From Pleurocapsales cyanobacterium LEGE 10410 (lineage in GTDB: Bacteria; Cyanobacteriota; Cyanobacteriia; Cyanobacteriales; Xenococcaceae), in contig JADEXJ010000012.1 in NCBI GenBank assembly GCA_015207195.1, positions 1 to 64,000 on the forward strand: a stretch of DNA of 64,000 nucleotides, in the 5' to 3' direction. Each line of letters starts with the position of its first letter. Positions within the stretch are counted from its first letter, which is position 1. Below, piece after piece: positions 1 to 64,000 of this stretch. The notes below the pieces were generated by a model. That model was not told the origin of the DNA and did not search any database. It saw only the letters and a list, made by a program, of their open reading frames with translations. The position numbers were made by a program, and so were the translations under genes.

Positions 1-71
1 CTGACTGAACTATCTCCTTTCTCGATCGCACTGACTATTTTTTCTCGAAAATCCACCGAATAAGCTTTCAT
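1..71 (-). CDS. IS630-type transposase, N-terminal fragment cut by window edge
   Basis: Reading on the minus strand from the ATG at 71, the frame stays open to the window edge and begins MKAYSVDFREKIVSAIEKG. That opening is characteristic of the helix-turn-helix N-terminus of IS630/Tc1-type transposases in cyanobacteria. Only about 23 codons are visible, so it cannot be said whether the element is intact. I could not identify its terminal inverted repeat in the 175 bp upstream. The family call rests on recognising the N-terminal motif only. Confidence 0.6.
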   Translation of the reverse strand, partial: MKAYSVDFREKIVSAIEKGDSSV

Positions 72-246
72 TTACGATCTACTTTTACAATGCTTGATTG
101 TCCCATATTTAGATGCAAACCGCTGTATCTTTGGTGTTCTATAGCTAAAAATAATTTAGAGACATTTAAATTAAACAACTGGTGTCTTTCTTTTAGGGTT
201 TTGGGTAACGCCAGTTAGATAAACCAGATGTCTCTAAGCAAAATTG

Positions 247-432
247 TTAATCTTTAGTGTAGTGAATACCACGGTAGGTAAAATCCGACTTGGCATGATT
301 ACGACGGTATTTTTCCTTAGGGTGATGTACTTTCCAGGGTTTACCACGATATAAACCGCCAACTTCCCCTTCTCTAACGTCTAATGCTAAATCGGGACGC
401 TCGTAGATTATGCCTCTAAACTGTAGTCTCAT
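247..432 (-). CDS. DUF4278 domain protein (small, cyanobacterial)
   Basis: A 61-residue protein starting MRLQFRGIIYE, with two YRG-type motifs (LYRGKPW near residue 28 and TYRGIHY near residue 53). This pattern of short basic segments around repeated YRG motifs is typical of DUF4278, a small family seen mostly in cyanobacteria and of unknown function. There is no signal peptide or membrane segment. It stands alone between the transposase edge and coaE. The gene call is good; the role is unknown. Confidence 0.75.
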   Translation of the reverse strand: MRLQFRGIIYERPDLALDVREGEVGGLYRGKPWKVHHPKEKYRRNHAKSDFTYRGIHYTKD

Positions 433-625
433 TGTTTATACCTCAGAGTTGCAATGTAAGTTCTCTATAGCTGGATAGCTACGATGATGTGGTCAGGCGA
501 TCGCCTTGGTTTTGGTCAGCAACCAACGTATTCTTGAGTTAGTATCTATGCTTTACGCTGTCAATTACTATATTAATACGATATTTCTGTATCTATTGTT
601 ACCATACGTACAAAAAAAGTCAACT

Positions 626-1243
626 TTAATAAAACTTTATACTTAAGTTAGGATTATGTAAAATTGCCGTGTCTATTTGAGCAAACAAAGAGCTTAAATC
701 GGTATCATTATTTAAAACAACGTCGGCTAGGGCAATTTTCTGCGACAGAGGAAATTGACTATCGATTCTAGATTGAGCTTGTTTGGTAGTCAGATCATTA
801 CGCTGCTGTAATCGAGCAATTTGTAAAGAGCGATCGCAACTGACCACCCAAATTTCTGTAACCATGTCTGTGAGGTTAGCTTCAAACAACAGAGGAATAG
901 ACAATACTATTGTGTTACTTTTTGTGTGTTGTAATTCACGCTCAAAGCGATCGCGGACGTAGGGATGAATTTTGCTTTCCAGCCACAGCTTTTCTGTGGG
1001 ATTGTTAAAAATAATATCTCCCAAAGCAGTGCGATTAAGACTCTTATCAGGCAATTTAACTCTGTTACGATATCGGGCAAAAATATCTTGTAAGATTGGC
1101 GAATCTTTAGCTACTGCTTCTCTGGCATAAATATCTGCATCCAGTATAGGTAAGCGATATTTTTCTGCGAGATAATTAGATACCGTGGTTTTTCCCGTAG
1201 CAATTCCTCCAGTCAATCCAATAAGTCTGTTGGCTGATTTCAT
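626..1243 (-). CDS. coaE: dephospho-CoA kinase
   Basis: Phosphorylates the 3'-hydroxyl of dephospho-CoA, the last step of coenzyme A synthesis, in the cytosol. The protein has a P-loop GGIATGKTT at residues 12-20, a DADIYAREAV segment and a SIPLLFE segment in the expected order, all typical of CoaE. I start it at the ATG at 1243 (205 aa), because the open frame upstream adds 45 residues of non-conserved hydrophobic sequence, and 205 aa matches the family's usual length. It diverges from the flavin reductase gene, whose TTG start lies about 110 bp away. Confidence 0.93.
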   Translation of the reverse strand: MKSANRLIGLTGGIATGKTTVSNYLAEKYRLPILDADIYAREAVAKDSPILQDIFARYRNRVKLPDKSLNRTALGDIIFNNPTEKLWLESKIHPYVRDRFERELQHTKSNTIVLSIPLLFEANLTDMVTEIWVVSCDRSLQIARLQQRNDLTTKQAQSRIDSQFPLSQKIALADVVLNNDTDLSSLFAQIDTAILHNPNLSIKFY

Positions 1244-1350
1244 CTCTAAATTAATACTCAAAATTAATATTTCTAACCAAAGAAGGTTTTTCTGGCTACA
1301 GAAGCTTGATAAACTATTGCGAGATAATTTTATGTTAAGGAGCAGGACTT

Positions 1351-1833
1351 TTGTTAGACCAGAAAGCAAAAAAAACAATGCTACGCAAAATTCCCCACGG
1401 ACTTTATATCTGTGGTGTCAAAGACGGGGAGGAGATGAATGGTTTTACCGTTAGCTGGTTGATGCAATCTTCTTTTGAGCCACCTTTGGTAGTCAACTGC
1501 GTCAAAAAGGGTACTACCTCCCACAAAATGATTGAGAATACCCAGGTGTTTGCCATCAGCTTTTTAGAATCGGGACAAAAAGATTTAGCTGCATCTTTCT
1601 TTAAGCCTAAAGCTCGCGTGGGTAATAAATTTGAAGACGTGGAATTTTACGAAGGTGAGGAAACAGGCTGTCCCATTATTAAAGACTCTTTGGGATATAT
1701 CGAATGCAAAGTAGTCGGTACAGTAGAGGAAGGAGATCATACTGTATATGTTGGAGAAGTAATTGCTTCTGGAATCCATCGCGAAGGCGATCAGCTGTTG
1801 TTATCAAGCACTGGTTGGGAATACGGCGGTTAA
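1351..1833 (+). CDS. flavin reductase-like domain protein, TTG start
   Basis: A 160-residue flavin-binding split-barrel protein of the flavin reductase family, related to the C-terminal flavin reductase module of cyanobacterial flavodiiron proteins. Conserved parts seen are KIPHGLYICG, GFTVSWLMQSSFEPPLV and the C-terminal ending STGWEYGG. It probably reduces FMN or another flavin with NAD(P)H; the acceptor is not evident. The start is taken as TTG at 1351, preceded by an AAGGAGC ribosome-binding site at 1337-1343. The first ATG (1378) would remove nine residues that continue the family pattern. Confidence 0.85.
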   Translation: MLDQKAKKTMLRKIPHGLYICGVKDGEEMNGFTVSWLMQSSFEPPLVVNCVKKGTTSHKMIENTQVFAISFLESGQKDLAASFFKPKARVGNKFEDVEFYEGEETGCPIIKDSLGYIECKVVGTVEEGDHTVYVGEVIASGIHREGDQLLLSSTGWEYGG

Positions 1834-1863
1834 CTTGTTTCTTGGCAAATTAATTCATTATTT

Positions 1864-1920
1864 TGTTGGTGGATTTGTCCCATCTCATGCCCCGAACCCA
1901 GCTAGACAAATCCACCAACA
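1864..1920. repeat. 16-bp perfect inverted repeat, hairpin element
   Basis: Arms TGTTGGTGGATTTGTC (1864-1879) and GACAAATCCACCAACA (1905-1920) are perfectly complementary around a 25-nt loop. The element lies 30 bp past the flavin reductase stop, between two convergent genes. There is no clear T-run, so it could be a bidirectional terminator or a small dispersed palindromic element. Confidence 0.7.
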
Positions 1921-2115
1921 TTAGTTGTCTGCTTAGAAATAGTAAATAACTGACATAGCTAAAATAGTGCAATAAACGAGCGGGAAAAACCAGGACTATC
2001 TGCTGCATCTCGAAAACCCAATCATTTGTTGGTAAGCAAGCAAATCATCTGTGTTTATCTGTGGACTTTAATTACGCAACATTTAAGGCGTGTCAGTCCA
2101 CTACGAACTCCGAAC

Positions 2116-2868
2116 TCAATCATTAATCCGACTGAGAAAAGCTTTAAGACGATCGCTTTGAGGATTAGTTAAAACTTTTTTAGCATCTCCTTGTTCTTCG
2201 ACCATTCCCTGATTGAGAAAAATCACTTTGTTGGCTACTTCACGGGCAAAGCTCATTTCATGGGTAACTACCACCATAGTCATTCCCTCTTCCGCTAGCT
2301 GCTTCATTACCGTTAGCACTTCCCCCACCAATTCAGGGTCTAGTGCGCTAGTAGGTTCGTCAAACAGTAATACTTCGGGTTTCATACACAGGCTACGGGC
2401 GATCGCTACTCGCTGCTTTTGTCCCCCAGATAGCTGTTCGGGATAGGCATCGGCTTTACTACTCAGACCTACTTTATCAAGATAGTGTAAGGCGCGATCG
2501 CGACATTCTGCTTTGGTTTCTTTTAAGACTTGAGTAGGAGCTAACATTAAGTTTTGCAACACATTGAGGTGGGGAAATAAATTAAACTGCTGAAAAACCA
2601 TTCCCACTTTTGTTCTTAGCTGCTTCAACTTTTGCGAGCTAATTTTTGGTTGAGAAAGATCGATATCTAGTACCTTTAGCTTGCCACCATTAATAGTTTC
2701 TAGACGATTACAGCAGCGTAATAGAGTACTTTTACCGCAGCCAGAAGTGCCGATAATTGAAACGACATCACCCTTGTAGAGAGCAGCAGTGATTCCCCGC
2801 AGAACTTCTAGTGAACCATAGCTTTTTCGTAAACTATCGAAGGAAATAACAGGGGTGGCGGTAGACAT
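2116..2868 (-). CDS. bgtA: polar amino-acid ABC transporter ATP-binding protein
   Basis: ATPase subunit of an amino-acid importer of the GlnQ/HisP type, on the cytosolic face of the plasma membrane. It has Walker [10 protein letters not shown] (residues 40-48), a Q-loop FQQFNLFPH (92-100), the signature LSGGQ (146-150), Walker B VLLFDE (166-171) and the switch histidine H203. Its partner is very likely the fused binding-protein/permease encoded divergently at 3220. In Synechocystis the equivalent pair is BgtA/BgtB, which imports basic amino acids and glutamine. Substrate choice here is inferred. A probable NtcA site and -10 box lie 35-75 bp upstream of the start. Confidence 0.92.
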
Positions 2869-3219
2869 AATCTTGGATTATCTAAATTTTATTTAGGAAT
2901 AAACTATATCGATTATTTATGCAAAACTGTAGTGTTCATTACATTAATTATTTAAACTTATCGTCATAATTTTTCCCAACGGAGATTTGATATTTATCTA
3001 CACAGTACGGCTATCTTTCTGAACAAAGCTCTTGGATAAGTATGCTTTCTCTGTAAATATTTGCTCTATGGCTTTTTATTTTTTGAGAGATTTCTTTTCA
3101 GAGATATCTTGCTAAATCGATTGCTTAGTTACTAAGTTTCAATACCTTAAACAAAGAAATTTGCAGATTATTACTATGGTTAAATGTATCGAGCAAGGTA
3201 AAAACAATTGTAAATTATT
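2869..3219. promoter_or_regulatory. divergent transporter promoter region
   Basis: A 351-bp AT-rich spacer between the start codons of the ATPase and the binding-protein/permease. Apart from the NtcA-type site listed separately I see no small gene or long hairpin in it. It must hold the promoters of both genes. Confidence 0.6.
2903..2942 (-). promoter_or_regulatory. probable NtcA-activated promoter
   Basis: The palindromic NtcA consensus GTA-N8-TAC is matched exactly at 2929-2942 (GTAGTGTTCATTAC). On the minus strand a TATAGT box (complement of 2903-2908) follows after 20 nt, close to the usual 22-nt spacing of class II NtcA promoters. This would place the transcript start about 28 bp before the bgtA start. 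The site is inferred from pattern only. Confidence 0.55.
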
Positions 3220-4770
3220 ATGCACAAAAACTTACGATTTTGGTTGAGGCGTATCGGGCTAGGTTTAGTCGGATTACTGTTAGTAACTAGCCTCAATTCC
3301 TATTTAACTTCTCCGTCAAATGCCCAAGGAGTGTTACAGGTAGGAACAGAGCCAGCGTTTCCTCCTTTTGAGATGCAAGCCCCAGATGGGAAGGGCTTTA
3401 CGGGGTTTGATATCGATCTATTTAATGCCATTGGAGAAGAAGCGGGTTTAGAGATTCAGTTTCAGAGTATGCCCTTTGATGGACTGATTCCCGCCTTACA
3501 AACGCAAAACATCGATGCAGCGATTAGTGGGATGACCATTACCCCAGAACGCGCCCAGACTATAGATTTTACCCGCCCCTACTTTCAGTCTGGTTTGGCG
3601 ATCGCCGTTAGAAAACAAAACCGAGGAGAAATTCAAAGTTTTGATGACTTAGAAAATAAAAAAATTGCGGTGGCTATTGGGACAACAGGAGCGCAAGAAG
3701 CAGCCAAAATACCAGGAGCAGAATTATTTACCTTTGATAATTCTGCCCTAGCTCTGCAAGAGTTGAGTAATGGCAACGTGGATGCGGTAGTTAACGACGC
3801 TCCCGTAACTCTTTATGCAATCAAGGTAGGCAATCTCAATAATGTTGAGGTGGTTGGGGAACTATTGACCGAAGAATATTATGGCATCGCCCTACCCCAA
3901 GACTCCCCTAACCTAGAGAAAATTAACGATGCTTTAGACGAACTGCTAGAAAGTGGTCGGTATCGCCAGATCTATCAACAGTGGTTTGCAGGAGAACCAC
4001 CAGATCTACCCTTGGTTGCTCCTGCCCTAGAAGGTGAAGGAGCTACTTTTAGCTGGATTGAAACCTTCCAGACCCTGTTTTGGGGAGCATTAATAACGAT
4101 CTTGCTAACTGCATTTTCTGTCTTTTTTGGTACTATTGGCGGAACTTTGCTGGCGACGGCATCAATCTCTGACTTTAAACCTTTGGGCTGGTTGACTCGG
4201 ATCTATGTAGACTTCTTTCGCGGCACGCCCTTGCTGGTACAGATCTTCATGATCTATTTTGGCATACCGTCTTTGCTCCAGGGAATTGGCTTAGACTTTA
4301 GCTTTAATCGCTTTGCTGCTGCGGTTACGGCTCTCAGCCTCAATTCTGCTGCCTATTTAGCCGAGATTATTCGCGGTGGTATTCAATCGATCGACCAAGG
4401 ACAGTGGGAAGCTGCTCAATCGATGGGCATGGGATGGATGCAAACCATGCGTTACGTTATTTTCCCCCAGGCTTTTCGTCGGATGTTACCCCCCTTGGGT
4501 AATGAATTCATCACCATGATTAAAGACACCAGTTTGGTGGCAATTATTGGTTTTGAAGAGCTGTTTCGTCAAGGGCAATTGATGGTAGCAACTACCTACC
4601 GAGCTTTTGAAATCTATGCTGCCGTAGCTTTAATTTATCTGCTACTAACCTTTATAGCTTCGAGAGTCTTTAGCTGGCTAGAAAAACGTCTTAATCCCGT
4701 GCAACGGGCGAATAAAAGGGCATCAGCCCAAGTTGCTTCGAGTCCCGAAGTAGCCAGCAGATCGGTTTAG
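3220..4770 (+). CDS. bgtB: fused amino-acid binding protein and ABC permease
   Basis: A 516-residue fusion. A hydrophobic signal or anchor (residues 12-30) leads into a family 3 solute-binding domain (about 38-262, starting LQVGTEPAFPPFEM), followed by a HisM/GlnP-type permease domain (about 280-500) with the EAA loop EAAQSMGMG at 398-406 that docks the ATPase. It imports polar or basic amino acids, probably with the ATPase encoded at 2116. This fused arrangement is common in cyanobacteria (Sll1270/BgtB in Synechocystis). The porin gene follows after 47 bp on the same strand, so the two could be co-transcribed. Confidence 0.92.
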   Translation: MHKNLRFWLRRIGLGLVGLLLVTSLNSYLTSPSNAQGVLQVGTEPAFPPFEMQAPDGKGFTGFDIDLFNAIGEEAGLEIQFQSMPFDGLIPALQTQNIDAAISGMTITPERAQTIDFTRPYFQSGLAIAVRKQNRGEIQSFDDLENKKIAVAIGTTGAQEAAKIPGAELFTFDNSALALQELSNGNVDAVVNDAPVTLYAIKVGNLNNVEVVGELLTEEYYGIALPQDSPNLEKINDALDELLESGRYRQIYQQWFAGEPPDLPLVAPALEGEGATFSWIETFQTLFWGALITILLTAFSVFFGTIGGTLLATASISDFKPLGWLTRIYVDFFRGTPLLVQIFMIYFGIPSLLQGIGLDFSFNRFAAAVTALSLNSAAYLAEIIRGGIQSIDQGQWEAAQSMGMGWMQTMRYVIFPQAFRRMLPPLGNEFITMIKDTSLVAIIGFEELFRQGQLMVATTYRAFEIYAAVALIYLLLTFIASRVFSWLEKRLNPVQRANKRASAQVASSPEVASRSV

Positions 4771-4817
4771 TAATTTTACTGTTCGAGTTAAATAACAATT
4801 TTAGGTGTGAGGATCTA

Positions 4818-6395
4818 ATGTTTAATCGTGTAATTAATTTGCTCCCTGGAGGGGCAATAGCTTGTGGTGTCTTTTTTTTGACTTGCGATCGCCAAGCGTG
4901 GGCTATGCCCAATCGCGCTGTAGCCGATCCTTTATACAATTATCAAGACGGTTTCGGACAAGTCATCAACGTCAATCAGTTAAGGGATGTTGCTCCAACC
5001 GACTGGGCTTATGAGGCTTTGAGAAGCTTAGTAGAGCGTTATGGCTGTATAGCGGGTTATCCCAACCAAACTTATCGCGGTAGCCAGCCCCTGACTCGTT
5101 ACGAATTTGCTGCGGGATTGAATAGTTGTTTAAATCAAATCGAGCGTCTGATTGCCTCTAATCAATCCGTTGCTGGCGAAGATCTGGCAATGATGCAGCG
5201 TTTAGCTACGGAATTTGAAGCAGAGCTGGCAACCCTAGGAGGTAGAGTAGACGAGCTGGAAACTCGGACTGCTGTACTAGAAGATAATGCTTTTTCCACC
5301 ACTACCAAACTAAATGCAGAAATCGTCAGCTATATTTTGGGTGTTTTTGGCGACGAAAAACCCGATGGGACAGAGGTTGATGACGAAATTACTGTTAGCA
5401 GCCGTATTCGGTTAAACTTTGACAGTAGCTTTACAGGTCAAGATCGATTGCGAGTTCGCCTACAGGCAAGAAATATTACTAGTCCTGCCGAATCTGGAGG
5501 GACTAATTCTCTAGCTCTCAACTTTGAGGGTGACAATAATAATAGTTTTGAAATTGACGACCTTCATTATTCATTTCCCATTACTGAAAAAATCTTTGGT
5601 TTTGCTGGTACGAATGGTGTTGATGTCGATGACGTTTTTGATGTAGTTCCCACCATGGGAATCGCCTATGATACTCTCAGCCTCTTTAGTGCTTACAATA
5701 ATCTGATTTACGACAATGGTAATGGCGGTGGTGCAGCTTTAGGATTAAATATTGAAGTGGTAGACTGGGCAAATCTAGATGTAGGCTATTTCGCCACTAA
5801 TCCCGCCGATTCCGATCCTGGAAATGGTTTGTTTAATGGCAACTATGCTGCTGGGGCCAACCTAAATATTTCTCTTTTAGAAGAGCGTTTAAACATCGCC
5901 TTAGCTTACCTCAGAGCCTATCAGGGCGCGGGTAGTGGTTACGATCTGGCTGGCTTTGTGGGGACTGATGCAGCTACCGATCCTTTTGGCGATCGCGCTA
6001 ATTCTACTAACAATTATGGTTTTGCTACTGGGTTTCAGGTTTTAGAACAGCTGGCGATCGGTGGTTATTTTGGCTATACTACTGCCTCGACAATTGATGA
6101 CGAAGCCGATGCAGATATCTTGAACTGGAGTGCCTATCTCACCTATAGCGATCTTTTAAAAGAGGGATCGGCTTTGGTGGTTAGTTTTGGACAGCCTCCA
6201 AGTCTGAGCGATAGTGAAGGTAATGCTCTAGCGGAAGAACCCAACAATCCTTATCTTCTAAACCTAGAATATCAGTATAGTTTAAACGATAATATTCAGT
6301 TTACTCCTGGGGGCTACGCTTTGTTCAATCCCAACGGTGATTCGGATAACGATACCATCTACGTCGGAACATTACGAACTATCTTTAGATTTTAA
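4818..6395 (+). CDS. SLH-domain OprB-family outer-membrane porin
   Basis: A 525-residue outer-membrane protein: an N-terminal signal region (residues 5-30), an S-layer homology domain (about 52-105, with RDVAPTDWAYEALRSL and RYEFAAGL), a short coiled-coil segment (about 120-155), then a beta-barrel rich in alternating polar residues that ends in a C-terminal aromatic residue (IFRF). This is the standard cyanobacterial porin design, in which the SLH domain binds peptidoglycan. Homologues are described as ion or iron permeable; the solute here is unknown. It follows the amino-acid transporter gene on the same strand. Confidence 0.9.
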   Translation: MFNRVINLLPGGAIACGVFFLTCDRQAWAMPNRAVADPLYNYQDGFGQVINVNQLRDVAPTDWAYEALRSLVERYGCIAGYPNQTYRGSQPLTRYEFAAGLNSCLNQIERLIASNQSVAGEDLAMMQRLATEFEAELATLGGRVDELETRTAVLEDNAFSTTTKLNAEIVSYILGVFGDEKPDGTEVDDEITVSSRIRLNFDSSFTGQDRLRVRLQARNITSPAESGGTNSLALNFEGDNNNSFEIDDLHYSFPITEKIFGFAGTNGVDVDDVFDVVPTMGIAYDTLSLFSAYNNLIYDNGNGGGAALGLNIEVVDWANLDVGYFATNPADSDPGNGLFNGNYAAGANLNISLLEERLNIALAYLRAYQGAGSGYDLAGFVGTDAATDPFGDRANSTNNYGFATGFQVLEQLAIGGYFGYTTASTIDDEADADILNWSAYLTYSDLLKEGSALVVSFGQPPSLSDSEGNALAEEPNNPYLLNLEYQYSLNDNIQFTPGGYALFNPNGDSDNDTIYVGTLRTIFRF

Positions 6396-6419
6396 AGCCA
6401 ATTTCCTGATGATATTTTT

Positions 6420-6490
6420 GTAGCGGACTTGAGATTGCTTGTCATTGCCTGCTTGGATAGAGACGTTTCCTAAAACGTCTCGACCGCTAC
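6420..6490. terminator. nested hairpin between convergent genes
   Basis: Inner arms GAGACGTTT (6460-6468) and AAACGTCTC (6473-6481) form a tight hairpin, and outer arms GTAGCGG (6420-6426) and CCGCTAC (6484-6490) enclose it. It sits between the convergent porin and uraH genes, so a bidirectional terminator role is likely. The inner core resembles a dispersed cyanobacterial palindrome, also represented at 27279-27296. Confidence 0.5.
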
Positions 6491-6505
6491 TTTCTACTTT
6501 CCAAA

Positions 6506-6853
6506 CTAACTACCGCGATAGGTGCTATAAGACCAAGGAGAAACCAGCAAAGGAACGTGATAATGAGCTTCAATGTCGCTAATGCCAAAACGAATTGGAA
6601 TTTCGTCTAAAAACAGCGGAGCGGAATATTGCCCGTACTCAGAAAAATAATTGCCCACGGTAAAAACCAGCTCGTATACCCCTGCCTTAAATTCTACTCC
6701 TGTTAATAACGGTTCATCGGTACGTCCATCGTTGTTAGTTCTTACAGTTTTTAATAAAGTTTTAGAATCCCATCGCCAAAGAGCGATCGCAATGCCCGAT
6801 GCGGGGCAACCATTTGCCGTATCCAAAACGTGAGTTGTTAGATTACCAGACAT
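6506..6853 (-). CDS. uraH: 5-hydroxyisourate hydrolase (transthyretin-like)
   Basis: Hydrolyses 5-hydroxyisourate, the unstable product of urate oxidation, to OHCU. The 115-residue length, the opening [14 protein letters not shown], the [16 protein letters not shown] segment and the C-terminal YRGS tetrapeptide are diagnostic of the HIUase branch rather than true transthyretins. It lies 21 bp downstream of the urate hydroxylase gene and so completes the second step of the same pathway. The following enzyme, OHCU decarboxylase, is not in this window. Confidence 0.95.
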
Positions 6854-6874
6854 AGATTGATGGTTAATTACTTA

Positions 6875-8038
6875 TTAATGCAGTGGACCACCGAGAATTA
6901 TTTTGGCGATCGCTCCTGTGACATCTTTGGGGTCTTCCTGTTTTAATTGTTCGTACCACTGCTGGGTTAAATCTGGTTCTTTGTTGTAAATAGTATCGGT
7001 GCGCTTACGGGCTTTTAAAACCAACTTGGCTACTCGTTCTTTGCGTTCCGCTTCATAACGTTTGAGAGCATCGGCGACGCTGATATTAGTCGTCAACAAA
7101 TAGCGACAAAGTACTTCCGCATCTTCCATTGCCTGACAGCCTCCCTGACCTAGAGTAGGAGTGGTAGCATGGGCAGAATCTCCAACTAGGGCAATTCTCC
7201 CCTGAACCAAATTGGGCAGCGGATCGATGTCGCCTATTTCTAAGCGGTTGACTTGTTCGGGATCGAGCTTATCAATTAGGTTTTGCACTGGTTGCGCCCA
7301 GCCAGCAAAGGTTTCTTTGAGTTCAGCGCGAATCTTGTCTGGCGGTGTGCTTGTTCCCTGGGGTTTGGGACAGCCCATAAAAAAGTAAAAACGATTTCCC
7401 CCCACGGGCATCATCGAGGCGCGTTTCCCCTCCCCAACGTAAATTACCCAGACATCACTTTCCGCCAAATCTGGGCTGGCATCTATCAAACCATTCCAGT
7501 TAACATAACCCGCATAACGAGGCTCGATTTTACCACCATTGAGATAGGTACGTACTACCGAATGTACGCCGTCCGCTCCAATAACTACATCACCCGTAGC
7601 GGTACTGCCATCTTCAAAGATAGCTGTGGCACTTTCCGCATCTTGCTTTACTTCCACGCAGCGCATTCCCATCCGTACATCTGATTCACCAAAGGCAGTT
7701 AACATCATCTGCTGTAAATCGGTGCGAGATACGGGATATGGTCGCTGTCCCACCTGTTCCATCAAAGGAATCAAGTTAACGTTGTTCAGGCTTTCACCTT
7801 GATGAGTAAGATATTCCATGCGGTTCATCTGTCCACCAATGGCAGCAACCTCTTTTCCCAGCCCCAACTTATTAAGAATTTTGATCCCATTCGACCAAAG
7901 AGAAATACCCGCCCCCGCAGGACGCAGCTTACTGGTCTTTTCATAGATCTCTACTTCATATCCCGCCTGGCGCATAGCAATCCCTGCGGACAATCCCGCC
8001 ATTCCCGCGCCAATGACGATCGCTTTTAAGTTGTACAT
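6875..8038 (-). CDS. hpxO: FAD-dependent urate hydroxylase (HpxO type)
   Basis: A 387-residue class A flavin monooxygenase that oxidises urate to 5-hydroxyisourate using NADH and O2. It shows the dinucleotide-binding motif GAGMAG (residues 10-15), a GADGVHS segment and the second FAD motif GDSAHATTPTLGQGG. On sequence alone it could be another aromatic hydroxylase, but its place between a urate-type NCS2 permease and a 5-hydroxyisourate hydrolase makes HpxO the best call. It replaces the cofactor-free uricase found in other organisms. Confidence 0.88.
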   Translation of the reverse strand: MYNLKAIVIGAGMAGLSAGIAMRQAGYEVEIYEKTSKLRPAGAGISLWSNGIKILNKLGLGKEVAAIGGQMNRMEYLTHQGESLNNVNLIPLMEQVGQRPYPVSRTDLQQMMLTAFGESDVRMGMRCVEVKQDAESATAIFEDGSTATGDVVIGADGVHSVVRTYLNGGKIEPRYAGYVNWNGLIDASPDLAESDVWVIYVGEGKRASMMPVGGNRFYFFMGCPKPQGTSTPPDKIRAELKETFAGWAQPVQNLIDKLDPEQVNRLEIGDIDPLPNLVQGRIALVGDSAHATTPTLGQGGCQAMEDAEVLCRYLLTTNISVADALKRYEAERKERVAKLVLKARKRTDTIYNKEPDLTQQWYEQLKQEDPKDVTGAIAKIILGGPLH

Positions 8039-8059
8039 AATTTTTAAATCAGAAAATAG

Positions 8060-8087
8060 TTACTACTTACTACTTACTACTTACTAC
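8060..8087. repeat. heptamer tandem repeat (TTACTAC)x4
   Basis: Four perfect copies of TTACTAC in the 60-bp gap between the permease and hydroxylase genes, followed by a partial degenerate copy. Short tandemly repeated heptamers like this are common in cyanobacterial spacers. Confidence 0.85.
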
Positions 8088-8098
8088 TCCCTACTTGA

Positions 8099-9493
8099 TT
8101 ACTCTCTGCCTGGCAAAATAACATTCAACAACAAAGCGGTGATTCCTCCTGTCGAGATACCAGAGGCAAAAATACTTTTAACTAGTTCGGGCATATTGTC
8201 CAAGATTTCGGGAACAAAGGTAACCCCCAAGCCCAAACCAAGTGACAAAGCCAAAATAATTGAATTGCGTTTAGTAAGGTTGACGCAGGACAGAATTTTG
8301 ATTCCCGCCACGGCTACCGTACCAAACATAACAATAGTTGCACCACCCAATACTGGCTGAGGTAAAGCCTGAAAAACTCCCGCCACGATAGGAAACAAAC
8401 CGAGAATTACAAAAATTGCGGAAATAAAATATCCTACATAGCGACTACCTACCCCTGTGAGTTGAATTACACCATTATTTTGGCTAAAAGTCGTGTTGGG
8501 AAAGGTGTTCAAACAAGCAGCAATAATTGAGTTTATCCCATCCCCCAATACTCCTCCTTTGATGCGTCTAAAGTATTTAGGTCCTTCGATTGGTTCGCCC
8601 GAAATTGCTGAAGTAGCTGTTAGATCGCCAATTGACTCGATCGCCGTAATTAAATATATAAAGGCAAAGGGAACAAACGCAGCAAAATCAAATCCCAGAC
8701 CATAGCGAAAAGGAATTGGTAAGGCAAAAGGTGGTAACCCAGCTAGATTACTAAAGTCTGTTAGACCCAAAGGAATTGAGACTAGATAACCGACTATCAA
8801 ACCAATTACAATCGAGGACATCCGCAGATAATTATTGGTGGTGCTGTTGAGTGCCACAATTACCACCAAGACCAACAACGCTACCATCAAATATACTGGA
8901 CTACCAAAGGTTTCATTATTTTGGGCTGGTACACCACCGCCTATGGAGGTAATGCCAACTTTAACTAGAGTTAAGCCGATTAAGGTCACTACTACTCCTG
9001 TTACCAATGGTGTAATGATCTTGTTAGCCAAGTGTAAAAAACGACTGATAATAATTTCGACAAACGCCCCAAAAAAGCACAAGCCAAAGATCAGCCCCAA
9101 AGCATCTTGAGCCGTACCGCCAGAACTTTTAACCGCTAGTCCCGCAGTGATAATTGGTCCTAAAAAAGCAAAGCTAGTCCCCTGAACACTTAATAATCCC
9201 GAACCCACTGGTCCAAATCTTTTCGCCTGAATAAAGGTAGCAATACCTGAAACCACCAAGGACATACTGAGAATAAAAGTCGTATCCGCAGGCGGTACTT
9301 CCAACGCCCCACAGATAATTAAGCCAGGGGTAATGATACCTACAAAACAGGCAAATACGTGCTGTAATGCGACAAAGAGCGATTCGACAAACGGGGGACG
9401 CGCTTCTAGCCCATAAATTAAATCTGATTCAATTGAAGCGGGTGCTTCGGTTTTAATTTTGTCTGATTCCAAACTTATTTCTTGATTGGTCAT
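8099..9493 (-). CDS. NCS2-family urate/xanthine permease
   Basis: A 464-residue polytopic membrane protein of the nucleobase:cation symporter-2 family, with about 12-14 hydrophobic segments. The motif GSGLLSVQGTSFAF and the downstream SQNNGVIQLTGVGSRYVG region are typical of the xanthine/urate branch. It probably brings urate (or xanthine) into the cell with protons, supplying HpxO and UraH encoded directly downstream. The three genes run in one direction with gaps of 60 and 21 bp, so they look like one operon. Exact substrate is inferred from context. Confidence 0.88.
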   Translation of the reverse strand: MTNQEISLESDKIKTEAPASIESDLIYGLEARPPFVESLFVALQHVFACFVGIITPGLIICGALEVPPADTTFILSMSLVVSGIATFIQAKRFGPVGSGLLSVQGTSFAFLGPIITAGLAVKSSGGTAQDALGLIFGLCFFGAFVEIIISRFLHLANKIITPLVTGVVVTLIGLTLVKVGITSIGGGVPAQNNETFGSPVYLMVALLVLVVIVALNSTTNNYLRMSSIVIGLIVGYLVSIPLGLTDFSNLAGLPPFALPIPFRYGLGFDFAAFVPFAFIYLITAIESIGDLTATSAISGEPIEGPKYFRRIKGGVLGDGINSIIAACLNTFPNTTFSQNNGVIQLTGVGSRYVGYFISAIFVILGLFPIVAGVFQALPQPVLGGATIVMFGTVAVAGIKILSCVNLTKRNSIILALSLGLGLGVTFVPEILDNMPELVKSIFASGISTGGITALLLNVILPGRE

Positions 9494-9682
9494 CTTATTG
9501 ACTATCGAGGGATAATATTAATATTTTTTTTAATAATCCGTTTTGCCGAGCTGCTGTTCTAAAAGTTGCTTATTCTGGTGCTTGGTTTTTTAATCAAGCG
9601 AAGTATTAAAATTGATTGAATGATAAGTTCGAGTTCAAAAACTTGTGAGTCGCGATCGCCGTCCGACTAAGATCTACTGCAT

Positions 9683-9694
9683 ACTGTATACAGT
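9683..9694. promoter_or_regulatory. 12-bp palindrome upstream of urate operon
   Basis: ACTGTATACAGT is a perfect palindrome 190 bp upstream of the permease start. It could be an operator for the urate operon or belong to the transposase remnant upstream. No regulator gene is adjacent, so the assignment is weak. Confidence 0.25.
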
Positions 9695-9763
9695 TTTAAT
9701 TGGGCAAACTGTGTAATAAGATACCAGCTGTTTTTTTTCACAGAATTATAAATTTGCTTTAAC

Positions 9764-10054
9764 TCAAATTTCACCACTCCGAAGTAGCTTCAACAAAAAT
9801 CCTTCTGTTTCGAGTAATCGATTTAATTCGCTTACTCCTGGGACATCGCGCCAGAGCAAGGTTAAGACCGCAGCTATCATCAAAGCAAGTGTGAGAATCC
9901 TGTCTCTGAGTCCCAATTCTCGAACAAAACGTGACTGTGATTTAATGGTTGGAATTAGTAACTTGGTTAAGTGTTCGGCAATAACTCTATCTTCCACCAT
10001 TGGTCGTTGCCTTTTTTTAGCATGGTCTCGGTTCAGTCTTTTACTCTTGCCCAT
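9764..10054 (-). pseudogene. IS4-type transposase remnant (N-terminal part)
   Basis: A 96-residue frame with RKRQRPMVEDR-like sequence (KKRQRPMVEDRVIAEHL), RELGLRDRILTLALM and LLWRDVPGVSELNRLLETEG, which match the N-terminal region of IS4-group transposases common in cyanobacteria. The usual protein is several hundred residues long; here it stops just after this region, and no catalytic DDE part follows. It is therefore a truncated remnant. It sits between the urate operon and the P450 gene. Family recognition is from memory of the motif. Confidence 0.6.
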
Positions 10055-10250
10055 AGAGAAATTACATCTTTCAATTGCCTACTCTGTATGAGTTTGATAC
10101 GATTTGGTTCTGGCTTTTTCCTTGACTTTTTTCTGATTTCCTTGACTTGTTACCAATGGGCGATCGCCATGAATCAAAAAATCTTCAAACACAAAAATAA
10201 CTAAGATGATTTAAGTTACCCGCAAAAACATTGGCGACTGGATATAGAAC

Positions 10251-11579
10251 ATGACTACTACTGAAGATAAACTAAATTTGCCCGAACCTCCTGGTGAAAA
10301 CGGACTGCCCTTTATTGGCGAGACGATCGCTTTTTTTAGCGATCCCAACTTTAACCAAAAAAGAATTGAGAAATACGGCAAGATATATAGAACCAATGTC
10401 TTCGGCAGTCCTACAGTGATGATGATTGGTTCTGAAGCTAATACTTTTCTATTTCGTAACGAGAATAAGTATGTAGTTTCTACTTGGCCCAAAAGTACTA
10501 GAGTACTATTAGGTAAGAAATCTTTAGCGGTTAACAACGGTAGCTTTCATACTTCCAGACGCAAGCTATTATACGACGCATTTCAGCCCAGAGCTTTAGC
10601 CAGCTACATCCCCACGATGGAACAGATTACTAATAATTATCTGCAAAAGTGGGAGCAAACGAATCAGCTTACCTGGTATCCAGAATTACGCAACTACACC
10701 TTTGATATTGCTAGTAATTTGTTTGTCAGTACTGATGGTGGTTCCCAAAGTCGTGTAGGACACTATTTTGAAGTTTGGTGTGCGGGTTTATTTACGATTC
10801 CTATTTCCTTACCCTGGACTAAATTTGGCAAAGCGTTAACAGCGCGTCGCAAGTTACTGGAGAATCTAGAACAGATTATTCTTAAACGCCAACAGGATAG
10901 TAGTCCTGGAGAAGATGCTTTAGGGTTGTTAATTCAGGCTGAAGATGAGGAAGGAAATAGCCTTAGTTTGGAAGAACTAAAAGATCAGGTATTACTATTA
11001 TTATTTGCAGGACACGAAACTCTAACCAGTGCGATTGCCTCTTTTTGCCTGTTAACCGCCCAGCATCCAGATGTAATGCAGCGTTTGCGAGAAGAACAAG
11101 ACCGCTTAAAGATAACTGGTACTCCTACCCTAGAAAATCTTAAAGCCATGACCTATCTCGAACAGGTATTAAAGGAAGTCATGCGTCTGATCCCGCCTGT
11201 GGGTGGTGGCTTTAGAGAGGCGGTAGAAACTTTTGAATTCGGTGGCTACCGTATTCCCAAAGGATGGAACATTCAATATCAGATTGCTCAAACTCACAAA
11301 GATGAGGAAGTCTATCCCGAAAGCGATCGCTTTAATCCAGATCGGTTTGACCACAAACAACCAGCAGACAAGCAAGCAAGCTTTGGCTATATCCCCTTTG
11401 GTGGTGGCTTGAGAGAGTGTATCGGTAAAGAGTTTGCCCGCTTAGAAATGCGCCTATTTGCCTCTAAGCTGTTGCAGAATTACCAATGGGAACTATTACC
11501 CAATCAAAACCTAAATTTAGTAACCGTACCTACTCCTCATCCTCGCGATGGCTTGAAAGTTAAATTTAGTCGCCGTTAA
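10251..11579 (+). CDS. cytochrome P450, CYP120-like
   Basis: A 442-residue soluble P450 with the I-helix oxygen-activation motif AGHET (residues 254-258), the ExxR motif at E309-R312, and a heme-binding loop FGGGLREC ending at the ligand C390. Across its whole length it closely follows the CYP120 pattern, including WPKSTRVLLG, RRKLLYDAF and LRLIPPVGGGFRE-like segments. CYP120A1 of Synechocystis hydroxylates retinoic acid, so a retinoid or apocarotenoid substrate is plausible. No redox partner gene is adjacent. It points toward the ebo genes, but nothing links the two functionally. Confidence 0.9.
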   Translation: MTTTEDKLNLPEPPGENGLPFIGETIAFFSDPNFNQKRIEKYGKIYRTNVFGSPTVMMIGSEANTFLFRNENKYVVSTWPKSTRVLLGKKSLAVNNGSFHTSRRKLLYDAFQPRALASYIPTMEQITNNYLQKWEQTNQLTWYPELRNYTFDIASNLFVSTDGGSQSRVGHYFEVWCAGLFTIPISLPWTKFGKALTARRKLLENLEQIILKRQQDSSPGEDALGLLIQAEDEEGNSLSLEELKDQVLLLLFAGHETLTSAIASFCLLTAQHPDVMQRLREEQDRLKITGTPTLENLKAMTYLEQVLKEVMRLIPPVGGGFREAVETFEFGGYRIPKGWNIQYQIAQTHKDEEVYPESDRFNPDRFDHKQPADKQASFGYIPFGGGLRECIGKEFARLEMRLFASKLLQNYQWELLPNQNLNLVTVPTPHPRDGLKVKFSRR

Positions 11580-11712
11580 CTTCTGTTTGACCAGACAGTG
11601 AAATACTACTATTGAATTAAAGATTATAAAAGTAGCTTCCTACCCAGAAACCAGCGTAGTAGTAGATTTCTTGCGTCCTCTATTACTACGTTTTATAGTT
11701 TGGCGATAGGCT

Positions 11713-13086
11713 TTATAAATTAAGGTGACTGAGTATTAATTGAAACACTTCTTTTGCTTCAATAGTTTCACTGGTTAATAAATCTTGCTGTTGAGTAATC
11801 AATAGTGGCGATCGCTCTACTGAACTAGTAAGATGACCGTGAGAACCTTTAACTAGGTTGGCATCTAAGGGAATTACGTCCATCAGATAACGAAAGCCCA
11901 ACTTTTTTTTCAACAAGGTAGATGCTATCTTAGCTTGAGGTGCTTTTAGCTGAGGATCGACAAAAAGCTCTACGGGGTCATAACCAGGTTTGCGATGTAT
12001 ATCGACAGTACGGGCGAAATCTGGGGCGAGACGGTCATCTAACCAATAATAGTAGGTAAACCAGGCATCAGGACTAGCGATCGCCACTAGTTCTCCTGAA
12101 CGAGGATGATTGAGGCTGTATTTTTGCTTGCCTGTTTCGTCTAAAACTAAATCGATTCCAGTCGTATTTTCTAAAATATCTCGTACCAAAGAAAAACAAC
12201 TGGGGTCGTTAATATAGACGTGGGCAATTTGATGATCGGCAACTGCAAAAGCTTTACTCGCCCCAGGAATCATGATTTCTCCTCCTAGTTCTTCTCGAAC
12301 CGTAATCAAACCCTGCTGTCTAAATTGACGGTTGAGATGAATGGGACGAGAAACTTCTGTAATACCGTATTCAGAAAGAACAATAACTTTTGCCCCTTTT
12401 GCTTCATAAAATTCGATTAAATCCTGACATACTCGATCTATTTCCCGTAGATCTGCTGCAATCTCTGGGGGATTTGTGCCGATCTTTTGCAAGCAATAGT
12501 CCAGGTGAGGTAAATAAACCAAAGTTAGGGTAGGACTATATTTTAATTCAACTTTTTTGGCTGCATCCGCAATCCATTGACTCGATTTTACTGAAGTATT
12601 AGGACCCCAAAAATTAAACAGAGGAAATTCACCCAACTCAGAATTCAACCATCCGCGCAATTCCATGGGTTCGGTGTAGATATCGGGGATTTTTCTGCCG
12701 TCTGCGGGATACAGGGGACGGGGTGTAACCGCGTAATCTACGGTCGAGTACATATTGTACCAGCCAAAAAGATTAGCACAGGTAAAATCAGAATCGAGCG
12801 ATCGCGCCTTATCCCAAATTTTTGGGGCTTGAACGAGCTTGTTTGACTGTCGCCATAGCTTAACTTCACATTCATCTCGAAAATACCAGCCGTTAGCCAC
12901 AATACCATGTCGATCGGGGTTTACTCCCGTGTAGTAGGTTGCTTGGGCAGTACAAGTTACGGCAGGTAGGACTGGTTTAATTGAAGTTGTGTTGCCCTGC
13001 TTCTGCCAACCAGCAAGGAAAGGGGTAAATTCTCCAATCAATTGAGGAGTTAAGCCAACTACATTAAGAACGACAGTTTTATCCAT
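11713..13086 (-). CDS. eboF: EboF: alkaline-phosphatase-superfamily protein
   Basis: A 457-residue member of the nucleotide pyrophosphatase/phosphodiesterase group of the alkaline phosphatase superfamily. The nucleophile region reads PAVTCTAQATYYTGVNPDRHG (near residue 40), and metal-binding candidates include the ADHQIAHVY region and GSHGHL near the C-terminus. In Nostoc punctiforme the ebo genes are needed to bring the scytonemin monomer precursor to the periplasm, but the biochemical role of EboF is not settled. It is the last gene of the minus-strand eboB-C-D-E-F run, 129 bp after eboE. Confidence 0.85.
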   Translation of the reverse strand: MDKTVVLNVVGLTPQLIGEFTPFLAGWQKQGNTTSIKPVLPAVTCTAQATYYTGVNPDRHGIVANGWYFRDECEVKLWRQSNKLVQAPKIWDKARSLDSDFTCANLFGWYNMYSTVDYAVTPRPLYPADGRKIPDIYTEPMELRGWLNSELGEFPLFNFWGPNTSVKSSQWIADAAKKVELKYSPTLTLVYLPHLDYCLQKIGTNPPEIAADLREIDRVCQDLIEFYEAKGAKVIVLSEYGITEVSRPIHLNRQFRQQGLITVREELGGEIMIPGASKAFAVADHQIAHVYINDPSCFSLVRDILENTTGIDLVLDETGKQKYSLNHPRSGELVAIASPDAWFTYYYWLDDRLAPDFARTVDIHRKPGYDPVELFVDPQLKAPQAKIASTLLKKKLGFRYLMDVIPLDANLVKGSHGHLTSSVERSPLLITQQQDLLTSETIEAKEVFQLILSHLNL

Positions 13087-13092
13087 AAATAT

Positions 13093-13147
13093 AAGTAGGA
13101 AGTAGGAAGTAGGAAGTAGGAAGTAGGAAGTAGGAGGTAGGAAGTAG
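13093..13147. repeat. heptamer tandem repeat (AAGTAGG)x6 plus variants
   Basis: Six perfect AAGTAGG units, then AGGTAGG and a partial unit, in the eboE-eboF gap. It begins only about 6 bp upstream of the eboF start codon, so the array may occupy the place of the eboF ribosome-binding site or leader. Confidence 0.9.
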
Positions 13148-13215
13148 ATTGTGTTTAGCTGATAGCAGTTTTAGGCTAATCAGATAGGGAATTTGACAAT
13201 TTTCAGCATGAGTAA

Positions 13216-14469
13216 TTAGTAATCAGCGATCGCTGACAAAACCCATCGATATTCTCGTTCAATGGAAGTTAAAATATCTAATTTCATCTCTGGAGGCAAA
13301 ACTTCCCAAGTGTAGGTTTCAATTTCTAGATGATGACTCACAAAATTGTCTGATAAAAGCTGTAATAACTTTTCAATATGTTCTTGAGTAGATTCAAATA
13401 GCTGACGTTGTAACCCTGTGGTGTAGTTACGAATAAAAATAGGTACGTGAAAGTGAGTACGCCATTCCTTAGCTTCTGTTGTCAAAAAATGAGGCAGGGC
13501 GGTGGATAAATCGGAATAATGTTTTAAATGTTTTAAATCAGACTTATCGCCATGGCGAGCAATTACCTGGTGCAAATAAGTGGATTCGGCAAAAGGTAAA
13601 AGCTTTTCTAAAATCAGCTGGCGTTGCTCTATTTTCGTAGGTATATCAATTTTTATTGCCGAACTAAGCTGAATTTTGCCAATTTTGATCCCAGCACAAG
13701 CTAATTTTTGAACGATCTCCTTGGGTTCTTCATACTCTACGGCAAAATGACAAGTATCATAACAAACCCTGATATGTTCGGTAATCCAAGACTCGGCGAT
13801 CGCCTGACTAACCGATAATTCTTGCTGTAGCCATTTGCCTGCTATGGGCAATAACCAATCCTGAAAGAAATCAATCATCTCAGCCGTATTTTCCAGCATA
13901 CCGTCGGGTTCTGGTTCGAGATCGATATGCAGCAGCTTGCCAGTATTTTGATGAATCCTGACCATTTTGGCGATCGCGATCGCCAAATTCAGACTACTTT
14001 GGTGTAAGGTTTGTTGGATGTCGTCATGATTTTGCTGCCAGGGCTTATAGGAGATTGGTAAAGTAGAAATTCCCCCATCCAGGCTGTCTGGCAACAGGAC
14101 TTTCAAGATTTCCATCAATCTCACAGTGTAGTCTAAACGTTCCGAGCTACGCCAGTCGGGGGCATAAACTTTGTCTTTGACTATTTGATGATGAAACCCA
14201 CCATAGGGAAAACCATTGAGGGTGAAGACATATAAGTCTTGTGTTTGCAACCAAGTTTGGAATCGAGCAAGATTATCTTCATCTAGCAATTCTTTGGCTG
14301 CGATATTTGCCAAACGCAAACCAATCCCAAAAGGTCGATCTGGAGACAGTCGAGTTTTTAGGGGCAGAATGTATTGTTTGAGATTTTGTTCTACTTCTGT
14401 CCAGGTTTCTCCTGGATGAATATTAGTGCAGTAGGTAAGGTGTAAATCAGTTTTAGTTGCTAATTTCAT
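13216..14469 (-). CDS. eboE: EboE: sugar isomerase-like TIM-barrel protein
   Basis: A 417-residue protein with the xylose-isomerase-like TIM-barrel pattern. Candidate metal ligands appear in HIDLEPEPDGML (near residue 180) and VCYDTCHFAVEYEEP (near 240). It matches the EboE family ('metabolite traffic protein') found within ebo clusters. The neighbours on both sides are ebo genes in the same direction (eboD 90 bp upstream, eboF 129 bp downstream). The substrate is unknown. Confidence 0.87.
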   Translation of the reverse strand: MKLATKTDLHLTYCTNIHPGETWTEVEQNLKQYILPLKTRLSPDRPFGIGLRLANIAAKELLDEDNLARFQTWLQTQDLYVFTLNGFPYGGFHHQIVKDKVYAPDWRSSERLDYTVRLMEILKVLLPDSLDGGISTLPISYKPWQQNHDDIQQTLHQSSLNLAIAIAKMVRIHQNTGKLLHIDLEPEPDGMLENTAEMIDFFQDWLLPIAGKWLQQELSVSQAIAESWITEHIRVCYDTCHFAVEYEEPKEIVQKLACAGIKIGKIQLSSAIKIDIPTKIEQRQLILEKLLPFAESTYLHQVIARHGDKSDLKHLKHYSDLSTALPHFLTTEAKEWRTHFHVPIFIRNYTTGLQRQLFESTQEHIEKLLQLLSDNFVSHHLEIETYTWEVLPPEMKLDILTSIEREYRWVLSAIADY

Positions 14470-14559
14470 GATATTGCTAGATCGCTTTAAATTTTAAATA
14501 GCTAAAAATACCGTCTCTACACCTGTTCTACAACAATGATCGCAACTTGAGTAGTATTG

Positions 14560-15774
14560 TCAATTGAATTGGCTAATAGTTTCTACTTCAATTTTCTGCA
14601 ACATCGAGATGGCTTTTTGATATACGGGGATGTTAACCTGATTGACTTCTGTACCTTCCCCTATTTGTTGCAGCAGCATAATAGCCAAATCTCCGCCTAA
14701 ATGTTCGCGAAATTCTACCAGACCGCGAAAAATTGAGTTTTCTAGGGTTAGGTTCTCCATGTCCCTGGATAATTCGGGAACATACAGTTTGAATCCCAAT
14801 TGTTTTAAAGTTCTGATAATTTGCTGCCACTCTGCTTTAGCGAGTAGCCCAGTTAAGTAAGAATAGGTGCAGTCTAAAGCCATCCCAATTGCTACCGCTT
14901 CTCCATGTCTTAAACGGTAATGGGTCAAGTGTTCTAGTTTATGAGCAGCCCAGTGTCCAAAATCGAGGGGGCGAGAAGAACCCATCTCAAACGGATCGCC
15001 ATAGCTAGCAATATGGTTAAGATGCAGTTGACAACAGCGATAGATTAGCTGTTCCATTGCTTGAGAATCTTGTTGGGCTAAATCATCGGCGCGATCGCTA
15101 ATAAATTCAAAGAAGTTGCGATCTTTGATCAGAGCTACCTTGACTGCCTCAGCAATCCCCGCACGCCAATCGCGATCGTCTAAGGTAGTTAGGAAATCAA
15201 AATCGTTAAGTACGGCAACGGGAGGAGCAAAAGTACCCAAGAAGTTCTTTTTGCCCAAGGCATTGATGCCGTTTTTAACCCCTACACCAGAATCGTTTTG
15301 AGCCAAAACAGTAGTAGGAATGCGAATTAGGCGAATACCTCGATGAGCAGTAGCAGCTGCGTAACCTGCCATGTCGATTACTGCACCACCACCAATTGCT
15401 AAAACGTAAGAGTGACGGCATAGTCCTACCTGCTCGATAGTTTGATGAATCTGATCTACCAGAGTAGGATCGTTTTTTGCTGCTTCTCCTCCTGGAACAA
15501 CAATCGGCTCAGTAGCTAATTTGATCTGATCGGCGTAATAATCAGCATAGTTGGTAATCTTGGTCAAAAGTTGTGGGTGATAGTCTAATAACCCAGAATC
15601 GACTATAACTATTGCTGATTTGGCTAGATTGCTACCTGTTGCTATCACCTGAGAGAGTAAAGGATTGGTAATTGACCATAGATCCCTCGTAAAATGAACG
15701 TCATAGCTAAATCTAACCGCAATACTCTGATGTAGCGATTCCATGGACGTGACTTTGTTTGTTGAGATAAACAT
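14560..15774 (-). CDS. eboD: EboD: 3-dehydroquinate synthase-like protein
   Basis: A 404-residue member of the sugar-phosphate cyclase/dehydroquinate synthase family, shown by PGGEAAKND, the nucleotide-binding segment AIGGGAVIDMAGYAAATAHRG and HRLRHGEA-like RLRHGEAVAIGMALD. The position between eboC (16-bp gap) and eboE makes it the EboD-type cyclase rather than the housekeeping AroB. Some ebo clusters lack this gene, so this is the longer version of the set. Two starts are possible: ATG at 15774 or ATG at 15744 (MESLHQ); the shorter one better matches the start of conserved sequence. Confidence 0.85.
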   Translation of the reverse strand: MFISTNKVTSMESLHQSIAVRFSYDVHFTRDLWSITNPLLSQVIATGSNLAKSAIVIVDSGLLDYHPQLLTKITNYADYYADQIKLATEPIVVPGGEAAKNDPTLVDQIHQTIEQVGLCRHSYVLAIGGGAVIDMAGYAAATAHRGIRLIRIPTTVLAQNDSGVGVKNGINALGKKNFLGTFAPPVAVLNDFDFLTTLDDRDWRAGIAEAVKVALIKDRNFFEFISDRADDLAQQDSQAMEQLIYRCCQLHLNHIASYGDPFEMGSSRPLDFGHWAAHKLEHLTHYRLRHGEAVAIGMALDCTYSYLTGLLAKAEWQQIIRTLKQLGFKLYVPELSRDMENLTLENSIFRGLVEFREHLGGDLAIMLLQQIGEGTEVNQVNIPVYQKAISMLQKIEVETISQFN

Positions 15775-15790
15775 ATTATTAAATTAAAAA

Positions 15791-16702
15791 TTAAGTAACA
15801 GCAAATAGACGGGCAAAGAAACGAGACAAAGGCAGTAGTGCTAATAGAAGCAAACCATAAAGCCAATTGGCGAAGCCTACTGCAATAGTTGCATCTAAAA
15901 CAATTAACGAGAGGACTCCTGCTTTGACTGCCATCTGAATTAATTCAGGACTGGGATTTATGGCAGCTTTGATAAATGGAGGTACAACTAGGGCAGTAAA
16001 CAAGGTTAAAAAAGGTAGAGTAATTAACAGGGTATACTCTGGTAATAGCCCCAAAGCAACAATAATACTGACAACTATCCCAATTAAAGCCAAGGCAACA
16101 ATCCCCGTGCTTTTTTTTCCTCCGCTAACTTCTCCTTGGGAAATAGCAGTAATGGCAGCAATATAGATAATCGGAATTAAGGCTAAATACCAGCGATCGC
16201 CTACCGCTTCGGGAATAGCACTTACACCTAACAATAGGTTGCCTCCGCGACAGACTCCCATGTTTAAGGGACCGATGATAGTTTGATGTTTGCCCCACTT
16301 ATCGTAGAGTAAGGCAGTTGTTGCCACAATTGCTGCAAGTACGGCACTGAGACTAGAAACCATAGCTGCTGCAACAATCCCCCCAACTAGCAGCCCCGTT
16401 CCCAGCAAGATTGCCCCTGGCAAAGATGCTCTACCACTAGGAAGAGGACGTTCGGGGCGTTCGACAGCATCTAATTTTGCATCACAAACATCGTTGAACA
16501 CAACTCCCCCGCCATATAGCCCTGTAGTAGCTAAGATTAGCCAACCTAAAGCTACAAAATTCAGGTGGTTAAGTTCTACTGTTACTGCACCAGCAGCAGC
16601 ATAACCTAATAAAATATCTGCCCAAGCAGTAAGAATATTGGCAGGGCGCATTAATTGTAAATATGCCAAAATAGACTGGGATTTGACCGTTGTTGTAGAC
16701 AT
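15791..16702 (-). CDS. eboC: EboC: UbiA-family prenyltransferase
   Basis: A 303-residue integral membrane protein with about eight hydrophobic segments. The first aspartate-rich motif NDVCDAKLDAVERPERPLPSG (starting near residue 69) has the NDxxD pattern that binds prenyl diphosphate through Mg2+, and a YDKWGKHQ segment fits the second motif. It probably attaches a prenyl group to an unknown acceptor in the plasma membrane. In ebo clusters this is EboC. It is followed by eboD with a 16-bp gap. Confidence 0.88.
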   Translation of the reverse strand: MSTTTVKSQSILAYLQLMRPANILTAWADILLGYAAAGAVTVELNHLNFVALGWLILATTGLYGGGVVFNDVCDAKLDAVERPERPLPSGRASLPGAILLGTGLLVGGIVAAAMVSSLSAVLAAIVATTALLYDKWGKHQTIIGPLNMGVCRGGNLLLGVSAIPEAVGDRWYLALIPIIYIAAITAISQGEVSGGKKSTGIVALALIGIVVSIIVALGLLPEYTLLITLPFLTLFTALVVPPFIKAAINPSPELIQMAVKAGVLSLIVLDATIAVGFANWLYGLLLLALLPLSRFFARLFAVT

Positions 16703-17059
16703 AATGAATCAAATTTTCAGTAATAATTAATAACTGGATTTATCGAAAATTTTTTTGTTACTAAATATTTCTTCGAGCTGTTTACTTCTGTGGTTATTAC
16801 AGTTGTTTCTCTCAGATTTGACGGTCAGTAGCAGAATCTGAGAATTAGAAGTAGGAAGGGAAATATTTGTTATAAATAGGTGACTTTAAAAAATGTTGAG
16901 TATAGTTTTTACCTTCGAGCTGCAATTATACTACACATGCTGTAACAATAGTAGAGTAAATCAAGATTGAGTCTGAAAAATTTCTAGCCACACTCTTCAA
17001 TTCTGAAGATTTATTTTGCTCAACCTATCCACAACATTTTGCTCAATTGCTCAGTATAG
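16703..17059. other. spacer between eboB and eboC
   Basis: A 357-bp AT-rich gap inside the ebo run. I see no small gene or strong hairpin. Its length suggests that eboC-D-E-F may have a promoter of its own. Confidence 0.5.
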
Positions 17060-17989
17060 TTAAACAATTACGACTGATTCTGATTCTGAAGTTGATTCGA
17101 CTAGAGGTTCTTGTCCTCTTAATACAGAGTTATCGCTATACAATTGACGCTGATCGATGGGAAGAGGATTGAACCAATCGCTTTCTTTAATTTGTCCACT
17201 TTGACTATAAGCAGTCAAAGCATTTTGATAGCAAACAGCTTTAATCTGAGCTTCAGGAATACCTCTTTCTAGCATCAGTCGAGCAGTTTTGGGTACGGCT
17301 AAAGGATCGCTTACTCCCCAGTCGGCACTACTATCAACTATGATGCGATCGCAACCATAATGCCGTACTACTTCTACCATTCTTTCATTACCCATTTTGG
17401 TATGGGGATAGATAGTAAACGCTGCCCAAAAACCCCGATCCAATACTTCCTTGACAGTTTCCTCATTGTTGTGATCGACAATTACCTGAGATGGTTTTAA
17501 ACCATGTTCTAGGCAGACATCCATACTGCGAGATGTACCCGATTTCTTATCCCGATGTGGCGTATGAATCATTACGGGTAAATCTAACTCCTTGGCTAAT
17601 TCTAGCTGGAGACGGAAATACTTATCTTCCGCAGGAGTCATATCGTCATAGCCGATTTCGCCAATTGCTACAACACCTTCTTTACAGGCATAGAGAGGTA
17701 GTATTTCCATTACTGCTTCTGCCAAAGCTGCGTTATTAGCTTCTTTAGAGTTCAAACCAATTGTGCAGTAGTGTTTAATACCAAACTGACTAGCGCGAAA
17801 TCTTTCCCAACCAACCAGAGAACTAAGGTAATCTTTGTAGCTTTCTGCACTAGTACGAGGTTGCCCCAACCAAAAAGCTGGTTCAATTACCGCCACTATC
17901 CCAGCTTTCGCCATAGCTTGATAGTCATCGGTAGTTCTGGAAGACATGTGGATGTGAGGATCGAGAAACATCATGTTATTGTGCTGCAT
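17060..17989 (-). CDS. eboB: EboB: TatD-family metal-dependent hydrolase
   Basis: A 309-residue TatD-type amidohydrolase. Metal-binding elements are the N-terminal HIH in FLDPHIHMSSR (near residue 10), GEIGYDD (near 124), the MIHTPHR segment (near 152) and the IIVDSSADWG segment toward the end. It matches the EboB family. It is the first gene of the minus-strand ebo group and diverges from eboA across 257 bp. The start could also be the internal ATG that gives MMFLDPHIHM, five codons later. Confidence 0.87.
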   Translation of the reverse strand: MQHNNMMFLDPHIHMSSRTTDDYQAMAKAGIVAVIEPAFWLGQPRTSAESYKDYLSSLVGWERFRASQFGIKHYCTIGLNSKEANNAALAEAVMEILPLYACKEGVVAIGEIGYDDMTPAEDKYFRLQLELAKELDLPVMIHTPHRDKKSGTSRSMDVCLEHGLKPSQVIVDHNNEETVKEVLDRGFWAAFTIYPHTKMGNERMVEVVRHYGCDRIIVDSSADWGVSDPLAVPKTARLMLERGIPEAQIKAVCYQNALTAYSQSGQIKESDWFNPLPIDQRQLYSDNSVLRGQEPLVESTSESESVVIV

Positions 17990-18207
17990 TTATTTGTATA
18001 TTTTCTGTATATTTTCGGTATATTTATTTCTTAAATGATACTCTAGAGAGTTTTTTCTGGTAACAATTCACAAAAGCTTTATATTTTAACCAGGAAAACT
18101 CTATCGAAACTTATTAAACCGATGAGGAATTAATATTTGTAGAATAAAAGATCGCTATTATTTTAGAGTATGGATTGTAAATTTCCAGAGTATTAGATTT
18201 GATCGAA

Positions 18208-18220
18208 GTAACATGGTTAC
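18208..18220. promoter_or_regulatory. inverted repeat just upstream of eboA
   Basis: GTAAC-ATG-GTTAC is a perfect 5-bp inverted repeat with a 3-bp spacer, 26 bp before the eboA start in the divergent eboA/eboB promoter region. It is similar to an NtcA site but the spacer is one base short (GTA-N7-TAC). An operator role is only a suggestion. Confidence 0.3.
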
Positions 18221-18246
18221 ATCAAACATCAACTTCAAGCTAAATC

Positions 18247-18990
18247 ATGGAAGCTAAAACCGATCCTAGAGTATCTAAAATTACTGCTTTATTACACAAC
18301 TGGTTAGAAACACGAATCTCTGTCGAGAATTTAAGCTGGTTAAAGGGCAAACAAGCAGAAATCAGACAAAAAGCAGCAGAAAAAACTTTATTTACTGCTT
18401 TTAGCGGTGTATCTCGCTATTTAGAGCCAAAAAAACTCGAATTATCCCCTGAAGAATTATCAGCAGCAAGTCTAATCGTACCAGGATGGAATCCGATTAA
18501 CTGGACTGTCGAGCAAGTCGGTCGTACTTGGTTAATTTTATCTTTTCCCCATGAAGAGCAATCTAGATATAGGGCAACTTTGGATAAAATCTGGGCAGCA
18601 GCGGATGTAGGAGAAGCGATCGCTTTGTATCAAAGTTTACCACTGTTACCTCATCCAGAAAAATTCCAACTGCGTGCTGCTGAAGGAATTCGTAGTAACA
18701 TGACCTCAGTATTCAATGCAGTTGCTTTAAACAATCCCTATCCTGCAACATATTTAGATGATTTAGCCTGGAATCAAATGGTGCTTAAGGCTCTGTTTAT
18801 CGGTAGTCCTCTTCATCCCATATATGGCTTAGAACGTCGTAATAACGAGCAATTATCCCAGATGTTAATTGACTATGCTCGCGAAAGATTAGCAGCAAAA
18901 AGAAAGGTCAATCCCGAATTATGGAAGTTAGCTGCGCCTTTTCAACCCGAAGCAGTTGCCAGTCTCGAACCACAATTTAGCAATTTATAA
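18247..18990 (+). CDS. eboA: EboA-type protein
   Basis: A 247-residue protein matching the EboA family: the helical N-terminal part is followed by GWNPINWTVEQVGRTWLIL and, near the end, NQMVLKALFIGSPLHPI with an arginine-rich tail. The family has no known catalytic activity. The gene diverges from eboB, whereas in many genomes eboA heads a single co-directional operon. No signal peptide is visible. The ebo role in precursor export is known from Nostoc; the assignment here is by sequence pattern and context. Confidence 0.85.
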   Translation: MEAKTDPRVSKITALLHNWLETRISVENLSWLKGKQAEIRQKAAEKTLFTAFSGVSRYLEPKKLELSPEELSAASLIVPGWNPINWTVEQVGRTWLILSFPHEEQSRYRATLDKIWAAADVGEAIALYQSLPLLPHPEKFQLRAAEGIRSNMTSVFNAVALNNPYPATYLDDLAWNQMVLKALFIGSPLHPIYGLERRNNEQLSQMLIDYARERLAAKRKVNPELWKLAAPFQPEAVASLEPQFSNL

Positions 18991-19131
18991 CCGAGAAGCA
19001 AAAAAATCCTTCCCATCATATCGACTATGCCCAACATTTTGTTAACGATAGAAGATTTTAGTTGGGTAGATATGGCACAATCATCAGTAATAACCAGTGA
19101 AGTTGCAAATCTGACATATTGGCGATCGCCC

Positions 19132-19668
19132 ATGAGTGATAATCTACCTATAATCTATATTTCTGCCTTATTAGTGGTCTTGGTCTTAGCAGCTATTTAC
19201 ATCCTGCGAGAAGTTATTAAAACTCGTAAGCAAGAAAGTACTTTTTCTCGCCTGCAAAATAAACTTAAACAGCAACCAGGTACTGCTGAAGAATACTATC
19301 AATTAGGTAGTTTATATCTAGATAAAAAATTATTTGTTCAATCAATATCCCTGCTCAAAAAAGCTTTAAAAGCTGATAAGAAATTACCCCAAGAAAATCA
19401 GGCCCTAATTCATAATGCTATGGGCTACGCCTATTTTGCTCAGGAACAATATGATATTTCCATTAGAGAATATAAAGAGGCTTTGAAGCTATATCCCGAA
19501 TATGTGATTGCACTAAACAATCTAGGGAACGTATATGAGAAAAAGCAGATGATTGTTAAAGCCGTAGAAACCTACAGGCAAGCTCTGGAATACGAACCTG
19601 ATAACAAAACCGCTAAGTTTCGGGTTCAATCTTTAGAAAAGCGGTTAGTTCCCTCAAAATCTCAATAA
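19132..19668 (+). CDS. ycf37: Ycf37-like TPR protein, photosystem I assembly
   Basis: Starting at the ATG at 19132 (178 aa), the protein has one N-terminal membrane helix (about residues 5-25), then a basic linker and three TPR-like repeats, including LGSLYLDKKLF, AMGYAYFAQEQYD and ALNNLGNVYEKKQM. This is the Ycf37 design; in Synechocystis Ycf37 helps assemble or stabilise photosystem I trimers. The longer frame from 19027 adds 35 poorly conserved residues, so I reject that start. eboA ends 141 bp upstream on the same strand. Confidence 0.85.
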   Translation: MSDNLPIIYISALLVVLVLAAIYILREVIKTRKQESTFSRLQNKLKQQPGTAEEYYQLGSLYLDKKLFVQSISLLKKALKADKKLPQENQALIHNAMGYAYFAQEQYDISIREYKEALKLYPEYVIALNNLGNVYEKKQMIVKAVETYRQALEYEPDNKTAKFRVQSLEKRLVPSKSQ

Positions 19669-19826
19669 ATGCTGACAAATACCGTCAGTAGGTATATACG
19701 TATTGAGTAGAACAATAACGGTAGTAGTAAGCAGTAGCAGCTTGTATATCTTACGATGTATTATCGCTACTGCTTAAAGGAAAGACATTAAAATAAAAAT
19801 GTTAATTACTACAAGAAACAAGCTAT

Positions 19827-19985
19827 ATGGACATCATTCGCATCCTCTTTTCAATATTTATACCTCCGCTGGGAGTGTTTCTTCAGGTGGGCATAGGTAA
19901 AGACTTTTGGATTAACATCCTACTTACCCTGCTAGGCTATTTTCCTGGTTTGATTCATGCTATCTATATCATTGCCAAAAAGTAA
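19827..19985 (+). CDS. YqaE/Pmp3-family small membrane protein
   Basis: A 52-residue protein beginning MDIIRILFSIFIPPLGVFLQ, with two membrane helices and a central short charged turn (GKDFWIN), ending IYIIAKK. This is the UPF0057/PMP3 signature (YqaE in bacteria), a family often linked to membrane potential and salt or cold stress. It is shorter than usual ORF cut-offs. The ATG is at 19827 and the TAA ends at 19985. It stands alone between ycf37 and the convergent Tab2-like gene. Confidence 0.88.
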   Translation: MDIIRILFSIFIPPLGVFLQVGIGKDFWINILLTLLGYFPGLIHAIYIIAKK

Positions 19986-20098
19986 AATAGTAATAGGCGA
20001 TCGCGCTAAATATTAGTCTTTCGTCTAAATTTCTCCAGTAATCAGTGGCTAATAGCTAATAGTTGCAGTCGCCCTTGATAATCTAAATCTTAGGGAAA

Positions 20099-20974
20099 TT
20101 ATTCTTTTAACAACCAAAAACCTGCAAAAGACTCAGAATTTGGGTTTGATTGAACTGCTAAAAAGTGAACGCCACGGGCTTTTTGTTTAGCTTGCTCAAA
20201 ATCTTCTGCTTGTCTGACAGTATCTTGATTAGTTAAATTAACCAGTGTCCAACTATCGCTTAACCCAGTTTCCAGGCACAATTGGGGACGTTGCGACTTT
20301 TCTAACTGAAGATATCCCATTTCTAGCCCAGACATCCAGGCTGCTAGAGGCGTAGCGCGGGGTGAATAAATAATCAAGCCAGGAATAATTGTATCTGGAG
20401 TTATGTCTAGCAGAGACAGAGCAAAAGATTCTTCAAAAGCAATATCCCATTCCTTCATGTCATCAAAGTCAGTCGCCGTCAAGCTGACAAAAAGCCATTT
20501 ATCTCCGCGATCGCCCTTGACGGCATCAGGTAGAGGAATCGGGTTCAAAGGCGGATATTTTACTGAGGCCGAGCTAGCAGTTTTGAGATCGTATCCTTCT
20601 TCCTGGGGATAGAAATTTTCTAATCTGTTCTCGATCCACTGTTTAAGAGCATAGGTACGACGGCTAGGAACAGGATTAACTCCAGCATCTTCACAGGCTT
20701 TGATAATCATATTATTCATCTGTCGGCGAAAAAAGCGAACTTTTTTGGGCGTGGTTTCCGCTTCGGCGATCGCTTGTTCGATAGCTGTTCTCAACCATAC
20801 AGAGTTGACAGTTTTGCTGGAGCAATATTGAGAATATTTAAATAGACTGTCAGGCGATCGCTCTATACTATTAGGACTCTCGCAAATCAGCACTTCCCAG
20901 AGCTTTTTACCATCTTGGTCTAAAACTGGACGTGAATAAAAATCTAATTCCCAAACTGTATTGCTCATATCCAC
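20099..20974 (-). CDS. Tab2/Atab2-family RNA-binding protein
   Basis: A 291-residue protein with the family hallmarks VWELDFYSRPVLDQDGKKLWE at the N-terminus, RFFRRQMNNMI in the middle and the C-terminal GFWLLKE. Plant and algal relatives (Tab2, Atab2) are needed for translation of photosystem I mRNA such as psaB; the cyanobacterial role is less clear. The start is M1 or M3 (MSNTVWEL). It lies close to ycf37, another photosystem I factor, but on the opposite strand. Confidence 0.88.
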   Translation of the reverse strand: MDMSNTVWELDFYSRPVLDQDGKKLWEVLICESPNSIERSPDSLFKYSQYCSSKTVNSVWLRTAIEQAIAEAETTPKKVRFFRRQMNNMIIKACEDAGVNPVPSRRTYALKQWIENRLENFYPQEEGYDLKTASSASVKYPPLNPIPLPDAVKGDRGDKWLFVSLTATDFDDMKEWDIAFEESFALSLLDITPDTIIPGLIIYSPRATPLAAWMSGLEMGYLQLEKSQRPQLCLETGLSDSWTLVNLTNQDTVRQAEDFEQAKQKARGVHFLAVQSNPNSESFAGFWLLKE

Positions 20975-21248
20975 CGTTTGACTGTATAAGTATTAAAAAA
21001 AAGCTTAAAGCTGTAGGCTAAGAGATTTTAATCCTTTGATTTTGCTAAATGCCTTTGTAGATCTTTAAAGATATCAAAGACTTACCGCCACCAAGAGTAA
21101 TAATATTCTCTTAAAAAAGATTGCTTATGCTTATTAAGTTATTTTCTCAGTTTATTAGAAAACATAGCACTGCCGATCCCTTCTCTAATCGAGAATGATG
21201 AATCACAACCTCAAACAATAAATCTAGTTTCTGTCGAGTTACCAAAAA

Positions 21249-21857
21249 ATGATCGATCTTTATACTTTCACAACTCCCAATGGTCGCAAAGCCTCTATCA
21301 TGCTAGAAGAAGTGGGGCTAGATTATACAGTTCACACCATAGATATTACTAAAGGCGAACAGTTTACCCCTGAGTTTGTGTCAATTAACCCGAATAGTAA
21401 GATTCCTGCTATTGTAGACCACGATGCCGATCTTACCGTATTTGAATCGGGAGCAATCTTGATCTACCTGGCAGAAAAGACGGAAAAATTGCTGGCAACT
21501 CAACCAAAACAGCGTTTTCAGACAATCGAGTGGCTAATGTTTCAGATGGGTAGCATTGGACCAATGTTCGGACAATATAATCATTTTAATAAGGCTGCTA
21601 ATGAGAAAATTCCCTATGCGATCGCCCGTTACCACCAAGAAACATTAAGACTATATGACGTTCTCAATACCCAGTTGGGTAAGGCAGAATACGTCAGTGG
21701 CAACGATTATACTATTGCCGATATTGCTATCTATCCTTGGATTGCAGCTTATCAATTTATGGAATTAAGCTTAGAAGAATATCCCGAACTCAAACGCTGG
21801 TATGAAACTATTAAACAACGTCCAGCCGTAGATAGAGGGATGAATATACCCAGCTAA
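21249..21857 (+). CDS. glutathione S-transferase family protein
   Basis: A 202-residue cytosolic GST of the YfcG/Ure2-like group. The thioredoxin-like N-terminal domain opens MIDLYTFTTPNGRKASIML and contains the glutathione-binding segment NSKIPAI and ESGAILIYLAEK; the all-helical C-terminal domain includes YTIADIAIYPWI. It likely acts as a glutathione-dependent disulfide reductase or detoxifying enzyme. Substrate cannot be told. It appears monocistronic. Confidence 0.9.
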   Translation: MIDLYTFTTPNGRKASIMLEEVGLDYTVHTIDITKGEQFTPEFVSINPNSKIPAIVDHDADLTVFESGAILIYLAEKTEKLLATQPKQRFQTIEWLMFQMGSIGPMFGQYNHFNKAANEKIPYAIARYHQETLRLYDVLNTQLGKAEYVSGNDYTIADIAIYPWIAAYQFMELSLEEYPELKRWYETIKQRPAVDRGMNIPS

Positions 21858-22066
21858 CTATAATTCAATTATTGCTCCCATATTGACACTACAAATTAGT
21901 TGAGGTTGGTTCAAAGTTCCGACAGTCTCCCTCGGCTTTGCGGTAACAAATATGCAGGTATTTTATATTAGGGGATAAAATTCAGTATTTAGTAAATTTG
22001 TCAAGGGTTCAGATCGATATACCTGTGGCAAGATTAAGTTGAACTGTTTTTGATTGATAGAACACC

Positions 22067-22750
22067 ATGACTCAGCCTTTTTACTTTTCCGATGGTTCAC
22101 CAGCTCATAATGCCAATGAGTTATTGGAGCTATGCCAGCAACACCCCGACGAAGCAACTAGCTTTTTAGTCAGACAAGACTTAGAAAAATGGCTGGCATA
22201 TATTGGTAGTTACGAGCTTGCTGAATGTGCAGCTAATGCCCGTCAAACTGAATCAGAAGACCGTCAAAAATTAGAAGAATTTTTGAACAGATCCTACAGC
22301 ATAACTTCATCAAAACCCGTACCTGCTGCTGTGAGCGAGATGCAAAATAGCGACATGGTTACAAAAATAACTTCAAATGAGAACCTAGAAGAAATAACCA
22401 AAGCCGAAAATATTATATCCTCACCCCCAGAAGAAACTAGTGAATCCGTTGTTGACGACAGTAAAGACGTGGCAGTAGCAGAATCTGCTTTAATTGACAA
22501 CGAAGCAGAGACATCTACAGCAGAAGAATTAGCACCCGCCAGGGAAACTAATGAATCCGTTGTTGACGAGAGTAAAGACTTGGCAGTAGCCGAATCTGCT
22601 TTGAAGGGAAATAGCGAAGACTCGACTTCAACAGCAACCGCAAAACCATCCAAGCAAACGGCAGGGGAGTCCTCAACCGAAGAAAAGCTCAGTTTTTTCC
22701 AGGTAATTGCCAAATTTATCGTGAAAATACTCTATCGCAACAAAGCGTAG
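22067..22750 (+). CDS. hypothetical acidic protein with internal repeat
   Basis: 227 residues that I do not assign to a named family. The N-terminal 75 residues are compact and look folded (YFSDGSPAHNANELLELC... DLEKWLAYIGSYELAECAANAR). The middle is acidic and disordered-looking and carries a duplicated segment: ESVVDDSKDVAVAESAL (about 126) and ESVVDESKDLAVAESAL (about 167). The last 20 residues are hydrophobic and basic (FFQVIAKFIVKILYRNK), which suggests membrane or partner binding. A hairpin with GTGGGCA/TGCCCAC arms follows the stop (22756-22802). Confidence 0.65.
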   Translation: MTQPFYFSDGSPAHNANELLELCQQHPDEATSFLVRQDLEKWLAYIGSYELAECAANARQTESEDRQKLEEFLNRSYSITSSKPVPAAVSEMQNSDMVTKITSNENLEEITKAENIISSPPEETSESVVDDSKDVAVAESALIDNEAETSTAEELAPARETNESVVDESKDLAVAESALKGNSEDSTSTATAKPSKQTAGESSTEEKLSFFQVIAKFIVKILYRNKA

Positions 22751-22755
22751 TCTCA

Positions 22756-22802
22756 GTGGGCAGATTATAGATATTTATAATTTATCTTTATAATTTGCCC
22801 AC
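22756..22802. terminator. hairpin after the acidic protein gene
   Basis: GTGGGCA (22756-22762) pairs with TGCCCAC (22796-22802), and flanking ATTATA/TATAAT sequence extends the stem. There is no run of T after it, so termination is likely but not certain. Confidence 0.4.
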
Positions 22803-22956
22803 CCAATACCAATAATAGATAAGTATTGATAAAAGTTATTTAAAACTAGCCCTAAATTGGCGCAAGTCCCTCAACCCTTGATCGATCGACAACTAACGAT
22901 TAACCACTAACCACCATCACCAATTAAGCTAGGAATATCAACTGAAATGACTACAA

Positions 22957-24921
22957 TTACTCAGTTGCTGGGTCTTCAATACTTCTTTCTAATTCAACAT
23001 AGGGAACAAGCCAAACTACATCGTAAGGCTGCAAAACTAGGAATAGTTTTTGCTGCTGAACTCTCCAACCTCTATTGCCAATTAGATCGTACCAATAGTT
23101 GTTATCTAAAATAGTATCTGCGATCAATTTTAGACTTTTTAGTTCGGCTAAAGGAATTTCTAGTTGACAAATTTGGTTCGAGACATTGGTTACAGTCAGA
23201 ATATGTTCCTTTCCTCCTGGTGCAATTCTCAAAACCACAAAGCATTTGTCAGATAGAGTTAAGATTTGCTGTTCTCCTTGAGGATGAAAAGCCCGTTGTT
23301 GTACTCGGATTTCTAGTAGTTTACCCAAAGCCTGAGTTAGCCGAGATACCTTGGAATTAGGTAATTTTAACTTCTTGTCCAAGACGGTTTCAGAAATTAT
23401 CTGACGATTAATATCTCGCTTGGACTTGGTTTTAATTACCGTATCCACATCGTTAGAAGTGCCAATTAAGCCATGTAGATAAATACCTGGTACACCTTTG
23501 AGGACTAAAGCCAGACTACGGGAAGCAACAAAACGTTTGATTTGGACTGCTAATGGCTCATTACCACTATCCAGATTTAAGGCACTAAACCATGTAGTAT
23601 TGATTTCATAGGGTTCGTCTTCGCCTCCTGCACCCGTACGATAGGAAACAAATGCACCATGTTCTCTGGCTCTAGTAATCAAGTACTGGATGTCTTGGGA
23701 TGACAGAATATTTTTAACGCCCATCAAGCCAATACCATCATGAGTATCCAATATATTGAGATAAGTACAGCTTTGGGAAGGAAATTCAAGTTGTTGCGCC
23801 CACTGCGCCAAAACGGTTGTATCCTCACGGTAAAAAGTATGTAGCACCAAGGGAGGCAAGGCAAAATTATAGACCATTTGCGCTTCGTCATGCCCGTTGC
23901 CAAAGTAAGCAATATTCTGTTTGTGAGGAATGTTGGTTTCTGTAATCAGAGCCACCCCAGGCGCAACCACATCAAAAAGATCGCGAAATAGCTTGATCGT
24001 TTCGTGGGTTTGTTTGAGATTGGCACAAGAAGTACCAGGAATTTGCCATAAATAAGTAACAGCGTCCAGACGAATTAAATCTGCTCCGCGTCGCACATAA
24101 AGTAACAGAGTTTCAATCACCCACAGCAACACCTTAGGATTACGGTAATTCAAATCAATTTGATCGGCAGAAAAGGTAGTCCAAACCCAGATTGGTCCGT
24201 TAATGCTTTGAAACTTGGTCAAAACATTGCTAGTACGGGGACGCAAGATCATTTGACGATCTTCTGGACTCAATTCATCAGGAGAATGGTAAACCGTAGC
24301 AATGTCTTGATATTCAGGACTGCCATTCAACAATTTTTGAAAAGCTTTGCTCTTTGATGAAGTATGGTTACACACCGCATCAAACATTAATTGATATGAG
24401 TCGCCAATTCGGGCAATATCTTGCCAAGAACCCAACTTGGGATCTACTGCCCGAAAATCCATCACGGAAAACCCACGGTCTGAGGAGTAGGGAAAAAAGG
24501 GCAGGATATGTAGAGTGTTGATTGCTTTTTTGAATCCTGGTACTTGCTCCAAAATATGTACCAAGCTGGCTAGAGGAGAAGAATTTTCGCTGCGAAGGAG
24601 ATCGCCATAGGTAATTAAAATAACATCCTGTTCGGTAAAGCGGTTAACGGGGTCAAAATTATTTTCCGCTTCAATCTTGGCTGGGGGTTTATGAGCGTAA
24701 TAGACCTTGAGAACGCGCTCTAGTTCGGGTAAATATTGTTCAGCCTCAGTTTCTCCATATAAAAAGCACAAACGGTTAAAGATTTTTTGGCGGGCTTGGG
24801 GAGAAATTTCTAATAGTGGTCGATTATAATCGGGATATTCGTCATGACGGATCCTTGTCCCTTTTTTTGTTTGGTGAACTTGTTCTGGAGAGGGGACACT
24901 AATTTTCTGCCTAGCAATCAT
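22957..24921 (-). CDS. GH13 sugar phosphorylase, probably glucosylglycerate phosphorylase
   Basis: A 654-residue retaining glycoside phosphorylase of the sucrose-phosphorylase branch of GH13. Conserved regions: DAVCNH (181-186), nucleophile D286 in LIRLDAV, acid/base E328 in ITETN, and the stabiliser D395 in LDTHDG. The related family in Meiothermus and E. coli (YcjM) splits glucosylglycerate with phosphate to glucose 1-phosphate and glycerate. The divergent gpgP-gpgS genes next door make glucosylglycerate, which favours that substrate over sucrose. The protein is somewhat longer than typical members. Confidence 0.8.
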   Translation of the reverse strand: MIARQKISVPSPEQVHQTKKGTRIRHDEYPDYNRPLLEISPQARQKIFNRLCFLYGETEAEQYLPELERVLKVYYAHKPPAKIEAENNFDPVNRFTEQDVILITYGDLLRSENSSPLASLVHILEQVPGFKKAINTLHILPFFPYSSDRGFSVMDFRAVDPKLGSWQDIARIGDSYQLMFDAVCNHTSSKSKAFQKLLNGSPEYQDIATVYHSPDELSPEDRQMILRPRTSNVLTKFQSINGPIWVWTTFSADQIDLNYRNPKVLLWVIETLLLYVRRGADLIRLDAVTYLWQIPGTSCANLKQTHETIKLFRDLFDVVAPGVALITETNIPHKQNIAYFGNGHDEAQMVYNFALPPLVLHTFYREDTTVLAQWAQQLEFPSQSCTYLNILDTHDGIGLMGVKNILSSQDIQYLITRAREHGAFVSYRTGAGGEDEPYEINTTWFSALNLDSGNEPLAVQIKRFVASRSLALVLKGVPGIYLHGLIGTSNDVDTVIKTKSKRDINRQIISETVLDKKLKLPNSKVSRLTQALGKLLEIRVQQRAFHPQGEQQILTLSDKCFVVLRIAPGGKEHILTVTNVSNQICQLEIPLAELKSLKLIADTILDNNYWYDLIGNRGWRVQQQKLFLVLQPYDVVWLVPYVELERSIEDPATE

Positions 24922-25110
24922 GCTTTTCGTTGTCTATTGATTTGATTAGAGCTAAAATTTTTTCGGGGAAAACTGCAATTTATCTCGATTCCAGGGTTTT
25001 GACAAGATGTTTTAAGTAAATTTTTTACTATTCCAGGGGAAAACGAATTTTTTTGGAGGGGGGATTGGGAATGGGCAGATGGGGAAGAAATAATATCATT
25101 TATCTTTACC

Positions 25111-25131
25111 ACTAACTACTAACTACTAACT
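25111..25131. repeat. heptamer tandem repeat (ACTAACT)x3
   Basis: Three perfect copies of ACTAACT between the phosphorylase and gpgP, about 70 bp before the gpgP start. The same heptamer in the opposite orientation flanks gpgS at 27245-27272. Confidence 0.85.
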
Positions 25132-25200
25132 CTCATATCTGAATATAGGTTTCGTGATATAACTGGATTTAAAAAAATTGAAGCTGAGATGAGATGATTC

Positions 25201-25995
25201 ATGAAGTATGTTGTTGTCACTGACTTAGATGGAACTCTATTAGACCACCAAACATACAAATTTACTCCTGCTTTAAAGGCGATCGCCCAATTACAACAGC
25301 AGAATATACCGATTGTTCTCAATTCTAGTAAAACTCAGGCAGAAATCTTGGAAATTCGCCACGAACTAGACAATCAAGAACCTTTCGTCTGTGAAAATGG
25401 CGGAGTCGTTTGTGGTATTAGTCCCGAATCAAGGATGTCTGAGAACAGCCAAGAAACTAAAATTTATCTAGGGATACCTAGAGCAGAATTTCTTCCCGAT
25501 GTAAGGAAAATTAGGCAAAAGCTGCAACTACGCTGTCAGGGATTTGCCGAATCTTCAGTAACTGAAATTATGCAATGGACGGGTCTGAGCATCTCAAATG
25601 TTCAAAAAGCAATGCAGCGAGAAGCTACAGAACCTTTGTACTGGCAGGATACAGAACTAGCATTAAATAATTTCCAACAAGAGCTAGAGAACATAAAATT
25701 AAAGTGTGTTAGGGGTGGACGATTTCATCACGTAATGGGTTTATTCGACAAGGCTAGCTGTTTACCACAACTCAAAGCCTACTATTCCCAACGCTGGCAA
25801 GAAAAAATAGGAATTGTTGCTCTAGGAGATAGCCCTAACGATCTGCCGATGTTAGAACAAGCTGATTATGCAATTGTCATCCCTTCTATAAAAGGTAGCT
25901 TAAAACCCAATCGCGATGATATTTTTTTTGCTACTAAACCAGGTCCTTCTGGCTGGCAAGAGGGCATAGATTTTTTCTTGAACAGAGCATTATAA
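25201..25995 (+). CDS. gpgP: HAD phosphatase, probable glucosyl-3-phosphoglycerate phosphatase
   Basis: A 264-residue HAD-IIB phosphatase of the mannosyl-3-phosphoglycerate phosphatase type. The nucleophile motif is VVTDLDGTLLD with D8 and D10, followed by the cap domain (about 85-190) and GDSPNDLPML near 219. It removes phosphate from glucosyl-3-phosphoglycerate to give glucosylglycerate. Family members accept both glucosyl and mannosyl substrates; the neighbouring synthase (39 bp downstream) points to the glucosyl one. Likely co-transcribed with gpgS. Confidence 0.85.
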   Translation: MKYVVVTDLDGTLLDHQTYKFTPALKAIAQLQQQNIPIVLNSSKTQAEILEIRHELDNQEPFVCENGGVVCGISPESRMSENSQETKIYLGIPRAEFLPDVRKIRQKLQLRCQGFAESSVTEIMQWTGLSISNVQKAMQREATEPLYWQDTELALNNFQQELENIKLKCVRGGRFHHVMGLFDKASCLPQLKAYYSQRWQEKIGIVALGDSPNDLPMLEQADYAIVIPSIKGSLKPNRDDIFFATKPGPSGWQEGIDFFLNRAL

Positions 25996-26034
25996 ATACT
26001 GCTAATTAATAATCGGGCTACCAAGAGGTAAAAA

Positions 26035-27243
26035 ATGGCTGACTTTCTTCAAAACGGTGAAATAACAACTCTCCATGATTTACACAACCGCTCTATTGAA
26101 TCTCTAGAAGCAGAATTACTAGATATATCTCAGGCGACACCCATGGCTTTAGTTCTTCCCTGTCTCTTTTCGGAGCTAGAAGGAGCAGCCTTGGGTAACA
26201 TTGTAGAACAGCTTGCTGGAGTAAAATATTTAGCTCAAATTATTATTGGTTTGGATCGAGCTACAGAAGCGCAGTTTGAATATGCCAAAACATATTTTGC
26301 CCGATTACCTCAAAAACACAAAATCTTGTGGAATGATGGTTTTCGGATGCAGGAGGTACACCAGTTATTACAGCAAGAAGGTTTAGCACCTAGCGAACGG
26401 GGCAAAGGATGTAACGTCTGGTACTGTATGGGTTATTTTCTTGCCTCTGACACGGCTAAGATTCTAGCTTTACATGATTGCGATATTTTGACCTACGAAA
26501 AAGGATTATTAGCCAGATTGTTGTATCCAGTAGCCAACCCGAAATTTCAGTTTAAGTTTTGCAAAGGCTATTACTATCGTCAGGCGAACAACAAATTAAA
26601 CGGGAGGGTAATGCGTCTTTTAGTTACCCCCTTAGTGCGAACCCTCAAAGATATTCTCAAGGATAATCCTTTTTTAGACTATGTTGACAGCTTTCGCTAT
26701 CCGCTGTCGGGAGAGTTTTCTATGGTGAACGAGGTGGTCAATAATATTCGCATCCCCTATGATTGGGGGTTAGAAATCGGCGTGCTGCACGATGTTTATC
26801 GCAACTACAATCTGAATAAAATTTGTCAGGTAGATATTGCCAACGCCTACGATCATAAACATCAGGAACTTTCCCCCCAAGATCGCGATCGCGGTTTATC
26901 TAAAATGTCCATTGATATTTGTAAGGCTTTATTTCGCAAAATGGCGACCGATGGACAGGTATTTTCCCAAGAGATTTTTAGAACTATCAAGGCTGCTTAT
27001 TATCGCACTGCTCTCGATTACGTCGAACGCTACCATAGTGATGCGATTATGAATGGACTAACCCTAGATCGGCATAATGAAGAAAAGGCGATCGAAGTTT
27101 TTTCTAAATCGATTATTTATGCTGGCAACGCTTTTTTACAAAATCCTGAAATGACCCCCATGATTCCCAGTTGGAATCGAGTAATTAGTGCTGACGCTAA
27201 TATATTGCAAAAAATTTATGATGCAGTAGAGGCAGATAATTGA
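26035..27243 (+). CDS. gpgS: glucosyl-3-phosphoglycerate synthase (GT81)
   Basis: A 402-residue glycosyltransferase that joins glucose from NDP-glucose to 3-phosphoglycerate. It has the donor-metal DxD-type motif in LHDCDI (D148-D150) and a RGKGCNVWYCMGY segment that matches the GpgS family (GT81) and bacterial homologues. An AAGAGG ribosome-binding site lies shortly before the ATG. Together with gpgP it forms the two-step route to glucosylglycerate, a compatible solute used under salt or nitrogen stress. No other pathway gene interrupts the pair. Confidence 0.9.
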   Translation: MADFLQNGEITTLHDLHNRSIESLEAELLDISQATPMALVLPCLFSELEGAALGNIVEQLAGVKYLAQIIIGLDRATEAQFEYAKTYFARLPQKHKILWNDGFRMQEVHQLLQQEGLAPSERGKGCNVWYCMGYFLASDTAKILALHDCDILTYEKGLLARLLYPVANPKFQFKFCKGYYYRQANNKLNGRVMRLLVTPLVRTLKDILKDNPFLDYVDSFRYPLSGEFSMVNEVVNNIRIPYDWGLEIGVLHDVYRNYNLNKICQVDIANAYDHKHQELSPQDRDRGLSKMSIDICKALFRKMATDGQVFSQEIFRTIKAAYYRTALDYVERYHSDAIMNGLTLDRHNEEKAIEVFSKSIIYAGNAFLQNPEMTPMIPSWNRVISADANILQKIYDAVEADN

Positions 27244-27244
27244 G

Positions 27245-27272
27245 AGTTAGTAGTTAGTAGTTAGTAGTTAGT
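27245..27272. repeat. heptamer tandem repeat (AGTTAGT)x4
   Basis: Four perfect copies of AGTTAGT directly after the gpgS stop. This is the reverse complement of the ACTAACT array at 25111-25131, so the gpgP-gpgS pair is bracketed by inverted arrays. Confidence 0.9.
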
Positions 27273-27278
27273 GGTAGA

Positions 27279-27296
27279 GTCGTTTCATGAAACGAC
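27279..27296. repeat. 18-bp perfect palindrome
   Basis: GTCGTTTCATGAAACGAC is a perfect palindrome between the convergent gpgS and pabB genes. It resembles a widespread cyanobacterial dispersed palindrome with a GTAGAGACGTTTC-type core, of which 6460-6481 is a relative. It may end transcription from both sides. Confidence 0.6.
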
Positions 27297-27339
27297 CGTA
27301 CAGTAGTTGGTAGTTAAGAGCCAATAACTTTAATCTGTC

Positions 27340-28782
27340 CTAATGTAACTTTGTACGGCTATACAAAGCTGCGATTTGGGCTTCGGCTTTATTGAGAGAT
27401 TCATACCATTCCCTTGTAGGGTCACTATCGGCAACGATCCCTGCGCCCACCTGACCATAGACTTGAGCCATAGTAGAGTTGGCAGGTCGGACATATAAAA
27501 GGGTACGAATTAGAATATTTAAATCCAAATTGCCTCGGCGATCGAGGTAGCCACAAGAGCCATAAAATAGATTACGACGGACTGGTTCTAACTCTTCAAT
27601 AATTTCCATACAGCGAACTTTGGGACAGCCAGTAATTGTCCCTCCAGGAAAAACACCTTTGATCAAATCTACGGCATCGCGATCGCTTTGTAGAATACCT
27701 CTAACATTACTGACTAAGTGCATTACATGGCTATAACGTTCGATCGCCAGTAATTCATCTACTTCTACCGAACCCCACTGGCATACTCGACCCAAATCGT
27801 TACGTTCTAGGTCTACCAGCATGATGTGTTCTGCCTGTTCTTTGGTGTTGGCGAGCAATTCTTCTGCTAAGGCGCGATCGCGCTGCTTATTGTTGCCTCT
27901 CGGTCTCGTTCCTGCAATAGGTCTGGTTTGAGCCAAATTGTCTTCTAGACGTACCAATCTTTCGGGGGAACAGCTAATGACATCTCCCCAAGGCGATCGC
28001 CAGTAACTAGCAAAAGGAGAAGGATTTATTTGCTGTAGCTGACGATAAATTGACCAGCTATCATCAGTCGTGGTGGTTTTAAATCTCAGAGACAAATTAG
28101 CCTGAAAGATATCTCCAGTCTGAATGTATTGTTTGGCTTGTTTAACGGCATTTTGATATTGCTCCTGGTCGGTCAAAAAAGAAATTGGGGCAGTGTTTGG
28201 AGGAGTTTGCCCAAAGTTTTGATGGGAAGTAGGCTCAGAAAGTTTGGTTTCTAAAAGATCCAGCTGCCGATCGTCCCCAGCAGCCAGCCAGAGGGTTTGT
28301 TCGAGATGGTCAACAACGGCAAAGCATTCTGGCTCATACCAATAGGCTACGGGGAAGGGCAAAGGATCGCGATTGAGATTGGGCAATTGCTCGATCTCCC
28401 AAGCTAAGTCGTAACCCAACCAGCCCAACCAGCCTCCAGTAAAAGGTAAATTAGAGGAATTATAATGAGCTGTACTTTCCCGCTGGAGTAGCGATCGCAA
28501 AAAAGGCAAAACTTCACCGACTGCTGGAGTCCATAATTGGAGTTTTCCCCCAACGGTTCGTGGTTTACCTCCACAAATTGAGTAGCGAGATCGAGAAGCG
28601 TACTCAGAGGGCGATTGTCCTAGTTTCGATACAATGCCTGGGCTTTCTAATAGGGTGGCAATTTGCTCATCGGCGAATAAAGCAGCAAATATTTCCGAAC
28701 CCGTACGATTTTTTACAGGGAGCGATCGCCAGTGCCATGTGATAGCTGTCTGATGGTCTGATTCGAGTTTTGCTTTACCCAT
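27340..28782 (-). CDS. pabB: aminodeoxychorismate/anthranilate synthase component I
   Basis: A 480-residue chorismate-binding enzyme: the N-terminal TrpE/PabB domain is followed by the catalytic part with SPERLVRLEDN, QTRPIAGTRPRG, DLERNDLGRVC and GGTITGCPKVRCMEIIEELE. It makes 4-amino-4-deoxychorismate for folate with a glutamine amidotransferase partner not in the window. I start at the ATG at 28782, two bases after the stop of ecfT, because the 32 residues upstream lie inside that gene. The PIAGTRPRG pattern also occurs in TrpE, so PabB is favoured but not proven. Confidence 0.85.
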   Translation of the reverse strand: MGKAKLESDHQTAITWHWRSLPVKNRTGSEIFAALFADEQIATLLESPGIVSKLGQSPSEYASRSRYSICGGKPRTVGGKLQLWTPAVGEVLPFLRSLLQRESTAHYNSSNLPFTGGWLGWLGYDLAWEIEQLPNLNRDPLPFPVAYWYEPECFAVVDHLEQTLWLAAGDDRQLDLLETKLSEPTSHQNFGQTPPNTAPISFLTDQEQYQNAVKQAKQYIQTGDIFQANLSLRFKTTTTDDSWSIYRQLQQINPSPFASYWRSPWGDVISCSPERLVRLEDNLAQTRPIAGTRPRGNNKQRDRALAEELLANTKEQAEHIMLVDLERNDLGRVCQWGSVEVDELLAIERYSHVMHLVSNVRGILQSDRDAVDLIKGVFPGGTITGCPKVRCMEIIEELEPVRRNLFYGSCGYLDRRGNLDLNILIRTLLYVRPANSTMAQVYGQVGAGIVADSDPTREWYESLNKAEAQIAALYSRTKLH

Positions 28783-28784
28783 AG

Positions 28785-29738
28785 CTAAACCCCTCCCACA
28801 AACCAACGCGCACACCAAAAGGGTATGAGAATTCCCAGAGCCAGCCAGTCGCACCAACGTAGCCTTAGCTGATGCCATTGAACTCGATGTTCATTGGGGC
28901 TAGTAAAACCCCGAACGTCCATCGCTACGGCGATCTGTTCCGCTCGTAGTAATAAATTTTCTAGCAGTTTTTCCGAGACAATTAACCATAGTTGCGCGCT
29001 ACGACGCAAACCCAATTTTTTCCAGTTGATCGCTCTAGTGCGAACCGAGCGCACCAAATTTTGTACTTCTTCCAAGACCAAGGGAATAAAGCGCAGAGCA
29101 AGAGTCAAGGTTAGGGTAATTTCAGAAATTGGCAGATTTAGGCGACGCAGGGGACTCATGAGATCTTCTAAACCTGCGGTGATCTCTTCGGGGGCGGTGG
29201 TTAAAAGATAGAGGCTAGTACTATAAATTAGAGTAAAGATTAAGGTGGAAATCCTGACGGCTACATCTAAAGAACGACGAGTAACTACTAAACGGGGAAT
29301 AAAAGCAAATCCAGGGCGATCGAGGTAGACATATTGATAATCAGTCGGTTGAGGTAGCTGGGTTTGACACTCGGTTGGCGCAGCTTCACCTGCTGATGCG
29401 TCTTCGACAACAGTCACGTTAGGACAGAATTGAGGCACTCTTGGTTGATGCTCAACTGCCAGACCATCGGGAGCAAAGCTAGCAAACACGAACATAAACG
29501 AGCATAATAGCAGTAGCCAACCTATTTGTTTCCGCCACACCCTAAAGGGAATTCCCGCAGCAATAGTTAATCCGATCAAAGAGGCTGCCAAACCAATACG
29601 CCAGAAAGGATTGCCCAATAAAGGAGCAAGTAAATAAGTCATTAACCAAACCAGCTTGACTCGCGGATCGATTTTGTGTAGCCAGGTTACAGGTTGCTCC
29701 AGATACGAACCAATAGGAAGCGATCGCAATAAATCCAT
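28785..29738 (-). CDS. energy-coupling factor transporter T component (CbiQ family)
   Basis: A 317-residue membrane protein with an N-terminal PVTWLHKIDPRVKLVWL segment, about five or six membrane helices, and the ARG-type coupling motif MDVRGF near residue 275. EcfT joins substrate-binding S components to the paired ATPases of vitamin and metal transporters. No S component or ATPase is adjacent, so it probably serves several. A roughly 50-residue loop near residues 88-140 is rich in Pro, Cys and Gln. Its stop is two bases before pabB. Confidence 0.87.
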   Translation of the reverse strand: MDLLRSLPIGSYLEQPVTWLHKIDPRVKLVWLMTYLLAPLLGNPFWRIGLAASLIGLTIAAGIPFRVWRKQIGWLLLLCSFMFVFASFAPDGLAVEHQPRVPQFCPNVTVVEDASAGEAAPTECQTQLPQPTDYQYVYLDRPGFAFIPRLVVTRRSLDVAVRISTLIFTLIYSTSLYLLTTAPEEITAGLEDLMSPLRRLNLPISEITLTLTLALRFIPLVLEEVQNLVRSVRTRAINWKKLGLRRSAQLWLIVSEKLLENLLLRAEQIAVAMDVRGFTSPNEHRVQWHQLRLRWCDWLALGILIPFWCARWFVGGV

Positions 29739-29967
29739 GTTGCTTTTAATTAGGATGAAGGATAAAAGGTCGAGTACTAGAAGTTACCAAACTAGTAAGT
29801 TATCCTTGTACTCTTCGCACTTACAGTTCATTGTCTATTGTTTTTAGTGCAACAACCCCAACCCGCTGCACCATAGCTCAATTGCTGCTGAGTCGTTTAC
29901 TTTACAGTGCTATTAAAGTTGGCAACAGCCAGGATGAATACAAGCTAACAACTAATAGCTTATTCAA

Positions 29968-31047
29968 TTATTCGTTTCTTTGGCGACGAATTTCTCTAGT
30001 AGCTGCTTCGTGTTCGCTCAAAGTTTCACTAAAGACATGAGTACCATCATAACGAGCTACAAAAAACAAATAGTCAGTGCTTTCTGGATTTAGAGTGGCT
30101 TTTAGACTAGCAATTCCAGGAGAAGCAATGGGGGTAGGAGTCAACCCTGTATTAAGGTAGGTATTATATGGCGAGGGAGTTCCAACCTGACTATAGGTTA
30201 GGGGTTGATCGGCAGTTTGCCTAATACCCAAACCATATTCTACGGTGGGGTCAGATTCTAATCTCATTCCTCGGTCAAGCCGAGCGGTAAACACTCCTGC
30301 AATTAAAGTACGTTCTGACCCGATAACTGCCTCCTTTTCGACAATGCTACTGAGAATTACCCAGTCGAGGAGGCTCATATCTGGTTGGGCTGCTTCGTAT
30401 ACAGGTAAAGCGACCTGCTCGAAGTGATCTAGCATGATCTTAATTATGGTCTGAGGATTAGTTGCCAAATCGCTAGAGATTTTATAGGTATCGGGATATA
30501 AAAAGCCTTCTAGGATGGGAATGTCTTGAGGAAGCCAAGGATATTGTTCATAGGGAATTGTCGCAACCGCAGCTTCAAAATCAGCAGCATCAAAGTAACC
30601 CAAGGATTCAAAATACTCTGCCATCTGGATTGTAGACCAGCCTTCGGGAATGGTGAATTTGGTCTGCATGATTTCTCCATGCCAAATTCGACCCGCGATT
30701 TCGGTTAAAGGTTCTTGAGGGGATACTAGATATGTACCAGCCTTGAATCCTCCAGAGGAATCAGTTAGCTGCTTGAGTTTTGTCCAGATTTTCCAACCGT
30801 CAGTAGATTTAATTAAACCAGCTTGAGCTAATTGAGTTCCAATCTGATTACCCGACACCCCAGGCTTGACTGTAAACTGAACTGGGGTGTTTTGTTCATT
30901 CTTCGCTGCTACAGGGGCGGTCAAACCTCTCCAACCAGCCCAACATAACAAAGACGTAATTACCACAACTGCGGGAATAATTTTAGGAGCAATATTTATA
31001 TGAGTTTTATGACGATTGCTATGTTTAGACTTGTTTTGAAAAGCCAT
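29968..31047 (-). CDS. mltG: endolytic murein transglycosylase MltG
   Basis: A 359-residue YceG-like protein that cuts nascent glycan strands in the periplasm and sets their length. A short basic cytosolic tail precedes one membrane helix (about residues 23-42). The LysM-like part and catalytic domain follow; the catalytic glutamate lies in SSIVEKEAV (near 243), and YNTYLNTGLTPTPIASPG is a family hallmark. DUF3727 and aspS lie upstream on the same strand. Confidence 0.92.
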   Translation of the reverse strand: MAFQNKSKHSNRHKTHINIAPKIIPAVVVITSLLCWAGWRGLTAPVAAKNEQNTPVQFTVKPGVSGNQIGTQLAQAGLIKSTDGWKIWTKLKQLTDSSGGFKAGTYLVSPQEPLTEIAGRIWHGEIMQTKFTIPEGWSTIQMAEYFESLGYFDAADFEAAVATIPYEQYPWLPQDIPILEGFLYPDTYKISSDLATNPQTIIKIMLDHFEQVALPVYEAAQPDMSLLDWVILSSIVEKEAVIGSERTLIAGVFTARLDRGMRLESDPTVEYGLGIRQTADQPLTYSQVGTPSPYNTYLNTGLTPTPIASPGIASLKATLNPESTDYLFFVARYDGTHVFSETLSEHEAATREIRRQRNE

Positions 31048-31236
31048 TCTATAAATCTAACTGGGTGAAACGAGGGACAATCAGCTTTATTTTCTAAGCT
31101 GGCTCTTATCTTACCTTGGTTTTTTTTAAATTGTCTGCTGTCTGCCAGAAATCTCTGTGTCTAGTTAGCTTGATTCTTAAAATCTTCCCAACTTCTAGAA
31201 CCCTAAACTATTGATTCCTGGAGAAACTCCTGGGCT

Positions 31237-31797
31237 TTAGTCTTCTGATAACAATTCTTCCAAGATAGGTATTAAATTTTCTTCTTCGGGAGAAACCAAT
31301 TCTAGACGATTTTCAGCATCGTATCGAGCGAAAAACAACAGAGGAGTTAAAGGGGTATAGATGCCGTATTTTTGCTCTGCATGGTAGAAGCAGCATAAAG
31401 CCTGCAATTCTTCTGCTGTTTCTCCATCGTCTTGGTCGCTATCTAAGGTTAACACCTGGTCTTCTTCAATCGGCGGAAGTTCACCTGTAGCAGTCAAAGT
31501 ATAGGCAGTATGATGTAGATAAAGATTGTGTTCTGCTAAAACTGCCTTAGCGTTATCAAAAATTTCGGCGATCGCTCGATCATCATCTAACATCGCAGCC
31601 TCTAATTCTTCCTCACTGTCGTTTTTAATGCTCATAATTACCACGGGAATATCCACTGGTACTAAGAGTAAGTAGGTCATATCATCGGCTTCAAGAGACT
31701 GTTCGATATAACAGGAGAGCGATCGCCCGTTTTCGTCAACAATTGTCAGAGTCTCCTCTTCGTATCGTTCGTCTCGATCATACTGAGGTGATGGCAT
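31237..31797 (-). CDS. DUF3727 domain protein
   Basis: A 186-residue acidic cytosolic protein. The N-terminal part (TLTIVDENGRSLSCYIE) resembles the DUF1292 fold and the C-terminal part (GIYTPLTPLLFFARYD) the DUF3727 family, which is shared by cyanobacteria and plastids. It lies upstream of mltG in the same direction with a 190-bp gap. Function unknown. Confidence 0.85.
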   Translation of the reverse strand: MPSPQYDRDERYEEETLTIVDENGRSLSCYIEQSLEADDMTYLLLVPVDIPVVIMSIKNDSEEELEAAMLDDDRAIAEIFDNAKAVLAEHNLYLHHTAYTLTATGELPPIEEDQVLTLDSDQDDGETAEELQALCCFYHAEQKYGIYTPLTPLLFFARYDAENRLELVSPEEENLIPILEELLSED

Positions 31798-31990
31798 AAT
31801 GCTTGAGTTGAGAATTTGTAGCCAACTAATAATTTTAAGATCTGTGATAAACCTGCTATTTTAGGCTTTAAATACGTTTGTGCAAAATATTATAAACTTT
31901 AGAATATCACTTTTAAGGGATGAAGGATAAAGCAATATTGGTTTGTTATCGCCCGATCCCCACCCCTAATTCTTAATTCTTAATCCTCGA

Positions 31991-33781
31991 TTAATCTTTT
32001 TTTGGCTTATAAGTCGAGGCTATTTCTAGCTCTTTGAGCTGCTTGGCATCTACTGTAGCTGGAGCATCTGTTAGTAAACAACTAGCCTGTTGGGTTTTGG
32101 GGAAGGCAATAACATCGCGAATTGAGTCTTCTCCCGCCAGCAACATCACCAGTCGATCTAAACCATAGGCGATGCCACCGTGAGGGGGCGTACCGTATTC
32201 AAAAGCTTCTAGCAAGAAACCGAACTTATTGTAGGCTTCTTCAATAGATAACCCGATCGCTTTAAACACTTGCTCTTGAAGATCTTTTTGATAGATCCGC
32301 AAGCTGCCACCACCAATTTCAATGCCGTTATACACTAGATCGTAGGCTTGCGCTCTGGCTGTAGTTAAATCTTCAATATCTTCGGGGTAGGGGGCGGTGA
32401 AAGGATGGTGTAGGGCCTCATAGCGTTTCTCCTCGGCATTCCACTCAAACATGGGAAACTCTGTTACCCAAAGTAAGTTTATCTGCTCGTCGTCAATTAA
32501 TCCCATTTCTTCAGCGATAAACAAACGAAGGCGGTCTAAAGATTTGTTAACCGTCGCCGTGTCTCCCGCCCCAAACAGCAGTAAATGTCCTGGTTTTGCC
32601 CCAGTACGGCTTAATAACTCCTGTTTTTGTTCTTCGTTAAGATTGTCCTTAATCGCGCCGATGGTATCGATTTCATTGTTTTCCCGAACTCGAATATAGG
32701 CAATACCTTTTGCCCCTGCGGTAACGGCTTCGTTAAAAATATCTCCTTTGGGCTTGATGCGGACGTTGGAAATAGCGTCATTACCGTGGGGTATGGGCAA
32801 TACTTTAACTTGACCCCCACTGGAAACCGCACCAGAAAAGACCTTAAATCCAGAATCTTTAACAATATCGGAAACGTCTACTAATTCCAGTCCAAAACGA
32901 GTATCGGGGCGATCTGTGCCATAACGCGCCATCGACTCAGCGTAGGTAAGGCGAGGGAAAGGACGTGCCAGCTTAATATTTTTAACCGTCTGGAAAATCT
33001 GGCAGAGCAACGCCTCGTTGAGTTCGATAATCTCATCTTGAGACATAAAGCTCATTTCCAGATCCAACTGAGTAAATTCTGGCTGTCTGTCGGCGCGTAA
33101 GTCTTCATCACGGAAGCAGCGAGCAATTTGATAGTAGCGATCGCATCCCGATACCATCAAGAGCTGTTTGAATAGCTGAGGGGATTGGGGTAAGGCATAC
33201 CAGTTGCCAGGATTAACGCGAGACGGTACCAGATAATCCCTCGCTCCTTCGGGAGTAGAACGAGTTAGAATTGGCGTTTCGATTTCGATAAAGTTTTCTT
33301 CGTCTTCCAGAAATCTCCGCATTGCCTTAACTACCTGATGACGTAGCTGGAGGTTTTTTGCCATGCGCTCCCGCCTCAAGTCTAAATAACGATGCTTGAG
33401 GCGTAGTTTCTCCCCCACCGTCTCCGTGTCCGCAGTAGAAACCTGAAACGGCAGCTGTTGGTTTACTGCGTTGAGTACCTCAATTGATTCGGCATAAATT
33501 TCTACTTGTCCTGTAGGCAGCTTGTCATTTAAAGATTCTGGGGGACGTTGGCTCACTTGACCCACTGCTTTGACTACATATTCGCTACGTAAAGGTTCCG
33601 CATCAGCATAAGACTGTGGCGTGCGTTGGGGATCGCTGACAATCTGTACTGTTCCCGTGCGATCGCGCAAGTCAATAAAGATTACTCCTCCATGGTCGCG
33701 ACGACGATCGACCCAGCCAAAGATAGTAACGGTTTGGTCTATGTGTTCGGCTCGTAGTTCGCCACAGTAGTTAGTTCTCAT
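31991..33781 (-). CDS. aspS: aspartyl-tRNA synthetase
   Basis: A 596-residue class II synthetase, the bacterial length. An N-terminal OB-fold anticodon-binding domain (about 1-105) is followed by motif 2 ([20 protein letters not shown]), the bacterial GAD insertion (about 285-410) and motif 3 ([15 protein letters not shown]). It charges tRNA-Asp; whether it also misacylates tRNA-Asn cannot be told from this. The spacer upstream of it (491 bp) is empty of genes. Confidence 0.96.
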
Positions 33782-34272
33782 GCTAAGTAGCTAGGTAATA
33801 AAATGTAAAATACAGCGTCTTCAAGAGTAACAAAATCTGCCCCCTTGTGGTTTACTATTTATTGCGCCTGAGTTGAGGTTAAGAAATTAAATTGTTTGGC
33901 AAACCATTAGCAGTTGGCTACTACCCATCACAGTAGATGCAGCTGACAATCTATCAAGACTTGGATCCCTGCTTAACTGATCTAGTTGTGGTCTCTGGTT
34001 CTTGTTCTATGCTTATTCAGTTATTTTAGCCGAAATACGTAAGTTGGCTTAAAGCTTGAATTACAGTTCATTATTACTAATCAAGGACGCACTTTAAAAA
34101 AAACGCAGCCAATCCGCATCATACTAGAGACATCTTGAATAAAACTATCTAAAATGGATTAAATTTCTTAAAATAGTAGTATTTCGGCGATCGCGACTCG
34201 AATACAATATTTTCATTAAATACTAATGATTGGCGAGGGTCTACTGCTATAAATTAGAGTTAATCTAGCATT
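33782..34272. other. 491-bp gene-free divergent spacer
   Basis: AT-rich spacer between the divergent aspS and YdcF-like genes. I looked for small genes, tRNA and strong hairpins and found none. Confidence 0.5.
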
Positions 34273-34896
34273 GTGCATATGTTTTTCCATTTTCCTTCTA
34301 GAGAAGAATCAAACCTAGTTAAGGTAAATCCTACCGAAAAGTTAAGACAGCTACTATTTTGGTCAGTCGTCACGACATCTTTATGTGTGGGATTCAAACC
34401 ATTACCAACTAACAACACTACTCCCGAAGCATTGTTAGTATTGGGAGGACATGAAGAACGAGAGCGTTTTGCTGCAAGATTAGCTCGGCAATATCCCCAT
34501 CTACCAATTTGGATTTCTTCGGGTAGTCCCCAAGAATATGCTCAAAAAATATTTGCTAAGGCAGGAATCTCCAGCGATCGCCTATATTTTGATTATCGTG
34601 CTAGTGATACTGTGACCAACTTTACTACTCTAGTTGACGAACTAGAAGAGCGAGGGATCGACAGCGTATATCTGATTACTTCGGAAAATCACATGACACG
34701 GGCAAAGATCATTGGTGATATTGTCTTTAGAAGTCGAGGGATCGATTTCAAACCCGTAGCTGTCCCTTCAGATAATCCTCCCGAACCCGCAGAAAAATGT
34801 CTACGAGATGGCGTTAGGTCGGTTTTTTGGCTGCTGACAGGGCATACAGGTGCGGTTTTAATTAGGTATAGCGGGAGAAATTTTCAAGCACTTTAG
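34273..34896 (+). CDS. YdcF/ElyC-family (DUF218) protein
   Basis: A 207-residue protein of the DUF218/YdcF group. It has a hydrophobic N-terminal stretch (about residues 28-45), the family core ALLVLGGHEERERFAARLA with ISSGSP, the middle ASDTVTNF segment and TSENHMTRA. E. coli relatives (ElyC, SanA, YdcF) affect envelope polysaccharide. The frame starts with GTG at 34273; an ATG two codons later (34279) is an equally possible start. No clear ribosome-binding site is present. Confidence 0.8.
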   Translation: MHMFFHFPSREESNLVKVNPTEKLRQLLFWSVVTTSLCVGFKPLPTNNTTPEALLVLGGHEERERFAARLARQYPHLPIWISSGSPQEYAQKIFAKAGISSDRLYFDYRASDTVTNFTTLVDELEERGIDSVYLITSENHMTRAKIIGDIVFRSRGIDFKPVAVPSDNPPEPAEKCLRDGVRSVFWLLTGHTGAVLIRYSGRNFQAL

Positions 34897-35050
34897 ATAC
34901 TTTGATGTGAATTTGCTTCGTTCTAGTTTGTTAGTTTTTAGCTATCAGCTTTGGTTTTGGTGGGCAAAGAAATTGTTTCACAAGCGTTTTGTATTGTTGA
35001 ATTTTGCCTACCCTACAAGGGGCAATCGAACTAATCTCTATCAGTGACCG

Positions 35051-35566
35051 TTAGAAGTCGGGATAGAAAGCTAAGTTATCCAACCAATGCACCATCAAAT
35101 ACGGATGAACGATATGACATCGAAAATCGGCACTCCGATATACCCCATGACGATTTTCGAGAACAATCTCGACATTTTTATCGACAAAATCTCTAAAATT
35201 GGCTGTCACTAATACTTGAGCTTTACCCGCTACTGCTGTTTCTAGAACATGAGCATCTTCCGTATCGTGAAGCGGAACTACTCCCGTTCCGCCTAAAGTA
35301 AGCTGGGGTGACTGTAAAGTATAGCTCTCAATACTCCGAAGATACATCTGAGCGGAAAGAGAAGAAACCTGCAAATCTTTCACTAATACTTTCTCTAGGC
35401 GGTTTAGCATCCCCCACGAAATAACTAATTCTACCCGACCCCAGTTACATTCTCGATCTTTAACTATTTTTACTAACGTTTGACAAGCCGTGTCTTGTCG
35501 GCGCTTGCGTTCTGCAAGCAAAGCAGCACACCAGATATTGAGATCCAGACACAATCTGAGTATCAT
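35051..35566 (-). CDS. PIN-domain toxin-like ribonuclease
   Basis: A 171-residue PIN-domain protein. Acidic residues of the nuclease site appear in LCLDLNIW (D8), ETAVAG preceded by HDTEDAHVLE (about 122-130) and VTANFRDF (D near 146). It probably cuts RNA and acts as toxin. Its start codon overlaps the stop of the upstream antitoxin gene by four bases (ATGA type), the usual layout for a toxin-antitoxin pair. The RNA target is unknown. Confidence 0.8.
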   Translation of the reverse strand: MILRLCLDLNIWCAALLAERKRRQDTACQTLVKIVKDRECNWGRVELVISWGMLNRLEKVLVKDLQVSSLSAQMYLRSIESYTLQSPQLTLGGTGVVPLHDTEDAHVLETAVAGKAQVLVTANFRDFVDKNVEIVLENRHGVYRSADFRCHIVHPYLMVHWLDNLAFYPDF

Positions 35567-35904
35567 TCGGTAAGCTTAATCGCAGCAGCCAAAATATCAT
35601 CTTCGGTTTCAAGCTTGCCGAGAGAATCTGTCTTCATTTCCCCAACAACCTTTTTTTGCCAAACCTCATAGCGTTCGTCGATTAAGATTTGAGTGATTCT
35701 TTTAATCGCTCTTTCTCGATCTGCTTCATCTCCCACAGCCTCAATTTGATACCAAGCTTCTCTCGCGCTCACTGGCAACTTGACAAAGAACTTCAGAGCA
35801 ATTGCCATAATCTGCGAAGGAGTTCTCTGTTCGATTTTTGCCAAATAATCAACTAAATCTGCTGTTTGCTTATCGGTATATGCAGATATGGTTTTCCCAC
35901 TCAT
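35563..35904 (-). CDS. antitoxin-like protein of the PIN pair
   Basis: A 113-residue protein with an N-terminal segment (KTISAYTDKQTADLVDYLAKIEQRTPSQIMAIA, split here as seen) that looks like a ribbon-helix-helix DNA-binding domain, and an acidic helical C-terminus that could cover the toxin. It overlaps the PIN gene by four bases. Three copies of TCTATAGA just upstream of its start look like its own operator. The RHH assignment is by pattern, so moderately sure. Confidence 0.7.
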   Translation of the reverse strand: MSGKTISAYTDKQTADLVDYLAKIEQRTPSQIMAIALKFFVKLPVSAREAWYQIEAVGDEADRERAIKRITQILIDERYEVWQKKVVGEMKTDSLGKLETEDDILAAAIKLTE

Positions 35905-35914
35905 AATTTTAACA

Positions 35915-35955
35915 TCTATAGAATCTATAGATATTATAGCTTGTCGCTCTATAGA
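35915..35955. promoter_or_regulatory. triple TCTATAGA operator-like repeat
   Basis: Three palindromic TCTATAGA boxes at 35915-35922, 35924-35931 and 35948-35955. They begin 11 bp upstream of the antitoxin start codon. The layout fits autorepression by the antitoxin or toxin-antitoxin complex. Confidence 0.6.
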
Positions 35956-36097
35956 TCGGTCATTAACTCATGGCTGTTAAAAACTTGAAACTTTATTTGA
36001 AACGATAGGCGATTCATACTTGTACGAGCAAAATATATATAATCAGAACTGTGTTTGAAACATAGAATCATTAGTATCTCAACTCAGCCTTCAGCCT

Positions 36098-38254
36098 ATG
36101 ATAGATATTCGGCAACTAATTGCCAGAGAATTTTCTTTACCACCTGGTAATGTTAATAACGCTTTAGAACTGTGGCAAGAGGGGGGAACAGTTCCTTTTA
36201 TCGCCCGATATCGCAAAGAACAAACTGGCTCCCTCGATGAGGTGCAGCTACGGGATATTTTCGATCGCTACACTTATTTAGAAGAGTTAGAAAAGCGCAA
36301 GGAGAAGATCTTAGAAGAAATTGCTTCTCAAGATCAGTTAACTGCCGAGCTTCAGGCAAAAATTACCAACTGTTTTAATAAAACCGAACTGGAAGATTTA
36401 TATCTTCCTTACAAGCCCAAGCGACGCACTAGGGCGACTATTGCTAGGGAAAAGGGATTGGAGCCTCTGGCAAACTGGATCGCATCGAACAACAAACCCC
36501 AGGTATCGGCAATATCTTTAGAGACGGAAGCAAGCAACTATATCGATGCAGAAAAAGGAGTAAATGACGCGGAGCAAGCTTTGGGAGGGGCAGCAGATAT
36601 TTTGGCGGAACGGGTGGCAGATAAAGCGGAAATCAGGGCTTTTTTACGGGAATATTTATTTAAACACGGTGTATTTATTTCGCAAATTAAAGCTGAATAT
36701 CCCGAAGGGACGACTAAATATGAGATGTATCGGAACTATAGCTACGGCGTGAGTAAAATTCCTCCCCATAATGTCTTGGCTCTGTATCGGGGAGAAACCG
36801 AGGGAGTCTTAAGTGTAGATCTTGCTTTCGATGAGTCGGAGGTGATGGCTTATTTGGCAGAGCGAGAAATTTGCACTAAGAACACCAGCTTAAAAAGATT
36901 TTATCAAACAATGCTCCAAGATGCGTTTAATCGTTTGTTAAAACCTTCATTAATTCGGGAAGTAAGAAGCGATCGCCAAGAATATGCCGACATCGAGTCG
37001 ATTCAAACCTTTGAAGCCAATTTACGCAACCTATTGTTGGCTTCTCCTGCGGGAAGAAAGCCCACTCTGGCGATCGACCCAGGTTTTCGGACGGGGTGTA
37101 AAGTTGCAGTACTGTCGGATACGGGCAAGTATTTAGAATATCGGGCGATCTATCCCCATACGGGAGAGAACAAACGCCAGCAAGCAGCCCAAACTATTAA
37201 AGATTTTGTTAGTAAATATCAGATTGAATTAATTGCGATCGGTAACGGTACGGCATCCCGCGAAACCGATTTATTTATTGGTGAAGTTTTACGGCAAATT
37301 GATGCTAAACCGACTAAGGTAATGGTTAATGAGTCGGGCGCATCAATCTATTCTGCCAGTGAGGTTGCTCGCGAAGAATTTCCCGATCTAGACATTACGG
37401 TGCGGGGGGCAATTAGTATTGGAAGAAGATTACAAGATCCTCTTGCAGAATTAGTCAAAATCGACCCTAAATCTATTGGCGTGGGACAGTATCAGCATGA
37501 TGTTAACCAAAAGTTACTCAAACAAAAGCTAGAAGAAACTGTAGAAAGCTGCGTCAACTATGTAGGCGTAGATCTAAATACCGCTTCTAAACAATTGTTG
37601 ACCTTTGTATCGGGAATATCGCCAACTATTGCTAATAACATTGTCGCTTATCGTAACGAACGATGAGCATTTACTAATAGAAAAGAACTATTAAAAGTTG
37701 CCAAGCTGGGTAAAAAAACTTACCAACAGGCAGCGGGATTTTTAAGAATTCGTAACGGTGATAATCCGCTCGATAATACGGCGGTACATCCTGAAAGTTA
37801 TCTGGTAATTCAACGGATCGCTAAAAGCCTCAATGTATCTCTAGACGAGATTACCAAAGTAGGAAAAAGCTTAAAACAACTCGATTTAAAACAGTTTGTC
37901 ACCGCAGAAGTCGGTCTGCCTACCCTAGAGGATGCCGTTACCGAATTAGAAAAACCAGGGCGAGATCCCAGAGAACAGTTTCAATATGCCACATTTAAAG
38001 AGGGTGTTGCGGAAATTAGCGATTTAACTGAAGGAATGATTTTAGAAGGGGTAGTGACCAACGTAGTTAACTTTGGTGCCTTTGTCGATGTTGGGGTGCA
38101 TCAGGATGGTCTGGTGCATATTTCTCAATTGTGCGATCGCTTTGTAGCCGATCCCAAGGAAGTTGTTAAAGTCGGACAGGTAGTTAAAGTAAAAGTGCTG
38201 GAGGTTAACGAAAAGCTGAAACGTATCGGCTTATCAATCAAACAAGCCAATTGA
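36098..38254 (+). pseudogene. tex: tex, RNA-binding accessory factor, interrupted by in-frame TGA
   Basis: A Tex-family protein (718 codons in total) in a single frame, broken by TGA at 37664-37666 (codon 523). Before it come the helical N-terminal domain, the YqgF/RNase H-like domain (about 325-430, LAIDPGFRTGCKVAVLS) and part of the helix-hairpin-helix region. The same frame then continues without another stop, through AFTNRKELLKVAKLG and the S1 RNA-binding domain (about 645-715). Family members normally have Gly-Ala in ENGAF at this place, so a GGA to TGA change explains it. If the stop is real, the S1 domain is lost. Confidence 0.85.
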
Positions 38255-38400
38255 AGAAGACAAAGTCGTAAACCACCTTAAGCAAATTTGTTATCTCAAC
38301 TCTCATTAGCCACAAGAAAACTAATAACTAATAACTACTTCAGTAAATACCAAAAGAATATTAGAATAAATAACAAAGCTAAAAATAAATATTGAGCCTA

Positions 38401-39225
38401 ATGGATAATCAACTGCTGTGGCATAATTTTTACCAGGAAATAAATCGCCCAGATAAAGAGATAGATTTAGCAACAGCTTCTCTTTATTTCTCTCAAGCAG
38501 AATATCCAGATTTAGATGTTCGAGAATACTTAAATATTTTAGATGCGATCGCTTCAGAAATTGAGCCTCAGTTACCAGCAGAACTTTATCCCCTTAAAGT
38601 AATAAAAACAATTAACTATCATCTTTTTGACCGCTTGGGATTTCAGGGAAATCAAGAAGATTATTACGAACCAGAAAATAGCTTTTTAAATCGAGTAATC
38701 GATTATAAAACAGGCATCCCCATCACCCTTTCCGTAGTCTATTTAGCAATTGCCCAACGCCTGAATTTTCCTATGGTAGGAATTGGCATGCCAGGACATT
38801 TTTTAATCCGTCCAGAATTTGAAGAGGCGGGGATTTTTGTCGATCCTTTTAATCGCGGAGAAATTTTATTCCAGCAAGATTGTCAGGAAAAACTACAGGA
38901 AATTTATCAACAACAAATTGAATTAAAACCCAAATTACTTGCTCCCGTAAGTAATAAACAAATATTAGCAAGAATGCTAAACAATCTAAAGTTTATTTAT
39001 CTACATCGGCGGGAATTAGACAAGGCTTTAGGTACTATGAGTGGTATTATTAAAATCTTTCCCGAAAATGCGATGGAAATACGCGATCGCGGTTTATTAT
39101 ATTATCAGTCAAAACGCTGGAGGGAAGCGATTGTCGATCTGGAATATTTCCTGAAAATTGCACCCCACAGTGAAGATGCGCCGATGATCAAAGTCTTGTT
39201 AGACAAAATGAATCGGGTGTCTTGA
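38401..39225 (+). CDS. SirB1-like transglutaminase-fold protein with TPR tail
   Basis: A 274-residue protein of the SirB1/transglutaminase-like family. The core is shown by DYKTGIPITLSVVYLAIAQRL (near 105) and GIGMPGHFLIR; a C-terminal TPR-like part ends the protein (about 195-274). No clear catalytic cysteine triad is evident, as in other members of this family. The function is unknown. The frame also contains a TTG three codons earlier (38392), but ATG at 38401 is preferred. Confidence 0.8.
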   Translation: MDNQLLWHNFYQEINRPDKEIDLATASLYFSQAEYPDLDVREYLNILDAIASEIEPQLPAELYPLKVIKTINYHLFDRLGFQGNQEDYYEPENSFLNRVIDYKTGIPITLSVVYLAIAQRLNFPMVGIGMPGHFLIRPEFEEAGIFVDPFNRGEILFQQDCQEKLQEIYQQQIELKPKLLAPVSNKQILARMLNNLKFIYLHRRELDKALGTMSGIIKIFPENAMEIRDRGLLYYQSKRWREAIVDLEYFLKIAPHSEDAPMIKVLLDKMNRVS

Positions 39226-39310
39226 ATAACCTGAGTTTTGCTTAGGAAACAAAATTAGAAAATTTTCTGCTCTTTTCTCTCAAAAGAAAATAAAGTCAAA
39301 CGAGGTTAGT

Positions 39311-40450
39311 TTATTCTCTAGCTACTGCTAGGTCGAAATAAAAAATGTTGCCTCGATCAAGTTGCGATCGCACGCCAATTGTTCCTTGATGCAATTCTAC
39401 AATGCGACTACATAGTGCTAGTCCAATACCGCTACCTTCTACTCGGTTCTTGCCAACCCGTTGAAATAGGGCAAAGATCTTTTCTTCATCTTCGGGAGAA
39501 ATTCCCGCTCCATTATCAGTGACGTAAAGCTGCCATCGTCCAGACTGCGACTGCGCCCAGATCTTAATTTCTGGAATGTTAGCGGTATTGTGAACGATCG
39601 CATTTTTAATTAGGTTGCTGATTAATTGGGTTAGTAACTGCTCGTTGCCTCGCACGGTGGGCAGTTGCGTCCAGTCTACTTTAGCCTGACTGTCGGCAAT
39701 AACCTGCTGTAAATTTAACACTGCTCGTTCGACTACCAGATTCATATCGACTGGCTCGAAAACGATGTTTTCTTTAGCTTTGAGCTTGCCATAGTTCAGC
39801 ATTGCTTTGATCGTCCGCTCTAGGTTTGTTGCCGAGCGGTATCCGATCTGCACTATTTTTCGTGTCATCGGATTAATGGAGTCGTCTTTGCTTAACATTT
39901 CCAGACCAAGAACGATCACATTGAGGGGATTACGCAGCTCGTGAGCTACCATGTGACTAAAGTTCTCTAATGCTTGGTTGCTTTCCCGAAGCTGGTATAG
40001 GGTATCCCGCAAAACATATTGCTGTCGCCGACTTTGCAGACACGAGCGAACTACCGAGATAAATTCGTGCTGCTTGAGGGGCATTTCTAACAAAACGAGA
40101 CTGCCGTAATATTCTGCATTACGCAAAAAAGTCATACAGGAGGGAAACCGCCGACAATCTTTGAGCAGCAAAATTACGGGAATATCCGACCACTCTGGCT
40201 GATTGTTGAGACACTTAGCCAAGTCCCTAATTTTTTCCTCAGTGGTCAGTACCTCCTCGGTAATCACCACCAAAGAGGCATCAGTTTGGATGGCATCGGC
40301 AACCGTTTGAACTGTAGGGGCGCTGACGCAGACGAAACCTTGAGATTCGAGGGTTTGTCGCAATACTATAGCATTTCGCCCAATGCTGGTAGATAGAACG
40401 ATATGTTCTTTGCTATCGAGACGGGAGCGGGAATTAGAGTTGCTATTCAT
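39311..40450 (-). CDS. sensor histidine kinase with N-terminal receiver-like domain
   Basis: About 379 residues from the ATG at 40450. The N-terminal part (about 15-125) has the length and hydrophobic pattern of a response-regulator receiver, but the acidic pocket is not evident (IVLSTS, then VVITEE), so it may be a pseudo-receiver. Then comes the phosphoacceptor HELRNPLN and an HATPase domain with LISNLIKNAIVHN, DNGAGISPED and GSGIGLAL. There is no membrane helix. It overlaps the KaiC-like gene by eight bases; an earlier ATG at 40465 is created by the local duplication. Confidence 0.82.
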   Translation of the reverse strand: MNSNSNSRSRLDSKEHIVLSTSIGRNAIVLRQTLESQGFVCVSAPTVQTVADAIQTDASLVVITEEVLTTEEKIRDLAKCLNNQPEWSDIPVILLLKDCRRFPSCMTFLRNAEYYGSLVLLEMPLKQHEFISVVRSCLQSRRQQYVLRDTLYQLRESNQALENFSHMVAHELRNPLNVIVLGLEMLSKDDSINPMTRKIVQIGYRSATNLERTIKAMLNYGKLKAKENIVFEPVDMNLVVERAVLNLQQVIADSQAKVDWTQLPTVRGNEQLLTQLISNLIKNAIVHNTANIPEIKIWAQSQSGRWQLYVTDNGAGISPEDEEKIFALFQRVGKNRVEGSGIGLALCSRIVELHQGTIGVRSQLDRGNIFYFDLAVARE

Positions 40451-41954
40451 GATTATCGAACTCATGATTATCGAACAAATTTTGTACCTCACCTCGATAC
40501 GCTGGCGTTCCCGAAAGAATACCAGAGAACTGACTCAAAGGCTCGCCAATTTCAATGCTGCCAGGTTGAAAGCGCAGCTCGCGAATTCGACGTTCGTGAT
40601 TGCCGTAGCGTTTTTTGTAGACGCTAATCGCCTGGCGTAAAGCTCCCTCAGCTTCAAAGTGTTGCAGCAGCAACACCGTATCGGCTAAATAGCTGATGTC
40701 TATAGGCATCTCCAGATTAGGAGCGACAACTCCATGTTGAGCCACTACTAAAAATGACAGCACGCCCCGACGACTTAGATAGTTGAGCAATTCGTGCATC
40801 TGAGCGACTAACTTCTTAGAATCAGGCATCGAATTGAGATAACCCGTTAGGGTGTCGATGATCACTATCCCCGCTCCCCAGTCCTCAACTTCTTGTTTTA
40901 CGGAGTCGGCGAATTTTCCAGGGCTGATGTCACCCAAGCTAATTTCCTGACAGCGAATCAGGTCTTTCTCGATCCACTGCTCGATCTCCATTCCCAAACC
41001 TTTGGAGCGATTGAGAAAAGTATTGAGCAGCTCGTCGAAGAGAAAAATGGCAACCCTGCCTCCTTGCTTGGCAAAATTATTAGCAAATAGGGATGCCATA
41101 GAAGTTTTGCCCGTACCAGAAGGACCGACTAGCAAACAAGAAGTTCCCGTTAATAAACCTCCGCCAATTAAAGTATCCAATCCTGCTAAACCGCTAGTGA
41201 CCATTCGATCTTTTGATTGTCGAGAGTCTAAAATTTCTTGCCAGTTGGGATACACTTTTATTCCTTGACTGGTAATTTCCAGGTCGTGACTGCCTTGAAG
41301 GTAGTTGCTACCGCGAATCTTGGAAATTTTTAGATAGCGATGGACGCTACCATATTCGGTTTTGTCTTGGGAAAGGGAGATAATTCCGTGGGCGATTGAT
41401 TCCAATTCGCCATCGCCAGGAACTAACTGGCGGTCGTCGGTTAGCAGCACCGTAATATTTTTGCTGACCATATAGTCTCTGATGGTCAAAATCTGCTGTC
41501 GATAGGTAAGAGGATCGTCGGCAAGCATCCGCAGATAGGAAATGCCGTCAAAAATAACGCGGTCAGGCTGTGTAGTTTCGATCGCCTTAGTAAAAGCGGT
41601 CATGGTTTCTTCCAACTCGATTTCGGAAGTGTCGAAAACCGTTTGTCGCTCGATGATCGACCTTAAAGCATCCGCACTACTAAGTTCGTGAAACACGAAA
41701 TCTGAAGGGTCTAGATTTACCACCCTTGCTGTCTGTTTGACACTTTCAATCCTTTGTGACAAGGCAATACACAAAACTTTCTCACCAGCTCGAACACCTG
41801 CTTGCAAAAAGTGTAGTGCTAGAATAGTTTTGCCCGTACCTGGTGCGCCATTGACTAAATAGATCTCTCCTTTTGGTAGCCCTCCTTTTGTTATGACATC
41901 GAGTGCGGAAATGCCCGTAGAAACCCTGCTAATTTGCTGTTTATTGTCGCTCAT
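40443..41954 (-). CDS. KaiC-like two-domain RecA ATPase
   Basis: A 503-residue double-domain KaiC-family ATPase with P-loops GAPGTGKT (36-43) and GPSGTGKT (277-284). The usual Glu-Glu pair of domain I is Ser-Gln (CIALSQ, about 66-67), while domain II retains an acidic pair (FDE, about 307-308). At the KaiC Ser-Thr autophosphorylation site there is S421-Y422 (DISYLADT). No kaiA or kaiB lies nearby, so it is not the clock itself. Its 3' end overlaps the histidine kinase gene, which suggests it is a regulatory partner of that kinase. Confidence 0.85.
   Translation of the reverse strand: MSDNKQQISRVSTGISALDVITKGGLPKGEIYLVNGAPGTGKTILALHFLQAGVRAGEKVLCIALSQRIESVKQTARVVNLDPSDFVFHELSSADALRSIIERQTVFDTSEIELEETMTAFTKAIETTQPDRVIFDGISYLRMLADDPLTYRQQILTIRDYMVSKNITVLLTDDRQLVPGDGELESIAHGIISLSQDKTEYGSVHRYLKISKIRGSNYLQGSHDLEITSQGIKVYPNWQEILDSRQSKDRMVTSGLAGLDTLIGGGLLTGTSCLLVGPSGTGKTSMASLFANNFAKQGGRVAIFLFDELLNTFLNRSKGLGMEIEQWIEKDLIRCQEISLGDISPGKFADSVKQEVEDWGAGIVIIDTLTGYLNSMPDSKKLVAQMHELLNYLSRRGVLSFLVVAQHGVVAPNLEMPIDISYLADTVLLLQHFEAEGALRQAISVYKKRYGNHERRIRELRFQPGSIEIGEPLSQFSGILSGTPAYRGEVQNLFDNHEFDNHE
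40447..40476. repeat. 15-bp tandem duplication at the KaiC-like/kinase junction
   Basis: Two near-identical 15-bp units (differing at one base) encode the C-terminal FDNHEFDNHE of the KaiC-like protein. In the other frame the duplication creates a second possible start codon for the kinase, 15 bp apart. Confidence 0.85.
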
Positions 41955-42141
41955 GTTGTTTATTGTCGCCCATTTCGTGTTGCCTAGCCTATTTACGGGA
42001 GAGATTTATCATAATAAGCTTACAATAAACTAATTTCTCTTCATAGTTGGGGAGCAATCGTACAAAGTAAAGGAGGTTCGATTAGTGATCGTCACCTCGA
42101 ACACGGGATCATTTCATTGAATAAAACAAGAGTTTGAATCG

Positions 42142-43077
42142 GTGTATATTAGCGTTGTAATTCCTACGTATAATCGTTTACCCATACTGCAAAAGTGTCT
42201 TCTTGCTCTAGAAAAGCAGGAGTTTAGCGACGATAAAATTAGCGGTTATGAGATAGTGTTGGTTGACGATGGTTCGAGCGATCGCACCTTAGTTTGGCTG
42301 GCGGAAAACCAGGCTAAATTACCCCACGTCAAAGTATTCGAGCAAAACCATCAGGGTGCAGCAGCAGCCCGAAATTTAGGGGTAACAAATGCCGTGGGCG
42401 ACACGATAGTTTTTATCGATAGCGATTTGGTTGTTACCGAAACTTTTCTTCAGTCTCATGCTAATGCTCTGGCAAAAAACGAACGAGATTTAAACAGCGA
42501 TCGCCTGTTTACCTATGGCGCGGTAATTAATACCAATAACTTTGAAGATCCCACTGCCGAACCTTACAAAATAACCGATTTTTCCGCTGCCTATTTTGCC
42601 ACGGGCAATGTGGCGATCGCCCGTCATTGGTTAGAAAAAGCTGGGTTGTTCGATACGGGTTTTCAACTCTATGGTTGGGAAGATTTAGAGTTGGGAGTAC
42701 GCTTAAAAAAATTAGGTTTAAAACTGATAAAATGTCCCGAAGCAGTGGGCTATCATTGGCATCCCGCATTTGATTTAGACCAAATTCCTTCGGCGATCGA
42801 GCGAGAAATTCAAAGAGGAAAAATGGGGGTTATCTTCTATCAAAAACATCCTACCTTTGATGTAAAAATGATGATTCAAATGACGGTTTTACATCGTCTC
42901 CTTTGGGGCATACTATCCTTGGGCGGAACTCTAAACGAACGCAGCCTAAAGTCTACAATGCAGTGGCTGATTGATCGCGGTAAGCCTCAGTTAGCCGAAC
43001 AGGTAGCTCGGATCTTTCTCAACTGGTATAACGTACGGGCTGTTTATGCAGCTTATAACCAGAAAAATATACGTTAA
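42142..43077 (+). CDS. family 2 glycosyltransferase
   Basis: A 311-residue GT2 enzyme with a GTG start. It opens with ISVVIPTYNRLPILQKCL, has the donor-binding DDGSSDRTL and the DxD-type FIDSDLVV (near residue 94), followed by a GWEDLELGVRLKKLG segment typical of GT2 acceptor-side sequence. No membrane helices, so it acts at the membrane face or in the cytosol. Donor and acceptor are not evident. It lies between two signalling gene pairs, but has its own 187-bp upstream region. Confidence 0.87.
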   Translation: MYISVVIPTYNRLPILQKCLLALEKQEFSDDKISGYEIVLVDDGSSDRTLVWLAENQAKLPHVKVFEQNHQGAAAARNLGVTNAVGDTIVFIDSDLVVTETFLQSHANALAKNERDLNSDRLFTYGAVINTNNFEDPTAEPYKITDFSAAYFATGNVAIARHWLEKAGLFDTGFQLYGWEDLELGVRLKKLGLKLIKCPEAVGYHWHPAFDLDQIPSAIEREIQRGKMGVIFYQKHPTFDVKMMIQMTVLHRLLWGILSLGGTLNERSLKSTMQWLIDRGKPQLAEQVARIFLNWYNVRAVYAAYNQKNIR

Positions 43078-43194
43078 TTCTCTCTACAGTTTAAATATTT
43101 GAAGACGATTGACCAGATTACTACTAGATAGGACATATTGCTGTTGGCAGCTAGTTGGGACAAACTAGATTTATTGCTTAGCTACCTGTAAATA

Positions 43195-44877
43195 ATGAGT
43201 AATCATCAATCTCAAACTGAAGACAGACAAAGGACTAGGTTAGAGTCGGAAACAACCGCAGCCGAGCGCGCTAAAGTTACGGCAACTATTATCGATAGAA
43301 TTCGCCGCTCTCACGATATAGATACGATTTTCAAAGTAACTACTCAAGAGACACGTCGAGTTTTGCAATGCGATCGCCTGATAATTTATCAGTTTAATTC
43401 TGACTGGAGCGGTCAAGCAGTTGCTGAATCAGTGGCTAGTGGCTGGAGTTCTCTATTAGTAAAAGAGCGAGAGCCGATGGAGGGTGATGGTCATGTTCAA
43501 TTAGACCGTTGTTTGATTAGGGATTGGTCTCAGGGAGATTCGGCAGATATTATTCAACCAGATACTTTTCTGCAAGCAACTAAGGGAGGGAAATATGCTC
43601 ACGGACAAAAATTTACAGCAGTAGATAATATTTATACTCAAGGTTTTCCCGACTGCTATGTTCACTCATTAGAAAAATATCAGGCTAAAGCATATTTAAT
43701 CGCACCAATTTTCCAAGGCAAAAAACTTTGGGGTTTACTCGGAGCATACCAAAACGATGGCTATAGATCTTGGCAAAATTCGGAAACCGAATTACTCGTG
43801 CAGATTGCTAGTCAGTTAGCCGTTGCTCTACAGCAGGCGGAATATGTCAATCAACTCAAGCTACAGAAAAAGGATTTAGAGACAACTATTCAAGAATTAA
43901 AGCTGGCTCAACAACAGTTAATTCAACAAGAAAAATTAGCTGCCTTAGGACAGCTCATCGCAGGAGTTGCTCACGAAATCAATACCCCTTTGGGCGCAAT
44001 CCAAGCTTCGGCTGGCAATAATTTTAAAGCCTTTACAACTGCGATCGCCGAATTGCCAAAATTGCCCGCATATCTCAATCTAGAGGAAAGACATACTTTT
44101 TTTCAGTTAATCGAACGCGCCTTAGTTGGTAGACCTATTTTTTCTTCTAGTGAAAAACGCCCCCTCAAACGTCAGATTGCCAAACAATTAAAAGAGCATC
44201 AGATCGACAATGCTAGAAATATTGCTGATCTGTTGATTGATATTGGCATCAGCGATCGTATCGACCCTTATTTGCCTTTGCTCAGGCATTCTCAGGTAGA
44301 TTGGATTTTAGACTTGGCGTACAACTTGACTCGTTTATTAATCAACAATAAAACTATTATTGTTTCAGTAGAAAAAGCTGCCAAAGTTGTTTTTGCACTA
44401 AAAAACTATGCTCGTTTTGATACTAGTGGAGATAAACAATTAGCACAAATACAGGATGGATTAGAAACCGTACTAGAAATTTATCACAATAAACTTAAGC
44501 ATAGCGTCGAGGTTGTACGTAACTATCAAGAATTACCAGATATTTGGTGTTATGCTGACGAACTTATTCAAGTATGGACAAATTTAATTCATAACAGTAT
44601 TCAGGCTATGCAAAACGGCGGTACGCTCACACTATCAACTGCTTTAAAAAATCAGGGGATCGTGGTAGAAATTGGCGACTCTGGCTGTGGCATCCCTGCA
44701 AATCTTAAAGAGAAAATATTTGAAGCATTTTTTACTACCAAACCTACAGGAGAAGGAAGTGGTTTGGGGCTTCACATTTGTCAAAAAATAATTGATAAAC
44801 ATCAGGGAACTATTACCGTAGATAGTCAGCCAGGAAAAACCAAATTTACTGTTTGGCTACCTATCCAAGATCGATGA
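43195..44877 (+). CDS. GAF-domain histidine kinase, cyanobacteriochrome-like
   Basis: A 560-residue soluble kinase. The GAF domain (about 35-215) closely follows the red/green cyanobacteriochrome type: DTFLQATKGGKY, DNIYTQGF, then C154-Y155 where most have Cys-His, then YQAKAYLIAPIFQGKKLWGLL. C154 could bind a bilin. A coiled coil (about 215-250) leads to the phosphoacceptor H260 in VAHEINTPLG. A long insert precedes the ATPase domain with HNSIQAMQNGG, GDSGCGIP and GEGSGLGL. The response regulator gene begins 19 bp later. Confidence 0.87.
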   Translation: MSNHQSQTEDRQRTRLESETTAAERAKVTATIIDRIRRSHDIDTIFKVTTQETRRVLQCDRLIIYQFNSDWSGQAVAESVASGWSSLLVKEREPMEGDGHVQLDRCLIRDWSQGDSADIIQPDTFLQATKGGKYAHGQKFTAVDNIYTQGFPDCYVHSLEKYQAKAYLIAPIFQGKKLWGLLGAYQNDGYRSWQNSETELLVQIASQLAVALQQAEYVNQLKLQKKDLETTIQELKLAQQQLIQQEKLAALGQLIAGVAHEINTPLGAIQASAGNNFKAFTTAIAELPKLPAYLNLEERHTFFQLIERALVGRPIFSSSEKRPLKRQIAKQLKEHQIDNARNIADLLIDIGISDRIDPYLPLLRHSQVDWILDLAYNLTRLLINNKTIIVSVEKAAKVVFALKNYARFDTSGDKQLAQIQDGLETVLEIYHNKLKHSVEVVRNYQELPDIWCYADELIQVWTNLIHNSIQAMQNGGTLTLSTALKNQGIVVEIGDSGCGIPANLKEKIFEAFFTTKPTGEGSGLGLHICQKIIDKHQGTITVDSQPGKTKFTVWLPIQDR

Positions 44878-44896
44878 TTACCAACCCATAACAATT

Positions 44897-45289
44897 ATGT
44901 CTCAATCTGCAATACTTTGTGTCGATGATGAAGTCGTGATCTTAGACAGTTTAAAAGAACAACTCAAGCGTGAATTTGGCGATCGCTTTATCTATGAAGT
45001 AGCTGAAAGTGCTAAAGAAGCCTGGGAAGTAATCGATGAATTACAACAAGACAATATTAAGATTATCGCTATTGTTTCTGATTGGCTGATGCCAGGAATT
45101 AAAGGAGATGAGTTTTTAATTCAAATTCATCAACGTTTTCCCAAGTTAATTACCATCATGCTTACGGGGCAGGCTGACGAAGCTGCAATTGAGCGAGCTA
45201 AGAAACAAGCAAATCTTCATGCCTGGTTGCACAAACCCTGGACGGAACAAGAGCTAACCCAAGTTATCAATACTGCTATTAACAACTAG
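44897..45289 (+). CDS. single-domain response regulator
   Basis: A 130-residue receiver with acidic pocket D10-D11, phosphoacceptor D62 in VSDWLMPG, T90 and K113. There is no output domain. It lies 19 bp downstream of the cyanobacteriochrome-like kinase and is almost certainly its partner, probably acting on another protein. The LHAWLHKPW segment before the C-terminus is typical of receivers paired with such kinases. Confidence 0.9.
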   Translation: MSQSAILCVDDEVVILDSLKEQLKREFGDRFIYEVAESAKEAWEVIDELQQDNIKIIAIVSDWLMPGIKGDEFLIQIHQRFPKLITIMLTGQADEAAIERAKKQANLHAWLHKPWTEQELTQVINTAINN

Positions 45290-45371
45290 GACAAAGATCT
45301 CAACAAGAAGCAACTAAACTACTCAAAGACAGCCCAACTGCTACGTCTGATACTGAATCCGATTGGTAAAA

Positions 45372-45510
45372 GTTACTTTCACTAGGAAGCAAAAACTTAT
45401 CTAAGTCCCCCAACCCCTATAAGTCCCCCTATAGGGGGACATCAACTGAGCCTCTCCTTTCAGGAGAGGTTTGGAGAGGTGGGGGATATAGGGGGCGATA
45501 CATAAGTAAC
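45372..45510. repeat. palindrome-rich intergenic element
   Basis: About 139 bp bounded by GTTACTT (45372-45378) and its complement AAGTAAC (45504-45510). Inside are the perfect palindrome GTCCCCCTATAGGGGGAC (45423-45440) and the hairpin CCTCTCCT/AGGAGAGG (45451-45458, 45462-45469). It fits a small non-coding mobile or dispersed repeat between the response regulator and a convergent gene. Confidence 0.55.
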
Positions 45511-45512
45511 CT

Positions 45513-45827
45513 CTATGAACAGGATTTAGTATGACTAATTCCCTCGGCAGACTCTAGATTTTCCGCTGCTTCAGTCAAAACTTGAGAATTAACCCTTTTT
45601 AAAGTATGAGCGCGCTCGATTAGAGTAGCAGTCTGAGTTAAAACGTCGGAATCGACATCGGGCTGACGAAATAAAGCGATTAAACCCCGATCGTAGTTAG
45701 AGGCGATCGCCAAAAAAGCACCCCCTAAAATATACATCGGTAGCGGTAACATAAATTGCTTCAACCAAATACCAAATTCAGCCAACACAAACAAAATACC
45801 TACCCCAACCAACCAAGCTTTGAGCAT
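45513..45827 (-). CDS. hypothetical two-helix membrane protein
   Basis: A 104-residue protein with two hydrophobic helices (about 3-22 and 30-45) and a cytosolic helical tail (HTLKRVNSQVLTEAAENLESA). I do not recognise a family. It is preceded by a clear AGAGGAGAAAG-type ribosome-binding site shortly upstream of the start, and follows the DUF427 gene in the same direction. Confidence 0.6.
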   Translation of the reverse strand: MLKAWLVGVGILFVLAEFGIWLKQFMLPLPMYILGGAFLAIASNYDRGLIALFRQPDVDSDVLTQTATLIERAHTLKRVNSQVLTEAAENLESAEGISHTKSCS

Positions 45828-45887
45828 TACTTTCTCCTCTAACCAATTAATCAGATTGTCAATTGTTTATGGTTAATTGTCAATTAT

Positions 45888-46388
45888 TCACCATCCCCAA
45901 CTACCCGCTCCACCTTTGAATGGACCTACTATATTACTGGTAATCCAGCCACCATAAAAGTCTCCTACTTGTGCTTTTACCAGTTCGCCATCAACATAGC
46001 AAGCATCCATCTTACTGGGATAGAAAGCTACATAATCTTTGATTGGCGCAAAATTTTCCGTCGGTTGAGTATAGTACCAAGCTGCATTACCGATGTACTT
46101 GTCTTCGACTGTCAAATCATAATAGCTCGCCATACCTTTCCATTCACAAAACGATCTTTGTGAAGTTGCTGGCTTGAGGTATTCGGTTTTGAGATCTGCG
46201 GGGGGAATATAATATACGGGAGGATGGCTTGTTTCTAATACTCGATAGGTATTGCTGCTATCAGCGATAGTTACCCCATTTACCACAATTTTAATTTGTT
46301 GAGACGACCTTTCTAAACGCGGTGGGCGAGGATAATCCCAAACTGATTCCTGTCCTGGCTGAGGTTCAATGCGTTGCGGATGAGTCAT
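45888..46388 (-). CDS. DUF427 domain protein
   Basis: A 166-residue DUF427 protein, shown by VNGVTIADSSNTYRVLETSHPPVYYIPP and CEWKGMASYYDL in the expected order, with VAFYPSKMDACYVDGE near the end. The family has a beta-tent fold; its role is unknown. It lies 58 bp past the start of the ProA-like gene end, in the same direction. The call is by recognisable motif, the function is open. Confidence 0.9.
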   Translation of the reverse strand: MTHPQRIEPQPGQESVWDYPRPPRLERSSQQIKIVVNGVTIADSSNTYRVLETSHPPVYYIPPADLKTEYLKPATSQRSFCEWKGMASYYDLTVEDKYIGNAAWYYTQPTENFAPIKDYVAFYPSKMDACYVDGELVKAQVGDFYGGWITSNIVGPFKGGAGSWGW

Positions 46389-46446
46389 GGAATTGATTAC
46401 TAATTATTTGCGAAGCTGATCCCTTTAGGGACTGATTACTAATTGC

Positions 46447-47691
46447 CTACCCCTGAACTACCTGTTTGACCGTAGTAAAAGTTTCTACACTAATCAAACC
46501 TTGGCGATATCCTTTTTGGTTAGACATTCCTAAAAAGACACCTTCTCCACCTTCAGGATTGCGGGAAAATTTTGGCGAGGTGTTGATATAAACCAAGGCA
46601 CTATCGATACCTCGAACAAATTGACGGCTTTCTTGATAGGATTCTGTCACGATACAGTCTGCATGACCGCTACTATACCGATTGATCCAAAAAACAGCCT
46701 GGGGCAAGTCGTTGATGTAACGAAACGCTACTACCTTATTTAAATATGGTTTTCTCCATTCTCCAGATTTCATCAACTTGAGATATTCAGGATGTTCTTC
46801 TACGATTGTTTCGTCTCCCCTCAACTTAAATCCCTGCTGCTGCAAACTATTAAATAATGAGCGCAAAGCTGAAGGTTTGATATTACGATTAACCAATACT
46901 TTTTCGATCGCATTTACCGCATCAGGTTCACTATCATGACTATCAACAATTACCTGACGAGCCTGTTCTAAATCTCCGCTGAGCGACCAGTAGAGGTAAC
47001 AATTGCCAATAGTGGTTTTTAAAACTGTTGCCGTTGCTTTTTCTGCTACTTGCTGTACCAAACTAGGGCGACCATAAGGAATCACCAAATTCAAATAGCG
47101 GTCTTGAATCACCAAGTCTTGAACCGTGATCCCCAGATCGGGAGAAATAATTTCAATCGAGCTTGAAGGTAGATCGGTATTGGCGATCGCTTTTTTGAGA
47201 ATAGTTGCAATGGTTTGGTTAGAGTTACTGGCAGTGCTGCACCCCCTGGTAATCAGGCTATTTCCCGTTTTTAAACACATTCCTGCTGCGATCGCTGCTA
47301 GTTCGGGAAAAGCTTCATATATTAAGGCAATTGTTCCTAAAGGGATCAGCTGGCAATAAGTTTGAGATGGCTCTAGCTGGTAGGGAGCATTAATCAAGCG
47401 TCTTGTCGGATCTGGAGATTTAGATAACTGCTTCAAAATTGAAACCGTCATTTGCAATCTTTCTGGGGTTAACTTTAACCAATCAGCTATCGGTTCAGCA
47501 ACCGCCATTTCTCGGCTCATTTCCAAATCTATAGTGTTAGCCTCAAGAATTTCATCAAAACTAGCTTCCATTGCTTCAGCCAACACCGACACTCCTAGCC
47601 TTCTTTTCTCTCCCGATATCCGAGCTAGTTGTGCAGCAGCTTTATGAGATTCTCGAACTATGGTCAGTACTCGGTCTGATGAACTTTGCAT
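46447..47691 (-). CDS. ProA-like protein lacking the catalytic cysteine
   Basis: A 414-residue member of the glutamate-5-semialdehyde dehydrogenase (ProA) family in the aldehyde dehydrogenase fold, with PLGTIALIYEAFPE (116-130) and CLKTGNSLITRG (139-150). At the place of the catalytic cysteine (CNxxETLLVN in E. coli) it has V259-N260 (AVNAIEKVLVN). The C-terminal RGPMG segment is also altered. It is therefore probably not an active proline enzyme, and a true ProA is expected elsewhere. The gene next upstream is a membrane protein. Confidence 0.85.
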   Translation of the reverse strand: MQSSSDRVLTIVRESHKAAAQLARISGEKRRLGVSVLAEAMEASFDEILEANTIDLEMSREMAVAEPIADWLKLTPERLQMTVSILKQLSKSPDPTRRLINAPYQLEPSQTYCQLIPLGTIALIYEAFPELAAIAAGMCLKTGNSLITRGCSTASNSNQTIATILKKAIANTDLPSSSIEIISPDLGITVQDLVIQDRYLNLVIPYGRPSLVQQVAEKATATVLKTTIGNCYLYWSLSGDLEQARQVIVDSHDSEPDAVNAIEKVLVNRNIKPSALRSLFNSLQQQGFKLRGDETIVEEHPEYLKLMKSGEWRKPYLNKVVAFRYINDLPQAVFWINRYSSGHADCIVTESYQESRQFVRGIDSALVYINTSPKFSRNPEGGEGVFLGMSNQKGYRQGLISVETFTTVKQVVQG

Positions 47692-47701
47692 TGGTTTGCT
47701 A

Positions 47702-48115
47702 TTAATGCCGATAGACTACAAATAACGACAGAATCAGCAGTGTAATAAAAAATAAAAATATCACTGCCCAAGAAATGATACTCTGCGTACTTAGCCAACG
47801 CAATAGTAAAGGCAACATAATCATCAACAAAATAGCGGAGGCGAACGTCAACACTACCATTGCGGATAAATAGCTTTGTGTCCAACGGGCATAGACGTTT
47901 TTCCAGCGATTTCCCGTCCACTGCCAAGACTTTTTTTGATAGATGGATGACAGTTGTTCGATCACCTGCCCATCTTTTTTAACCACAAAAATCTGCTGAC
48001 AGCGATCGCACCCTAAAGCTTCGGTCAAAACAATCGGTTTCAAACTGCCTTTGCGTCTGCAAGGGCAAGGATATTCACTACTTAAATCTATTTTCTGTTT
48101 TTTATAAGGACGCAC
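47702..48115 (-). CDS. zinc-ribbon-like small membrane protein
   Basis: A 137-residue protein with GTG start. The N-terminal part has cysteines in a CPCRRKG...CDRCQ pattern suggesting a metal-binding knuckle, then two membrane helices (about 85-108 and 113-135) near the C-terminus. I do not recognise a named family, though similar proteins accompany proA-like genes in cyanobacteria. It ends 10 bp before the ProA-like gene, so the two are probably co-transcribed. Confidence 0.65.
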   Translation of the reverse strand: MRPYKKQKIDLSSEYPCPCRRKGSLKPIVLTEALGCDRCQQIFVVKKDGQVIEQLSSIYQKKSWQWTGNRWKNVYARWTQSYLSAMVVLTFASAILLMIMLPLLLRWLSTQSIISWAVIFLFFITLLILSLFVVYRH

Positions 48116-48284
48116 AAGTATCGATTGAAGTTATTAAAATTTGATTGTTAGATATACTGCGACAAAGATTTATTTTTTAAATATATTATCTTTTGCGGTT
48201 TTCTCAGCACTCCTCAATTTAATTTTAATAAAGCCATAAACTTTTGATACAGCTTCAACCTTCAAATTTATTTAAGATTTTTAA

Positions 48285-48356
48285 AGCGGGTGACGCGATT
48301 CGAACGCGCGACATTCACCTTGGCAAGGTGACGCTCTACCACTGAGCTACACCCGC
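48285..48356 (-). tRNA. tRNA-Gly (GCC)
   Basis: A 72-nt cloverleaf: acceptor GCGGGTG/CACCCGC, D arm with GCTCAGTGGTAGAGC, anticodon stem TCACC/GGTGA around loop TTGCCAA (anticodon GCC), and T arm with GTTCGAATC. No CCA is encoded. Confidence 0.97.
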
Positions 48357-48483
48357 ATAACTTGCCTGACTTAATTATAATGAACGATTTTGAAATCTAT
48401 GTCAACTATTTTTAGGCAAATGACAAAGAATCAGTGACAACAAACATCCAGCTATTTGGCTTCTCACAAATCAGCTCTAAAAA

Positions 48484-49767
48484 TTATTGATTATTAATAA
48501 TCAACTGTTTATTGGCTATTTCTGAATATAATCGTTCCAGCTTGGTAATATTTTGACGTAGGGTATATCTTTCCAGTACTCTTTGTCGAGCCTTGTTGCC
48601 TAATAAATTGGTCATTTCGGGATGATTATGGAACAGAGGCAGTAAAATTTTGAGTTGTGCTGTAACTCCTTGAGTATCCAAGACTACTCCTGCCCCATCT
48701 TGCAATACTTCGCCATCTGCACCTGCATCTGTAGCCAAACAAGCCACACCACAAGACATTGCTTCAAGTAGGGAAATTGACAAACCTTCGACCAAAGAAG
48801 GCAAAATGAACACGTCGGCTGCTCGAAGAATATCAATGCGCTGTACTTCATCGGCAACAAAACCGAGCCAAGTAATATTATGTTCTTTGCCATAATGAGG
48901 CTGGAGAGAGCTTCTAATTGGACCATCTCCCACAATTAGCAACTGACAATCATCTCCCAGGTTGACTATTTTCCAAGCTTTGAGCAAAGCCTCAATGTTT
49001 TTCTCGGCTGCAATACGACCTTGATAGACGAACAGTTTTTTAGCTCTTAACTGATATTTGAGGCTAGAATAACCAGGAGAATACTTACATTCATCAACGC
49101 CATTGGGAATAATCACCACGCGATCGCCAGGAACTCCTAATTTAATTAATAACTCCCGCTGGATTTCGCTAAAGACAATCACTCTGTCGTAACGGGCGAG
49201 AAATGGTGCGTATAGCTGGTAAGTCAAGTATTGGGTACTAGACTTGAGATTACGAATTTTGCTATCGAAGGGAGGGTGAAAAGTAGCAACCACAGGAATA
49301 TCTAATTCCTCACAAATGTCTGGCAGCAAGAAATCTAAAGGAGATAGAGTCAAAGAAGCGTGGACTAAATCTGGTTTTAGCTGAGCTAGCGATCGCAACA
49401 ATACCTTGCTAGATTTTAGGGTGGGGATAGTATAAACCTGAGATTTATAGATGAATGGCAGGGGAATCTCATGGCAATTTGACCAACGGTCAGAGCAGGC
49501 TCCGTCGTTGTACGGCGGAGTAATCTCTGACGAAGTTTGAGGAAGCCCCGTCATTTCATTTATCCTCGAATGGGGACGGCGGGGTCTCTCTAACCAACGA
49601 TGGTGATGCTGTTGATATTCTCGATGATGTTCGTAACTGTTTTGCGATTGAGAGAAATGCAGGAAGCTAACCTGATAGTCTCTATCTAACAGTGCGTTGG
49701 TTATTTCCCGACCATAGGTTACATTGCCACAAAAGGGCGATTTTTTTCCCAGCCAAGCGATATGCAT
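48484..49767 (-). CDS. family 4 glycosyltransferase with in-frame insertion
   Basis: A 427-residue GT4 enzyme that begins MHIAWLGKKSPFCGNVTYG. The C-terminal donor-binding half includes YQGRIAAEKNIEALLKAW, LPSLVEGLSISLLEAM and the EX7E-type region. In the N-terminal half the protein carries 37 extra residues (about 57-93) between the beta strand FLHFSQ and the conserved PLPFIYKSQVYTIPT. This insertion corresponds to 111 bp flanked by ACCAACG copies. Enzyme activity could be normal if the loop is tolerated. Acceptor unknown. Confidence 0.87.
   Translation of the reverse strand: MHIAWLGKKSPFCGNVTYGREITNALLDRDYQVSFLHFSQSQNSYEHHREYQQHHHRWLERPRRPHSRINEMTGLPQTSSEITPPYNDGACSDRWSNCHEIPLPFIYKSQVYTIPTLKSSKVLLRSLAQLKPDLVHASLTLSPLDFLLPDICEELDIPVVATFHPPFDSKIRNLKSSTQYLTYQLYAPFLARYDRVIVFSEIQRELLIKLGVPGDRVVIIPNGVDECKYSPGYSSLKYQLRAKKLFVYQGRIAAEKNIEALLKAWKIVNLGDDCQLLIVGDGPIRSSLQPHYGKEHNITWLGFVADEVQRIDILRAADVFILPSLVEGLSISLLEAMSCGVACLATDAGADGEVLQDGAGVVLDTQGVTAQLKILLPLFHNHPEMTNLLGNKARQRVLERYTLRQNITKLERLYSEIANKQLIINNQ
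49482..49599. mobile_element. small palindromic insertion (PATE/MITE-like) inside the GT4 gene
   Basis: Direct repeats ACCAACG at 49482-49488 and 49593-49599 flank a segment that forms a nested hairpin: GTCAGAG/CTCTGAC (49489-49495, 49525-49531) outside CTCCGTCG/CGGCGGAG (49500-49507, 49513-49520). The period is 111 bp, exactly 37 codons, so the frame is kept. Confidence 0.6.
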
Positions 49768-49989
49768 TCAAATGCTCTTTCTTCTAGGCAACTACAACAG
49801 ATAAATCAAGATCTAACTAGTAATAACAGTCGATCGCGTTTCTCAGTTAAATTGCTAAGGGATGATAATCGGGAAGCTTCCCAGATTTATATTTACCCTA
49901 AACCACTTCAAAATGAACTATCTTGCTCACTAACTAGAGAATTACTAGGGGATTGTTATTTATTAGCTTTAGTTAATTTACCAGATTAG
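49762..49989 (+). CDS. hypothetical 75-residue protein, doubtful
   Basis: A short frame that begins in the same ATGCAT that starts the divergent GT4 gene and ends just before the MFS gene's 3' end. The amino-acid make-up is ordinary, but no motif is recognised and no ribosome-binding site is visible. Its promoter would have to lie inside the GT4 gene. It may be chance, or an unannotated small protein; I place low weight on it. Confidence 0.3.
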   Translation: MHSNALSSRQLQQINQDLTSNNSRSRFSVKLLRDDNREASQIYIYPKPLQNELSCSLTRELLGDCYLLALVNLPD

Positions 49990-50026
49990 GGGTGATGTCT
50001 TGCTTTTTCCTCCAGAAATCGACCTG

Positions 50027-51421
50027 TTAAGACTTGTTTTGCCCTGAGGACAACCGCTCTAAATTATCTTCAGCCTGCGTCATATACCAGGTTAAAACTC
50101 CTCCTACCGCAGCGATCGCCCCTAGACCTAAAATTACAGACGATAAGCCAAAACGTGCTTCAGCTTCGGCAGCTAACACCAAGGGTAAAGATAGGGCAAT
50201 ATTAACCGCGTTGTTTTGTAAACCAAAAACTTTGCCCCTCATTGCCACAGGAGTTCTCGACTGGATCGTAGTTTGCATGGGGACACCTACCAAAGCTGCA
50301 AACGCTCCGAGTAATGCCGTCATTGTCAAAGCCAACCACAGATTTTGAGTGGCGAAAGATAACCCGACTAAAGACACTGCTACTCCAATTGAACCTGCCA
50401 AACTCAAACGAGCGCGATCGCTCTGTTGTCCTTTACTACCTAAAATAGCAGCACTTGCCCCCATACCAACTCCTGCTGCTGCCAGCAAGAATCCAAATTC
50501 TTCGGCTTCGATTTGCGGAATTTTATCCGCCATGCTTACCGCCAATACTGCCAGGGCTGCAAAAATTGAAAACAAAATTACCAATTGAATCAAAGCGTTA
50601 CGCACCCGATGATTTTCCCCCAAATATTTAATACCGTCTTGAATATCCTGCCAGGGGTGAGGCTGCTCATGTTCCTCCAGCTCTAGTTGTTCTCCTGTTT
50701 GCAAGGCAAGTAAAATAATTCCTGCGATCGCATAAGCTCCTCCGACCAAAATTTCTTTACCAATGTTTCCTGGTAAACCGATCTGTGAAGCGAGACTATC
50801 GGCTATGTCTAACAAAGGTTCACCTATAGCGAATCCCACGATCAGCAATGCCATCATCGTAGTGGTATAGAGGGAGTTCGCAGCCAGCAAATGCTTGTCT
50901 TTGACAATTAAAGGAATCACAGCCTGCTCGGCGGGGGCAAAAAACTGAGTCAAGGTAGAAACCGCAAAAGTAATTCCCAACATCAAACCAAACCCCAATG
51001 GTATAGCCGTAGATATATTTTCTCCCTGAGAAACCAACAGCAATGGAGGCAAAGTCAACACTAATACTCCGCGCAACAAATTAGAAACAACTAAAATGGG
51101 CTTTTTTTTCCAGCGGTCTACGTACACCCCCGCCAAGGAACCAAACAAAACCGCGGGAATGGTAAAAGCAATCATAATGGGTGATACCCACTTGCTAATT
51201 GGCTGATTCGGTAACTGAAATCGATTGGCAACGATTGCAATCATCAAAACCAAATAAACTTTATCGGCTAATTGAGAAAATATTTGACCACTCCACAAAA
51301 TCAAGAAGCGGTTGTTTTTTAATACAGGAGCAAAACCTTCTGAATCAATTTTGCCTGTTGTGGTTAAGGTAGTTTGCTCGTCTAGGGGATTTTCTGAAGT
51401 TTCTGATTCCGACAGTCGCAT
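50027..51421 (-). CDS. MFS transporter
   Basis: A 464-residue major facilitator with about 12 membrane helices. An MFS motif A-like loop (AGVYVDRWKKKPIL) lies between the second and third helix, and the middle loop is acidic (ETGEQLELEEHEQPH near residue 241). It is in the same direction as recO and ends an apparent conserved cyanobacterial run of deoC, recO and MFS. Substrate unknown; an efflux role is plausible. Confidence 0.87.
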   Translation of the reverse strand: MRLSESETSENPLDEQTTLTTTGKIDSEGFAPVLKNNRFLILWSGQIFSQLADKVYLVLMIAIVANRFQLPNQPISKWVSPIMIAFTIPAVLFGSLAGVYVDRWKKKPILVVSNLLRGVLVLTLPPLLLVSQGENISTAIPLGFGLMLGITFAVSTLTQFFAPAEQAVIPLIVKDKHLLAANSLYTTTMMALLIVGFAIGEPLLDIADSLASQIGLPGNIGKEILVGGAYAIAGIILLALQTGEQLELEEHEQPHPWQDIQDGIKYLGENHRVRNALIQLVILFSIFAALAVLAVSMADKIPQIEAEEFGFLLAAAGVGMGASAAILGSKGQQSDRARLSLAGSIGVAVSLVGLSFATQNLWLALTMTALLGAFAALVGVPMQTTIQSRTPVAMRGKVFGLQNNAVNIALSLPLVLAAEAEARFGLSSVILGLGAIAAVGGVLTWYMTQAEDNLERLSSGQNKS

Positions 51422-51441
51422 TTTATATGATTGAACTTATT

Positions 51442-52302
51442 TTAAAATTCGATATAGAGGCTATCTACTAGATTAGCCGAACGAATCGTCTTACCTATAT
51501 GATATTGGATATAATCTCGCAAAATTTTCTCAATTCTCACCCAAGCAGTCTCTGGCTCTAGCTCTGCTGCTTGTTCTTGGGCTACAAATAATTTTGAAGG
51601 TAAACAATGGCGATTTAACTGTTGCAGTATTGCTAATTCCATGCCGTTAATTCGGCAATCTATTTTCGGCAGACGAACATTATAGCTTTCCTCATCATCG
51701 AGTTCCTGCTGTTGTTTTTGTCCTACGGCTCGAATTGCTTCCAAGTCAAGAATTCCCCCTCCCTCAAAGCTAAATCCCACACGCCACTGAGCAGAATCTA
51801 AATTGGGCTGAATCATTTGTTGTGTCACGCAGCAGTCGAATACCTGGGGGGTTAAACCAGCGATCGCTAGTAAATGAAACACTGCCTGTGTCAGATAGGG
51901 ATACACTGATTCCTGAGAATCGAATGCCTCGATACGCTTCAAGTGTTCGTTCAGCAACTCATACAGTTCTGGTTGTGGTTGTTCATCTACCGCCAAAGCT
52001 AGAGCCAGTTCTCCCAAATATTGAGCAGAGGCTAGCTTACCTAAATCGCGACTCAAACCAGGATAAGTATAGAGGGTATCCGCTTGAATAATCTTATCAA
52101 GCGATCGCCCTTTAATTAACAACAGCTCATTAACCACAAACAGTTCGGTTCTGCCCCGCAAATGTGATTTGTGCTTTTTTGCCCCTGGCGCAACCGCACG
52201 AATTAAACCATACTCTGGAGTCAATACTGTTACCAGGCGATCGTTTTCCTTCAGCGATGAGCCTTTTAAAATAATTCCTGTAGCTTTATATTTCTGATTC
52301 AT
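51442..52302 (-). CDS. recO: DNA repair protein RecO
   Basis: A 286-residue protein with the OB-fold N-terminus (YKATGIILKGSSLKENDRLVTVL), the conserved AVAPGAKKHKSHLRGRTELF segment, and a helical C-terminal domain. RecO anneals single-stranded DNA and loads RecA together with RecR. Its gene is 20 bp upstream of the MFS gene on the minus strand. The usual zinc cysteines of some RecO proteins are not evident apart from the single CCVTQ segment. Confidence 0.93.
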   Translation of the reverse strand: MNQKYKATGIILKGSSLKENDRLVTVLTPEYGLIRAVAPGAKKHKSHLRGRTELFVVNELLLIKGRSLDKIIQADTLYTYPGLSRDLGKLASAQYLGELALALAVDEQPQPELYELLNEHLKRIEAFDSQESVYPYLTQAVFHLLAIAGLTPQVFDCCVTQQMIQPNLDSAQWRVGFSFEGGGILDLEAIRAVGQKQQQELDDEESYNVRLPKIDCRINGMELAILQQLNRHCLPSKLFVAQEQAAELEPETAWVRIEKILRDYIQYHIGKTIRSANLVDSLYIEF

Positions 52303-52337
52303 GTTACGCGATCGATTGGCTTGATTGAAATTTCAGG

Positions 52338-52556
52338 GTTGTTAGTTGTTAGTTGTACCCCTGTTAAGGTGAGCGTTTGTACTAACACAATCTCGCAGTA
52401 TTTAACGAAATAAAAGGGTTATAGAAGATTTTTGGGCTTCGTAGGGTGGGCATTGCCCACCCTACCAACACTTGTGAGGCGATCGCCAACACGAAACCCT
52501 GATAAATCCGAGGTAGTATTTTTGTTCACCTTAACAGGGGTAGTTGTTAGTTGTTA
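52338..52556. repeat. interrupted heptamer array (GTTGTTA) around a MITE
   Basis: GTTGTTA copies at 52338-52344 and 52345-52351 before the element and at 52543-52549 and 52550-52556 after it. The MITE appears to have inserted into a continuous array. Confidence 0.75.
52356..52542. mobile_element. TA-flanked MITE with 15-bp terminal inverted repeats
   Basis: The ends CCCCTGTTAAGGTGA (52358-52372) and TCACCTTAACAGGGG (52526-52540) are perfect inverted repeats and each is flanked by TA, as for IS630/Tc1-type elements. The 183-bp body has no coding capacity. It includes a palindrome with arms GTAGGGTGGGCA and TGCCCACCCTAC (52441-52465). Confidence 0.8.
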
Positions 52557-52585
52557 GCTTTTGACTGAATTGCAGATTACTATAT

Positions 52586-53260
52586 TTACTTCATTGATTC
52601 ATTTTGTTGTCGCAGCAAATCTACCCCGCGAGAAGTACCCAGACGAGTTGCACCAGCTTGAATAAGTGCGATCGCGCTATCGTAGGTACGTATACCCCCC
52701 GAAGCCTTGATCCCAATTTGTCCTTTAGTAATTTCTCGCAAAATTTTGACATCTTCGACGGTTGCGCCACCGAACCAGCCCGTACTGGTTTTGAGATAGG
52801 CTACTCCCGCATCCAGACATATTTCTCCTGCTAATCTTTTTTCTCCCTCGGTTAGAACGGTAGTTTCTAAAATCGCTTTGATAGTTTGTCCCGTTTCCGA
52901 GCAAATTTGAGCTATTTCGCGATATATTTTGTCAGTTTCTCCCGATTTGAGCCAGCCAAGGTTTATTACTACATCTAGCTCCGTTGCTCCGTTTTCTACA
53001 GCTTCCTGTGCCTCATAAAGTTTGACTGCTGAGGTTACAGCACCAGTAGGAAACCCAATCACCGTACAAACATTGGGCTTTTTATCGTGCAACAGTTCTT
53101 TTGCCTGTCTCACCGCAGTTGGATAAACACAAACTGAGGGAAAATTATATTGCCATGCTTCTTGACATATCTGTTTAACTTCGTCGGGAATAGCACTGGG
53201 TTTGAGTAGGGTATGCTCGATGTAGGTAGCAAGATCGATATCTGTCCGCTCAATAGCCAT
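52586..53260 (-). CDS. deoC: deoxyribose-phosphate aldolase
   Basis: A 224-residue class I aldolase that splits 2-deoxyribose 5-phosphate into glyceraldehyde 3-phosphate and acetaldehyde. The Schiff-base lysine is in AYLKTSTGW (near 156), and further conserved parts are [10 protein letters not shown] and KASGGIRT. Length is typical. It precedes recO in the same direction, but a 283-bp gap with a MITE now separates them. Confidence 0.95.
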
Positions 53261-53328
53261 GATTTTAATAGTGAGTAGTTGAATTAACCGTATTAATTGT
53301 TTTGGGTAAGAGACTAATCGGCTGACAT

Positions 53329-53958
53329 TTAACGAACATATCTTCTGGGAATCACAGCCATTTGCTGGTTTATTTCTGTTTCACTTTGCCAATTATCTGC
53401 TGATAAACACTGATATATACCGTTATCGCGCTTCATTAACTGATAACCGATGAATTCGCGTCGCACAGTAGCATAGTCATCGTAATAAATACCGATGATT
53501 TTATTTACTTCCTGTTCGCTGTAAGTTCTTGCGGGGTCAAATTTACTAACTAGCCACCTGAGTATTACCTGACGTTTCTTACGAGAGGCAGGAAGTTCTG
53601 TCACGCGATCGCTCCTCAAATAGTTTTGTAACACCTTTTCTTCCCAGGCTTCTGGACGGGTATTTTTACTCCAGCTAGCCATTTGTTCGGGACTGAATAA
53701 GGACTTGTTTAGCTCAGACAGGGTATCTGAATTCAGTCTATACAGATGAGTATTACCCTGCGATCGCATTGCTACTAAATTCAGTTCTTTTAGTTTATTA
53801 AGATGATGAGAAACCGTTGGTTCTTTTAGCTGCAAACGTGCAGCCAAATCTTCTACGCTACACTCTGTTTGTGAGAGAATTCCCACTAGCTTAAGGCGGT
53901 TTTCATTGGCTAATACTTTAAAAAAACTCAGTAGAGTATCAAAATTTAGCTCGACCAT
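53329..53958 (-). CDS. ArsR-type regulator with DUF2087 domain
   Basis: A 209-residue transcriptional regulator. A winged helix-turn-helix of the ArsR type (about 5-75, with [12 protein letters not shown] and [14 protein letters not shown]) is followed by a DUF2087 domain (about 120-190, with [23 protein letters not shown] and [10 protein letters not shown]). The family's signal is unknown. A pair of ATTAGAATT boxes lies just upstream of the start, so it probably controls itself. Confidence 0.87.
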
Positions 53959-53965
53959 GGATCTG

Positions 53966-53990
53966 ATTAGAATTTACTCTAATTAGAATT
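53966..53990. promoter_or_regulatory. ATTAGAATT direct repeat, possible operator
   Basis: ATTAGAATT at 53966-53974 and 53982-53990, with the palindrome TCTAATTAGA between (53978-53987). Directly upstream of the ArsR-type gene, so a self-repression site is likely. Confidence 0.5.
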
Positions 53991-54094
53991 ATATCGAATA
54001 AGCTTTTGTTAGACAACGCAAGATATTTAACCAGAAGTGCCAGCTCAACCGTTAACTCAATCCGTGGCTGGGAATCAACAAAAACCTAGCTAGA

Positions 54095-54802
54095 CTAAGA
54101 TGCTAATCTTTGCCGTAAAATAAATTCGGCGATCGCCAAATCTACAGGAGTGGTCACTTTGAGGTTAGTTTCTTCTCCTTCAACAATTTTGACGGGGAGC
54201 TGGCATTTTTCAAACAACGCAGCATCATCAGTCACCTGCCAACCCAATTCTTTACCCCGCTGATGACAATGCTTTAATAGTTCAACCTCAAATCCCTGGG
54301 GAGTTTGAGCTGCCCACAAATTAAGGCGATCTGGGGTGTCGGTAATGATTCTTTGCCGATCGACTACTTTAATTGTATCTTTGACAGGTACGGCAGCAAT
54401 CAGACCCTTGCAGGTACTTAAAGCTTCGCTACAGCGATCAAATAATTTAGGAGTAGCCAAACATCTCGCCCCATCATGAATCAACACTCGTTCGGCATGG
54501 GGCAAAGCCTGTAAGCCATTATAGACAGATTCCTGACGAGTATCACCACCAACAATTAACTCCACTGGTTTGGTCAAATTCAACTGGCTGAGAATATCTT
54601 TAAACTCGGCAAAATCTATCGGCTGTCCGATAATGCCGATCCATTTGATGCTTGAAGAATTTTCCGCTGCGAGTATAGTCCAGGCGAGTATGGGTTTTTC
54701 CAATAATTCCAATAAAAGCTTATTGCGTTGGTGTAGCCCTCGCGTAGCAAATTCACTACTCATGCGACGACCCATACCAGCTGCTGGAATTAATAAGTGC
54801 AT
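54095..54802 (-). CDS. ispD: MEP cytidylyltransferase
   Basis: A 235-residue enzyme of the non-mevalonate isoprenoid route that joins CTP to MEP. Core motifs: LLIPAAGMGRRM at the N-terminus, VELIVGGDTRQESVYNGL, VLIHDGARCL, DTPDRLNLWAAQTPQGFE and DDAALFE. Between RRMSS and RNKLL about nine residues (EFATRGLHQ, 17-25) are present that most homologues lack; they come from a GCTACGCGAGGGCTAC-like sequence. The loop touches the CTP site, yet the conserved lysine is retained. Confidence 0.92.
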   Translation of the reverse strand: MHLLIPAAGMGRRMSSEFATRGLHQRNKLLLELLEKPILAWTILAAENSSSIKWIGIIGQPIDFAEFKDILSQLNLTKPVELIVGGDTRQESVYNGLQALPHAERVLIHDGARCLATPKLFDRCSEALSTCKGLIAAVPVKDTIKVVDRQRIITDTPDRLNLWAAQTPQGFEVELLKHCHQRGKELGWQVTDDAALFEKCQLPVKIVEGEETNLKVTTPVDLAIAEFILRQRLAS

Positions 54803-54899
54803 TTATTTAATGATGTTTTCCTAAAAATAATCCGCTTTAGCTCTATCATCTACTAAAATTGTCCTCAGATAAAACTAAGGACTATATCTTCTTCGTAGA

Positions 54900-55844
54900 A
54901 TGCGTATACTAGCCCTCATTCCTGGCGGAATTGGTAATCAATTACTATTTTTCCCTACTCTAGAAACCCTCAAACAGCAGTACCCCAAGGCTGCGATAGA
55001 TGTTTTAGTCGAACCACGAGCTAAAAAAGCTTATCGAGTCTGCAAAAATGTTGATGAAGTTTTAGTGTTTGATTTCCAAGACCGTAACAGCTTCGCCGAT
55101 TATCTCAATCTTTTGGGAATTGTGCGCGATCGCGAATATGATGCTCTTGTTAGTCTCAAAACTTCTTGGCGTATCAAATTATTACTGTGGCTCAATGGTA
55201 TACCTACTAGAGTAGGTTATCAGGATGATTCGCCACTATATCTATCTAACTCCGTTCCTCGTAAATCGGAGCAATACACAGCCCTGATGTATCATGACCT
55301 GGTGACAGGATTTGGTATTAAGGCTCCTTGCCCACCCTTAACCATCAATGTACCTACACAAGATATTAGCTGGGCAGAATCGGAACAACAGGGTCTGATG
55401 CTTGGGGATAGTGGCTATATTATTCTCTGCGATGAGCCATTAGATACAACAGATATCAGTGCTTATCCCGTCCCAAGCTGGCAAAAAATTGTCGAAGATA
55501 TTGAGCAGAGACAAACAGGATTATCTATTGTCTTGTTGCAAACTGATACCAATCAAGCATGGGTAACAACTTTGATTTCGGCTAATGGCAATCTCAAAGC
55601 AACCGCTCCTCCCGATCTAGGTAAAATGGCTGCCATAATTGCGGGTGCCAACCTCATTTTGTGTAATAATAGCGCGCCGATGCAGCTAGCTATAGCCTCA
55701 AATACCTATACCTTTGCTCTGTGTACTACTAAAGATCATCGAGAAGTTCCGCAGGATCGAGAAAATTGTGTGCCAATTCAATCAGCAAACAATCTAGCAG
55801 ATATTAAACCTGAGACAATTATCGAGCAACTATGGCAAGAATAA
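54900..55844 (+). CDS. family 9 glycosyltransferase (heptosyltransferase-like)
   Basis: A 314-residue GT9-type protein with the opening RILALIPGGIGNQLLFFPTLETLKQQYP, and the C-terminal segment LILCNNSAPMQLAIASNT that holds the donor-binding part. Such enzymes add heptose or other sugars to lipopolysaccharide or related glycans. The acceptor cannot be told, and a cyanobacterial heptose pathway is not certain. It diverges from ispD. Confidence 0.87.
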   Translation: MRILALIPGGIGNQLLFFPTLETLKQQYPKAAIDVLVEPRAKKAYRVCKNVDEVLVFDFQDRNSFADYLNLLGIVRDREYDALVSLKTSWRIKLLLWLNGIPTRVGYQDDSPLYLSNSVPRKSEQYTALMYHDLVTGFGIKAPCPPLTINVPTQDISWAESEQQGLMLGDSGYIILCDEPLDTTDISAYPVPSWQKIVEDIEQRQTGLSIVLLQTDTNQAWVTTLISANGNLKATAPPDLGKMAAIIAGANLILCNNSAPMQLAIASNTYTFALCTTKDHREVPQDRENCVPIQSANNLADIKPETIIEQLWQE

Positions 55845-56149
55845 ACTATGCAGGTTAAAAACCCCAAAAATCTTTAGTGCCTTTTAAATTTAAGTTGGCT
55901 ATAGATGGAAAGCAGGAGGGGTAGGAGTAATAGAAGAGAAAAAACCACCTTGGCTTTTGTTATTACGATCTACCTTTTTAATCGCAGCAAGAATCTAAAA
56001 ATCCTTGTTTCTAGTAACGCTCGGAATTTGTCAACTAGACTAAGCTCTCTCTCTTTACAAAGTCGGTAGCTCAACTTGTACATGATGGGGTAGTATTTCC
56101 TTGCTTTGCTAGTTTCTCATACTTCAATCAGGTATATGTATATTTAGAT
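55845..56149. other. 305-bp gene-free spacer
   Basis: AT-rich with no motif I can support. If the HD-domain gene starts at 56210 the spacer is 365 bp. Confidence 0.4.
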
Positions 56150-56209
56150 GTGCAACATATCAAATTGAGATGTATAAATATATTCATTAGACAGTTTGCT
56201 CCGTTGCTC

Positions 56210-57181
56210 ATGAAACAAAACTATTGGCATAAAAAACCAAGCTCTTTTGCCGAAACAGTTCAGCTAGTAGAGAATTACGTCCAAGAAGAAATTATTCGAG
56301 AAACTCAGAATAAGCAGCTTTACTATCACACTCTCGATCATGCCTTAGCGGTAAAGCGCAGAGCAAACAGAATTTTTCAAGAGATTAAGTTTCTTTTATC
56401 AGAAAGTACATCTGCTGGTGAATTAAACAGATTAAACTGTTTAATCAATCTTTGTGCCATGGCTCATGACATGGTGCAACTGTTTGAGCCTTCTACCTCA
56501 AGCGATCGCCCTCGCAAACGACAAACGGGAGTTAGCGAAATCGCCACTGCCAATAAGTTAATTGAATATATTCAAAGTCTAAATCAAGAGCTGACAACCG
56601 ATGAACTCGATCCTTCAGTTCTGTTTAGCGATCGCGATCGCCAAATAATTTATGATGCAATTACAGCTACAATCTGTGAGCGCGATCCCCAAGCTAGCAA
56701 AGCCAGCTATAGTTTTTCTCCCTATTCAATTTACCAACCATATCTTTATAATTCTCAGTCTAAAATTTCTATTGTTGGTAGTATTATTGCCTTAGCAGAT
56801 CTAGGTACTTTGGGTATAGAAGGAATAGAAAACTACGTTCAAGATGGAATTTTAGTGTTTTTGGAAGACAACCTAGACCTTAAAGACTTGATTATAAATT
56901 GCAACTACGCTGCTATCCAAAACAAAGACCAAGTTAGAGCCAGACTACTTAAGATGACTCGGTTTATGGTTAGTTTGGCGAAAGAGAGGCAAGCTAGATT
57001 TGAAATAGAAGTTGCTGGATTTTCACCCCAAGCTCGCCAAATTTTGCGGGACAAAATTTTTATTTACTTTGATGTTGAAAATATTAAAAAAATTGAAACA
57101 GTAGTACCGACTCATGAAAATACCAGTCTGCCAGAGTTAACCGACTTTTTTTGTTTAAGCAAGCATCAAAATTTTGCTTAG
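56210..57181 (+). CDS. HD-domain metal-dependent phosphohydrolase
   Basis: A 323-residue protein from the ATG at 56210. The HD-superfamily pattern is visible: H in YYHTLDHALAVKRRANRIF, then the HD pair in CAMAHDMVQLFE. A second conserved part (LADLGTLGIEG) follows. Likely removes phosphate from a nucleotide or related substrate; no more is certain. A GTG at 56150 would add 20 residues that look poorly conserved. It is monocistronic. Confidence 0.75.
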   Translation: MKQNYWHKKPSSFAETVQLVENYVQEEIIRETQNKQLYYHTLDHALAVKRRANRIFQEIKFLLSESTSAGELNRLNCLINLCAMAHDMVQLFEPSTSSDRPRKRQTGVSEIATANKLIEYIQSLNQELTTDELDPSVLFSDRDRQIIYDAITATICERDPQASKASYSFSPYSIYQPYLYNSQSKISIVGSIIALADLGTLGIEGIENYVQDGILVFLEDNLDLKDLIINCNYAAIQNKDQVRARLLKMTRFMVSLAKERQARFEIEVAGFSPQARQILRDKIFIYFDVENIKKIETVVPTHENTSLPELTDFFCLSKHQNFA

Positions 57182-57424
57182 TTATTCCTGGTGTCGCTCA
57201 CAGTTCGATGTTTTTACGCTATTTAAATTGACAGCCTGAATTTAGGAGATCGGCTTGACAGCTTATTATAAAGTTATTTGATAAATAGTATTTTATGAAT
57301 TGAGCAACGATTCTAGAAAAGTTTATAGTTATTGTGATCTTCAAATTGTCTTCAAAGTTTGCTAGCTGTTTCTTGCTCGTCTGAGTAGCTGATTTCTGCA
57401 ATTTCAAAATCGGCTAAGCGAATA

Positions 57425-57805
57425 CTATTCACTCACGACAGAAGTTCCAATTTGAGACTCTTGCCACAATTTGTAAAGAAGATTTTCATTTTCGTGACCA
57501 AGATCGCAGACAAAAGTTCCTTCTTCACTGTCTTTGCTTTGGGATACCCATGTACCCAACAAAGAAAGTTCAACATATTCTTCATCGCAAAGAATAATGT
57601 CAATTAACTCTTCCTCTGCTAATTTGGTTAGGCTTGTTAGGTGAGGCAGATCGATCTGCAGAATCAAACAAGCGGTACTAGATTCCAGATAAATGCTTAC
57701 TGCTGCACGTAGGCTAAAGATAGTTCTAGCTGCTTTCCAGGTTTCAACAGTTTTTGACAAATATTCTACATAAATTCCGTCTTCTAGATAGGTAATCTTT
57801 AACAT
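57425..57805 (-). CDS. hypothetical protein, resembles the alr0857 family
   Basis: 126 residues beginning MLKITYLEDGIYVEYLSKTVE, with the segment ARTIFSLRAAVSIYLESSTACLIL. This resembles a short cyanobacterial family (alr0857 of Nostoc) of unknown function. No membrane or signal segment. The gene stands alone with a good AAGGAGCAGAG ribosome-binding site upstream, which supports a real gene. The family link is from memory and is moderate. Confidence 0.6.
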   Translation of the reverse strand: MLKITYLEDGIYVEYLSKTVETWKAARTIFSLRAAVSIYLESSTACLILQIDLPHLTSLTKLAEEELIDIILCDEEYVELSLLGTWVSQSKDSEEGTFVCDLGHENENLLYKLWQESQIGTSVVSE

Positions 57806-58349
57806 GAAATTCTCTGCTCCTTATATAAGCTCTCGTTTTGATTTTTAGGCACGCTATTTGGTGCGAGTTCATAATTAAATGTTTCCTATTTCTATAGCTT
57901 TGGCACTGATGCAAATCACGTTGGAATTGTTCATTTTGAAAACAAACAACAAAAAACCTCGCTGTTCAAATATTTGTTAGCGGGGAAAGTAAATTTTTGT
58001 TAAGTTTGCAGCTCAGTTTTGATGTGATTATTCTGCGTCTATCACCATTGTTGTTGAGTTTTAAATTTGACTGTTTTTTATTGCTTAGTGGGCTGCAACC
58101 ATTGAAAAACTGTTGTTAACAGGCTGTTACATTTTTGAATCCTGATAAGTCTGCTGCATTGCTTTGCACCCAAACAAACGAACACTCAGAACTACTCATT
58201 GCGCTCAAACTAGTATTTTGCGCGTTATATTGGATGTAAATTCAAAAAGCAAGCCAAGCAACGTTAATTTTTTTGAAAAAGGTTCCCAAACCACATCTTT
58301 TATACTACACTCATATTACCGTGCATGTCTAGTATCTAGAGGAAAATAA
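57806..58349. other. 544-bp spacer, likely long leader of the next gene
   Basis: No gene that I can support. A 33-codon frame at 57879-57980 and a 61-codon frame at 58164-58349 show no recognisable pattern. The region may hold a long 5' leader. Confidence 0.4.
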
Positions 58350-58685
58350 ATGCGAACCCTAACTCGCACATCTACAACAGAAATGGAAGTTACCAGTATA
58401 CGTCTAGAGCGCAGTCTCAAAGACAAGCTGAAAGAACTATCTGGTAATCAAGGTTATCAAGCTTTAATCAGAGATATTCTTTGGAACTATGTTCATCAAA
58501 AGTCTGGGGATTATCGCCCTCAGTTCGCTCGTTCCGATATCCGTGCTACCGTTGAGGCAACGGCTCGTAAAGATGAAAGCTGCGCTCTTACCGGTAAACT
58601 AATCCAAGAGAATGAACCCATGCTCCTAGGATTTACTATCTATGGCGACTTAGTGCCTCTAAGCATGAGTAGCGTAGACGAATAA
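58350..58685 (+). CDS. conserved small protein with RHH-like N-terminus
   Basis: A 111-residue protein. The N-terminal part (TSIRLERSLKDKLKELSGNQGYQALIRDIL) has the beta-helix-helix pattern of a ribbon-helix-helix regulator, with a well-spaced GAGG ribosome-binding site before the ATG. The C-terminal part (CALTGKLIQENEPMLLGFTIYGDLVPLS) is conserved-looking but of unknown fold. It is not next to a toxin gene, so it is more likely a regulator than an antitoxin. Confidence 0.6.
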   Translation: MRTLTRTSTTEMEVTSIRLERSLKDKLKELSGNQGYQALIRDILWNYVHQKSGDYRPQFARSDIRATVEATARKDESCALTGKLIQENEPMLLGFTIYGDLVPLSMSSVDE

Positions 58686-59032
58686 TATCTCATAGTTGGA
58701 GAATTAGAAAGTCGAACGCTACTTAGTTTGATTGGAATGCTCGGCTTTTTAGTTCTCCAGAAATTCGCCATTGTTGAACTCTAGATATTTGTTATTTTTC
58801 TATCTCATATCCGAGTCCCATAATATTATCGAGTTGTGATTACTTAGGCACTAAGTCATAAAAGAATCTAAAATAGACAAAGAATATACAAGTCTCATAG
58901 TAAATTTTTAGTGGGCGGAAACCCGCCATTGCCAAGCGCATGTTCCACGCCCAGTGTTTCACCAACTATATAAGATCGGCGGTTACATATCTTACTGGTT
59001 TACTATAAATTCCACAGGAGTTATCAAAACAG
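58686..59032. other. 347-bp spacer with a short GC hairpin
   Basis: No gene seen. A hairpin with GGCGG/CCGCC arms lies near 58915-58928. The ATG of the following SufA-type gene has an upstream CACAGGAG ribosome-binding site. Confidence 0.4.
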
Positions 59033-59392
59033 ATGACAGAAGCTACAAAAACTATAGAAAGAGGAATTCAGCTAACTCCAACAGCTTATAAGCATATTAA
59101 AATGCTGCAAGAACAACAAGGAGGAAAGGAACTTTATTTGCGAGTAGGAGTTCGCCAGGGTGGTTGTTCGGGGATGTCTTATATGATGGACTTTGAAGAA
59201 CCAAATAAAATTCAGGATGGCGACGAAGTATTTGATTATGACGGGTTCAGGATTGTTTGCGATCCCAAAAGCCTGTTATATCTATATGGTTTAGTTTTAG
59301 ACTATAGTAATGCCATGATTGGTGGCGGTTTTGAGTTTACCAACCCTAACGCTGCTCAAACCTGCGGTTGTGGCAAATCCTTTGGTGTATAA
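59033..59392 (+). CDS. sufA: HesB/IscA/SufA-family Fe-S assembly protein
   Basis: A 119-residue A-type carrier that accepts and delivers Fe-S clusters. The three conserved cysteines are C45 (GGCSGM) and C111 and C113 (TCGCGKSF). Whether it is SufA, IscA or ErpA cannot be decided without a tree; the cyanobacterial SufA-type is the best guess. It is followed by a well-formed terminator and is therefore monocistronic. Confidence 0.9.
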
Positions 59393-59447
59393 AGAGCGGT
59401 AGACACAGAAATATTAATACAGACATATCAATAAAGTTAAATAGTTC

Positions 59448-59496
59448 AACAAGGCAGACCAAACACAATTACAGTTAGTCTGCCTTTTGTTGTTTT
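59448..59496 (+). terminator. Rho-independent terminator after sufA
   Basis: AAGGCAGAC (59451-59459) pairs with GTCTGCCTT (59478-59486) and is followed by TTGTTGTTTT. A clear stem with T-rich tail, 55 bp after the stop. Confidence 0.75.
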
Positions 59497-59537
59497 AAGA
59501 GATGCCCTAAATCTTTACTTCGTAGAGCTAGGAAACA

Positions 59538-60242
59538 CTATGTTGAGTATGATTTGTTTACAGAGGCTTTACAAGAATCAGGCATGGTGGTATAAATTTT
59601 TACTGAGCGATCGCTGGTAATAGCCAAAAATTCACTAATTGCTTGCTCTGCCTTAGCATTAGCAGCGTTCAAAATACCATCATTACAGGCAGTATTAATA
59701 ATTTTAGTCAAGGTAGTTCTTTGGGCTAAAGTTTGCAGCTGCGGGGCAACATCAGGACCTAAATTAAGAAATCCACGGTCATAATCATAAACGCGAGAAT
59801 GATTGACATCAATCTTGCTATCTAATATTTTGGCTGGAGGCAAATTGATCTCAATCGTGTTTTGGCTAATTTTAATATCTTTGTCTGTTAGTTCACTCAA
59901 ATCAATTCCTGCTTTGATTTCTCCTCTAGCGATATACAGCAATCTGGTAGTAGCTAAAGGTATTTCACCTAATTTACGCTCCGCCGAAGCTGGAACAACT
60001 GTTTCGATGGTTTGCACTGTGGTAGCTAATTGTTGAATGCTTTGTATGCGCTGGACGATTAGGGTTGAACTTTCAACTTGAGATTCAATTTGCGGTTTAA
60101 ATAAATTGCTAACAAAATTTAAAGCGCGATCGCCTGTTCGCCAAATACTCAAGAAAACAAGCAGAAAAATCAAGTTGATTCCACCAATACCCCAGAGAAG
60201 TAGCTGTTGCCAAAACGGTAGGGAAGATTTGAGGGTTTTCAT
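59538..60242 (-). CDS. DUF4230 domain protein
   Basis: A 234-residue membrane-anchored protein. One N-terminal helix (about 12-35) is followed by a periplasmic DUF4230 domain with VQRIQSIQQLATTVQTIETVV and ARGEIKAGIDLSELTDKDI. Function unknown. It converges on the sufA gene across the terminator. Confidence 0.87.
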   Translation of the reverse strand: MKTLKSSLPFWQQLLLWGIGGINLIFLLVFLSIWRTGDRALNFVSNLFKPQIESQVESSTLIVQRIQSIQQLATTVQTIETVVPASAERKLGEIPLATTRLLYIARGEIKAGIDLSELTDKDIKISQNTIEINLPPAKILDSKIDVNHSRVYDYDRGFLNLGPDVAPQLQTLAQRTTLTKIINTACNDGILNAANAKAEQAISEFLAITSDRSVKIYTTMPDSCKASVNKSYST

Positions 60243-60834
60243 ATATTAATTGTCTTATAAAGTTAACTATATTTATTTAATTTAAATCAGAATTAATTAG
60301 ATTGTTTAAAAAAACAAAACTAACTTGATGTTTACTGGTTAAAGTTAGGCAACCAAGTCCAGAAAAGTATTGTTTCTCAAGCATAAACTAGAGTTCTACT
60401 TGGAACAAGAATTGGTGTTTATCTAAGTTGGCTGTTGTGCCAATTAAACATCACTAAAATCATCTATTAAAGAGCAACAACAGATTTTTTTACTTTATAT
60501 CTACAAAGAAATTAATTTCAGCCAGCTTTAACAAGACTCATTCAAAAACTGTGATATCGTTATCAAGCTACAAACTATTATCAATATTGACATACTCAAA
60601 ATATCTTGGACAAAGAGCTATTTCTAAGTTGTGCGCCAACAACTACAATCAATAGCGCGCTCGTTAAGCCTTGTCTCGACAAGATATATCTAATAGAGCA
60701 ATAAATCTACCAGTTTGGATAGATCAAGCTCAAAATTTGTTTTAGTAAAATTTATAATTATTCTAGTGTTTTCAGGGAATTTTTGTTAAGCTGTAACACC
60801 ATATGTAGCGTTAAATCAAAAATAAAGTATTTTT
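60243..60834. promoter_or_regulatory. 592-bp region upstream of nrdB
   Basis: A long AT-rich gap between the divergent DUF4230 and nrdB genes. I see no convincing NrdR box or riboswitch and no small gene. It may hold a long leader for nrdB. Confidence 0.4.
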
Positions 60835-61944
60835 ATGAATTCTTTTTTATCTCAACACGGACAACATCAAAGTTTTGAAGAAGCCCAGGCTTCACGCCCC
60901 CAAGATACTATGCTGGCAAACCCTATTTTTAATCCTGGTGGAGATGACAAGGTAGAGAACCGCTCGATCTGGTTTGGTAATACCACCAATTTAATGCAGT
61001 TAAACGATGTGCGCTATTCTTGGGCGATTGGTTTGTATCAACAGATGCGAGAAAACTTTTGGATTCCTCAAAAGCTCGATCTAACTCAAGACGTAACCGA
61101 CTACTGGAATCTAACTCAAGAAGAACGCCGTGCTTATGATGGCATTTTAAGCTATTTGACTTTTTTAGATTCAGTGCAAACCTGTAATATTCCTCACATC
61201 AAAAGCTGTGTTACCGCACCAGAGGTAAGCGTCTGTATGGCAGAACAAATTTCTCAGGAGGGAATGCACAATCAGAGCTATCAATATATTATCGAAACCG
61301 TAATCCCTAGCGATCGCCGTAACGCCGTTTATGAATTTTGGCGTACAGATAAAGTACTAGCCGATCGCTGCGAATTTATTGCCTCGATTTATCAGAAATA
61401 TGTTGACGATCCTACTTCGGAAAACTATTTCGTTTCTTTGCTAGCCGATTATTTACTAGAAGGAATCTATTTCTATAATGGCTTTATCTACTTTTATAAT
61501 TTAGCGTCGCGGATGCTAATGCCTGGTAGTGCCGATATTTTTAAAATGATTAACCGTGATGAGTTGAGTCATGTCCGACTCTATCAAAAGCTACTTCCCG
61601 AAGCGATGCGGTTGTTTCCTCATTCAGTAGAGCAAATTTATGAAATGTTTGATACCGCAGTACAACACGAATGTCGCTGGACAAATCATATAGTGGGCGA
61701 TAACGTTTTGGGGATCACCGCAGCTAGTACCGAACACTACACCAAGTACATGGCTAATATGCGCTTGCGCTCGATTGGCTTAGAGCCACTATATACAAAC
61801 GAGCAGTACAAAAAAAGTCCCTATAAACATTTAGAAAGATTTTCGGATACAAAATCGGGGGGACACACGAAAGCTAACTTTTTTGAAGCAGGAGTAACTA
61901 GCTATGTCATGTCTTCTGGAGTTAGTGGTTGGGATGAAATCTAA
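60835..61944 (+). CDS. nrdB: ribonucleotide reductase class Ia beta subunit
   Basis: A 369-residue di-iron protein that makes the tyrosyl radical for ribonucleotide reduction. Ligand and radical positions are all present: D in FLDSVQTC, then E-x-x-H and the radical Tyr in EGMHNQSY, E in LLEGIYFY, and E-x-x-H in RDELSH. It therefore looks fully active. The C-terminus (VSGWDEI) should dock NrdA. NrdA is not in this window. A terminator follows it. Confidence 0.95.
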   Translation: MNSFLSQHGQHQSFEEAQASRPQDTMLANPIFNPGGDDKVENRSIWFGNTTNLMQLNDVRYSWAIGLYQQMRENFWIPQKLDLTQDVTDYWNLTQEERRAYDGILSYLTFLDSVQTCNIPHIKSCVTAPEVSVCMAEQISQEGMHNQSYQYIIETVIPSDRRNAVYEFWRTDKVLADRCEFIASIYQKYVDDPTSENYFVSLLADYLLEGIYFYNGFIYFYNLASRMLMPGSADIFKMINRDELSHVRLYQKLLPEAMRLFPHSVEQIYEMFDTAVQHECRWTNHIVGDNVLGITAASTEHYTKYMANMRLRSIGLEPLYTNEQYKKSPYKHLERFSDTKSGGHTKANFFEAGVTSYVMSSGVSGWDEI

Positions 61945-62056
61945 GCACTGCATTTAGTTGCTGAATATATTTGCTTGTGATGCAAGTTCGCATTAGAGAA
62001 CAACAAGCAAAGCCCCATAACAATTAAATACAATAAAACAATTTAAATTTGATGAG

Positions 62057-62078
62057 TGAGCGATCGCTCATCTTTTTA
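62057..62078 (+). terminator. terminator-like hairpin after nrdB
   Basis: TGAGCGATCGCTCA (62057-62070) is a perfect palindrome followed by TCTTTTTA. The stem contains a HIP1 octamer. It lies 113 bp after the nrdB stop. Confidence 0.6.
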
Positions 62079-62456
62079 TTTGAGTCGAATAACGCGAACG
62101 CACAGCGGAGGAAACTTTACTCAGTTCGCCCTCCGTTCACGATGCAATTAAACGAAAAATGCTGATTTTTCAATTCAGAATTTTTGCTCAACCTAATCCA
62201 AAGCAACGTATTTCAAAGCGACTATTACTTATAAAAATAAATTGAACTAAAAGTAAAAATTAAGTGAATTTCAGTACAATGAATATAAAATTTAGTAAGT
62301 ATAGGGGGTAAATACTGATTTTTTTGGTTGTAGATTCAAGATAGCGAAACCGAAGTTAGCTTAAAATTCATCGATCAACAGTATTGACTATTGTAAATTT
62401 TAAATATCAGTAGATTAACCTAGGTAAAAATATTTATATAGTATTTTAATTGGCTA
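62079..62456. other. spacer before the TPR gene
   Basis: A 378-bp region. Between 62094 and 62155 it has GC-rich inverted parts (GCGAAC near 62094 with TTCGCC near 62137, and GCGGAGG with CCTCCG) that could be a small repeat. The rest is AT-rich with nothing to report. Confidence 0.4.
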
Positions 62457-64000
62457 ATGTTCAAGCTATTTCAAAATCTTCTTCACAACGAGGCTAATAC
62501 GCAGCCCAATTTGGCGAGCTCTAAGTCTGATACTTCATTTTCTTCATGGGAAGCGCAAATTGCTCAGGCAGATGCTCTTTGGGAACAAGGGAAATTGAGT
62601 GAAGCCTTAGCAATATATGGTTTGGCAATTGAAGAGAATCCCAAGTTGTCAGAAATCCAGCAGCGTTTGGTAGAGCGTCTCAAGCAACAGGGTGATTTAG
62701 CGATCGCCTATGAAAAATTAGCTACGGGTCTAAAAAATCAGGGCGATATTGAACAAGCAGCAGACTATTATCGTCAAGCAATCAATATTAAAGCTTTGTC
62801 AGGAAACACGAAAGAACAGCTCATGAGGTCTAGCGTTTTTCCCACCAAAACTCCTATTCCGCTCGCCAGCTTAAAAGAAGCAGCATTTTCATTTCAGCCT
62901 TTGGTTAAGGTTAATTCAGCCATGGTGAAAGTAACCTCACCAACATCATCTTTGCCTCAAATTACAACAAAACCCCAAAGCATCTCACCTTCGTTTCCTT
63001 CCCGTCTAAAAACTGTCAATCCAGAGCGAGCTAAAGATATTGATTGGGAAACAGCGCAGGTTTATCTGCAAAAGGCACTTGAACACTTAGAAAAGCAGGA
63101 ATGGGAATCATCAGCACTCGCCTGTAAACAAGCTACGGAAATTATGCCAAATTTGGCAGAAGCCTACAAAATTTGGGGCAATGCTTTACAAAGAATGGGC
63201 AATACTGGTGATGCAATGTCTTGTTATGCCAAGGCAGTGGAAATCAAGCCAAATTTGGCTGAGGTGTATGCAGGAATTGCAGACATTTACGCTCAACAAA
63301 ACAAACAACAGCAGGCGATCGCCAATTATCAAAAAGCGATTATTATTAAACCTAGCGCGAAAATATATCGTAGTTTGGCTGATGTTTGGCTACAGTTAGG
63401 GAATCAAGAAAAAGCTAAATTTAATCTTGACCGAGCTAAAAAATTGGAATGGTCTGAAATCTCAACATCGTCAACCAAAGCTAATCTAGGCTCAAATTCA
63501 ATGGCATTAGAACGCTCGGATATCGCGCATTCGATCAAAGTTTACTGTCGCCAAGGTCAAAAGTTGGAGCAGCAAAAACAGTGGGAGCAGGCAGCAAAAT
63601 GTTATCGTCAGGCTTTGGAGCTCGGCATATCTAGACCAGCACTTCCAGCACAGGTTACCCAGAAAAAATTACCAAAATCCAAAATTTCTCAGCAGCCAGT
63701 TAATCACCACTCTAATAAAGGAGTAATCAAAACATCAGAAAGTCAGCTAGATAAGGCAATCAAACGCTATCAAAAACAATCTGCGCTTCAACCCAATTCT
63801 CCTAAGATATATACAGACTTGGGCAATCTCTATGCTAAAAAAGGGAAGCAACAGCAAGCGATCGCCTATTATCGCCAATCACTCAAAGTCAATCCTAGGT
63901 ATGCTGAGGCGCACTTAAATCTCGGCAGAATATTGCTAAAGGCGGGCAATCAGCAAGAGTTTATTCAAGAAATGCAGCTAGCTTTGGCTCTACAACCGAA
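62457..64000 (+). CDS. tetratricopeptide-repeat protein, runs off the end
   Basis: From the ATG at 62457 the frame is open to the window edge (514 codons and no stop). It has at least eight TPR-like helical repeats (for example QADALWEQGKLSEALAIYG, IWGNALQRMGNTGDAMSCYAKA and DLGNLYAKKGKQQQAIAYYRQS) separated by Ser/Pro/Lys-rich linkers. Proteins of this design in cyanobacteria often continue into a glycosyltransferase, FkbM methyltransferase or sulfotransferase domain. What follows here is outside the window. Confidence 0.85.
   Translation, partial: MFKLFQNLLHNEANTQPNLASSKSDTSFSSWEAQIAQADALWEQGKLSEALAIYGLAIEENPKLSEIQQRLVERLKQQGDLAIAYEKLATGLKNQGDIEQAADYYRQAINIKALSGNTKEQLMRSSVFPTKTPIPLASLKEAAFSFQPLVKVNSAMVKVTSPTSSLPQITTKPQSISPSFPSRLKTVNPERAKDIDWETAQVYLQKALEHLEKQEWESSALACKQATEIMPNLAEAYKIWGNALQRMGNTGDAMSCYAKAVEIKPNLAEVYAGIADIYAQQNKQQQAIANYQKAIIIKPSAKIYRSLADVWLQLGNQEKAKFNLDRAKKLEWSEISTSSTKANLGSNSMALERSDIAHSIKVYCRQGQKLEQQKQWEQAAKCYRQALELGISRPALPAQVTQKKLPKSKISQQPVNHHSNKGVIKTSESQLDKAIKRYQKQSALQPNSPKIYTDLGNLYAKKGKQQQAIAYYRQSLKVNPRYAEAHLNLGRILLKAGNQQEFIQEMQLALALQP

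Follow-up and report, generated by a model that had tools for sequence, protein, structure and literature searches.

The window, a stretch of 64,000 nucleotides from Pleurocapsales cyanobacterium LEGE 10410, contains the gene of a KaiC-like double-domain ATPase that runs into the gene of a histidine kinase. The pair raises the question of what a KaiC-type ring does when its first ATPase domain (CI) has neither of the two catalytic glutamates of KaiC, and what it conveys to the kinase encoded next to it. The initial annotation proposed a timing or ATP-sensing input to a two-component system that is separate from the clock.

The KaiC-like protein

The KaiC-like gene (40443..41954, minus strand) is an open reading frame with an ATG start that encodes 503 residues with the KaiC fold. 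The Pfam KaiC family, PF06745, matches the protein in two stretches with 228 bits, above the gathering cut-off, and the two domains span residues 10-236 (CI) and 250-488 (CII) approximately. Walker A is intact in both, as GAPGTGKT at residues 36-43 of CI (41826..41849, minus) and as GPSGTGKT at residues 277-284 of CII (41103..41126, minus). The Walker B motif of CI, VIFDG, is found at residues 133-137 (41544..41558, minus), and its D136 is invariant in all 69 rows of an alignment of the window protein, its relatives and the genome's own KaiC1, from which the single-domain L046 had been dropped beforehand. CI thus retains the Walker A Lys and Thr and the Walker B Asp; it also has the K-x-R finger with its trans-acting Lys and Arg. 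A 19-bp tandem duplication (89%) at 41935-41972 lies at the start of the gene and provides an upstream, out-of-frame ATG, whose 10-codon frame overlaps the true start.

The HMMER alignment with KaiC places S66-Q67 (41754..41759) at the Glu-Glu pair of CI, D307-E308 (41031..41036) at that of CII and S421-Y422 (40689..40694), all on the minus strand, at the position of KaiC S431-T432; the 69-row alignment gives the same assignments. The AlphaFold2 model (pLDDT 81.5, pTM 0.78) matches the KaiC structure along the whole chain (Z 36.5, 3.2 A over 460 residues). In this model S66-Q67 are two and three residues past the strand 60-64, and D307-E308 are likewise placed past the strand 301-305. Because the two pairs are equivalently placed, the structure-guided reading leaves the CI pair where it was. 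The two-domain protein with Ser-Gln in CI and Asp-Glu in CII, as annotated initially, is therefore common to the HMMER alignment, the 69-row alignment and the model.

The protein falls outside the circadian KaiC profiles, scoring 145 of 546 bits with TIGR02655 and 241 of 408 bits with NF006799, both under the curated cut-offs. Circadian KaiC is defined by catalytic Glu-Glu in CI and CII and by Ser-Thr or Ser-Ser phosphosites, at whose positions the window protein has S66-Q67, D307-E308 and S421-Y422.

Family and lineage-specific residues

Two of the apparent departures from KaiC were considered as special losses and rejected. Tyr occupies residue 422 in 64 of the 69 aligned rows, and the first CI Glu (residue 66) is absent in the same number; both are the norm of the family. 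The residues that the initial annotation had read at the phosphosites and at the CI pair are correct, but neither Ser-Tyr nor the loss of the first Glu is an alteration peculiar to this protein. The second position of the pair, residue 67, is Glu in 61 rows, Gln in seven and Leu in one, and its CII equivalent, E308, is invariant (69/69). Since the Tyr and the loss of the first Glu are family-wide, it is the second CI Glu that is lost in the window lineage, and in these alignments the change that marks the lineage is the replacement of Glu by Gln at CI residue 67.

The effect of such a change is suggested by a laboratory variant. Excerpts of PMC5007536 describe KaiC E77Q/E78Q as a protein without CI ATPase, with 22% of the ATPase activity left, which is still phosphorylated, is held in the ground state and does not bind KaiB; CI hydrolysis is thought there to trigger the state change of KaiC and of the clock. 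By analogy, the window lineage may be seen as a natural counterpart resembling this variant. In an excerpt of PMC6549140, E77 of T. elongatus, the first Glu of the pair, is named as a catalytic Glu. Since this is the Glu that most of the relatives lack, the CI mechanism of the family may differ from that of KaiC, or there may be none, and Gln 67 may change little, given the uncertain role of each Glu in this KaiC-like family. A CI that is still an active ATPase through another residue, with a neutral Gln and a module working like the proteobacterial ones, is unlikely in our estimate, though it deserves serious consideration. The family as a whole has already departed from KaiC at the first Glu and CI is otherwise well conserved; however, the retention of Glu at residue 67 in most rows, and at its CII equivalent in all of them, argues for an important role.

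The cyanobacterial Gln clade

Orthologues were sought in overlapping samples of 292, 291 and 388 cyanobacterial genomes, where most of the matches belong to another KaiC-like type that is 32-35% identical to the window protein. Four orthologues with 59-65% identity came from the 388-genome search, at a threshold of E 1e-90 or lower. In one family (63 genomes) a fifth was found, split over two contigs, and another family (36 genomes) yielded no further orthologue. The window-type pair is thus patchily distributed, with six genomes in all across the samples searched. Residue 67 is Gln in five of five aligned clade members, preceded by Ser or Ala, and the split sixth copy (L185) reads Ser-Gln; the four members aligned with the window protein are 58-65% identical to it. 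Identities among the ten pairs of members are 56-67% in CI and 56-70% in CII, so that CI is not decaying. The five-row subtree contains about 2.55 substitutions per average site (summed branch lengths), over which the probability that a site evolving at the average rate shows no change is about 0.08; the conservation of the Gln is therefore suggestive and not conclusive.

Gln is also found in L127 and L154, two proteins that share 90% identity and branch together as a lineage of their own close to the base of the proteobacterial-type clade. L154 comes from contig 61 of a cyanobacterial assembly (G973) with 5% contamination, and is either on a contaminating contig or a recent transfer; its identity to the proteobacterial L127 excludes it from the cyanobacterial clade. 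A grouping of the window protein with L127 in the first tree was flagged as a long-branch effect, and the window branch became shorter after the four orthologues were added. One genome, G863, holds both a Gln-type pair (L153) and a locus of the other KaiC-like + REC + kinase type (L186); the occurrence of both in one genome indicates two distinct systems. A search of the open-licence literature for a natural CI-dead KaiC or a pseudo-receiver kinase with KaiC found no report of the Gln clade among the titles and opening lines of abstracts listed.

The kinase and its predicted pseudo-receiver

The histidine kinase (39311..40450, minus strand, ATG at 40450) has 379 residues and is predicted from its HisKA and HATPase_c matches and from the model to consist of a pseudo-receiver, a DHp and a CA domain. 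Its start and the stop of the KaiC-like gene overlap by eight bases (40443..40450, minus), as initially annotated, which suggests translational coupling. Elsewhere in the clade the junction is again an 8 bp overlap in three members, a 14 bp overlap in one and a 5 bp gap in one. An exact 15-bp tandem duplication spans the junction (40447-40476), where it repeats FDNHE at the C-terminus of the KaiC-like protein and creates a possible alternative start for the kinase at 40465. The predicted phospho-acceptor of DHp, H170 (39941..39943, minus), is invariant in 35 aligned kinases.

The pseudo-receiver, delimited by predicted secondary structure and a family match, comprises residues 15-125 (40076..40408, minus) and contains a conserved QPxWSDxP motif at residues 84-91 (40178..40201, minus). 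In agreement with the receiver-like N-terminus of the initial annotation, the domain has a predicted (beta-alpha)5 fold, most blocks of which have pLDDT 70-87 with a five-row alignment. The residues of receiver phosphorylation are absent: the Asp site at the end of strand 3 is T64 and the Lys site at the end of strand 5 is M123, and neither Asp at 64 nor Lys at 123 occurs in any of the five clade members or of 27 proteobacterial kinases. A pseudo-receiver that lacks these residues is expected to serve in protein binding.

The best full-length structural match to the window kinase is LvrB, itself a receiver-DHp-CA kinase, with a large rmsd. The structural matches cover mainly DHp-CA (152-379), and the N-terminal domain was folded only within the whole kinase. 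The 50 structural matches listed for the kinase model include neither a KaiB nor a SasA chain, a result that excludes nothing. According to excerpts of De Luca 2011 (PMC3164672), the N-terminus of the Nt_HK kinases resembles receivers and, weakly, SasA/KaiB (10-16% identity). A KaiB/thioredoxin-like N-terminal domain is disfavoured for the window kinase by the predicted (beta-alpha)5 topology, at the level of a model of the whole kinase. No response regulator is consistently linked to the pair in the loci of the clade.

Co-inheritance of the two genes

In all 30 loci of the proteobacterial type the gene immediately downstream of the KaiC-like gene encodes a kinase that carries this N-terminal domain (27 read from full ORFs; L118 by frame translation; in L112 and L119 the domain was cut by ORF calling). 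A kinase of the same kind follows in L150-L154 and in the split copy L185, and in the four intact orthologue loci it is 49-55% identical to that of the window; the pair is co-conserved in other genomes. The other KaiC-like type is followed by a related signalling protein in 28 of 32 loci under a loose pattern, at a distance above 1.6 kb in two of these. Of the exceptions, L036, L040 and L141 showed no such protein, and L130, whose ORF looks alike, escaped the pattern. In one of the 28, L045 from a Halothiobacillus MAG, a receiver-like N-terminal domain is apparently carried by a GGDEF/EAL protein (5055-8735) and not by a kinase.

The conserved part of the kinases is the N-terminal domain. By Pfam, the 35 kinases of the window and the proteobacterial type include 27 with HisKA and eight with HWE, and 22 have a receiver. 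The N-terminal domain of the window kinase scores above 10 bits with 28 of 28 proteobacterial-type kinases and with none of 28 of the other type, whereas its core has a median of 11 bits with the former and 60 bits with the latter. A profile of the proteobacterial-type N-terminal domains finds the window kinase with 98 bits (E 2e-29). Since the N-terminal domain tracks the KaiC type while the core varies, this domain is the candidate for docking, and its pairing with different kinase cores makes a strong hypothesis for the place where KaiC-like proteins bind. The comparison of loci supports the view that KaiC-like protein and kinase form one co-inherited module. Such co-conservation is evidence of partnership and does not give the direction or the signal.

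Origin of the cassette and the host clock

The pair is bordered on the left by a transglutaminase/TPR protein gene (38392..39225, plus strand) and on the right by a family-2 glycosyltransferase gene (42142..43077, plus), both assigned by domain matches and congener loci. Seven of the 12 other members of the genus were examined for the empty site. The two flanking genes are adjacent in five of them, where 36-254 bp and neither a KaiC-like nor a kinase gene separate them; in the other two the glycosyltransferase gene is absent there. Nine of the 12 congeners carry the other cyanobacterial KaiC-like type instead. In the tree the window protein joins the 30 proteobacterial-type rows and not the other cyanobacterial type (SH-aLRT 99), and the enlarged tree with the orthologues gives the proteobacterial-type + window clade SH-aLRT 100. 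A plasmid collection contains 290 records with a relative, largely from rhizobia and agrobacteria, none of them above 60% identity. The simplest reading of the flanks and the trees is that a two-gene cassette was gained by horizontal transfer.

An acquired pair that is heading for loss would also be patchily distributed, as the six genomes are, and might bear tandem duplications such as those of 15 and 19 bp, one at each gene end. We consider decay very unlikely, however: frames and motifs are intact, the Gln is kept, both genes are 49-65% conserved across families and the overlap is preserved.

Downstream of the glycosyltransferase gene the window contains a second two-component pair, a GAF-histidine kinase with a single receiver protein behind it (43195-45289, plus), neither of which was matched downstream of that gene in one congener (L206).

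The kaiA-kaiB-kaiC1 clock of the genome is on another contig, and the module is for this reason separate from the clock, as had been supposed. KaiB-family matches above the cut-off are on three other contigs, one of them being the kaiB of the kaiABC cluster; the KaiC-like/kinase locus has no kaiA or kaiB. The shared fold and the presence of the clock and of KaiB-type domains in the genome would allow the KaiC-like protein to interfere with the clock, either by entering complexes with KaiC1 or KaiB or by titrating them. This seems scarcely credible, since the protein is only about 26% identical to the genome's own KaiC1, its family is mostly proteobacterial with a kinase partner of its own, and a CI-dead KaiC does not bind KaiB in the excerpts of PMC5007536.

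A proposed model of the switch

The motif states, the co-conservation, the cassette insertion and the predicted receiver-like topology, all established at the level of sequence, are the frame in which the following biochemical steps, which we infer, are set. The preferred reading, to which we give about even weight for and against, is a horizontally acquired module in which an ATP-locked KaiC-like hexamer, non-hydrolysing in CI and active in CII, gates a soluble kinase via the pseudo-receiver. The KaiC-like protein would assemble as a KaiC-type double ring. Since both CI glutamates are gone and the Walker motifs and the trans-acting Lys and Arg are kept, the CI ring would bind ATP, no longer hydrolyse it effectively, and serve as an ATP-dependent assembly platform. 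CII, with its catalytic residues kept, would be the sole hydrolysing and state-changing ring. The translationally coupled kinase would dock on the hexamer via its N-terminal pseudo-receiver, the nucleotide or effector state of CII would set the autophosphorylation of H170, and the output would pass through an unlinked response regulator.

The other mechanism to be weighed is a rudimentary hourglass, in which the KaiC-like protein sets the timing of the kinase through its slow ATPase and its phosphorylation at Ser/Tyr. Excerpts of De Luca 2011 (PMC3164672) describe a specific kinase, Nt_HK, behind KaiC genes whose sites read SY, TY or SF, report co-transcription of the Ramlibacter pair by RT-PCR and propose such timing; the window protein retains S421 and the catalytic residues of CII. 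Yet its CI is without both catalytic Glu, and in the excerpts of PMC5007536 it is CI hydrolysis that drives the state change of KaiC. Moreover, the Ser/Thr of the T426 position, counted back from S421, is missing in five of five clade members, the locus is without kaiA or kaiB, and Tyr stands for Thr throughout the family. The hourglass is improbable on this balance; of the input proposed initially, timing is disfavoured by the CI residues and ATP-sensing remains plausible. Judged by its motifs, the system is more likely an energy- or ligand-gated switch with an ATP-loaded first ring than a clock.

More tentatively, and as a possible rather than a probable history, evolution may have fixed a CI-dead E-to-Q change by which an ATPase that kept time became a static scaffold charged with ATP, on which a single active ring gates the kinase through the pseudo-receiver. 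A lineage that keeps the assembly residues of CI and drops its catalysis would separate the two roles in an evolved system. The module also bears on how pseudo-receivers switch, called a mystery for those of bacteria in excerpts of PMC12632262, because the probable partner of its pseudo-receiver is encoded alongside.

Comparison with known systems

The likeness to SasA is that both are soluble kinases whose N-terminal domain is believed to sense a KaiC hexamer. The N-terminus of SasA is KaiB-like and has a thioredoxin fold, whereas that of the window kinase is predicted to be a (beta-alpha)5 receiver. Among KaiC-family members, ArlH/FlaH is one without full catalysis. The inactivated archaeal KaiC-like ATPases termed iKaiC are another precedent (excerpts of PMC5847659). 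The archaeal inactivated domains sit in other contexts, whereas the window protein is a double ring with an intact CII.

With the circadian KaiC1, KaiC2 and KaiC3 the KaiC-like protein shares the full-length fold and the ATP-binding motifs. According to excerpts of PMC5520375, these cyanobacterial proteins retain the catalytic glutamates of CI and CII and have Ser-Thr or Ser-Ser phosphosites, with Tyr in some KaiC3; the type found in the window is not covered in these excerpts. The KaiC-like protein differs in its Glu pairs, in its low identity (about 26%) to its own KaiC1 and in having no KaiA or KaiB partner at the locus. The cyanobacterial KaiC-like + REC + kinase loci (such as L023, L132 and L186) have the same operon logic and a receiver-like kinase N-terminus, but their KaiC-like proteins are 32-35% identical to that of the window and have mostly Gly/Ser-Glu in CI, an extra single-domain receiver gene is often present, and the N-terminal domain of their kinases belongs to a different family (0/28 match).

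The KaiC + Nt_HK 'dark-blue group' of De Luca 2011 (such as Rta_04330/Rta_04340 of Ramlibacter tataouinensis; excerpts of PMC3164672) and the window both have a double-domain KaiC with Ser/Thr-Tyr, a kinase with a receiver-like N-terminal domain directly after kaiC, and no kaiB in the operon. The match was made by the published description and by a primer whose encoded residues, IVLDSL, agree with the CI Walker B of this type. The window has the downstream kinase with the specific domain, the SY phosphosites and the grouping with the proteobacterial members; its host genome does contain kaiB, unlike the genomes of the group as described, which is a property of the host and not of the module, and the window system is for this reason regarded as a variant of the KaiC + Nt_HK module. 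It differs further from the 'dark-blue group' in its cyanobacterial lineage, in the coexisting kaiABC clock, in the change of the CI Glu to Gln, and in a HisKA core without the C-terminal receiver that many proteobacterial Nt_HK members have. That a KaiC homologue may feed the kinase beside it, as the initial annotation also supposed, was thus published in 2011 for proteobacteria. The KaiC + kinase pair is already known; what is new is a cyanobacterial branch of it with a natural E-to-Q CI ring.
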